A stretch of 32,668 nucleotides of DNA from a virus: IMG/VR virus record IMGVR_UViG_3300029319_000245, positions 1-32,668 of that record. One strand, given 5' to 3'. A program made the translations under genes and the position numbers. The notes under the pieces were generated by a model, which made no database searches, was not told the origin of the DNA, and saw only the letters and a list, made by a program, of their open reading frames with translations. The first letter of the stretch is position 1; each line of letters begins with the position of its first letter. Below, in pieces: positions 1 through 32,668 of the stretch.

Positions 1-40
1 TTTTAATAGCTGCAATTTGTCTGGGTGTTTTCTGTACCAT
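1..40 (-). CDS. Small MVQKT-family protein, 5' part (continues at the right end of the window)
   Basis: Encodes MVQKTPRQIAAIK and then runs off the left edge. Joined to base 32668 the frame stays open (next residues NFNDYKKLIRDGMSPKDA) and stops with TAA at 32546-32544, giving a 54-aa protein. AGAGGA lies about 8 nt upstream of the ATG and is a good ribosome site. Its first 13 residues match those of the gene at 32304-32531 except for one position, and resemble the start of the gene at 157-423. Function unknown. The join is inferred from the open frame. Confidence 0.7.
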   Translation of the reverse strand, partial: MVQKTPRQIAAIK

Positions 41-155
41 TAATACAATCCTCTATTAATTTTAATCTTTTGTTTGTTTCTTCTTCCAACAAATCAATCA
101 TCTCTTGATCTGACATCTCCTCTGGTTTCAAAACTTCAACTGCGTTTACTGCCAT
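3..155 (-). CDS. Small acidic protein starting MAVNA, unknown function
   Basis: A 50-aa protein, MAVNAVEVLKPEEMSDQEM and onward, rich in Glu and Asp. A longer reading from base 191 is possible but has no ribosome site. The ATG at 155 lies one base after the stop of the preceding gene and has AAAGG upstream, so 155 is preferred. Its first 16 nt are the same as the start of the 16-codon mini-gene at 32304-32254, which suggests a shared duplicated 5' segment. Its 3' end overlaps the start of the next gene (base 40) by 38 nt. No function can be assigned. Confidence 0.65.
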   Translation of the reverse strand: MAVNAVEVLKPEEMSDQEMIDLLEEETNKRLKLIEDCINGTENTQTNCSY

Positions 156-156
156 A

Positions 157-423
157 TTAATAGTTACCTTTACTTGCTTTTTCTGCTTCATAAGTTAGTT
201 GTTTAAATGCAATAGGATCACCAACATCTTGCTGGAATCTTAAATATATTTCTTTGTCTGATAAACCCATGTTTCTTTTTATATATTTATAAGTTGTAGT
301 TTCAAACTCTTTTATGTAATCTATAAATGCTTTCATACCAGCAAATTTAGTGCTTTTATCTTTATCTTTTGCTTGCTTTCTTTTTCTAATAGCTGCAACT
401 TCTTTTAGTGTTTTCTTAACCAT
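157..423 (-). CDS. Small basic protein with MVKKT N-terminus, unknown function
   Basis: An 88-aa protein with a Lys-rich N-terminus (MVKKTLKEVAAIRKRKQAKD), then a probably helical segment with several Tyr and Lys. The first 20 residues share the pattern MVxKTxxxxAAIxK with the gene across the window junction and with the one at 32304-32531, so it is probably a diverged paralogue of those. Its ATG overlaps the stop of the upstream gene as TAATG, and AAGG precedes it, which suggests translational coupling. It belongs to the small-gene cluster between the two terminase subunit genes on the circular map. Function unknown. Confidence 0.75.
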   Translation of the reverse strand: MVKKTLKEVAAIRKRKQAKDKDKSTKFAGMKAFIDYIKEFETTTYKYIKRNMGLSDKEIYLRFQQDVGDPIAFKQLTYEAEKASKGNY

Positions 424-713
424 TATGCCTTATTCCTTTTACTGATTGCTCTTGCTTTGGCTCTAGCATCTGCTTTTGAACTAGCACCCCAAGCCTTTAA
501 ACTAAGAAGAAGTCTGGTAGGCTTCCCCTTGGCATCTCTTTCTGGACCACGCATATTACCCATCCTTGCTAAGAAAGAAGCACGTCTAGGATTATCTCCT
601 GACTTTACAGGAGGCTTGAGTGTGCCACCTTTGTAACTAGCTCTACCTTTGGCGTTTAAACCACCTTTAGGGTTTTTACCTTCTTTGCGTGTCCAAGCTG
701 GGGTCTTTGCCAT
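423..713 (-). CDS. Conserved basic marine-phage protein (DUF6321-like)
   Basis: A 96-aa, strongly basic protein. It begins MAKTPAWTRKEGKNPKGG and contains NPRRASFLARMGNMRGPE near residues 45-65 and WGASSKADARAKARA near residues 75-90. These stretches match what I remember of DUF6321 proteins of cyanophages and other marine phages. Their function is not established; the many Lys and Arg residues suggest nucleic-acid binding (inference). The start at 713 is chosen because AAAGGAGT sits just before it, while a start 16 codons earlier has no ribosome site. It is the first gene after the hairpin array that follows the small terminase gene. Confidence 0.85.
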   Translation of the reverse strand: MAKTPAWTRKEGKNPKGGLNAKGRASYKGGTLKPPVKSGDNPRRASFLARMGNMRGPERDAKGKPTRLLLSLKAWGASSKADARAKARAISKRNKA

Positions 714-811
714 GATGTACTCCTTTGCCAAACAAGTTAAACTAAGTTTAGAGCTTTTCAAGAAAAAAATGTTAGAGAGGTATCTCCCAGTAACATAACC
801 ATGTCACTTTT
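714..811. other. Intergenic stretch with ribosome site only
   Basis: Short AT-rich spacer between the hairpin array and the gene at 423-713. It holds that gene's AAAGGAGT ribosome site and a weak 4-bp inverted repeat (GAGA/TCTC) near 776-787. No open reading frame or clear promoter is seen. Confidence 0.5.
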
Positions 812-943
812 TGGGGGCATAGCCCCCATGTTAAACATAGCCTAGGCGAAGCCTAGACATTTTTAAACATGTCAAGCATAGCTTGACCATATTTAAATTC
901 AGCCTAGGCAAAGCCTAGACAGTTTAACTATGCTAGGTGCTAG
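812..943. repeat. Array of evenly spaced triloop hairpins
   Basis: Four perfect short palindromes: TGGGGGC-ATA-GCCCCCA (812-828), CTAGGC-GAA-GCCTAG (842-856), GTCAAGC-ATA-GCTTGAC (871-887) and CTAGGC-AAA-GCCTAG (904-918). A weaker fifth, CTAG-GTG-CTAG (933-943), overlaps the stop codon of the small terminase gene. Loop centres fall at 820, 849, 879, 911 and 938, about 30 bp or three helical turns apart. The four strong ones are closed as GC-NNN-GC. The segments 839-859 and 901-921 are direct repeats differing at one loop base. Spacers are AT-rich with TTAAA-like cores. No T-run follows on either strand, so these are not ordinary terminators. The position next to the small terminase gene would suit a packaging site, processing site or hairpin promoter array (inference). 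Confidence 0.85.
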
Positions 944-1326
944 TCCAGCTGTATGTTCACTTTCAGCTCACCAACGAGCATGTGCTGATGCCTGTCAGGT
1001 GCTCGGAAGCCTGCTCTATCCAGAATGTCCTTGCTAGCTTCAAGCTGAACATACTCGCTTTTAGCACCTTCGCTAAGTTCCATGAGCTTTCGGCTAGCCT
1101 TCGTAGCGTTCAAGCCAATAGACTCGGTGATCTGTTGCATCATGTAAGCCTGTACGTGTGGAGCCTTCAGAGCCTTGCTCGCACTGACTCTACCTGACTC
1201 GCCTTTGGCATATCCTGCTACTTGGCTAGCCTTTGTAATCGTACATCCAGTAGCTACTAGTGTATCCACTAACACTCTCTGCTTGGCTGTTACATTAGCA
1301 CTGTTACTCGTCGCAATCTTACCCAT
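940..1326 (-). CDS. terS: Terminase small subunit (probable)
   Basis: A 128-aa protein of the Terminase_2/small terminase type, which recognises viral DNA and loads the large subunit for packaging. The N-terminal part has the usual pattern: TAKQRVLVDTLVATG, then a helix-turn-helix with ITKASQVAGYAKG and SASKALKAPHVQAYM (about residues 13-62). The C-terminal EASKDILDRAGFRAPDRHQ is also typical. The large subunit lies in the same direction, about 1.5 kb further on once the window ends are joined. There is no ribosome site before the ATG. A TTGACA at 1356-1361 (minus strand) is placed so that transcription could start at the ATG itself. The gene is visibly richer in G and C than its surroundings. 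It could instead be a related HTH protein, but the context fits TerS. Confidence 0.8.
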   Translation of the reverse strand: MGKIATSNSANVTAKQRVLVDTLVATGCTITKASQVAGYAKGESGRVSASKALKAPHVQAYMMQQITESIGLNATKASRKLMELSEGAKSEYVQLEASKDILDRAGFRAPDRHQHMLVGELKVNIQLD

Positions 1327-1332
1327 AACCAG

Positions 1333-1361
1333 TGTCTAACCATCTACCCGTAGCTTGTCAA
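1333..1361 (-). promoter_or_regulatory. Candidate promoter giving a leaderless terS mRNA
   Basis: On the minus strand TTGACA (1361-1356), a 17-nt spacer and TAGACA (1338-1333) place the expected +1 at base 1326, the A of the terS ATG. The -35 is perfect and the -10 is poor (3 of 6). The gene has no ribosome site, which fits leaderless translation, but the support is weak. Confidence 0.3.
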
Positions 1362-1566
1362 GAGCCAAGGCATCCAAGTGTTACACTTCGTGGCTATGCG
1401 TGGCGAATGTATCACTTGTCCCACCATTGCTTCTAGCTTACCTTACCAATCTTGCCCCTCCTGAATCAGTGAAAATTGCTGACGGTTCTGACAGAACCTA
1501 AAGCGATTCGCAAGGCCAAGCATGTTGGCTACGCCAAGCCTTGCGTATCACCAAGCCCCTTTGGGG

Positions 1567-1595
1567 TTTAGAACCTGTCTGTTAGAACCTACAAT
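1567..1595 (+). promoter_or_regulatory. Candidate sigma70 promoter for the first early gene
   Basis: TTTAGA (1567-1572), a 17-nt spacer and TACAAT (1590-1595) lie 24 nt upstream of the ATG at 1620. The -10 is good and the -35 is weak. The two TTAGAACCT repeats overlap the site, so a repressor or activator could act here. Confidence 0.35.
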
Positions 1596-1619
1596 TTTAA
1601 CCAATTCAGGAGAAACAAG

Positions 1620-1988
1620 ATGACAGTTAAGTTAAGCAAAGAAGAAGCAATGGTAGCACAAGCAATCATCAGCTATATAGAGAAGAATAAAGTGTACTCT
1701 GACTTCTCATTCTCAGCTAAATGGGTAGCTGATGGACTCAACAATAGGATTGATGGTGGTAAATACAGTGGTACAAAAGAACGCTTTGATTACGCTGAAA
1801 TGAATAAACTCGGTTTGGAAACAAAACTTGAGCAAGATAAAGATTCAGTTTCAGATGAACAAGGTAAGAAAATCAATGATGATTTTGATAGATTAGAAGC
1901 TCAATACAAAAGTGAAAGAGGTCTAATGAATATCTTCAGATCTATCCAAACATACCTTGAAACAGGTGAGGTTCTAAAGGTAGCCTAA
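1620..1988 (+). CDS. Hypothetical protein, first plus-strand gene
   Basis: A 122-aa charged, mostly helical protein that I do not recognise. Residues 1-40 (KLSKEEAMVAQAIISYIEKN and onward) and the C-terminal helix (RGLMNIFRSIQTYLETGEV) look amphipathic. The middle is rich in Asp and Lys. AGGAG lies 7 nt before the ATG. It stands alone: it is preceded by the divergent control region and followed by stem-loops and the promoter at 2080-2108. This placement suits an immediate-early gene or a regulator (inference from position only). Confidence 0.8.
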   Translation: MTVKLSKEEAMVAQAIISYIEKNKVYSDFSFSAKWVADGLNNRIDGGKYSGTKERFDYAEMNKLGLETKLEQDKDSVSDEQGKKINDDFDRLEAQYKSERGLMNIFRSIQTYLETGEVLKVA

Positions 1989-1996
1989 GAGTGAAT

Positions 1997-2064
1997 TGCC
2001 CTAGTAAATATACTGGGGCATCTTCATAGCTAGATATTTGGTTGTCTATCTATGAAAATGCCCC
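1997..2064 (+). terminator. Alternative stem-loops (terminator or attenuator)
   Basis: TGCCCTAGTA (1997-2006) pairs with TACTGGGGCA (2011-2020) around an AATA loop, with one G-T pair. The same GGGGCAT (2015-2021) can instead pair with ATGCCCC (2058-2064) in a longer imperfect hairpin, helped by TTCATAG with CTATGAA. The two folds exclude each other. No clean T-run follows. The element lies just after the stop of the gene at 1620-1988 and just before a strong promoter, so termination of the upstream transcript is the simplest role. Confidence 0.55.
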
Positions 2065-2079
2065 AATTAAATACAAGAC

Positions 2080-2108
2080 TTGACAATATGGTAAGATTCA
2101 GTCATAAT
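2080..2108 (+). promoter_or_regulatory. Strong sigma70-type promoter of the early block
   Basis: TTGACA (2080-2085), a 17-nt spacer and CATAAT (2103-2108): a perfect -35, ideal spacing and 5 of 6 at the -10. The predicted start is near 2115, and the first ATG at 2142 has AAAGGGG before it. Host RNA polymerase is the likely user, since no phage RNA polymerase gene is seen. Confidence 0.8.
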
Positions 2109-2141
2109 AAGTAATCGTTAATAAATGAAAGGGGTTTTATA

Positions 2142-2399
2142 ATGGCGATACTAAACAATCCTAAATTTGAGGAAAATCAAATTATTTTTTTGATTAACCT
2201 TATTGCACCTAATGCACCAATTAGTATGTGTAAAAATATTATTGATGCATTAGTAGAACATTCAAACAATCCAAACATAGAGCGTGAAAGATTTTATTCA
2301 GCTTGGTTTGCTGTAAGCAACGAAGTTTTAGATAATATTCCAGATCCTATTGCTGAATGGGAAAGACGTAACGAACATGATTTGGAGGGTTTAATATGA
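2142..2399 (+). CDS. Hypothetical protein
   Basis: An 85-aa protein with a hydrophobic N-terminal stretch (IIFLINLIAPNAPISM, about residues 14-30) and an acidic tail (DPIAEWERRNEHDLEGL). Not recognised. AAAGGGG precedes the ATG. It is the first gene behind the strong promoter at 2080-2108, and its stop overlaps the next start as ATGA. It may be an early takeover protein, judged by position only. Confidence 0.75.
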   Translation: MAILNNPKFEENQIIFLINLIAPNAPISMCKNIIDALVEHSNNPNIERERFYSAWFAVSNEVLDNIPDPIAEWERRNEHDLEGLI

Positions 2400-2611
2400 G
2401 CTATATCAATAATAATTTAATACCAGAAATAGAAGCTGATCTTGGTGGACTCTGTGTAGAATACCATCAAGAGTTTGGTTCATTTCAAAATGTAATTGAA
2501 GCTACTAACTGGGTAGCAAAAAAACTTAATCGTAATACTGAATTTGAAAAAGGTATCATTCAAGAAGTTGTTGAGCAACATTGGAATGAATACTGGGCTG
2601 ATTACCCATGA
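2396..2611 (+). CDS. Hypothetical acidic protein
   Basis: A 71-aa acidic protein rich in Glu, Asn and aromatic residues, ending VEQHWNEYWADYP. I recognise no motif. It starts within the stop of the previous gene (ATGA overlap), with GGAGG about 6 nt before the ATG, so the two are probably translationally coupled. Its own end overlaps a 26-codon membrane peptide gene in the same way. Confidence 0.75.
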   Translation: MSYINNNLIPEIEADLGGLCVEYHQEFGSFQNVIEATNWVAKKLNRNTEFEKGIIQEVVEQHWNEYWADYP

Positions 2612-2688
2612 TTAGGTATTACATCACTGAAGCAATGGCATCTGTCGCTGTCATTGCATTCGTTTCGTTTATAATTTTTATTTCATAG
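2608..2688 (+). CDS. 26-aa single-pass membrane peptide
   Basis: ATG at 2608 overlaps the TGA of the upstream gene. The product has a short head (MIRYYITEAMA) and one hydrophobic segment (SVAVIAFVSFIIFIS) long enough to span a membrane. The next gene follows after 9 nt with its own AGGAGG. The tight packing and the ATGA overlap argue that this is translated. Small phage membrane peptides of this kind can affect host membrane proteins, but nothing here shows a specific role. Confidence 0.55.
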   Translation: MIRYYITEAMASVAVIAFVSFIIFIS

Positions 2689-2697
2689 GAGGATAAG

Positions 2698-2889
2698 ATG
2701 AGTAAAGATAGGGAATTTACAGTCAGTTTCGCACCAAGTGGGTCTTTGATTTATAAATACACGGTTAAGGTTAATGACCCAAACAATGCCGAAGCCGTTG
2801 CCCTTGAAGAATTTAGGATGGATATTGGATATGATCGTTCTAAAGACTTTGAGATTATTTCATGTGAGGAGAAGAAGAATGATAAGTGA
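2698..2889 (+). CDS. Hypothetical small protein
   Basis: A 63-aa protein with an excellent AGGAGG site. It looks like a small beta-alpha-beta fold: FTVSFAPSGSLIYKYTVKVN, then a helix around AEAVALEEFRMD, then FEIISCEE. The following gene product has a similar layout and a similar ending (TEISECEE), so the two may be distant paralogues. No function is known to me. Confidence 0.75.
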   Translation: MSKDREFTVSFAPSGSLIYKYTVKVNDPNNAEAVALEEFRMDIGYDRSKDFEIISCEEKKNDK

Positions 2890-3046
2890 TTTTAAGGTAG
2901 GTTATATAACTGTAAAGATAAGGTTTAAAAATACAGGTAGCCTAAATGATATTGCAGAGAATTGTGATTATAATTTTATTCATAAAGATATTGTAGATAC
3001 TGAAATTTCAGAATGTGAGGAGAATCATAATGCAATTACTAACTAA
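2879..3046 (+). CDS. Hypothetical small protein
   Basis: A 55-aa product (MISDFKVGYITVKIRFKNTG and onward) starting at the ATG at 2879, which overlaps the end of the upstream gene by 11 nt and has GAGGAG just before it. An upstream extension of the frame lacks a ribosome site. The layout of strand, helix and strand ending IVDTEISECEE resembles the preceding protein. Function unknown. It overlaps the next gene by 17 nt. Confidence 0.7.
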   Translation: MISDFKVGYITVKIRFKNTGSLNDIAENCDYNFIHKDIVDTEISECEENHNAITN

Positions 3047-3314
3047 AAAAATAGAAAGCCAACTGCGTGCTAACCATAAAGCTAACGCAGATGGCGAGAA
3101 AACATTTGCACCGATTGTAAAACTATTCAATCCGTATGGTGTAGGTACTTGGTATCTATCAGAACTAGATGACAATGATATAGCGTTTGGTTACTGCAAT
3201 CTAGGTTATGAAACTGAGCTTGGTTATGTAGATTTGAATGAGTTAAAATCTATGGTGTTACCTTTTGGTGGCAAAGTTGAGCGTGATTTATATTGGAGTG
3301 GAGATATACAATGA
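3030..3314 (+). CDS. DUF2958 family protein
   Basis: A 94-aa protein of the DUF2958 type. The family signature is clear: a start like MQLLTKKIESQLRAN, then PIVKLFNPYGVGTWYLSELD (about residues 27-46), then IAFGYCNLGYETELGYVDLNEL (about 49-70), and ERDLYW near the end. DUF2958 proteins occur on plasmids, conjugative elements and phages; their biochemical role is not known to me. The ATG at 3030 is preferred over a GTG five codons earlier because GAGGAG sits before it. It overlaps both neighbours slightly, as in a compact operon. Confidence 0.85.
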   Translation: MQLLTKKIESQLRANHKANADGEKTFAPIVKLFNPYGVGTWYLSELDDNDIAFGYCNLGYETELGYVDLNELKSMVLPFGGKVERDLYWSGDIQ

Positions 3315-3541
3315 GTCAAGACTTAGGACAACTTGCGTTGGTCATTCAAAATTATATAGTCACTTGGGATCAAGGTACAATTTTTAACATTACTGATATT
3401 AATGGACATGGTTCAAGCCATGTCCAAACAGTAAGAGCTGATGAAAGAATATTATATTACTTAGCTGATGGCTGTTTAACAGCAACAAAAATTCAGGCAG
3501 CATTACTTCAAGTATGGGAGGATTGGAACTATGGAGTATAG
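3311..3541 (+). CDS. Hypothetical protein
   Basis: A 77-aa protein (MSQDLGQLALVIQNYIVTW and onward) starting in the ATGA overlap with the DUF2958 gene, with GGAG upstream. Later residues (ADERILYYLADGCLTATKIQ) look helical and could carry a small DNA- or protein-binding helix pair, but no known motif is clear. It overlaps the next gene by 11 nt. Function unknown. Confidence 0.75.
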   Translation: MSQDLGQLALVIQNYIVTWDQGTIFNITDINGHGSSHVQTVRADERILYYLADGCLTATKIQAALLQVWEDWNYGV

Positions 3542-3758
3542 AACTTATGAAATTTGTGGAGAGCTACGCCACTATTCAACTGGTGATTTAATTCATACAA
3601 GAGGACAGGCATGGATACTTGACCAAGATGAATATGATAAAGATGTTTGGTGGGCTAGGAATAAAGATGGTGAAGAAATAGAGTTTATTCCAGGCACAGA
3701 AGATTATCACGAAACATTTAATGAATCACACATCAAACAAAAGTTAGGAGTATATTGA
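3531..3758 (+). CDS. Hypothetical acidic protein
   Basis: A 75-aa acidic protein rich in Tyr, Trp, Asp and Glu, with a probable beta-rich core (GQAWILDQDEYDKDVWWARN). GGGAGG precedes the ATG by 9 nt. The stop overlaps the next ATG. I do not recognise it. An acidic, aromatic-rich early phage protein could be a DNA mimic, but that is speculation. Confidence 0.7.
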   Translation: MEYRTYEICGELRHYSTGDLIHTRGQAWILDQDEYDKDVWWARNKDGEEIEFIPGTEDYHETFNESHIKQKLGVY

Positions 3759-4084
3759 TGGAACCAAAAAAATACACAAGAGAATGGTATCGTTGGAAAC
3801 ATGAACAGAATATTGCCGAGTTTGACGGAGAGCATTATGTTTCTGAGCGTGATAAACCAAGATTAACCAGACAGTTTGACGCTGTTAGAATATACATGGA
3901 AGGGAAAAAAAATTTAACTTTGCATCAAATCTCACAAGATCTTGGCTATCCAGAAGCAAGTATATCTGCACAAATAAGAAACATGAGAAAGAAAAGATTT
4001 GGCAGTAGAACTGTAACAACAACCTATGTTAGACAAGGTTTATTTCATTATACACTGGAGCCAGAGGAGCAACCTAATGGTTAA
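3758..4084 (+). CDS. Winged-helix/HTH DNA-binding protein
   Basis: A 108-aa protein. Residues around 40-90 contain LTLHQISQDLGYPEASISAQ, a clear helix-turn-helix, followed by IRNMRKKRFGSRTV and a strand TYVRQGLFHYTL that would form the wing. Similar proteins (first-helix motif LREIA..TGDPEASVSARLR, then RKxxFG) are common in phage early regions, often beside a nuclease gene, as here. It probably binds DNA as a regulator or replication accessory. The ATG at 3758 overlaps the upstream TGA; a TTG one codon earlier is possible. Confidence 0.8.
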   Translation: MEPKKYTREWYRWKHEQNIAEFDGEHYVSERDKPRLTRQFDAVRIYMEGKKNLTLHQISQDLGYPEASISAQIRNMRKKRFGSRTVTTTYVRQGLFHYTLEPEEQPNG

Positions 4085-4307
4085 TTCAAATACCCATTGC
4101 TTATCAGCAATGAATTTAAAGCTATTGAAAACTATTCGGCAAAATCAATACCGATCACAGGAGGATCTTGCTTCTGTGATTGGTATTGAAACATCTACTT
4201 TATCAAGGTGGGAGAATGGTTCAAGAAGTCCAAGTTTTCATAACTTTATTAATTGGGTTAATGCTTTGGGATATGTGGTAAGTATAGAAAATGTCCAACA
4301 AAAATAA
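4077..4307 (+). CDS. XRE-family HTH regulator
   Basis: A 76-aa protein with a Cro/CI-type helix-turn-helix: LKTIRQNQYRSQEDLASVIG, then IETSTLSRWENGSRSPSFHN, then a last helix (FINWVNALGYVV). This is almost the whole protein, so it is a minimal XRE domain like Cro or an antitoxin-type regulator. The ATG at 4077 has AGAGGAG 8 nt upstream and overlaps the previous gene. With no integrase in the window, a lysogeny switch is not implied. It may control early or late transcription; the palindromes at 1376-1590 are possible targets (inference). Confidence 0.85.
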   Translation: MVNSNTHCLSAMNLKLLKTIRQNQYRSQEDLASVIGIETSTLSRWENGSRSPSFHNFINWVNALGYVVSIENVQQK

Positions 4308-4677
4308 AAATAAAGGAACCTACCATGAGAAGTGGTTTGTACATTGGCTTAATAAAATAGGGATTAAAGCTAAAAGGCAACCACTTTCGGGCAGTCTTGG
4401 TGGTGAGTACCGAGGTGATATAATCTTGCAGATCAGGAGCAAAGATTATATTGCCGAGGTCAAGTACAGAACCAAAGATAATTTTCCTAATCCTTTCAAT
4501 GTGTTAGACAAACGTGACCTAGCATTGTATAAAAGAAAGACAGGTAAACCAAACACACTTGTTATTATGAGTGGAGATATATTTGAAGAATTAATGGAAG
4601 GGAACTATGACAAAAAAAGCAGCAATCAAAAAGCAAAATCCAGTTGCAAAGAAACTGAGGGAAGATCCTCAGTTTAA
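4291..4677 (+). CDS. PD-(D/E)XK nuclease, Holliday-junction-resolvase-like
   Basis: A 128-aa protein with the resolvase-like nuclease pattern: an early Glu in GTYHEKWFVHWL (E13), KRQPLSGS (29-35), GD in YRGDII (D43), and AEVKYR (E56, K58). These are the expected metal-binding and catalytic residues of the Hjc-type PD-(D/E)XK fold. The likely role is cutting branched DNA made by recombination or replication before packaging, in keeping with the exonuclease and annealing genes downstream. The last 25 residues overlap the next small gene in another frame. Substrate specificity cannot be read from the sequence. Confidence 0.8.
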   Translation: MSNKNKNKGTYHEKWFVHWLNKIGIKAKRQPLSGSLGGEYRGDIILQIRSKDYIAEVKYRTKDNFPNPFNVLDKRDLALYKRKTGKPNTLVIMSGDIFEELMEGNYDKKSSNQKAKSSCKETEGRSSV

Positions 4678-4762
4678 ACAAAAGGTCATCCCAAATAAAA
4701 AATGGGAAGATCAAAACAGAAGAAAGAAAGTGAGGACTAATGTCTTTTCATTTGATGGCTAA
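4607..4762 (+). CDS. Small basic protein (NPVAKKLRE type)
   Basis: A 51-aa Lys/Arg-rich protein with NPVAKKLREDPQFKQKVIPN near its middle. Phage proteins with the pattern NPVAK.LR...F..KV...K are common in my memory, with no known function. GGAAGGGAACT precedes the ATG. It overlaps the nuclease gene by 71 nt and the following replication gene by 23 nt, each in a different frame. Long overlaps lower confidence, but the good ribosome site and family resemblance support it. Confidence 0.6.
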   Translation: MTKKAAIKKQNPVAKKLREDPQFKQKVIPNKKWEDQNRRKKVRTNVFSFDG

Positions 4763-5414
4763 AGTTTGGAATGATGAAACCATTGATGATGGTGTCAGTA
4801 AATTTATATTACTTTGCTTGGCAGACTATGCAAACAATGAAACCTATGATTGTTTTCCAAGTTTGTCCAGTATATCCAAACGCACAGGTTTTGCATTGGC
4901 TACAATCAAAAGACATCTCGATAAATTAGAAGATAGAGAATACATTGTAAGAGTATCAGGAGATTCAAGAAGATCCAATAGGTATCATTTGTATCCAAAA
5001 GAGTACAAGGTAGGCTCAGAGAGAGCCTACGTAAGCTCAGAGAGAGCCACTAACCTATCATCTAACCTAGATAAACCCACCAAAGTACTCACTGAAGATT
5101 GGAAACCAAAGCCAGAAACCATTAACAAGATTAATTTAAAACATGGAAAGGGGAACATTGACCATGAATATGAAACGAATAACTTCACCACCTATTACAT
5201 TGGCACAGCCCAACAAAGAAAATGGAAAGACTGGGACAGGGCTTACCAAAACTGGTGCAATAAATCAGTTAACTTTAGACAACAAGGAAACGTCACAAGC
5301 CTTAACCAATTTAAAAGAAATAAAATATCCGATAGAAACGGACATAGCGATGGCTTCTTTGCTGGACTCGCTGAGCAATTCAAGAATGATTACGAGAATC
5401 ATCACGACGAATGA
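4740..5414 (+). CDS. Replication initiator, lambda O-like HTH protein
   Basis: A 224-aa protein. Residues about 6-85 form a helix-turn-helix of the HTH_36/replication-protein type: FILLCLADYANNETYDCFPS, then SISKRTGFALATIKRHLDKL, and SNRYHLYP as the wing end. A low-complexity linker follows (91-130). The C-terminal part holds WKDWDRAYQNWCNKS (162-176), like the DnaT/O-type partner-binding segment. The likely role is origin recognition and recruitment of host replication proteins. Tandem repeats inside its own gene (5010-5050) fit the lambda arrangement in which the origin lies within O. GTGAGGA precedes the ATG. It could also be a plain transcription regulator. Confidence 0.75.
   Translation: MSFHLMAKVWNDETIDDGVSKFILLCLADYANNETYDCFPSLSSISKRTGFALATIKRHLDKLEDREYIVRVSGDSRRSNRYHLYPKEYKVGSERAYVSSERATNLSSNLDKPTKVLTEDWKPKPETINKINLKHGKGNIDHEYETNNFTTYYIGTAQQRKWKDWDRAYQNWCNKSVNFRQQGNVTSLNQFKRNKISDRNGHSDGFFAGLAEQFKNDYENHHDE
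5010..5069 (+). repeat. Tandem repeats inside the initiator gene (candidate origin)
   Basis: GTAGGCTC-AGAGA-GAGCCTAC (5010-5030) is a perfect 8-bp-stem palindrome. The next 20 bp (5031-5050) repeat it as GTAAGCTCAGAGAGAGCCAC. TAACCTA then occurs twice, at 5051-5057 and 5063-5069. The repeats fall in the linker of the encoded protein. Iterons within an initiator gene are typical of lambda-like origins, so this is a candidate replication origin. The codon repeat (SERA twice) is an alternative cause. Confidence 0.5.
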
Positions 5415-5796
5415 CCATCACGTTAAACATCTTGAAATGTCGGTGACTTCTGAAGACGTATTTAAAAGGGCAAGGAAGGCCATACTTTCTACCCTAGTAC
5501 CTTTACCTTCGGAAGAGATACTTGCCCGTCTGGTGAAGCTCACAGCGTTGCTGAAGCCACCTTTCGGTGAAACAGTAAAAGATTTGAAGTACCGAATGAA
5601 CGCTTTCGTTGAAAATCTCAAGGATGTACCAGCAGATATTGTCATTCATGCCATCAAAGAGATTGCTGAAGAAGAAGATTACTTCCCAAGTTGGTCAAAG
5701 TTTGCTAAGAAAATAAACTGGCGAATCAAAAACAGACAAAGATACTTGGAGGTATTAGACAGAACATGGATATCGACGAACAGTTTAGAGTCTTAA
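5386..5796 (+). CDS. Probable replication accessory or helicase-loader-like protein
   Basis: A helical protein of about 136 aa. It contains DVFKRARKAILSTLVPLPSE, RMNAFVENLKDVPADIVIHA and EEDYFPSWSKFAKKINWRIK. Phage proteins with the pattern VPADIV.HAI.......FPSW..... often follow an O-like initiator and may load the replicative helicase; this is inference. The start is uncertain. ATG 5386 overlaps the initiator gene by 29 nt, while 5350 and 5437 are alternatives, and none has a strong ribosome site. The frame is also open further upstream, but that part looks like a shadow of the initiator gene. Confidence 0.65.
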   Translation: MITRIITTNDHHVKHLEMSVTSEDVFKRARKAILSTLVPLPSEEILARLVKLTALLKPPFGETVKDLKYRMNAFVENLKDVPADIVIHAIKEIAEEEDYFPSWSKFAKKINWRIKNRQRYLEVLDRTWISTNSLES

Positions 5797-5909
5797 CAAG
5801 AAAATTTAATTGGAAGAAAGTGTTGCCTTTGGAAAGACATTTCTTTAAGGCATCACTCAAAGAAAAACTAAAAATAATTGAACAACTAAAGAAAGGGAAA
5901 AATAAATGA
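5766..5909 (+). CDS. Small basic protein
   Basis: A 47-aa protein, MDIDEQFRVLTRKFNWKKVL and onward, ending in a Lys-rich helix. It overlaps the preceding gene by 31 nt and the next by 4 nt (ATGA). GGAGG lies about 14 nt before the ATG, rather far. The pattern of short overlaps supports it. Not recognised. A charged helix of this size could be a partner of the preceding replication protein. Confidence 0.55.
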   Translation: MDIDEQFRVLTRKFNWKKVLPLERHFFKASLKEKLKIIEQLKKGKNK

Positions 5910-6121
5910 GTAAGTATAAATATACATTAGCTTCATTGAAATGGGATGATATAACTGGAGAAGGTTATATTCTTTGGAATAAAAAAAGATGGAATCAATG
6001 GGGATGGGTTACTAAAGCAGATGCTTTATCAGACTGGGAATCAGATCTTAAAAAACTATACCAAGATAACAATGAATCGTTTAGAGAAAATCCTAGAAAA
6101 GCATTAGGCTTGGAGGATTAA
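5906..6121 (+). CDS. Hypothetical small protein
   Basis: A 71-aa protein rich in Trp, Lys and Asp (SLKWDDITGEGYILWNKKRW is its core). The ATG sits in an ATGA overlap with the previous gene, with AAAGGG upstream. The N-terminal half looks beta-rich and the C-terminal half helical. Function unknown. It is part of the run of small early proteins before the recombination genes. Confidence 0.75.
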   Translation: MSKYKYTLASLKWDDITGEGYILWNKKRWNQWGWVTKADALSDWESDLKKLYQDNNESFRENPRKALGLED

Positions 6122-6122
6122 A

Positions 6123-6341
6123 ATGACAGGAAGTTTTATAACAGGAACTAAAATAGTTTACAGTACATTAGTCATGTTAAACTTTGAAAGCATGGAAGAA
6201 TGTACCAAATATCACAACCAAATTCATGGCAATGATGAAACTAAATGTTTTATATCTTATGTTGACACATACGATATCCCTCCGTTACCATTAGACCGAC
6301 CAAAGTTGGAGGTGTTTTATGGTGATGAACCGAATGAGTAA
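6123..6341 (+). CDS. Hypothetical small protein
   Basis: A 72-aa protein with a beta strand (TKIVYSTLVMLNFESMEECT), a helix (TKYHNQI) and CFISYVDTYDIPPLP. It follows the previous gene after one base and has GGAGG upstream. It resembles small alpha/beta single-domain phage proteins, but I cannot name a family. Its end overlaps the next gene by 23 nt. Confidence 0.75.
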   Translation: MTGSFITGTKIVYSTLVMLNFESMEECTKYHNQIHGNDETKCFISYVDTYDIPPLPLDRPKLEVFYGDEPNE

Positions 6342-6534
6342 ACTACGCAAAGCATTGATTGGTATTAAAGCAAGGAAAGAAAGAATAACACTTGCTCCTA
6401 TGCCAGATAACATGCTGAAAAATAACAACCCAGATTGGATGTATGCAGCACAAGATCTGTATGAATTATCAGATGAGGAAGATTTGTATTACCATCCTTG
6501 GAATGAAAAACTTCTGAATAACAGAAAAAGATAG
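6319..6534 (+). CDS. Hypothetical small protein
   Basis: A 71-aa protein, basic at the N-terminus (MSKLRKALIGIKARKERITL) and acidic with aromatic residues at the C-terminus (LYELSDEEDLYYHPWNE). The ATG at 6319 has GGAGG 6 nt upstream. An ATG five codons on (6334) is a second choice. It closes the first early gene run; a hairpin begins at its stop codon. Function unknown. Confidence 0.75.
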   Translation: MVMNRMSKLRKALIGIKARKERITLAPMPDNMLKNNNPDWMYAAQDLYELSDEEDLYYHPWNEKLLNNRKR

Positions 6535-6558
6535 CCACTACGGAGGATGTAGTGGCTA
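6532..6558 (+). terminator. 9-bp hairpin at the end of the early run
   Basis: TAGCCACTA (6532-6540) and TAGTGGCTA (6550-6558) form a perfect 9-bp stem around CGGAGGATG. The hairpin includes the stop codon of the upstream gene and carries GGAGG in its loop. No T-run follows, so it may stabilise or process the mRNA instead of ending it. Confidence 0.55.
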
Positions 6559-6576
6559 GTTAGGAGAAAAACAGGT

Positions 6577-6612
6577 ATGTTTATGATACTATTTAACTTG
6601 ATTATTAATTAA
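6577..6612 (+). CDS. Possible 11-codon leader peptide
   Basis: AGGAGAAAAACAGGT is followed by ATG and a short hydrophobic frame, MFMILFNLIIN, then TAA. It overlaps the candidate promoter at 6598-6626. The ribosome site is good, but such a short frame could arise by chance. Confidence 0.25.
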   Translation: MFMILFNLIIN

Positions 6613-6626
6613 AAGTAAAGTATAAA
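6598..6626 (+). promoter_or_regulatory. Candidate sigma70 promoter of the recombination genes
   Basis: TTGATT (6598-6603), a 17-nt spacer and TATAAA (6621-6626), within an A/T-rich stretch. The predicted start is near 6633, just before AAGGGG and the ATG at 6645. It would drive the exonuclease, annealing and SSB-like genes. Confidence 0.55.
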
Positions 6627-6644
6627 AAAAGAAAAGGGGCAATC

Positions 6645-7184
6645 ATGAATAGAATTGGTTTTATTGGAGGATCTGACTGCGTTAAAATTATGCGTGGTGA
6701 CTGGTATGATCTTTGGGAAATTAAAACGCAAAGAAAAGAACCAGATGATTTGTCCTACAATCATCAAGTTCAAGTTGGTATTCGCACAGAAAATTATAAT
6801 TTAGAAGTCTTTGCAAAAGAATATGAAGTTGAACTAGAAAATTTTCAAAAAGAATTTGTAATGAATTGGAATGGTGTACCATTAAAAGGTACAATTGATG
6901 CGTCTGTTAAAGATCAGACAGCGATTGTTGAAGCCAAGCACACCAATTCATTTACAAAAATAGATGCACAAGTTGACAGGTACTATCCACAGTTACAGTT
7001 TTATATGTGGTTATCCAATACCACCTTGTGTTACTTCCCAAACTTTTTTGGAAATGGGAAGCCTTGGAAGTGTGTTGCCATACCTAAAGATGGAGAGTTT
7101 ATTGATCGGCTCAAAGAAAAACTCGTTGTCTTTTGGCAATATGTATTACGTGATGATGAGCCACCAAAAGGGGAAGAACTATGA
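6645..7184 (+). CDS. YqaJ/lambda-exonuclease-type recombination nuclease
   Basis: A 179-aa PD-(D/E)XK exonuclease. Visible motifs: GGSDCVKIMRGD (8-19), LWEIKTQRKEP (23-33), GIRTEN (45-50), GTIDAS (82-87, D85) with VEAKHT (95-100, E96 and K98) as the catalytic core, and YYPQLQFYM (113-121, Q116). The family resects one strand of double-stranded DNA ends to give single-stranded tails. The next gene encodes the annealing partner and the one after it an SSB-like protein, so together they form a Red-like recombination system. The product is somewhat shorter than lambda Exo (226 aa). AAGGGG precedes the ATG, and the stop overlaps the next start. Confidence 0.85.
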   Translation: MNRIGFIGGSDCVKIMRGDWYDLWEIKTQRKEPDDLSYNHQVQVGIRTENYNLEVFAKEYEVELENFQKEFVMNWNGVPLKGTIDASVKDQTAIVEAKHTNSFTKIDAQVDRYYPQLQFYMWLSNTTLCYFPNFFGNGKPWKCVAIPKDGEFIDRLKEKLVVFWQYVLRDDEPPKGEEL

Positions 7185-7618
7185 CGAAAGAAAACTTAAC
7201 ACTATGGAATGCTGTATGTAAAACTGACCAAGCTTACATGAGCAAAGTATCATTTGGTGCAAGATCATTTAATGCAATAGATCCTATGTACCAGATTATG
7301 AAAGTAACAAAACAATTTGGACCTGTTGGTGGCAAGTGGTCTTACCATGTAGACTATGATTATCCTGTAATTGGAAATATTATGATGGTTGTAGCCAAAG
7401 TCAGCTTCAGTACACCCAATGGAACTTTTGGTCCTGTTGCAGGATCAAGGACATTTGTTAATCTTGATAGTAAAAAGAAAGCAAATGATGACGCACCTAA
7501 GATGGCATTAACCGATGCACTTACCAAAGCTATATCGCATCTTGGGTTTGATGCTGATGTATTCTTAGGAAAATATGATGATAACAAATATGTGAAAGGA
7601 AACAATGATGAGTTCTGA
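7181..7618 (+). CDS. Single-strand annealing protein (Rad52/Erf-like)
   Basis: A 145-aa protein. It starts LTLWNAVCKTDQAYMSKVSF, has SFNAIDPMYQIMKVTKQFGP (29-48) and the typical end DDAPKMALTDALTKAISHLG followed by FDADVFLGKYDDN (103-135). These features match phage annealing proteins of the Sak/Rad52 or Erf type, which pair complementary single strands. It lies between a PD-(D/E)XK exonuclease and an SSB-like gene, overlapping both slightly. Recombination may provide concatemers for packaging. The exact superfamily (Rad52 or Erf) is not certain. Confidence 0.8.
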   Translation: MTKENLTLWNAVCKTDQAYMSKVSFGARSFNAIDPMYQIMKVTKQFGPVGGKWSYHVDYDYPVIGNIMMVVAKVSFSTPNGTFGPVAGSRTFVNLDSKKKANDDAPKMALTDALTKAISHLGFDADVFLGKYDDNKYVKGNNDEF

Positions 7619-8000
7619 AGAGTATGACAATACAAACAAGGGGGCTGTGTTTCCCCCTTTTAATCTTGATGACAAGCTGATGCTAACAGGTAAGCTTGAT
7701 ATGGATGGTAAAGAACACAAGCTTGCAGTGGTAAAAGAAACAACCAAGTCAGGAAGAATCATAATGAAAGTTTACACAGAGTTCTGTGCTTTGTTTGAGA
7801 ATGACAGTGTTAGTGAGGGTGCACCAAAATACTCTGGCTCAGTCCATGAAATGTTTAACAAGGATAAACCCATGCGATTAGCTGCATGGAAAAAACAAAC
7901 CAAAGAAGGTAAGTCTATGTTAAGCTTGCAAGTTTCAGAAAAAAGGTCTAAACAAAATAATGAGTCTGCTCCTGTATTGGAAGATGAAATACCTTTTTAA
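7605..8000 (+). CDS. Single-stranded DNA-binding-like protein
   Basis: A 131-aa protein whose last residues, EDEIPF, match the acidic SSB tail (DDDIPF in bacteria) used to recruit partner proteins. The N-terminal 100 residues are beta-rich, with KLMLTGKLDMDGKEHKLAVV and SLQVSEKR, as expected for an OB-type fold, though no strict SSB signature is present. It follows the annealing gene with a 14-nt overlap. Two adjacent ATG codons are possible starts, with AAAGGA upstream. It would coat single strands made by the exonuclease. Confidence 0.75.
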   Translation: MMSSEEYDNTNKGAVFPPFNLDDKLMLTGKLDMDGKEHKLAVVKETTKSGRIIMKVYTEFCALFENDSVSEGAPKYSGSVHEMFNKDKPMRLAAWKKQTKEGKSMLSLQVSEKRSKQNNESAPVLEDEIPF

Positions 8001-8006
8001 ATGTAA

Positions 8007-8042
8007 GAGCATGGTTGTGTTCCCCTTTCTCCAACCATGCTC
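8007..8042 (+). terminator. 11-bp hairpin after the SSB-like gene
   Basis: GAGCATGGTTG (8007-8017) and CAACCATGCTC (8032-8042) are perfect complements around a pyrimidine-rich 14-nt loop. It comes 7 nt after the stop of the SSB-like gene. No T-run follows directly. It is probably a transcript-stabilising or terminating hairpin. Confidence 0.55.
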
Positions 8043-8050
8043 ACCAGAAT

Positions 8051-8104
8051 AAGAGCCACACTTTCTTTTAACGATTCGTAAACTTTGAATGATGTGTGGC
8101 TCTT
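8051..8104 (+). terminator. Second 11-bp hairpin, possible bidirectional terminator
   Basis: AAGAGCCACAC (8051-8061) and GTGTGGCTCTT (8094-8104) pair perfectly around a 32-nt A/T-rich loop. TTTG ends the right arm on the plus strand, and CTTATTCT follows on the minus strand. It could end transcripts from either side or attenuate the gene at 8164. Confidence 0.5.
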
Positions 8105-8163
8105 TGTCCACCATGCAATATGACACTTATGATAGATATGACTATGACCTACTGGAGAAAAAA

Positions 8164-8502
8164 ATGAATAGAGTACAATACTTAAATAAAGTTTCAGATA
8201 CCTTAAACAAACGTGAGCTTACTTATGGCAAGCCAATAAGAAACTTTAAAGATATTGCTAAACTTTGGAGTGGATATAAAGGTGTAGACTTTGATGTTGC
8301 TGATGTTTGCTATATGATGATGCTCTTAAAAATATCCAGAGCAAAAGAAGATCCAACCAATGAAGATACTTTGGTTGATATTGCTGGTTATTCAGCTTTA
8401 CTTACCGAATTGATTTACGGAAATCCAAATAGTTCTGAGCTTCGCAAGGATCAACAAAACACTGATTCCAAGATAGAGGGCTTGGATTCGTGGGATCAAT
8501 AA
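8164..8502 (+). CDS. DUF6378-like protein
   Basis: A 112-aa helical protein. LNKRELTYGKPIRNFKDIAK, LWSGYKG, VADVCYMMMLLKISRAK and DTLVDIAGYSALL reproduce the pattern of DUF6378 phage proteins (RE..YG....F..IA.LW and DIAGYAAL). The all-helical layout recalls MazG-type nucleotide pyrophosphohydrolases, but the catalytic Glu pattern is not clear. The ATG at 8164 is chosen because GGAG lies 6 nt upstream; longer starts (8089, 8113) would run through the hairpin at 8051-8104 and have no ribosome site. Its last 101 nt overlap the opposite-strand phosphoesterase gene. Confidence 0.8.
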   Translation: MNRVQYLNKVSDTLNKRELTYGKPIRNFKDIAKLWSGYKGVDFDVADVCYMMMLLKISRAKEDPTNEDTLVDIAGYSALLTELIYGNPNSSELRKDQQNTDSKIEGLDSWDQ

Positions 8503-9412
8503 CCTGACAGATAGATTGACCAAACTGTTGTTGTTCAAATCCTTTCACTAAAGCAAAGTCATCATGGTATTTAAAACCTCTAGCCCTTGCTAACCAAGCA
8601 ACATTCTCTTGTTCAACCTGTTCCATGCAAGCCAAAGCCCAGTTGTGCCTATGCCCAGAAATATAAAGATGGGCATTACTTCTAAACTTACTCATTTTGG
8701 TTTGTGCATGAAGTGGATTCCATTGAGAATGCCCAGGCATATCGTGGGCTACATGAATCCTACAGGATTTACCATTGGGAAAATCAATACTAATCCTTGC
8801 TTCCCAATCTTCATGGATGGTATGATCTTTCTTCATCCAGCGAATAGGATCACCAGATCCACTCCACATATCGTGATTGCCACCAATCAAGATTAATGGA
8901 TCCATCTTTTCAATCAGCCATTCAACTAACTTCCAAGCTGTATTCTCAGAAGTATCTTGATTAGCATAAAGTCTTGATAATCTACCGACCCAGTTATTTG
9001 ATAGATCACCCAGTGAGCAACCATAGATATGTTGATCTGATTGGATAATATTAAGATGGTCTTTGAGTGTATCCCAATCACAGAAGTTATCATCAATGTG
9101 TGGATCTCCCATCCAAACAAGCATAATGGGATCATCTGTTTTCATTTTAATGTGAAGCCACTTCTTTGATTCTCTGTGTTTCTTTCTTTTTTTAAATCGT
9201 TTGTGAAGAACCTCAACTAGTTCTTCTGTGTTAATATCATCTTCAACAACTTGTGGTGTTGTATAGTTTTTTGCATCAACTTCTATATCAAGCTGTTTTG
9301 CTCTATCAACTCTATCTCTTAATGTTGTTCTTGGGATTCCTGTTGCACGTGATGCAGGTCTTACGCCACCGTATTGATGGACAAGTTCTAATGCCTGTAT
9401 ATATTTATCCAT
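8402..9412 (-). CDS. Calcineurin-like metallophosphoesterase with N-terminal HTH
   Basis: A 336-aa protein in two parts. Residues about 5-38 hold a helix-turn-helix (GGVRPASRATGIPRTTLRDR), which suggests DNA binding. Residues 95-260 hold the full metallophosphoesterase motif set: GDPHID (102-107), GDLSN (135-139), GGNHD (177-181), a His in VAHDMPGH (221-228) and GHRH (253-256). It should therefore bind two metals and cut phosphoesters, perhaps in nucleic acid or nucleotides. It is the last gene of the minus-strand operon. The ATG at 9412 overlaps the upstream stop as TAATG; a GTG 12 codons earlier (9448) is an alternative. The 3' end overlaps a convergent gene by 101 bp. Confidence 0.85.
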   Translation of the reverse strand: MDKYIQALELVHQYGGVRPASRATGIPRTTLRDRVDRAKQLDIEVDAKNYTTPQVVEDDINTEELVEVLHKRFKKRKKHRESKKWLHIKMKTDDPIMLVWMGDPHIDDNFCDWDTLKDHLNIIQSDQHIYGCSLGDLSNNWVGRLSRLYANQDTSENTAWKLVEWLIEKMDPLILIGGNHDMWSGSGDPIRWMKKDHTIHEDWEARISIDFPNGKSCRIHVAHDMPGHSQWNPLHAQTKMSKFRSNAHLYISGHRHNWALACMEQVEQENVAWLARARGFKYHDDFALVKGFEQQQFGQSICQVIDPTNPSPLSWNQCFVDPCEAQNYLDFRKSIR

Positions 9413-9612
9413 TATATTTTTACACCTACCTCTGGTATGATTTGACACATGGGTTTTACTTTATAAACAACAGGATCCTTCAAAGCTATTTCTGCTTTTT
9501 GTCTGGATACTTGAAAACATTCTTCTTTACTTGGGAGAAGTTGTTCACCTGTAATAACAATGCAAGACTCAATATAGGGAGATGAGCAAAGCATGAGTAT
9601 AGGCAACCACAT
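9412..9612 (-). CDS. Small secreted or membrane-anchored protein
   Basis: A 66-aa protein whose first residues (MWLPILMLCSSP) form a short hydrophobic leader, with four Cys overall (C9, C17, C33, C56). This suggests export and perhaps disulfides. Small Cys-containing proteins of this length that start with a Trp-rich leader occur near lysis genes in marine phages. It starts in a TAATG overlap with the endolysin gene. It could be a small lipoprotein or spanin-like factor, but no lipobox is convincing. Confidence 0.65.
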   Translation of the reverse strand: MWLPILMLCSSPYIESCIVITGEQLLPSKEECFQVSRQKAEIALKDPVVYKVKPMCQIIPEVGVKI

Positions 9613-10061
9613 TATGAAAGCTCAAAGTGAGGACCATCTAAAAATTTCTTACGACCTTGTTTGTTTCTTAGATTGATGTAATCATCCATTGCTTCTTGCA
9701 TTGTTCCTTCCCATGCCCTGATGTCTGGTATATGCCATGCACATCCCCAACGAATAGAAACATCATGTTTTTGTGCAGCTTTCTTCATTGCATCTGCAAT
9801 ATTATCATAGAGATTTAATTCCCATGATGCTCGTGAACCAATATAAGCCATGAGATCAACAGCATCTCCAGTTAAATGTTTTGATTTGAGAGTTTTACTT
9901 GCACCTTTATCAACTAATTCTTTTTGTTCTCTTAAATTTCTTAAACCACAAATGCAACCAAAATCTATTGTTGTTAGTTTAATGGCTGTGGAAACAACAT
10001 CATGTAACTCTGGCTTAATCCCTTCCATTTTTTCTAAACTTCTTTTACTTAATTGAAACAT
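9612..10061 (-). CDS. Endolysin, M15-type L-alanyl-D-glutamate peptidase
   Basis: A 149-aa peptidase of the VanY/M15 family that cuts the peptide stems of peptidoglycan. The zinc site is visible: KSKHLTGDAVD supplies H62 and D69, and DGPHFEL near the end supplies H145. CGLRNLREQKELVDKGASKT is the usual segment before it. The region between WGCAWHIPD (105-113) and H145 is longer than in short family members. No signal peptide is seen, so release needs a holin, and membrane proteins are encoded just upstream. The ATG at 10061 has AGGAT before it and follows the previous stop by one base. Confidence 0.9.
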   Translation of the reverse strand: MFQLSKRSLEKMEGIKPELHDVVSTAIKLTTIDFGCICGLRNLREQKELVDKGASKTLKSKHLTGDAVDLMAYIGSRASWELNLYDNIADAMKKAAQKHDVSIRWGCAWHIPDIRAWEGTMQEAMDDYINLRNKQGRKKFLDGPHFELS

Positions 10062-10062
10062 G

Positions 10063-10635
10063 TTAAAAATCCTGTCTATATAATACACTTAATTTATCAA
10101 TTAACTTTGTTGAAGTATCAAAATCATAACCTACTTTAACTCTTAATGAAGCTTCTGGTTTCTGAGTTTGTAACCCTTCTACAAATCTACCAATCCCCAT
10201 ACCAACTCCTCTTTGGATTTCAATACCAGATATTGTTCTAATGTCTTCATCTTCCTCAAGAAGCATTGTTGGTTGAAATATTTCTGCTGTTTCAAGTGGT
10301 GCAATTGTTTGAGTTTTTGGTATATCATCTTTATCAATATCAAGAAATATTCTATCACCATCAATACTTGCTGGTCTTTTCATAGGTGCTGTTGTTTTCT
10401 TTACAACATCTTTATCCCCCATATCTACTGCTTGAACTTGTTTTGGTTTATCATCATCACCACGACTGCTCATATCGACTGCTGGTTTTGGTCCAGCTGT
10501 TCCAATAGATTTAGTGAGATAAGATTTTTCTTGAGCACGAAAAGCTTCAGCTTTCTTTGCTTTTTCCTGTGCTGCTTTCTTGCCTGTCTTTGCTGTAAAC
10601 TTACCTTTGATTCCATATCCGTCTACAAAAGCCAT
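10063..10635 (-). CDS. Hypothetical late protein
   Basis: A 190-aa protein with a basic, helical N-terminus (KGKFTAKTGKKAAQEKAKKA), a long disordered and charged middle, and a C-terminal part containing RVKVGYDFDTSTKLIDKLSV. I do not recognise it. It lies between a putative holin gene and the endolysin gene, and both neighbours touch it. It has no hydrophobic segment. It may be a minor virion protein or a regulator of lysis. Confidence 0.75.
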   Translation of the reverse strand: MAFVDGYGIKGKFTAKTGKKAAQEKAKKAEAFRAQEKSYLTKSIGTAGPKPAVDMSSRGDDDKPKQVQAVDMGDKDVVKKTTAPMKRPASIDGDRIFLDIDKDDIPKTQTIAPLETAEIFQPTMLLEEDEDIRTISGIEIQRGVGMGIGRFVEGLQTQKPEASLRVKVGYDFDTSTKLIDKLSVLYRQDF

Positions 10636-10991
10636 TATTTTTTACCTCCAAAGAATTTTGTTGCCGATCTTATACCAAAACTTGCTGCAATGACAACCCC
10701 AAAAGAATATGTGTACCAAGCTGGAGCCTGACCTAACGCTTCAAACCCAGCAAATGCCATCTCCCTTGTTCTGTCACTAATGAAACAAAGAAGAAATGGT
10801 ATTGACAGAAGAATAGTAATCCATTCGTCTTTCCAACTTGATTGAGTTGCTTTGATCGCTTCTATGTCCCAATCAATTTCACCGGTCAGTTGTTTCTTTT
10901 GTATTTCTGCTTTGATTTTCTGAGTTTGCACCTTGCCATCTAAGTAATTAGAAGCAAGAGAGCCTACAGAATTAATGAGTGTTAGTATCAT
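10635..10991 (-). CDS. Membrane protein, candidate holin
   Basis: A 118-aa protein. The first half is amphipathic and charged; the second half has two membrane segments, ITILLSIPFLLCFI and YTYSFGVVIAASFGI, and a short basic end (SATKFFGGKK). This layout and the position just upstream of the endolysin region suggest a holin or pinholin. The ATG at 10991 has GGAG 9 nt upstream; ATG 11006 is an alternative. It overlaps the upstream gene by 20 nt. The assignment to lysis is inference. Confidence 0.7.
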   Translation of the reverse strand: MILTLINSVGSLASNYLDGKVQTQKIKAEIQKKQLTGEIDWDIEAIKATQSSWKDEWITILLSIPFLLCFISDRTREMAFAGFEALGQAPAWYTYSFGVVIAASFGIRSATKFFGGKK

Positions 10992-11187
10992 TTTTCTTTT
11001 CTCCATTGATCCAAATGCCGAATGATCCTGTTAAAGCTCCCATACAAACAGACACCAATCCAGCCTGTTCTATTGTTGGGGATTCCAGTGCCATAAACCA
11101 ATGCACACTTTGATAGGTAAGTATTGTAATTACTGCCATCATTATTCTTGGGAATACTTTATAATTATCAATCATTGTTGCTGGCAT
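10972..11187 (-). CDS. Small two-helix membrane protein, candidate holin
   Basis: A 71-aa protein with two hydrophobic segments, IMMAVITILTYQSVHWFMAL and AGLVSVCMGALTGSFGIWI, and a charged C-terminal tail. The size and shape fit class II holins. The start MIDNYKVFPRIMM is a pattern I recall from marine phages, where it is unannotated. GTGAGG lies 4 nt before the ATG and overlaps the stop of the 30-codon gene upstream. Either this protein or the next one could be the holin, with the other modulating it. Confidence 0.7.
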   Translation of the reverse strand: MPATMIDNYKVFPRIMMAVITILTYQSVHWFMALESPTIEQAGLVSVCMGALTGSFGIWINGEKKNDTNTH

Positions 11188-11193
11188 GATACC

Positions 11194-11286
11194 TCACTTT
11201 ATTAGTAACCATTTTGGGGGGAAGTGTACGCACCAATAATAAGAAAGTAAAACAATAAAAATTAAAATTAAATCTTTAACTTCCAT
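11194..11286 (-). CDS. 30-aa membrane peptide
   Basis: MEVKDLILIFIVLLSYYWCV and ten more residues: one membrane span followed by a short aromatic, basic end. It overlaps the stop region of the upstream gene (11276) by 11 nt, and its TGA lies inside the ribosome site of the next gene. It fills what would otherwise be an unusual gap in a tightly packed operon. The ribosome site is weak (GTGGA). Possibly a lysis modulator. Confidence 0.5.
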   Translation of the reverse strand: MEVKDLILIFIVLLSYYWCVHFPPKWLLIK

Positions 11287-11794
11287 TGTTCCACTTTTCA
11301 AAACTAGGGCTAACTTGTTGCATGGCATACGCCATGTAAACAAAAACACTAAATATCAAACCACCAAGAAGAATAATCCCAAGGAGTACAGATACAATTT
11401 CTATGATTTCTTGATTTCTTTGCTGTCTTTTTTTCGCTTCAATCTTAGCATGTTCTTTAGCTTCTTGTATGCGTTGAGCACGTAAATCCACAATAGACTT
11501 AAACGTACCATGTCCAAAACGATTATCAATAAGAACAGACATTCTGTACCTTTCTTCTGCAACCAGTTTCGCATCTATCACCTCATGTGCTACTGTTTTA
11601 ATTCCGAATTGATCGGCAATACTCATGCCATCTTTCTTAGATCTCTTTGCATTGATTTCTTGTTCAGCATCAAGAATATCATCTACTGCACTCATAATTG
11701 AGTTTACATCTTTACCAAGAGAAATCGCTTCTTTGATAAAAGCTACACTACTTTTTACAAGTGCAACACCAGTAAGAACTTCGGCAACAACCAT
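11276..11794 (-). CDS. Coiled-coil membrane protein conserved in marine phages
   Basis: A 172-aa protein. The N-terminal half is helical (VALVKSSVAFIKEAISLGKD). The middle has RSKKDGMSIADQFGIKTVAH and RFGHGTFKSIVDLRAQRIQE, a highly charged coiled coil follows, and one membrane span lies near residues 132-154 (IVSVLLGIILLGGLIFSVFV). Proteins with this layout sit next to tail-fibre genes in cyanophages and other marine podoviruses; their role is unknown. A spanin-like or injection role is possible. ATG at 11794 follows the previous stop by one base. Confidence 0.75.
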   Translation of the reverse strand: MVVAEVLTGVALVKSSVAFIKEAISLGKDVNSIMSAVDDILDAEQEINAKRSKKDGMSIADQFGIKTVAHEVIDAKLVAEERYRMSVLIDNRFGHGTFKSIVDLRAQRIQEAKEHAKIEAKKRQQRNQEIIEIVSVLLGIILLGGLIFSVFVYMAYAMQQVSPSFEKWNNGS

Positions 11795-11795
11795 T

Positions 11796-11957
11796 TCATG
11801 CTCTCATAATCAGAGATACTAACAATATAATTGTTGTTCCACTTGCCCCTATTAATACCATTTCAAGACGTTTGACACGACCTAGAATTTCTGTCCAGCG
11901 TTCTTCACTGACAGCTTTATGGACTTCTAAATCTTTTGCAACATCTCTTAAGTTCAT
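11796..11957 (-). CDS. XhlA-like small membrane protein
   Basis: A 53-aa protein: MNLRDVAKDLEVHKAVSEER, then a helix (WTEILGRVKRLEMVLIG) and one membrane span at the end (ASGTTIILLVSLI). The pattern VHKAV.EERW.....R.KRLE with a C-terminal span is that of haemolysin XhlA-type phage proteins, linked to lysis. The ATG overlaps the stop of the 22-codon gene as TAATG. Confidence 0.7.
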   Translation of the reverse strand: MNLRDVAKDLEVHKAVSEERWTEILGRVKRLEMVLIGASGTTIILLVSLIMRA

Positions 11958-12025
11958 TACTTTTTCTTTCCACCCTTTGGTGGTCTACCCTTTTTAGTTC
12001 CGTATGTCCCTATTCCTTTTGGCAT
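11957..12025 (-). CDS. 22-aa Gly/Lys-rich basic peptide
   Basis: MPKGIGTYGTKKGRPPKGGK plus two Lys. AAAAGGAG lies 7 nt before the ATG, among the best ribosome sites in the window, and the stop overlaps the next start as TAATG. Peptides starting MPKGIG or MPRGMGTYG with a Lys-rich tail recur in phage late regions. The function is unknown; nucleic-acid binding or a minor capsid role is possible. The strong ribosome site makes chance unlikely. Confidence 0.7.
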   Translation of the reverse strand: MPKGIGTYGTKKGRPPKGGKKK

Positions 12026-12077
12026 ATTAGTTCTCCTTTTGTTACCAAGGTATACCTGATCCCTGTATGGGTGCTTT

Positions 12078-12332
12078 TTAAACTCCTGTTTGACTTTCCA
12101 TGTGTTTCTTAAAAGCTTCTTTAATTTCATTTGTATGTACTACATTACAAATAGCTTTTACTTCATCAGATTGTCCTGATGTATCATCTGTTGGTTGGAC
12201 TACATGACGGTGAAATGAACGAGTAAGTTCTACTCCATCTTTTTTAATAACAGTTGCAGTTCTTACGTGAACTATTTTATAATCTCCAATTACTTCTATT
12301 TTATCTTCTATTGTTTCTTCGGTTAATGCCAT
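12078..12332 (-). CDS. Conserved tail-fibre-adjacent protein
   Basis: An 84-aa protein with a beta-rich core (YKIVHVRTATVIKKDGVELT, then RSFHRHVVQP) and a helical end. I recall similar short proteins after the fibre gene in marine podoviruses. Function unknown; it could be a fibre chaperone or a minor tail component. AAGGAG lies 6 nt before the ATG, and the gene follows the fibre gene by 19 nt. Confidence 0.75.
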   Translation of the reverse strand: MALTEETIEDKIEVIGDYKIVHVRTATVIKKDGVELTRSFHRHVVQPTDDTSGQSDEVKAICNVVHTNEIKEAFKKHMESQTGV

Positions 12333-12351
12333 TTTAATCTCCTTAATTTAG

Positions 12352-15027
12352 TTAAGCTATTCTTCCAGACACAGTCGCAGTTAAAGCAACTGTACCACTT
12401 GAAGAGCCACAAGCACTTAAATACATAAAAGAAGTGCTACATGAAGCAAAACCTTGTCTTGCAAAAACATCAATATCTTCTGTAAGAACAACACCTTGAG
12501 CATTATTGGTAAATGACCAAGGTAATCCACTAAAACCAACATAAGAAGATACTTCTAAATCACCTGCTGTATTGGTTATACTTAATCTTATAGTTACAAA
12601 ATTACCTATTTTTAAATATGTACCTGCAAGTGTTGGACTTGTACCAGAAAGAGTTCCTGAATTAACACTAGGTGTCCAAGTACCTTCTTCATAATCGTCT
12701 AATAATTCTGATGTGTTTCCAGAAGCATCACTGGTAGCAGCAAAATCAATTCCTTTTCCACTTGTGCTTATTACAAGATTGCCACTAATATTTACATTAT
12801 TACTTGTAGCCGTTTGCAAACATTGAGTACCATTATGATACAAAGTTGCTGCACCACCTCCTGCAAAATAGGCTGTGTAATTACTTCCAGATTTAAAAGC
12901 AGCACTACCATCTACATGAAGAGTAGTTTCAGGACTAGTCGTACCAATACCTAGTCTTTCTTCACTTGCATCCCAAAAAAACTTAACATTTGAGCCTGTG
13001 TCTTCATAAAAACTAATATCTCCTGTGGCATGGTCTAGTCTAATTCTATCTGTGTTCGTGTTGCGATCATCAGAAGTTGTCGTGATGACAAAATCACCAG
13101 AGGAGTTCCACAAGCTAGTATTTACATTTGTTGTGTCACTTTCCTCAAGTCGTAATGTCGCATAATTTGCACCAGTAATTCTTAGTCCATCATTGTCTGG
13201 GGTGACAACAACATCACCTGCAAAAGTAGCGTTTCCACTGACTTCTAAAGCACCATTCATATCTATTGTTGTTGCATTTATCTCAATTTCTGTATCCGAA
13301 ACTAAATCTAAAACACCATCAGCAGATTGATGAATATAAGTACCACTATCACCAAATTGAATTTTATTAGTACTTGTTGTATTTATTGTACCAGCAAAAG
13401 TAGCATTAGCACCAGCAAAGGTTAAAGCTGTTGTTGGTGTAGAACCAGATTTAATTACTAATTCACCACCAGATTGAGTAAAAGAAGCATAGGTTGTACC
13501 ACCATCTTTTAAAATTAAATTTTGATTACTATTTCCTTGGTCAGTATCTATGACTAAATCACCAGCACAATCAAATGTATGTTGTGCGTTATTCATTGTC
13601 ACAGTATTATTGTTTAAAAGAAATGGACCATTAATCTTTGTTGTAACAACACCTGTTCCAGTATCAGGATCAAGTATAATTCCTGTACCATTATTAAAAT
13701 CAGTACCAGCACCAATGTTCATTCCCCCACTTGATTGAAGAAAAAAACCAAACATTGTACCATCATCAAGAAAGTTTATGTTTGCTCCACCAGCATCAAT
13801 ATTTATATCTCCAGAAACATCTACTGTAAGATCACCAGTTTTAGCTATACTTCCACCAACAGAAACATTACCAGTTGTTGTAATTGTATCAATGTAAGCA
13901 TCTTTCCAACGTACAGTATTAGTTCCTAAGTCTACATCACTATCTGTTTGTGGACCAAATACCCCATCAGCAACATAAACCTGTTCAGCATTGGCTGCAT
14001 AGAAATGTATTTCATCTGCTGTTTCAAAATCTATTTTAGTTTGGTCATCTTCCCCAATTTTAATATCAGTAGCGAATAAAGATGTGATGCCTGTTTGAGC
14101 TGCATTTAAACTAACTGCTCCACTAGATACAGTAAAGAATGTACTACTGAAAGAAGCTACACCTTTGTTACTTGTGCTTGCATCCTCACCAGCAATCGTA
14201 ATTGTATTACCAGTAGCAGAAGTATCAATACCCTCACCACCAGCAATGGTTAATGTTTCACTATCAAGATCAATAGCTATCGTACCACTATCTGTAGTAG
14301 CATCTAAATCCTGTGCTGTTACTTGACTATCAACATAAGCTTTTACAGATTGTTGTGTAGGAACAAGTGTAGCACTATTGCTTGACATATCATCTTCGTC
14401 AACAAAAGCCGTGATTGTTATTGACCCATCAGCCAAAGAACCAAAGTTTACTGTACCAGCAGTTGTTAAAGTACCACCAGTAATAACTCCAGTAAGTGTT
14501 AGTGTATTATCACCAATCGCATTTTGTATTGTTGTAATAGTATCGCTATCACCAACGGCTTCTACTGCACCAGTTGTTGCATGAAACCCTAATATTTTAC
14601 CAAGCCTACTTGCCTTTACAGGAATAGTCATTGTAGCAGCATCATCTGTATCAAGCAATCTTACAGATCTATCAATACGATCTTGCTGGTCATCAAACAA
14701 AGCTATGTTTCTATCAAGCTCTGTATTTAATGTAGCTATTGGGAAAGCACCAGATGTAGGAAAATCTGTTGTTCTTTTAAACGCTATGTCCCTAAATATA
14801 ATGACAGTACCAGATGACACTGCATTACCAGAAGTCATGGTAACTGTACCAGTAGCACCATTACCACCAGTTACTGTGTAATGTGTTGTAATCGTTTTAG
14901 TTGTTCCATTTACAACAACAACTAAATCTGCATCATCAAAAAATTCAAAAGGTACAGCAAATTCAGTGGTTGATGTACTTACTGTATACGATTTTCGTGG
15001 TGCATCATCTGTCAAATCAATAGTCAT
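12352..15027 (-). CDS. Tail fibre protein, T7 gp17-like N-terminus
   Basis: An 891-aa host-recognition fibre. Residues 1 to about 150 match the T7 tail-fibre attachment domain: [36 protein letters not shown] and [20 protein letters not shown]. The long middle has repeated beta-strand blocks with Gly, Thr, Ser and Asp (for example [19 protein letters not shown] and [17 protein letters not shown]), as in trimeric fibre shafts. The C-terminal part begins near [11 protein letters not shown] (about residue 775) and ends as a compact beta domain with Cys, probably the receptor-binding tip. No intramolecular chaperone motif is evident. The ribosome site (AAAAGG) is 15 nt upstream. Confidence 0.9.
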
Positions 15028-15061
15028 GGCTAAATCATATCCTTTTAATTTATTTTCTCAA

Positions 15062-18000
15062 CTAAAATCTGTTTAATACTCTACCTAATTCTTTTGTTTC
15101 ATTTTCTAAAAACCACAATCTCCAAAACGGCATTGTCCTTAAAAGATCATTTGTGCCTTCTCCAAAATCGCCTACTGCAATTTTTCTTACTGCTCTACTT
15201 ACATCAAAAGCCCAAGATAATGGTGCACCTGCAGGTTCTAATAGTGCATCTGCCATTCGTTCTGATTTATCACGACTAATATATTTAGGTTGTATATATT
15301 GATTTGGATAACCTAAGTTTTCTGCTGTTGTTATTGCTTTATAAAACAAATCTGAATAAATGGCCCCTAATCCAGAATAATCAAAAGATCTAGCTATTTT
15401 ATCTGGCATAGACATATTATCTAGAATATATGGTTTATTTCTATATCTTAATTGTAATCCCATATAAGCTAAACCCATTGCAGCTACAACACCTATAGCT
15501 CTATTATGTAAAGTATTTTGTGACATTCTTGCTGTAATTTTACTTAATGCTCCAAAAGTATAAGAATAAAAAGTAAATGGTGTAGCTAATAAACCATTCT
15601 CAATTCTTGAATATCCTTTTACAATTTTATCTTCTTTCATATATGGTATAAGCTTAGCTACTTTCCATGGAACATAAACAACTCCATCCATTATAATAGG
15701 TTTATCTGTTGGAGATGACATAATCACTGTATTAAATATACCAGCATTCATGTGTGATCTAAATTTATCTAATGTTGTTTGTTTAACTCCATTTTCTAAC
15801 CATTCTGTACTGTTTGGAATCCATAACCCAGCATTTGTTTTTTGTATTGCAACTCCTTTTTTTACAAGTTTAGCAATTTCTTTTGCTTCTTGAATACTCC
15901 AACCCATACTTGCATTGATTCTTATATCTTTTGGTGATAAGTTTCCTTTAGACCATTTAATGCTATCTTCTATGATTTGATGAGCTCTTAATGTGCCTTC
16001 TAATTTTTTAGCAATTGTTGTTAATGGTGCAAGTAAATTTGTTGCAAAATAAACTTGTTTTGCTTTACCTGATAAACGATCATAAACACTTCTATCAAAA
16101 GGACTATTTGATATTTCATCAGCTAATCTCTGTTGAACTTGTCCTAATCTTATATCAATTGCTTCACCAGCAAGTCTTGCTTCTTTTGTATTTAATAATA
16201 TTTTATCTCTTTCCAAAATACTAAAAGCTAATTTCCAAAAAGGACCCATTTCTCTTTGCATTAATATTGCTGCATAATCTGGTAATGTTGAAAATCCAGC
16301 AGAACCTAAGAAATTAAACTGAGCCATATCAACTAATACTCTTCTTATTATTTGGCTCATTGCATCAGGCTCATCTAATACACTTGTAACAACTCTTCTG
16401 TAAACAGTATCAAAATCTCTTACAACTTCATTTGCTCTTTTTATACCATTTGTTTTTTCTACTTCTGTTCTTATATTGTGCATTAATTCTTCAAATGTTT
16501 TCCCACCAAAAGCTTTTCTAAATTCATATTGTGGGGCAATTTTTGCCGTATAAGCTTGCATCACTTGTATAGGGTCTTGCTCTATAAAATCAAATACTAA
16601 ATGATTAGGTATATCTAAAACTCTATGTTTTGTATGCATTGATCTTGAACCAGAATATGTATTATCAAATGTCCAATCTCTTTCATTTAAAATGTTTGTA
16701 ACTGTTTCTTTTGCTCTTTTAGATGCACTTGCTCTATCAAAAGGCATTTTTACCTGTACGCCATCTTTCCATACATAAGGATTTTTTTCATACCAATCTG
16801 TAATAATTGATTCTAATTCTTGGCGATTAGCTTTTATTTTAGAATAATTCCAAAAACGAGGAAAATAAAAAACCTCATTTGCTGGCATAACTTCTTTTGT
16901 TGCATTATCTAAACTGTTTTGTAATCTTTGTATTTTTGCTTGTGTATCTTTAATAGCTTGCTTGTACCACTTTACACTTGATTTTAATTTTGCATCTTTT
17001 TGTGCAAATGCTAAATCATCTTGTAATTTTGTTAAATGAGCTTGTGTTGATTGAAGTCTAAATTGAATAGATCTTCTTGTACCAATCATTCCTACTTCTT
17101 CAAGCTTTTTACCCCACTCTTTCCAAAAAGGAATCATAATATCTAAACCTTCTTTTTGAGTTTTGGTAAGCTCATCTATTTTACCTGTTACATATTTTTT
17201 ATTTATATCTTTAGTCCATTCTCTAAATCCACCCCATCCATATATTTTATAATCCATTGCACCAATTGGTGTAATCCCTGTATCTTTTCTATATAATTCT
17301 GTTAATTGATCTTCAATAATTATCCACTTTGCTCTATTTGGACCAGCTCTTAAATGTACAGAAATGTCAGATGGAACACCAGCTACATTTTTATTTAACA
17401 AATAAGTCCAAGAACTTCCTAGTTTATTAAAAGTAGAATGAACAATGTTTGGTAACTTTGTATCAAGTAATATTCTTTTTTCTGGATTAGTTAATCCTGT
17501 ATATAAAAAACTATTTAAATATGCATTTGGATGAATAGCTTCTGGTTTTTCTATCGTAGGAAGCATATCTACTTCTTTCATTCTTGCAAGTCTTGCTCCA
17601 CTTACAACTTCACCAGTTTCTGTTTTATACATTGGCGTATCGTTGGCATAAACAGCTTTGAAAAAAGCTTGTGTTTCTCTTTCAGCTTGCTTAATAGCTT
17701 TTGCCTGGAATCTATTTCCAATACCTTTTAAACCACCAACAATACCAGCAGATAATAAAATAGATCCACCTGTGTTTAATGCTGCTTCTTCACCTGTTAC
17801 TAAAGGATCTGTTTGCCAACGTGCAAGTTCTATTGGTGCAACTGTAGCACCAGCAAATAAACTTGACTTTACAATAGCATCAAAAACAGTTTTACTTTTT
17901 GCTATTGGTATTGGAATTGTAAGTATATTGACTGGATCTAATACTAATCCACCAATAAAATTACCCCAAGTAGAATTTTGTATTGTATTTAGATCTGTAT

Positions 18001-18337
18001 GCTTTTGATCTATATGTTCAATCATTCTAAAAAAATGATCTTTGTTTCTTGCTTCTGTTAGATCTTTACGAACACCATAATATTTTGGATCAAAATAATA
18101 ATCTCTTGTATCTTCATCTTCCCAAGCTGTCCAAACTTTATATTTAGGCTCATCTGGATGAACACCTTCTTCAGCAACAACATGTCCAAATTCCATAAAA
18201 TTAATTGCATTATTTAAAATAGAACTATATCTATCTCTGTTCATTGCTGTAACAGTTTGAACAAATGTAGGTTTTTCTTTTGGTTCTGTTGAAAAGGTAT
18301 AACCTCTGTTTAATATAGGATTTCTATAATTAACCAT
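15062..18337 (-). CDS. Large internal virion (DNA-ejection) protein, gp16-like
   Basis: A 1091-aa protein in the position of the largest T7 ejection protein, just before the fibre gene. A hydrophobic stretch near residues 125-165 (FIGGLVLDPVNILTIPIPIA and SLFAGATVAPIEL) and another in the C-terminal third (AIGVVAAMGLAYMGLQL) could enter the membrane. Residues about 417-477 form a coiled coil (LQSTQAHLTKLQDDLAFAQK). The last part holds PFTFYSYTFGALSKITARMS and MPFWRLWFLENE. No lysozyme or transglycosylase motif is seen at the N-terminus, unlike T7 gp16. Its ATG touches the preceding stop. The role as part of the trans-envelope channel is inferred from order and size. Confidence 0.8.
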   Translation of the reverse strand: MVNYRNPILNRGYTFSTEPKEKPTFVQTVTAMNRDRYSSILNNAINFMEFGHVVAEEGVHPDEPKYKVWTAWEDEDTRDYYFDPKYYGVRKDLTEARNKDHFFRMIEHIDQKHTDLNTIQNSTWGNFIGGLVLDPVNILTIPIPIAKSKTVFDAIVKSSLFAGATVAPIELARWQTDPLVTGEEAALNTGGSILLSAGIVGGLKGIGNRFQAKAIKQAERETQAFFKAVYANDTPMYKTETGEVVSGARLARMKEVDMLPTIEKPEAIHPNAYLNSFLYTGLTNPEKRILLDTKLPNIVHSTFNKLGSSWTYLLNKNVAGVPSDISVHLRAGPNRAKWIIIEDQLTELYRKDTGITPIGAMDYKIYGWGGFREWTKDINKKYVTGKIDELTKTQKEGLDIMIPFWKEWGKKLEEVGMIGTRRSIQFRLQSTQAHLTKLQDDLAFAQKDAKLKSSVKWYKQAIKDTQAKIQRLQNSLDNATKEVMPANEVFYFPRFWNYSKIKANRQELESIITDWYEKNPYVWKDGVQVKMPFDRASASKRAKETVTNILNERDWTFDNTYSGSRSMHTKHRVLDIPNHLVFDFIEQDPIQVMQAYTAKIAPQYEFRKAFGGKTFEELMHNIRTEVEKTNGIKRANEVVRDFDTVYRRVVTSVLDEPDAMSQIIRRVLVDMAQFNFLGSAGFSTLPDYAAILMQREMGPFWKLAFSILERDKILLNTKEARLAGEAIDIRLGQVQQRLADEISNSPFDRSVYDRLSGKAKQVYFATNLLAPLTTIAKKLEGTLRAHQIIEDSIKWSKGNLSPKDIRINASMGWSIQEAKEIAKLVKKGVAIQKTNAGLWIPNSTEWLENGVKQTTLDKFRSHMNAGIFNTVIMSSPTDKPIIMDGVVYVPWKVAKLIPYMKEDKIVKGYSRIENGLLATPFTFYSYTFGALSKITARMSQNTLHNRAIGVVAAMGLAYMGLQLRYRNKPYILDNMSMPDKIARSFDYSGLGAIYSDLFYKAITTAENLGYPNQYIQPKYISRDKSERMADALLEPAGAPLSWAFDVSRAVRKIAVGDFGEGTNDLLRTMPFWRLWFLENETKELGRVLNRF

Positions 18338-21300
18338 TATTGTTCTCTATAAAAGAAATTATGTATTCTATTTTTAAATTCTGGAGATGCTTCTAAAGCT
18401 TCTCCAACATTTTTATAAAAAGTATCAACACTATTACCAAAATTATTTTTAAACCAATTTTCCCACCATTGACTACCTGATTGTAAATCTAAAGTACCTT
18501 TTGATTGTGGAGGTATATTAATTAATTTATCAGAATAATCTCCACCATCTATAATTATTTCTTCTAATAAAATATCTTCTCTTGATAAACTCTTTTTAAA
18601 ATTAAGATTAGCAATACCCCGTTGTAACATTTGCTTAGCACTATTAGATCCAAGATCAACTTCACCTATCATTTGTAAAGCATCTTCTCTAAAATATTTA
18701 TTAGCACGACCAGCAATATCTATAACTTTTATATCTCTTACTTCTGTATTATAACTTTTTAAAATGGTTTTAGCTAAATTTGGATTATCTCCAATGTCAA
18801 GCCATGTTTCTTTTAAATTTTCATAAAAGGCATTTGCTTCTTTTGCATCTAAAAAATGTGGAAAATCAAGAAGGTTGTAATCCTGAGTAATTCTTTTAAA
18901 TAGTGTATTTATTTGTTCATCTGTTTCTATTGGATAAATTTGTCCATCAAAAACAGTTGGTACAATAAAATGATATTCTGGCATATTTTCACCAATACTC
19001 ATAGAAAAAGTAGCTGACATAACAGTTGATAAAGACCCATCTTTATTTCTTATAGCTTGACCTTTTTCAATATTTTTATAGTGATGCAAGGATAATGAAT
19101 CTAAATCTGTTTGTCTTTGACCTGATATAAGAGGAACAAACATAGGATTTTCTTTTGATCCATCAATATCTACAAATACTGCATATTCATTTTCCTTAGG
19201 TTTTAAAGCATAATAATCCATACCTCTTGGAAAATCTTCATCTGTAAACTGTTCAACACTTTGTCTATTATAATTTTTTAAAGGAACTAATCTAAACCGA
19301 ATTGCATTATTTGTATCTGTTGTAGGAATCATTGTATTAATTTGACCTGTTTTATCTACACCTGTTGGCATAAATGCTTTATATCCATCCATAACAACTG
19401 GTCTATTTAATACTTGATTAACAAAATTTCTTTGCTGTTCTTCTTCAGTTGACTGACTAGAAGCATAATCTAAAAGAGCTGGGTAAATATCACTTATCAT
19501 TATATCAGTCATGGCATTTGTCAAAACTCTTTTTTCTGGCACATATTTTTTAAGTGCATAAGCATTAACATTTATTTTATCAACAGAGTTTGGATTATCA
19601 TAAACTGTTTTAGTTTCAACAAAAATTTTGTTATGCATATTTTTTAAATATGTTTCAGCTTCATCTTTATCATTGATAAAAAATTCAATACCAGAGTTTA
19701 ATATGCCTTCATACATATTTATTGTTTCAAAATCTGTTGGATTTAATTTTAAGGTCTTAACAATAAAACCTCTAAAATTTTGATCTAAATTTTTTCCTTG
19801 TGCATCTTCTACAATTTGTGCTTTTCTTTCTTGATGATTTTCAAGTCTTTGCTTTCTTGATTCAATAGCTTGCTTAAAAGAATCTTCTGTCAAACCCATT
19901 ATACTGTCACCAGCAAACATATCTAATAAAGCTATCCATTTATTTTTTGAATTTTGTTTAATAAAATCAATAGGAACAATATTATGAGAGTCTGATTCCC
20001 TATCAGGATCTCTGTAATTTAAAATAAATTCTATATTCATTAAAAATTGTCTTGGGTCTGCATCTCCAAACTCATACCAATTACCATTTTCTAAAGCACT
20101 AAGAAGATTATACATTTCATTTGGAATGTTTCCATTAGATATAAAATCTAAGAAAATAGGTGATTTTAATAAATCAGGACTACTAAAATAATCTCTTGGT
20201 AACACATCAGGTATTCCATCTCCATTGCTATCTGGAACAAGATATTTATATATATTACTGGTTTCACCAGTAATATCTCCATTTCTTAAACTTAAACTTT
20301 TTAAAATATCTTTATTTTGTGTATTTGTTATATTATTATTTTTTCTTGTTATTTCTATTATATTCTGGAATCGCTGGTTATTATCAAAAATAGAATTTTG
20401 AGTTTGTTTATTTAAAGCTAAATACCAATCTTTAAAATCAGGTGCTACATTATCTATTGCATTCAAGTCACCATTAAAAAAATTCCTTAAAGAGTTTAAT
20501 TCTTGCTCAGTATGATTTCTTTGCAAAACAGCAGATATTGTTGCAGATGCTAAATAAGCGTGTCTATAATCTAATAATTTATTTGTTCTACTATTTGCTT
20601 CATTAGGTGATAATTGACCAGATATTTGCATCATTTTTATTTGTTCTAACAGATAGTTATGAGCATTATTTGCAGCCATCATTTGTTTACTTTCATAAAA
20701 TGCTGGTTGATCACCTATTAATTTATCAATAAGATTTATTTTTTTATTTTTTAATATTGATTCAAATTGATTGTTTATATCTTCTTGTTGCTTGATAATG
20801 TTGTCTGTAAGTTCTGCAAAATATTCTTTAGAAAACTTAGTAACTTCAGATATATTTGCATAATAGTCACCTTTTATTGCTTTAATAAGATCTTTATCCT
20901 TTGTAAATTGAGCAATATTAATCATCAAAGCTTTTTCTTGTTCAGTTGCTTTTGTTGATATTTTAAAACCTTGGCTCACAAAAAGATTGTATGTATTAAT
21001 TTTTTCTTGAACTTTAGATGGATCTTTCTTTATACCATCAAGTAACAAATCAGTTAGTTCAGTATTTAAAGTTCTTATAATTACTTCTTTTTGGTTTTGT
21101 AATTTTGTATATTCTTTTGATTTATCTTTTATATTTGATTGAGATAAAAGTAATCCTTTTTGAATAAGTTGATTAGTTATTGGAATTATTGTATTTGAAT
21201 AATCGTATGGTTTGCTTTCAAAATTAAATTTTTCAATATTAAATAATCCGTCTGCTGGGTTAATATCATTATATTCATTTGAAATTCTTGTTCTTTTTTC

Positions 21301-22434
21301 TGTTTGATAATTTTTTATAATTTCTTTAACTAACTTATCATCTGTAATCTGTCTTTCTTTTAATTCTATTTCAATATTTTCAATATTATTAAAATCTTTT
21401 TGAATATCTTCTAATAAAACATTGGCACTTAATGTTTGCTTAGCAAGTTCTAAATCATTTTGTTTTCCAACAATAAGCTCAGCATTTTTAATTTTATTTA
21501 TTACATTTTGTTGGTCATCTCTGTCTGGTCTTGATCCATAATATGTTTCTAATATATCTTTTAAATAATTTTCATTTGGTAAACCTTCTGGAGTTTTTAT
21601 TAATCCTTCAGTGATTGCCCTTTGAATAAAAAGTTTACCCTCTAACTGCTTAATAATATCTGCTTGTGGTAAAATTTTTGTAATATAATGTGTTAAACTA
21701 CTTCCAGCCCATTGAATCAAACCTTTATTTTTTAATTCTTGTGAAGTACCTGATGTAATTAATCCAGTTTCAATATGTGGCTTATGTGTTTCTGAAAAGG
21801 AATCAGCCATTTGGTTTATTTTTTCTTTACTAACACCATTTACTCCAGCAATACTTGCATTTCTTAAATAATCTTCATTAAGAATACCAAGCGTTATTCT
21901 GTTTTGTTTATTTTCTTCAGCAACAATATTAGCTTGAATAGTTGCATTGCCTTTTATAGAAAGAGTTTCACCAAGTTGATTTGCAATATTAGTAAATTTA
22001 GGATTTGCACCATTTACTTTACCAGTATAATAACTTGTAAAACTTTCTGTAAATGCTTTAGGATTTAAAGAGTATTTTTTAACAAGTTCAATTTGCTTTC
22101 TTTTTAAATCATCTGTAATTCCAAGTTCATATCTTTGATCTATAATTTGATTTTTTGCTAATCTATATGTTCTTCCTGTAAACATATCTTCATTAGCATA
22201 AGCTATTGGATTACCTGTTTTAGTATCTATTGTTATAATATCAGATAAAGTTGCTTCTTGTGCTGCAAGTATTCCTTTTTCTTTTGCAATACTTGTAGCT
22301 CTTGCTGTAAGTTCATTAGAAAAATTACTGAATGATTGAGCTTGTCTTTCTAATGAATTAGCAACACTATTTGCTGAAGAAACATTGACACCAATATTTC
22401 CTGTTCTAACTTGGCTTTTATATACTTTAACCAT
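18337..22434 (-). CDS. Giant internal virion protein, gp15-like
   Basis: A 1365-aa, largely helical and charged protein with many Asn, Lys and Ile. It lies between the gp14-like and gp16-like genes, where T7 encodes gp15. Visible parts: an N-terminal helical region (ANSVANSLERQAQSFSNFSN), a calcium-loop-like segment DSNGDGIPD (735-743), and a C-terminal domain (about 1085-1240) with SLSTVMSATFSMSIGENMPE and YHFIVPTVFDGQIYPIETDE, a pattern found in ejection proteins of other marine podoviruses. It has no RNA-polymerase motifs that I can see. T7 gp15 has 747 residues, so this protein is nearly twice as long. Confidence 0.75.
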   Translation of the reverse strand: MVKVYKSQVRTGNIGVNVSSANSVANSLERQAQSFSNFSNELTARATSIAKEKGILAAQEATLSDIITIDTKTGNPIAYANEDMFTGRTYRLAKNQIIDQRYELGITDDLKRKQIELVKKYSLNPKAFTESFTSYYTGKVNGANPKFTNIANQLGETLSIKGNATIQANIVAEENKQNRITLGILNEDYLRNASIAGVNGVSKEKINQMADSFSETHKPHIETGLITSGTSQELKNKGLIQWAGSSLTHYITKILPQADIIKQLEGKLFIQRAITEGLIKTPEGLPNENYLKDILETYYGSRPDRDDQQNVINKIKNAELIVGKQNDLELAKQTLSANVLLEDIQKDFNNIENIEIELKERQITDDKLVKEIIKNYQTEKRTRISNEYNDINPADGLFNIEKFNFESKPYDYSNTIIPITNQLIQKGLLLSQSNIKDKSKEYTKLQNQKEVIIRTLNTELTDLLLDGIKKDPSKVQEKINTYNLFVSQGFKISTKATEQEKALMINIAQFTKDKDLIKAIKGDYYANISEVTKFSKEYFAELTDNIIKQQEDINNQFESILKNKKINLIDKLIGDQPAFYESKQMMAANNAHNYLLEQIKMMQISGQLSPNEANSRTNKLLDYRHAYLASATISAVLQRNHTEQELNSLRNFFNGDLNAIDNVAPDFKDWYLALNKQTQNSIFDNNQRFQNIIEITRKNNNITNTQNKDILKSLSLRNGDITGETSNIYKYLVPDSNGDGIPDVLPRDYFSSPDLLKSPIFLDFISNGNIPNEMYNLLSALENGNWYEFGDADPRQFLMNIEFILNYRDPDRESDSHNIVPIDFIKQNSKNKWIALLDMFAGDSIMGLTEDSFKQAIESRKQRLENHQERKAQIVEDAQGKNLDQNFRGFIVKTLKLNPTDFETINMYEGILNSGIEFFINDKDEAETYLKNMHNKIFVETKTVYDNPNSVDKINVNAYALKKYVPEKRVLTNAMTDIMISDIYPALLDYASSQSTEEEQQRNFVNQVLNRPVVMDGYKAFMPTGVDKTGQINTMIPTTDTNNAIRFRLVPLKNYNRQSVEQFTDEDFPRGMDYYALKPKENEYAVFVDIDGSKENPMFVPLISGQRQTDLDSLSLHHYKNIEKGQAIRNKDGSLSTVMSATFSMSIGENMPEYHFIVPTVFDGQIYPIETDEQINTLFKRITQDYNLLDFPHFLDAKEANAFYENLKETWLDIGDNPNLAKTILKSYNTEVRDIKVIDIAGRANKYFREDALQMIGEVDLGSNSAKQMLQRGIANLNFKKSLSREDILLEEIIIDGGDYSDKLINIPPQSKGTLDLQSGSQWWENWFKNNFGNSVDTFYKNVGEALEASPEFKNRIHNFFYREQ

Positions 22435-22436
22435 TA

Positions 22437-22892
22437 TTAGTCCCTATTAAATAATTCTGGATATTTTGCATCTTGTTGTCTTAGTCCTGAAGTTATTAAA
22501 TTAGCAAATGCAGATGTATAGCCAGTTCTTTGTGCAGCTCTTCCTGATCTTTTAAACTCATCTGCTCTTGTTTGCATTCTTCTTGTTTGCAATAATGATT
22601 GTCTTTGAACTCTTATAATATCTGTCTCAAAAGCTTTATACCCACGCTGTAATGCTGTATCTATATTAATTTCATTACCAGTATAAGCACTCATAGTTAA
22701 TGCTGTTCTAACTAATTCATCATAAGCTTTTACTCTTTCATTTTCTTCTTCAATCGCTTGTATTTCTAATTGTTTTTTTTCTAACTCAGTATCATAAGCT
22801 GCTTGCTCAGCTTCTCTTCTTCTTTCATTTGCAGCTGATATAGATGAACCAAATGAAATTAAACCTCCTAAAATAGATAAAAAAAGTGGCAT
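22437..22892 (-). CDS. Internal virion protein, gp14-like
   Basis: A 151-aa protein with a short hydrophobic N-terminus (LFLSILGGLISFGSSISA) followed by a long Glu/Lys/Gln coiled coil (AEQAAYDTELEKKQLEIQAI) and a basic C-terminal half (RRMQTRADEFKRSGRAAQRT). This matches the small ejection protein (T7 gp14, internal virion protein B) that inserts in the outer membrane. It starts in an ATG overlap with the tail tube B stop and precedes the gp15-like gene by two bases. Confidence 0.8.
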   Translation of the reverse strand: MPLFLSILGGLISFGSSISAANERRREAEQAAYDTELEKKQLEIQAIEEENERVKAYDELVRTALTMSAYTGNEINIDTALQRGYKAFETDIIRVQRQSLLQTRRMQTRADEFKRSGRAAQRTGYTSAFANLITSGLRQQDAKYPELFNRD

Positions 22893-25372
22893 TATATTTG
22901 TACCTCCGCGATAATACTATTTACCTGTAAGGAAAGAGGTGCTGATTGTGTGATTGTAATTTGTGGATCTCTACTATAACCAAGTAATCTCATTTCTTTT
23001 TTCCCTGTAATTGCTGTTCTTGCCACAGAAAAATCATCTGTAACATTTCTTGTTTGTAATACCTTATTATTCACAGAAATAGATAAAGTATTATTTAAGT
23101 CAAGAATAACTCTTCCTAATCCTCTCAACATACCTGTCGTTGGACCTGATGCACTTTGTATATCGAGTGGATTTGTTTTAAGTTCAACAGGAAATGCAAA
23201 ACCTATTTCTGCTGTAGAAAGGGAGGAGTCTACAGCAGAAACATTAACCTGACCACCTGATACTGCAAACTGTCCAAGATAGTCATTCCCATTAATAACA
23301 TCTACCAAAGCTCCATTATCAAACTGACTGCTAACAGTAAATACACCAGAACTTCCACTTGTGTAAGATAAAGAGTGATCCATATTTAAATCATTTTTAA
23401 ATTCCATTAGTACAAGCTTTTTTGTACCAGCTCCTTTATCATACTTTCCAATAACAAAGACTCTTTCATCTACAGTACAAACAGAATGAAACAAACCACT
23501 TGTAACTGTATTCGTACCTTTCATTCCCTGTGTACTAAACTCAGTCCATCCAGCTCTTTTCTCAGAACGATTAGAATTAAAAACTCCCATTGTTCCATCA
23601 CTATTTACCATAAATATATAAGATTCTGGTCTTTCTATTGCTGCTTGCAATGTTGTCATCTGCACAGGTGTTTTTACTAAATGCGAAGAAATAGAAGATA
23701 CAGCATTTGCAACATAAGCAGCTTCAGCATCAGAAAAGATAAACTCTCTAACAACTGTTCCTGATCTTTGTACATAGATTGTTGCCCCATCAAACACATA
23801 AGGTTTTACATCTGCTATCCCATAAGGTGTTTGTCTACGCACCATAGCATTTGTTGGGGTAACAGGTGTGTTCTCAAAAGCTGGCACAATAAACTCAGAA
23901 GTAACTGTAAACACTTGTAGATCACGATTAGATACTAAATGTTTGATTTGATCTAACTGACCAACACTAGAACTTAAAACAATAGATTCATTATCTAATG
24001 CTGTTCCTGTATTGAAATTAAAAAACTCTCCAGACATAGAAGCCCATATTCCATCTGGTTGAGAAAGTGTTCCACCAAACCAAAGCCTACCTTCATGGAA
24101 ACAAATTGCTGCTGGAAAACCTCTTATTGCAGAATAAGACTGTTCTTCCCAATCAGCTGTTGGACCATTCGTAACAATCTTTGGAGCACCTCCTCCATCA
24201 ACAGAAGTGTTTGCAGAACCACCAGCAGTAAATGTAAATGTATTATCATCAATAATACCAGAAACAGTTCTTGATCCATTAAGATTACTGGCAGATATAT
24301 TGCCTACATCATTAGCTTCAGAAATCGTAATAGAATCACTTACAGCTAAACCATGTAAAGGCATAGTTACTTCTACTGTTGTACTTCCATTTATTGTTCT
24401 AAAAGCATTTACAGCTAACTTAGTAAACAAACTATCAGTAATAGTACCAGTAGCATGAGATCCAGATGTAACCCCTGTAATTTCAATTTCTTGTTTTCTA
24501 TATCTAAGAGTAATTCCAGTATGTAATGAATTGCCATATCCACCTCCATTTGTTGAACCATCATCAAAATATAATATTGGTGAAAAATGTGTTGTGTCAG
24601 AAGCTGGAACAGTTGATGAAGAATTATCTCTTGCAGCTATTACTTTATAGATTTGATTGCTATGTTCAACAAAGTCACCAATAGCGTAAGCTGTTGTTGC
24701 TGCCCAGCTTCCCTGATCTGTTCCAGAAGGTTTAACTTTTAAAGTTACGCCAGATCCAGTAGAAGCACTTGGAGTTAATGTAAAACCAGTTTGTTGAAAA
24801 TGATAATAAGGCTGGTATATTCTTTTAGCATCCCCCTTTAGATCAAATGCAAACACAGAAAGTTCAAAAGTAAGTAACCCAGTTCTTACTAAACGCAAGG
24901 GCATAAAAGCATTGTGACAAAGAAACAATACATCTCCAGATTGTGCATAGGTAATCTGTTTTAATCTTGTTGCTGTTATCCTTGCACTTATTGAAGTACC
25001 ATCTGTATCAGAAGTAATATCTGTAGAAGATAGATGTGTTACAGCACCAGCAGAAGCATTACCACTTGAATCAAAATCAAGAATAAATATTTCTATTTTG
25101 CCAGCAGATAAAGCAATAATATATCTTTCATCATCACTGAAAATAAAAGGTATAAGTCTTACTTGTTGCTCTACATTGTCATCTACTGTTGTGCCAAAGT
25201 TATGAAGGAACTTTGTACCCATTCTTTTAATAACACCACCTTCAGCCCTTAATAAAAAATTAGTAAGCTTTTGTGCCGAGTTTGTATAAACTTGTGTATC
25301 TGTTCTACCAATCAAAGAAGGACTAATTTCCCCAAACTGAAAATTAGTAAATGGTATTCTCACAACTTGCAT
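22892..25372 (-). CDS. Tail tubular protein B (nozzle), gp12-like
   Basis: An 826-aa beta-rich protein. The start NFQFGEISPSLIGRTDTQVY, then QKLTNFLLRAEGGVIKRMGT, is the typical opening of nozzle proteins of T7-like tails and related podoviruses. Later stretches include FPAAICFHEGRLWFGGTLSQ and RRQTPYGIADVKPYVF, also characteristic. It forms the lower tube on which fibres assemble and through which DNA leaves. It directly follows tail tube A (overlapping stop and start) and precedes the ejection proteins. Length is close to T7 gp12 (794). Confidence 0.9.
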   Translation of the reverse strand: MQVVRIPFTNFQFGEISPSLIGRTDTQVYTNSAQKLTNFLLRAEGGVIKRMGTKFLHNFGTTVDDNVEQQVRLIPFIFSDDERYIIALSAGKIEIFILDFDSSGNASAGAVTHLSSTDITSDTDGTSISARITATRLKQITYAQSGDVLFLCHNAFMPLRLVRTGLLTFELSVFAFDLKGDAKRIYQPYYHFQQTGFTLTPSASTGSGVTLKVKPSGTDQGSWAATTAYAIGDFVEHSNQIYKVIAARDNSSSTVPASDTTHFSPILYFDDGSTNGGGYGNSLHTGITLRYRKQEIEITGVTSGSHATGTITDSLFTKLAVNAFRTINGSTTVEVTMPLHGLAVSDSITISEANDVGNISASNLNGSRTVSGIIDDNTFTFTAGGSANTSVDGGGAPKIVTNGPTADWEEQSYSAIRGFPAAICFHEGRLWFGGTLSQPDGIWASMSGEFFNFNTGTALDNESIVLSSSVGQLDQIKHLVSNRDLQVFTVTSEFIVPAFENTPVTPTNAMVRRQTPYGIADVKPYVFDGATIYVQRSGTVVREFIFSDAEAAYVANAVSSISSHLVKTPVQMTTLQAAIERPESYIFMVNSDGTMGVFNSNRSEKRAGWTEFSTQGMKGTNTVTSGLFHSVCTVDERVFVIGKYDKGAGTKKLVLMEFKNDLNMDHSLSYTSGSSGVFTVSSQFDNGALVDVINGNDYLGQFAVSGGQVNVSAVDSSLSTAEIGFAFPVELKTNPLDIQSASGPTTGMLRGLGRVILDLNNTLSISVNNKVLQTRNVTDDFSVARTAITGKKEMRLLGYSRDPQITITQSAPLSLQVNSIIAEVQI

Positions 25373-25965
25373 TAACTTCTCCTTGCTGTAAGGAATCTAC
25401 TGGTTGCAAGCTTTCTTGTTGTTTGCTGTTGTGAATCCATTGTTCTAGCTTTTGCCATTGTAGTTTCAGCTCTAGCTGTCATTAAACTTGCAAGGTTAGC
25501 ATCCCTTGCAATAGAAGTCGCAAAGATAATAGCAAGAGAAAACTCTACTGCTAATGTAAAATAAGAAGGCCAAGTTTCTTCATTTGCTCTAAAACTATAG
25601 TCTGCAATGACAACATCTGATGTTGCTGTATCTGCAAACACTTTATCTCCATACATTTGATAATCAATTAAATTATCATTAACTGTTATTGCATGAAGCA
25701 TAAGAAGATCACTAGGAAGCTGATAAGCTAAATCATATCTTCCTGTTGGAGCATCTGATAATTGATTAAGAACTTTTTGATTTGTTGCGAATCGCCATCT
25801 TGTATTCACTAAAGCAGATTGTGCAACATCTTCATACATGTTTACAGCAACTGTTGCTTCAGTTGTTCCATCATCAAAAGAACTTATGGGATCTGCTCCG
25901 ATAAGAATTAATGCTCTACTGCATATATCTAGTGGGGTATCTGCTGTTGTACTTGTAAGTGGCAT
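25372..25965 (-). CDS. Tail tubular protein A (adaptor), gp11-like
   Basis: A 197-aa protein matching T7 gp11: DICSRALILIGADPISSFDD at the start, VAVNMYEDVAQSALVNTRWR (about 42-61), YDLAYQLPSDLLMLHAITVN, and a helical C-terminus with ARTMDSQQQ. Length equals that of T7 gp11 (196) within one residue. It forms the ring between portal and nozzle. It follows a strong 10-bp hairpin (25973-25995) that separates capsid and tail genes, with no good ribosome site in the short leader. Confidence 0.9.
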   Translation of the reverse strand: MPLTSTTADTPLDICSRALILIGADPISSFDDGTTEATVAVNMYEDVAQSALVNTRWRFATNQKVLNQLSDAPTGRYDLAYQLPSDLLMLHAITVNDNLIDYQMYGDKVFADTATSDVVIADYSFRANEETWPSYFTLAVEFSLAIIFATSIARDANLASLMTARAETTMAKARTMDSQQQTTRKLATSRFLTARRS

Positions 25966-25972
25966 GATATGT

Positions 25973-25995
25973 TAGGGAGGGCTAAGCCCTCCCTA
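25973..25995. terminator. 10-bp triloop hairpin between capsid and tail genes
   Basis: TAGGGAGGGC-TAA-GCCCTCCCTA: a perfect 10-bp, GC-rich stem with a 3-nt loop, closed as GC-NNN-GC like the hairpins at 812-918. On the transcribed minus strand no T-run follows (ACATATC), so it looks more like an attenuator, RNA-stabilising or processing hairpin. It lies in the 37-nt gap before the tail tube A gene. Confidence 0.8.
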
Positions 25996-26002
25996 CTCCT
26001 TA

Positions 26003-26269
26003 TTAATCACCATCTGTTTCTACAATAACTGTGCCATCTGACACATCTACTACAGAACCAGTGTTTGATAATACGTTTACCCAATGAGTTGTTGGAGCAT
26101 TGGTATCTGAAACACAGATAACATCACGAACACTCAACATATTAGCAGCACTATTAAAATAACCAGCACTGTTAACAGTTGCGATTGTATCTGATGTTGA
26201 ATAGTTCCAGAGTTTTGGACCATCTCCATTCATAGACCAGAGGGTTAAACCAGAAGCAGAATAAGCCAT
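26003..26269 (-). CDS. Capsid-associated (decoration or head-fibre-like) protein
   Basis: An 88-aa beta-rich protein. MAYSASGLTLWSMNGDGPKL is followed by a turn-rich middle containing AGYFNSAANMLSVRDVICV and VVDVSDGTVIVETDGD. Small proteins with the motif GYF..AA.ML...D.I directly after the major capsid gene are common in phages and are thought to decorate the shell or form part of head fibres. It is separated from the capsid gene by 11 nt, and GGAGG before the ATG gives high expression. The role is inferred. Confidence 0.7.
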   Translation of the reverse strand: MAYSASGLTLWSMNGDGPKLWNYSTSDTIATVNSAGYFNSAANMLSVRDVICVSDTNAPTTHWVNVLSNTGSVVDVSDGTVIVETDGD

Positions 26270-26280
26270 GTGATTACCTC

Positions 26281-27096
26281 CTATGAATTATTGTCTAGAA
26301 CTTCATAGATACCATTGTCATCAATAACAACAGCACCCATTGACATCATTGAAGTTGCCAAATGAGAAGCTCTTTCTGGGACATAGTTTAACTCAGTAGA
26401 AACATCACTATTCACACCTAAACCTACAGAAGAGGTATGGTAAGCCATGTTTTTACCAGCAGTTACAGCTGATGTAGAAAATACATTGAAGCCCAAGAAG
26501 TTCTTCATTGTCATTCCACCAGCATAAGGTAGGTTTTGTTCACCAACATAATCTGAACTTGCAAACTCAGTAATCAAAAATAAGTCTGCAAATCCTTTAG
26601 GATTCATAGCTAGGTAACGACCACCATCTTCTGGAATATCAGCAGCACCCATTGTTTCAAACAATGAAAGCAAATCTGCTTTTTCCAAAGCACTGCTTGT
26701 ATCGTGGATCTGTGTACTATTAGCACCAGCATCCATAGCTGTGATAAGAAGCTCGTCAGTCTTACGACCTAAAGCAGCAGCTGCACTTTTTGCAACAGCT
26801 TGTCGCTCATCAATGTTAGTCTTGAGTTCATCCAACTTGTCAATGTACTCTGCTGCATAGTAATCAGACATAGTAGCTTCGACAGTTGTATGTGTTAGTT
26901 CCATTGGAGTTACAAGTCCATTTCTGGATTTTGTACTCGCAGAACCAGTTCCAATCTTCTGAAAGCGAACAACGCTACCAGAAACATTGGATACAGTTCT
27001 CACCGTATTACGCAGTTTAGATCCCATTCTTTGGTAAGCTAAATGCACATCCGACTCAAACTGCTTAATAAAGGCTGTATCAATAGAGTTTGCCAT
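26281..27096 (-). CDS. Major capsid protein
   Basis: A 271-aa protein: MANSIDTAFIKQFESDVHLA, RNTVRTVSNVSGSVVRFQKI, a long helix (DERQAVAKSAAAALGRKTDE) and AMNPKGFADLFLITEFAS, then FLGFNVFSTSAVTA and a C-terminal beta part. This order (N-arm, long spine helix, P-domain, A-domain) fits an HK97-fold shell protein of the type found in marine podoviruses. The position after the scaffold gene agrees. GGAGAACTATA precedes the ATG. The 83-nt leader contains complementary AGTTAAAG/CTTTAACT segments that could protect or process the mRNA. Confidence 0.85.
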   Translation of the reverse strand: MANSIDTAFIKQFESDVHLAYQRMGSKLRNTVRTVSNVSGSVVRFQKIGTGSASTKSRNGLVTPMELTHTTVEATMSDYYAAEYIDKLDELKTNIDERQAVAKSAAAALGRKTDELLITAMDAGANSTQIHDTSSALEKADLLSLFETMGAADIPEDGGRYLAMNPKGFADLFLITEFASSDYVGEQNLPYAGGMTMKNFLGFNVFSTSAVTAGKNMAYHTSSVGLGVNSDVSTELNYVPERASHLATSMMSMGAVVIDDNGIYEVLDNNS

Positions 27097-27179
27097 TATA
27101 GTTCTCCAGTTAAAGTTTCACCAATGTCTTTCGGTTGTCTGCTTTAACTACGTCAATGCAATTATCCAAACAGGGTTGC

Positions 27180-27701
27180 TCAGTGCATTACAGGCCGTGA
27201 CTCTTTATTATTAAAACTATTTTTACTGCTATGGCAACGAATAAATTTCAAAAAAGGGTAACTATTTATTTTAACTACTTCACTTTCAAAGTAAAATCCA
27301 CACCATAACAACCATTCTATCGTTTCATGGTCTGATACAGGAACGTAATTATAAATCAAATCATAAGATCCCTGTAACAATTTTACCACATCTCTTGAGC
27401 CTTTTAAAAAAGGGATAGAATGTTTTTTAAGGTCTTTTGTTGCCAGCATCCAGACTTTAGCATGGTTTAATAAAGATCCATCCCAACCAGTGCCAAGCAT
27501 AGCAATCGGCAAAGAGTCAGCAAATATTGTATAAGTCGTTGTATTTTTCTGTGTCCAAGGATAAACAAGAGCTTGCAATGGTTCTACTTCCAGCATTGTA
27601 AGCTCCTGTCTATCAGACATTCGCATATTGTTAGCAATGGGTTCTACATCTGCTAAACTTGCCTTCTTTAATGAAAGCCGACCTATTTTTTTAAGTGCCA
27701 T
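27180..27701 (-). CDS. GNAT-like protein (gp13/internal virion protein A type)
   Basis: A 173-aa acetyltransferase-like protein: KKASLADVEPIANNMRMSDR at the start, a beta strand pair with TTYTIFADSLPIAMLGTGWD, then VWMLATKDLKKHSIPFLKGS and a C-terminal part WLLWCGFYFE. Short phage proteins of this pattern match T7 gp13 (DUF2833) and GNAT folds. The usual acetyl-CoA loop (Q/RxxGxG/A) is not clear, so catalysis is doubtful. It lies between scaffold and capsid, unlike in T7, where gp13 follows the tail tubes. It overlaps the scaffold gene by 11 nt. Confidence 0.75.
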   Translation of the reverse strand: MALKKIGRLSLKKASLADVEPIANNMRMSDRQELTMLEVEPLQALVYPWTQKNTTTYTIFADSLPIAMLGTGWDGSLLNHAKVWMLATKDLKKHSIPFLKGSRDVVKLLQGSYDLIYNYVPVSDHETIEWLLWCGFYFESEVVKINSYPFLKFIRCHSSKNSFNNKESRPVMH

Positions 27702-28425
27702 TATAAAGCTTTGTATAGCCTTCTCTTACTTTTTCTACAAATGCTGGATCTCTTTTTACTGGATCCCAATATCTAGGATCAGCTTGCATACTCTCCAAAC
27801 CTTCTTGTGTTATTTTATTTACTGGTTCTGTTTGTATCGGTTGATTTGTTTTTAACTTTTCCATAACATGCTCCAAAATAAAAACACCATCTGCTGTTTC
27901 TGTTATTCTTTCTATTGAGTCTTTCATATCCTCTGGGAAAAACTGATTAGCAAACAGTTCTACTGCTTGTATTCTTTCATTACTATTATCACCAAGTCTA
28001 GCTATTTCCTGTTGTGTGTTAGGAAGATTAGCTTGCAAACCTTCCGTGTACATTTTGATTCCTTCAGCAAACTCATCTTGAGAAAAACCATTATCAAAAG
28101 AATGATCTACCCACCATTGAAGAAGTGGGTTATCTGCTGCCATTGTTTCATTAATATTCTCTGGAAGAATATAATCACCTTTCTTTTCTGGTCTATTTTC
28201 AAAAGCAACTTTATTCAGTTCTTCTTCCCAAGTCTTACGTAGATCATCTTCTTTCTGTCCCATTTTCTTTTCTAGATTTTGGTAAGACTCTACTAGATCT
28301 TTTTCTGTTTTGAATTTTTCTGGTAGCCATTCTGGTCTGTCAGGAACAGAATATTCATTGACAGTTGTTTCACGTGAAACTTCCTGTTCTTGTGTTTCTT
28401 GTGCTTGTGTTTCTTCTTCAGCCAT
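27691..28425 (-). CDS. Scaffolding protein
   Basis: A 244-aa acidic, helical protein: an N-terminal disordered stretch rich in Glu and Gln, then RPEWLPEKFKTEKDLVESYQ (about 29-48), NLEKKMGQKEDDLRKTWEEE as coiled coil, and a C-terminus ending with PAFVEKVREGYTKLYNGT. The WLPEKFKT..DL..SY..LE pattern is typical of podoviral capsid assembly (scaffold) proteins. The position between portal and capsid genes agrees. It overlaps the upstream gene by 8 nt. It should shape the procapsid and leave before DNA packaging. Confidence 0.9.
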   Translation of the reverse strand: MAEEETQAQETQEQEVSRETTVNEYSVPDRPEWLPEKFKTEKDLVESYQNLEKKMGQKEDDLRKTWEEELNKVAFENRPEKKGDYILPENINETMAADNPLLQWWVDHSFDNGFSQDEFAEGIKMYTEGLQANLPNTQQEIARLGDNSNERIQAVELFANQFFPEDMKDSIERITETADGVFILEHVMEKLKTNQPIQTEPVNKITQEGLESMQADPRYWDPVKRDPAFVEKVREGYTKLYNGT

Positions 28426-28681
28426 TTGTTTTTACCTTCATTGCATGGTTAATTCTACGTTCTATTAATCCCACAATATAGCGTTGACCCTCATGGTGAC
28501 GTAAAGCTTCATTTGTTACCATTGGACCATTCACACTTTCTACTGTGATTTGTCTTAAATACTTTAAGACCTCTTTGCCAGAAGGCGTAGAAAAAAGGCT
28601 ATGGACATTTAAACTTATTTTTTGATCTTCTTCTTTTGCCCTTTCTACACCATCAATTCCAATATATCTATTGGGTGACAA
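28418..28681 (-). CDS. Bbp19-like phage protein with TTG start
   Basis: An 87-aa protein containing LFSTPSGKEVLKYLRQITVE (about 29-48) and LRHHEGQRYIVGLIERRINH (61-80), the pattern of Bbp19-type proteins found between portal and scaffold genes in podoviruses. The role is thought to be structural but is not defined. The start is TTG (28681): AAGGAG sits 6 nt before it, and no ATG with a ribosome site fits. It overlaps the portal gene end by 14 nt. A rare start codon with a strong site suggests tuned expression relative to portal. Confidence 0.8.
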   Translation of the reverse strand: MSPNRYIGIDGVERAKEEDQKISLNVHSLFSTPSGKEVLKYLRQITVESVNGPMVTNEALRHHEGQRYIVGLIERRINHAMKVKTNG

Positions 28682-30221
28682 CTTCTTCTCCTTGTTGTTG
28701 CTGTTGCATCATTTGTTGTTGCATTTGTGCCTGTTGCATCATTTGCATAATCTGTTGTCGCTGACTTGCATCTCTTATAAGACTATCAGGAACACCAAAC
28801 TTCTTGGCAAGATAAGCAGCAACTTCCTCACCACTTACTAGTAAGTTCATAATCTCAGGACCAAATCCCTGTTGTACAAGTTGTAACCATTGAGATGTTG
28901 CACTAATATCCTGTCTTGCCTGTGCTTGACTCAATGGAGAAACGGATCGTACTTTAACCTGTCTGCCATTTACAGTGGGTATTTCTATCCTACCTTGCTT
29001 CTTTAAAATATGAACAACTCTTTGCAAAACAGGTTGAACAAGTTCTGACTGTAGCCTTCCAAATGCAGAACCAATTTGCCTAGATAAATCTGCCATACGT
29101 TCTGCAATCTCAGTTGCTGTTGCTGGTGTTTTATTTGGATCACCTAACATCTCATTGTATAAAGCCCTCTTAATATTCAGACGCATATCATTCAAGATGA
29201 ATTGACTTACATCAAAACTTCCTGCTGCTCTGATCGGCTGTAACCCAGCAGAGTTAGGGGCTTTAGGAATAACTGTTCCCGGAACAAGATTAATCGTATC
29301 TGGATTTACAATCCCATCATCATCTAACTGATAGATTCCAGATATAGCCATCTGTGCATTTTCTAACACAAGCTGAACAGTAAGATTAGTTGTCTTAATT
29401 GCAGACAAAGCATTCATGAGTGGACCTCTTCCATAAACTTCCCCTGCACAGGTAGCCCATCTAAAACAAACAAAAGGGTTAGAACCAATACCTTTATATC
29501 TTTCAGATCGCATGAGTGTTTTGGTTTCGCACTCAATAACGTAATCTAAAAAAGCATCCTCATTAATCTTACTGTAATCCCTGCAAACAACTTCCAGTAT
29601 TTTTGTTTTGCCATCTGGGGATTGCTGTATTTTATCTAGTAGCTGTTTAGTATAATTACCACTAGGGTACAGTAGAGGAATATGACGATAGCGAACATTT
29701 CTCTCTCGGTAAACATGGTCAATCTGATTATTGGGTCCAGTATCTAATACAACGTGTGGCAGAGGTATTGCATTAAAAACGATTGGTTGAACAGCATCTC
29801 CTTCACTTATTTGAAGGACACCTGTTCCCACTGCCAAGTCCATAAAAGATTCATGAACTTCCTGACCAAAGTTGGAGTTTTGTAAGACTTCAAATACATA
29901 TTCTGTCACCTCATCCAAATCATTATTTACAGTATCTCTTTGCTCTTTTGGTACTTCAGACCCAGCTATAAAATCAGCCCACCTAGCAAAGTTAGGTACA
30001 AGACCAGCTTGCAGTCTTGATGCAAACTCTTGTACGCCAACAACGGCTGTTTCGTCAAATATTTTTTCATCTCTTCTTTGACCAATAGATTCTGTATAAA
30101 ACGATTCCCTTTGTGGCATTGAATATTCATAGCATTCTTCAAAGAGAGGAACAAAGTGATCTCTAAGGGTTTTAGCCTTTTCATACTTTTCCATATATTC
30201 TTTTGCAATAGGATCGTGCAT
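28668..30221 (-). CDS. Portal (head-tail connector) protein
   Basis: A 517-aa T7 gp8-like portal. Visible family stretches: LRDHFVPLFEECYEYSMPQR, GVQEFASRLQAGLVPNFARW, DLAVGTGVLQISEGD, PFVCFRWATCAGEVYGRGPL and EMLGDPNKTPATATEIAERM. Length is close to T7 gp8 (536). The C-terminus is a Gln/Met-rich tail (QQAQMQQQMMQQQQQ), encoded by a CAA/CAG/ATG repeat near 28690-28750. The dodecameric portal forms the channel at one capsid vertex and binds terminase, then the tail adaptor. The ATG touches the upstream stop. Confidence 0.92.
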   Translation of the reverse strand: MHDPIAKEYMEKYEKAKTLRDHFVPLFEECYEYSMPQRESFYTESIGQRRDEKIFDETAVVGVQEFASRLQAGLVPNFARWADFIAGSEVPKEQRDTVNNDLDEVTEYVFEVLQNSNFGQEVHESFMDLAVGTGVLQISEGDAVQPIVFNAIPLPHVVLDTGPNNQIDHVYRERNVRYRHIPLLYPSGNYTKQLLDKIQQSPDGKTKILEVVCRDYSKINEDAFLDYVIECETKTLMRSERYKGIGSNPFVCFRWATCAGEVYGRGPLMNALSAIKTTNLTVQLVLENAQMAISGIYQLDDDGIVNPDTINLVPGTVIPKAPNSAGLQPIRAAGSFDVSQFILNDMRLNIKRALYNEMLGDPNKTPATATEIAERMADLSRQIGSAFGRLQSELVQPVLQRVVHILKKQGRIEIPTVNGRQVKVRSVSPLSQAQARQDISATSQWLQLVQQGFGPEIMNLLVSGEEVAAYLAKKFGVPDSLIRDASQRQQIMQMMQQAQMQQQMMQQQQQGEEVVTQ

Positions 30222-30541
30222 TAGATTCTTCCTCTATAATATCCGATACCACCACCAGATCCAGTTATCAAAGAACGTCTACCTCTTCTCATTCTTCTTC
30301 TTTGGAGTACAGTGCTTTCTTTTCTTTGCTTGATAACATCTGATTCTGGCTCTGGACTAGGTGTTGTTTCAGCAGTTGGAGTCGCACTTACTAATGGTGT
30401 AGCTCTTGTTACAGCTTGTGCAGTTTGCTGTTTTTTAAGGGCTGCTTTTGCTTCTTGCTCTTTTTTTAATTGAGCTTTTTGAGCTGCTTCAGCTTGTGGA
30501 TCTGTTACTGGGGCTGAACTACCTCCACCAAAAATACACAT
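30221..30541 (-). CDS. Small Ala/Gln-rich late protein between terminase and portal
   Basis: A 106-aa protein with start MCIFGGGSSAP, a helical Ala/Lys/Gln segment, a Pro/Thr linker and a basic C-terminus (RRRMRRGRRSLITGSGGGIG). Proteins with this MC(I)FGG start and RRGRRSLLTG-like end are common beside the portal gene in marine podoviruses. The function is unknown; it may be a minor head protein or an assembly factor. It follows the terminase gene after one base. Confidence 0.8.
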   Translation of the reverse strand: MCIFGGGSSAPVTDPQAEAAQKAQLKKEQEAKAALKKQQTAQAVTRATPLVSATPTAETTPSPEPESDVIKQRKESTVLQRRRMRRGRRSLITGSGGGIGYYRGRI

Positions 30542-30542
30542 C

Positions 30543-32063
30543 TTAACCTCCTAGTCTTGCCCAAAAGCTTTGTTTCTTCATAGGCTTTCGTTTAAACAAA
30601 TCAAATTCTCTTCTAGCATTAAACGATTGAAGGGGCTTTTGTCCAGACATTAATTGTCTACCTTCTCCAGCTCCTAATAATAAATACTGTAAAGCATCAT
30701 GAATATGCGAGTACATATTCTTCTCTGGCTTGTCATCATAACGCTCACCTGACACCTGCATTCTTCTGTAGGCATAGCCACCTTGGAATCCTTTAATTAA
30801 CATAGGACATCTTCTATCAATCAAAAAAGCTGGTTTACCATCTGACATCTTGGTTAATTGCGAAGAAACAGACTCTAATCGTAGATCTACACTATTAGAA
30901 GGTGCTGGTATAGCCCTAAGACCAGCACCTCTTAATATCTGAAATGGTGTTGATTCATCTGTTTGCGCTCTAAAATCACCAGCTGGATCACCAATAATTG
31001 TTACATCTAAACCAGCAAACCTTGTTGCGATCTCTTGTCGGAGTAATTCTGCAAACCTGACAATCCCCATATCAATCGCCACAATCTCCGATTGTATCAA
31101 CCATCTACCTCTAACTTTCTGTCCAAATATCGCAGAAGGAGTCAAACCAAAATCAAGCCCAATATAAAGAGGAACTCCCATTGCAATGGGTATTTCTTCA
31201 TTGGCAATATGCGTTTCACTGACAAACTGAGGATACACAGGTTTACCATCCTGTATTGTTCCTAGCCTGTTCATAACATACACATCAATCCAGCTTTTGG
31301 TTTTACCACGAATAAGATTAGGATAATAGGACTCTAAAATATTTTGTGCGTTCTCAGCTTTCTTATTCATGGCATAATCTTTAACATCCCCTTTTTCATC
31401 ATAAGATTCAACCATTGCTGATGGCTGTGTAAAGAATCCCCAGTTATCAGGCTTGACTAACATTCTTGCCTGTTCCTTTGGAATATGATCTGGGATTGGA
31501 ACTTCCCCTGCCATAATAGGCCACCAATGATCTTCCTCTGGAGCATTAGTATCAGCAATGACACCAGACCAACTTGCTCCTCCTTCTCGCATAGAAGGAT
31601 AACGACCAACACGCATAGTACACGCATCAATAATACTCTTGGGTATTTCCCTTGCTTCGTTGATCCAGACACCAGTAAGTTCTAAAGAAAGAAGTTTCTT
31701 GACATCTTCTGGTCTATCAAGGGCTAAGAAGATAATCTCCATATCCAAATCATTCTTTTGAATATGATGCGTATAAGGAACTGACCAATGAAACTTACCC
31801 CAAGTATCTTCTGGAAACCAATCAAGCCAAGTCTTAATCGTTGTTGTTCTTAACTGTGGATTGGTATTTCTAATAACAGCCCATCTACTTTTACGAATAC
31901 CTTCCTTGTTTTTCTTTTGCTCAAGGCTTCTACGAAAGACCTCAACACAACAAGCAACAGACTTACCAGAGCCAACTGGACCTCTGATCCCTCTAAAAAA
32001 ATTAGAGTTCTTCATAAATACTTTAATAGTATTGCCGTCAGGCTTATAATTAAAATGAGCCAC
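30543..32063 (-). CDS. terL: Terminase large subunit
   Basis: A 506-aa packaging motor. The ATPase part has Walker A GPVGSGKS (28-35) and Walker B GVWINEA (131-137, with E136). The nuclease part has GLDFG (302-306, D304), GDPAGD (358-363, D359) and HDALQYLL (455-462, D456), the acidic residues expected for an RNase-H-like fold. All expected catalytic residues are present. It starts at GTG (32063), overlapping the upstream TAG, with GAGAG before it. The small subunit is encoded in the same direction on the far side of the window junction. Confidence 0.95.
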   Translation of the reverse strand: MAHFNYKPDGNTIKVFMKNSNFFRGIRGPVGSGKSVACCVEVFRRSLEQKKNKEGIRKSRWAVIRNTNPQLRTTTIKTWLDWFPEDTWGKFHWSVPYTHHIQKNDLDMEIIFLALDRPEDVKKLLSLELTGVWINEAREIPKSIIDACTMRVGRYPSMREGGASWSGVIADTNAPEEDHWWPIMAGEVPIPDHIPKEQARMLVKPDNWGFFTQPSAMVESYDEKGDVKDYAMNKKAENAQNILESYYPNLIRGKTKSWIDVYVMNRLGTIQDGKPVYPQFVSETHIANEEIPIAMGVPLYIGLDFGLTPSAIFGQKVRGRWLIQSEIVAIDMGIVRFAELLRQEIATRFAGLDVTIIGDPAGDFRAQTDESTPFQILRGAGLRAIPAPSNSVDLRLESVSSQLTKMSDGKPAFLIDRRCPMLIKGFQGGYAYRRMQVSGERYDDKPEKNMYSHIHDALQYLLLGAGEGRQLMSGQKPLQSFNARREFDLFKRKPMKKQSFWARLGG

Positions 32064-32257
32064 TATCTCTCATCAATTTTGTGATCTTTTCCAGCTTTCA
32101 ATAATTCATCTAAAGTTACTGGTGCAATACTTGCAATTAATTTATCAGCTTCATAATCCGTACAGAAATCTTGAGGAAAGTACTTCATGTGTACTGTCTT
32201 TACAACATGTCTTAGAATACGTCTATCTTCTTGTGTTAGTTTGTGCAAAAAACTCAT
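32063..32257 (-). CDS. Conserved small protein upstream of terL
   Basis: A 64-aa helical protein: LTQEDRRILRHVVKTVHMKY, FPQDFCTDYEADKLIASIAP, then LDELLKAGKDHKI. I recall proteins with the pattern VHMKHYP.....TDYEADK.I just before terL in marine podoviruses; the function is unknown. The ATG overlaps the TGA of the 16-codon mini-gene (ATGA), and the stop overlaps the terL GTG. A role with terminase is suggested by position only. Confidence 0.8.
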   Translation of the reverse strand: MSFLHKLTQEDRRILRHVVKTVHMKYFPQDFCTDYEADKLIASIAPVTLDELLKAGKDHKIDER

Positions 32258-32304
32258 GTTCTCATTGAAGGTTTGGTATAATTACCAGCTGCGTTTACTG
32301 CCAT
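32254..32304 (-). CDS. 16-codon MAVNAAGNYTKP mini-gene, probably a truncated remnant
   Basis: MAVNAAGNYTKPSMRT then TGA. The ATG overlaps the upstream stop as TAATG, and the TGA overlaps the next ATG. MAVNAAGNYTKP matches the start of a roughly 50-aa small protein I recall from marine phages (continuing M.K..F..IKAG), so this is likely a truncated copy kept for coupling, or a decayed gene. The first 16 nt recur in the gene starting at 155. Confidence 0.6.
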   Translation of the reverse strand: MAVNAAGNYTKPSMRT

Positions 32305-32531
32305 TAAAGTTCACCCATATCTTCTAAAATTTTAAAAAGTCTTTCTCTTTCTTTTTCTAAAAGCATTTTTTCTTCTTTATTACTATAAGATTTTTGTCTT
32401 AATTTATATTCTATATTTACTAAATCTGAATTTATATCACCAGTATTTAACATAGATAGTTTCTTAGAAGTATCTTTATTTTGATTTGCTTTTTTAATAG
32501 CTGCAATTTGTCTGGGTGTTTTCTTTACCAT
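32304..32531 (-). CDS. Small MVKKT-family protein
   Basis: A 75-aa protein. The first 20 residues (MVKKTPRQIAAIKKANQNKD) are shared, almost base for base, with the gene at the window junction. The rest is a charged coiled coil (SYSNKEEKMLLEKERERLFK). Taken together with the gene at 157-423, this makes a family of at least three small genes with a common N-terminus and unrelated tails. AGGA precedes the ATG. The stop overlaps the mini-gene ATG. Function unknown. Confidence 0.75.
   Translation of the reverse strand: MVKKTPRQIAAIKKANQNKDTSKKLSMLNTGDINSDLVNIEYKLRQKSYSNKEEKMLLEKERERLFKILEDMGEL
32491..32524. repeat. 34-bp direct repeat, copy 2 (copy 1 spans the ends, 32668 and 1-33)
   Basis: Bases 32492-32524 are identical to bases 1-33, and the base before each (32491 and 32668) also agrees. 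The repeat codes for KTPRQIAAIK in two neighbouring genes. On a circular map the copies are 177 bp apart. One copy falls exactly at the window ends, so it may be where an assembler opened the circle. Confidence 0.85.
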
Positions 32532-32543
32532 AATTAAATCCTA

Positions 32544-32668
32544 TTAACTTCTTTCTTTAAGATGATTTACTAAGTTGCTTATTTGATTTTCTCTAAAAAG
32601 CTTTATAGTTTTAAAAGCATCTTTTGGTGACATCCCATCTCTAATTAATTTTTTGTAATCATTAAAAT
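32544..32668 (-). CDS. Small MVQKT-family protein, 3' part (starts at base 40 across the junction)
   Basis: Continues the frame that begins at base 40: NFNDYKKLIRDGMSPKDAFK, then TIKLFRENQISNLVNHLKER, then S and TAA at 32546-32544. The product is 54 aa and helical in its second half. The 41 codons on this side have no stop in the joined frame, which supports a true circular join. The next gene starts 12 nt after the stop. Function unknown. Confidence 0.7.
   Translation of the reverse strand, partial: FNDYKKLIRDGMSPKDAFKTIKLFRENQISNLVNHLKERS

Follow-up and report, generated by a model that had tools for sequence, protein, structure and literature searches.

A short region beside the small terminase gene (terS) of this viral genome carries a row of hairpins with three-base loops, and the question is what such a row is and how it came to be there. 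We analyzed the whole virus record of 32,668 bases, referred to below as the window, together with relatives gathered by TerS and TerL searches (about 120 with terS). The group in question is related to a Pelagibacter phage. The answer concerns the probable origin of its striking hairpin array, as well as what the array is not.

Genome setting and architecture of the hairpin row

The window has the gene set of a podovirus. Profile matches identified TerS, TerL, a head-tail adaptor, the capsid, and tail tube proteins, and an internal virion protein with an endolysin domain and a T7-type tail fiber N-terminus are also encoded. The early genes run rightward from position 1620, and terS (940-1326, minus strand) and the late genes run leftward. 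Matches to PF03592 and phrog_2538 agree with the first-pass annotation, which had taken the gene next to the hairpins for a small terminase. Downstream, terS is followed on its strand by a DUF6321/phrog_4689 gene (423-761), whose true start codon is probably internal to that frame. A TerL and TerS protein search found Pelagibacter phage EXVC031P Hodr as the nearest named phage (64% identity for TerL and 63% for TerS); no nucleotide-level relatives of the window were found among named phages. For a 1,365-amino-acid protein at the position of an internal virion protein (18337-22434), searches of Pfam, PHROGs, and PDB sequences gave nothing.

There are four perfect palindromes of the GC-NNN-GC triloop form, at 812-828, 842-856, 871-887, and 904-918. 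Their plus-strand loops (ATA, GAA, ATA, and AAA) are centered on 820, 849, 879, and 911, with spacings of 29, 30, and 32, as originally described. The window has 7 GC-rich triloop hairpins with stems of at least 6, where 2.0 would be expected, and its densest 132 nt contain four. When the whole window was shuffled 300 times with its dinucleotides preserved, no stretch of that length had more than two. The hairpin row is therefore real and far beyond chance.

RNA and DNA folding resolved positions 830-928 as a single imperfect nested palindrome (z scores of -7.8 for RNA and -5.4 for DNA), drawn as a rod or a cloverleaf and closed by GTTAAAC (830-836) and GTTTAAC (922-928). Its dyad center is the central hairpin HP2 (862-897), with the core GTCAAGC-ATA-GCTTGAC at 871-887 and TTTAAA arms. 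On one side lies HP3 (840-858; core CTAGGC-GAA-GCCTAG at 842-856), which reaches 8 bp with a G.U pair on the terS-sense strand, and on the other lies HP1 (902-920; core CTAGGC-AAA-GCCTAG at 904-918), which has the same stem. HP4 (TGGGGGC-ATA-GCCCCCA, 812-828) stands apart from this palindrome in both foldings. The four hairpins are thus not independent units, and the near-even spacing of HP1 to HP3 arises largely because 830-928 has dyad symmetry. Nor do the stems simply differ in sequence, as had been stated, since the two CTAGGC hairpins are identical, also in both array-bearing relatives. A weak fifth hairpin, CTAG-GTG-CTAG (933-943), had been included in the row. With a stem of only 4 bp, an overlap with the stop codon of terS, and no conservation in relatives, it was excluded from the element.

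An optional palindrome and a conserved block beside terS

The gap was taken to run from the terS stop codon to a conserved block whose first elements are a G-run and an A-run. Across 101 relatives the gap had a median length of 10 nt (range, 1 to 228); in the window it is filled by the array. Two of the three closest relatives, L191 and L176, share the palindrome, and their CTAGGC stems are identical to those of the window. The third, L082, has an unrelated 34-nt gap without hairpins despite the same gene order and a terS that is 91% identical, so that the expectation that relatives with the same genes would keep the array failed. The terS cluster with the palindrome in the window, L191, and L176 and none in L082 is thus mixed. 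Gap palindromes occurred in 6 of 33 terS clusters, 5 of which were mixed, and in other clades the gap has either unrelated hairpins or no hairpins at all. Because the median gap is so short, the nested palindrome is optional; it sits in a non-essential gap and is dispensable to the lineage. The post-terS gap of L016, L017, L033, and L037 has another stem-loop, also optional, in which two pairs are changed on both sides.

The block that follows the gap (751-828, minus strand; G-run and A-run through to TCTAACATTTTTTTCTTGAAAAGCTC in the window) has a regular order. Behind the terS stop codon come the G-run, the A-run, about 35 variable bases, CACTnACATTATT, and then AAAAAGGTTCG or a close variant. 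It was present in nearly all terS relatives, about 100 (among L001-L150), while the gap before it was not conserved. As a candidate packaging site (cos or pac), this block is to be preferred to the hairpin array. The cos and pac sites of other phages likewise lie next to terS, where the conserved block lies here; the difference is that the block is separate from the hairpin array. Contig ends did not cluster at the G-run/A-run block and so gave no support for a cut there. The array had been put forward as a packaging site bound by TerS. The hairpins do adjoin the probable packaging region, but an array required by TerS or for packaging is disfavored by the 10-nt median gap and by L082, which lacks the array; what about 100 relatives keep is the adjacent block. 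The block would then be the probable packaging site for a large group of uncultured marine podoviruses. The palindrome itself is ordinary in being dispensable to the lineage; it is of interest for its DNA-type triloops and for the neighboring conserved, probably packaging-related block.

A DNA-type triloop signature in the gaps

In the 26 gaps of at least 40 nt, 26 perfect palindromes were found compared to 4.1 expected, whereas the neighboring block showed no excess (12 versus 18 expected). The density of triloops was 4.8/kb in gaps and 1.2/kb in coding DNA. A 5'C..G3' closing pair was present in 26 of the 31 gap triloops (84%, versus 19% in coding and 23% in other non-coding DNA; P = 4e-14), and 12 of these 26 C-G-closed triloops had GNA or TNC loops (46%, versus 10% in coding DNA; P = 2e-5), with both P values being too small, as many of the counted loops are related by descent. 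GC-NNN-GC closing accounted for 18 of the 31 (58%) compared to 6% in coding DNA. The oligonucleotide d(GCGAAGC) is known to form a DNA mini-hairpin of exceptional stability (used in, e.g., PMC4686876). The attention first drawn to GCGAAGC, a DNA-type GNA triloop, was justified, as the signature is real across the group. Stable RNA is expected to favor GNRA or UNCG tetraloops. None of these occurred among the palindromes listed for gaps of at least 40 nt, and the combination of DNA-type triloops with a lack of such tetraloops favors a DNA-level cause. The gap triloops carry a signature of DNA stability, which argues for a cause at that level. The GNA preference was absent in the GTCAAGC-NNN-GCTTGAC loops of unselected viral contigs.

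Origin of the palindrome and competing explanations

We propose, with a probability of about 0.48, that this is an optional nested palindrome beside a probable packaging site that arose, and is kept perfect, through hairpin-primed template switching. In this process a 3' end would fold back on a GC-NNN-GC seed and copy the flank, yielding a perfect palindrome, and terminase cuts at the adjacent packaging site may repeatedly make resected ends, favoring template switching there. Such fold-back and copying would produce constant inner pairs, perfect but arbitrary outer stems, and optional presence, and the palindrome need not have a required function. Inversion of the spacer (loop) and homogenization of the arms are signatures of template switching (PMC8604942). 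The palindromes of the window have perfect arms, and one loop inversion was found, with the central loop being TAT in the window and the exact reverse complement, ATA, on the same stem in L191. Perfect short-loop inverted repeats, arm homogenization, and loop inversion between relatives are thus shared with the template-switch palindromes of that study; those of the window differ in their nesting, in their GC-NNN-GC seeds, and in their concentration next to a putative packaging site. HP4 lies within the conserved block, where the G-run has been rewritten as a G-run-loop-C-run palindrome before the A-run. Counting the window, 10 of 101 relatives show the same rewriting, indicating that palindromes probably arose here on more than one occasion. 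Two proteins of the phage, a YqaJ-type nuclease and a Rad52-like protein with a weak match, are also counted in favor of birth by template switching. The HP1 and HP3 stems, which stay the same in three genomes although terS DNA varies among them by 5 to 15%, count against it; together with the two-sided changes in the closing stem, they could reflect selection. The lack of contig-end clustering at the block also counts against it. The broader idea that terminase-made ends fold on GC-GNA-GC mini-hairpins and prime synthesis, with the gap generating new palindromes and structured RNA in marine phages, is doubtful. If end-primed birth is true, new palindromes would arise preferentially at packaging sites, which would connect packaging with recombination and with the origin of structured elements.

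Selection at the RNA level is the main and serious rival to this birth by template switching, and RNA processing is possible. Once transcribed, the palindrome would fold into a strong rod, which could serve as an insulator or be a target of processing. As an element of the late transcript, a rod after terS would stop exonucleases or act as an RNase III substrate, so that terS would be uncoupled from the genes after it. We consider this the less probable explanation, although the folding energies lend it weight. On the terS-sense strand the rod of about 45 pairs has a folding energy of -54.8 to -62.7 kcal/mol and contains three to four G.U pairs; for the complement the values are -40.5 to -47.5 kcal/mol and none or one. 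The sense-strand advantage of 11 to 15 kcal/mol in three genomes exceeds that of shuffles (z scores of -1.9, -2.4, and -3.9) and suggests an RNA-level constraint, with base composition accounting for part of the advantage and the three genomes not being independent. The closing stem is kept with different complementary pairs (GTTAAAC/GTTTAAC in the window, TGGTGTTA/TAACACCA in L191, and GTTGTTAT/ATAACAAC in L176) and shifts register among the three in the alignment. In a second clade (L016, L033, and L037), the optional stem has two two-sided changes, GTATTTGC/GCAAATAC versus GTAGTTGT/ACAACTAC. However, template switching can also produce complementary arms, the loops are of the DNA type and not the tetraloops of stable RNA, close relatives lack the palindrome, and an Rfam search gave no match. 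The processing hairpins of phage T7 uncouple neighboring genes by RNase III. They too are long intergenic hairpins with internal loops between cotranscribed genes; the window palindrome differs in being optional in close relatives and in its DNA-type triloops.

The remaining explanations are all improbable, to different degrees. An accessory role in packaging, with hairpins about three turns apart helping TerS rings or terminase assemble at the neighboring site, would fit the position beside terS and the conserved block, the specificity of the palindrome enrichment to the post-terS gap, and the identical CTAGGC repeats kept in three genomes. We nevertheless regard it as unlikely, as L082, with its closely similar terS, and most relatives have no hairpins and the gap is typically about 10 nt. 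A small mobile palindromic element of the REP or MITE type is very unlikely. The array is indeed optional, nested, and palindromic, but nhmmer found no second copy in the window or the other fetched loci, and a search with the hairpin pattern matched L176, L191, a further viral contig, and three scattered contigs from genomes, and nothing else. We give still less credence to hairpin promoters of the N4 type, read by a virion RNA polymerase, which the first-pass annotation had raised as a candidate. The likeness to the early promoter hairpins of phage N4 lies in the 5- to 7-bp stems, 3-nt loops, C-G closing, and some GNA loops, and the GNA loops are mostly on the would-be template strand for the late genes. 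N4 promoter hairpins need a G..A loop and the closing pair to extrude (PMC4496689), and only one of the four loops (GAA, plus strand) has this form. Sequence comparison with Pfam, PHROGs, and PDB sequences gave no polymerase match, including for the 1,091- and 1,365-amino-acid virion proteins, and the array lies mid-operon and is not conserved, either in its loops or in its positions. The hairpins had also been judged not to be simple terminators, and no proper T-run follows them. Intrinsic terminators were rejected as a candidate, with HP4, HP2, and HP1 lacking T-runs and three weak hairpin/T-run sites found compared to 1.1 expected.

Inverted repeats were also seen outside the gap. Upstream of terS, 93 relatives together had 88 inverted repeats of at least 9 bp, compared to 15 expected. 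A very long hairpin of about 45 bp lies between the divergent early and late operons (1440-1619 in the window), and a similar one is present in phage Hodr (L197, 5660-5830). A perfect 10-bp hairpin, TAGGGAGGGC-TAA-GCCCTCCCTA, lies at 25973-25995 between a tail gene and an 88-amino-acid open reading frame, and a hairpin of L005 has the same GGGAGGGC inner stem.
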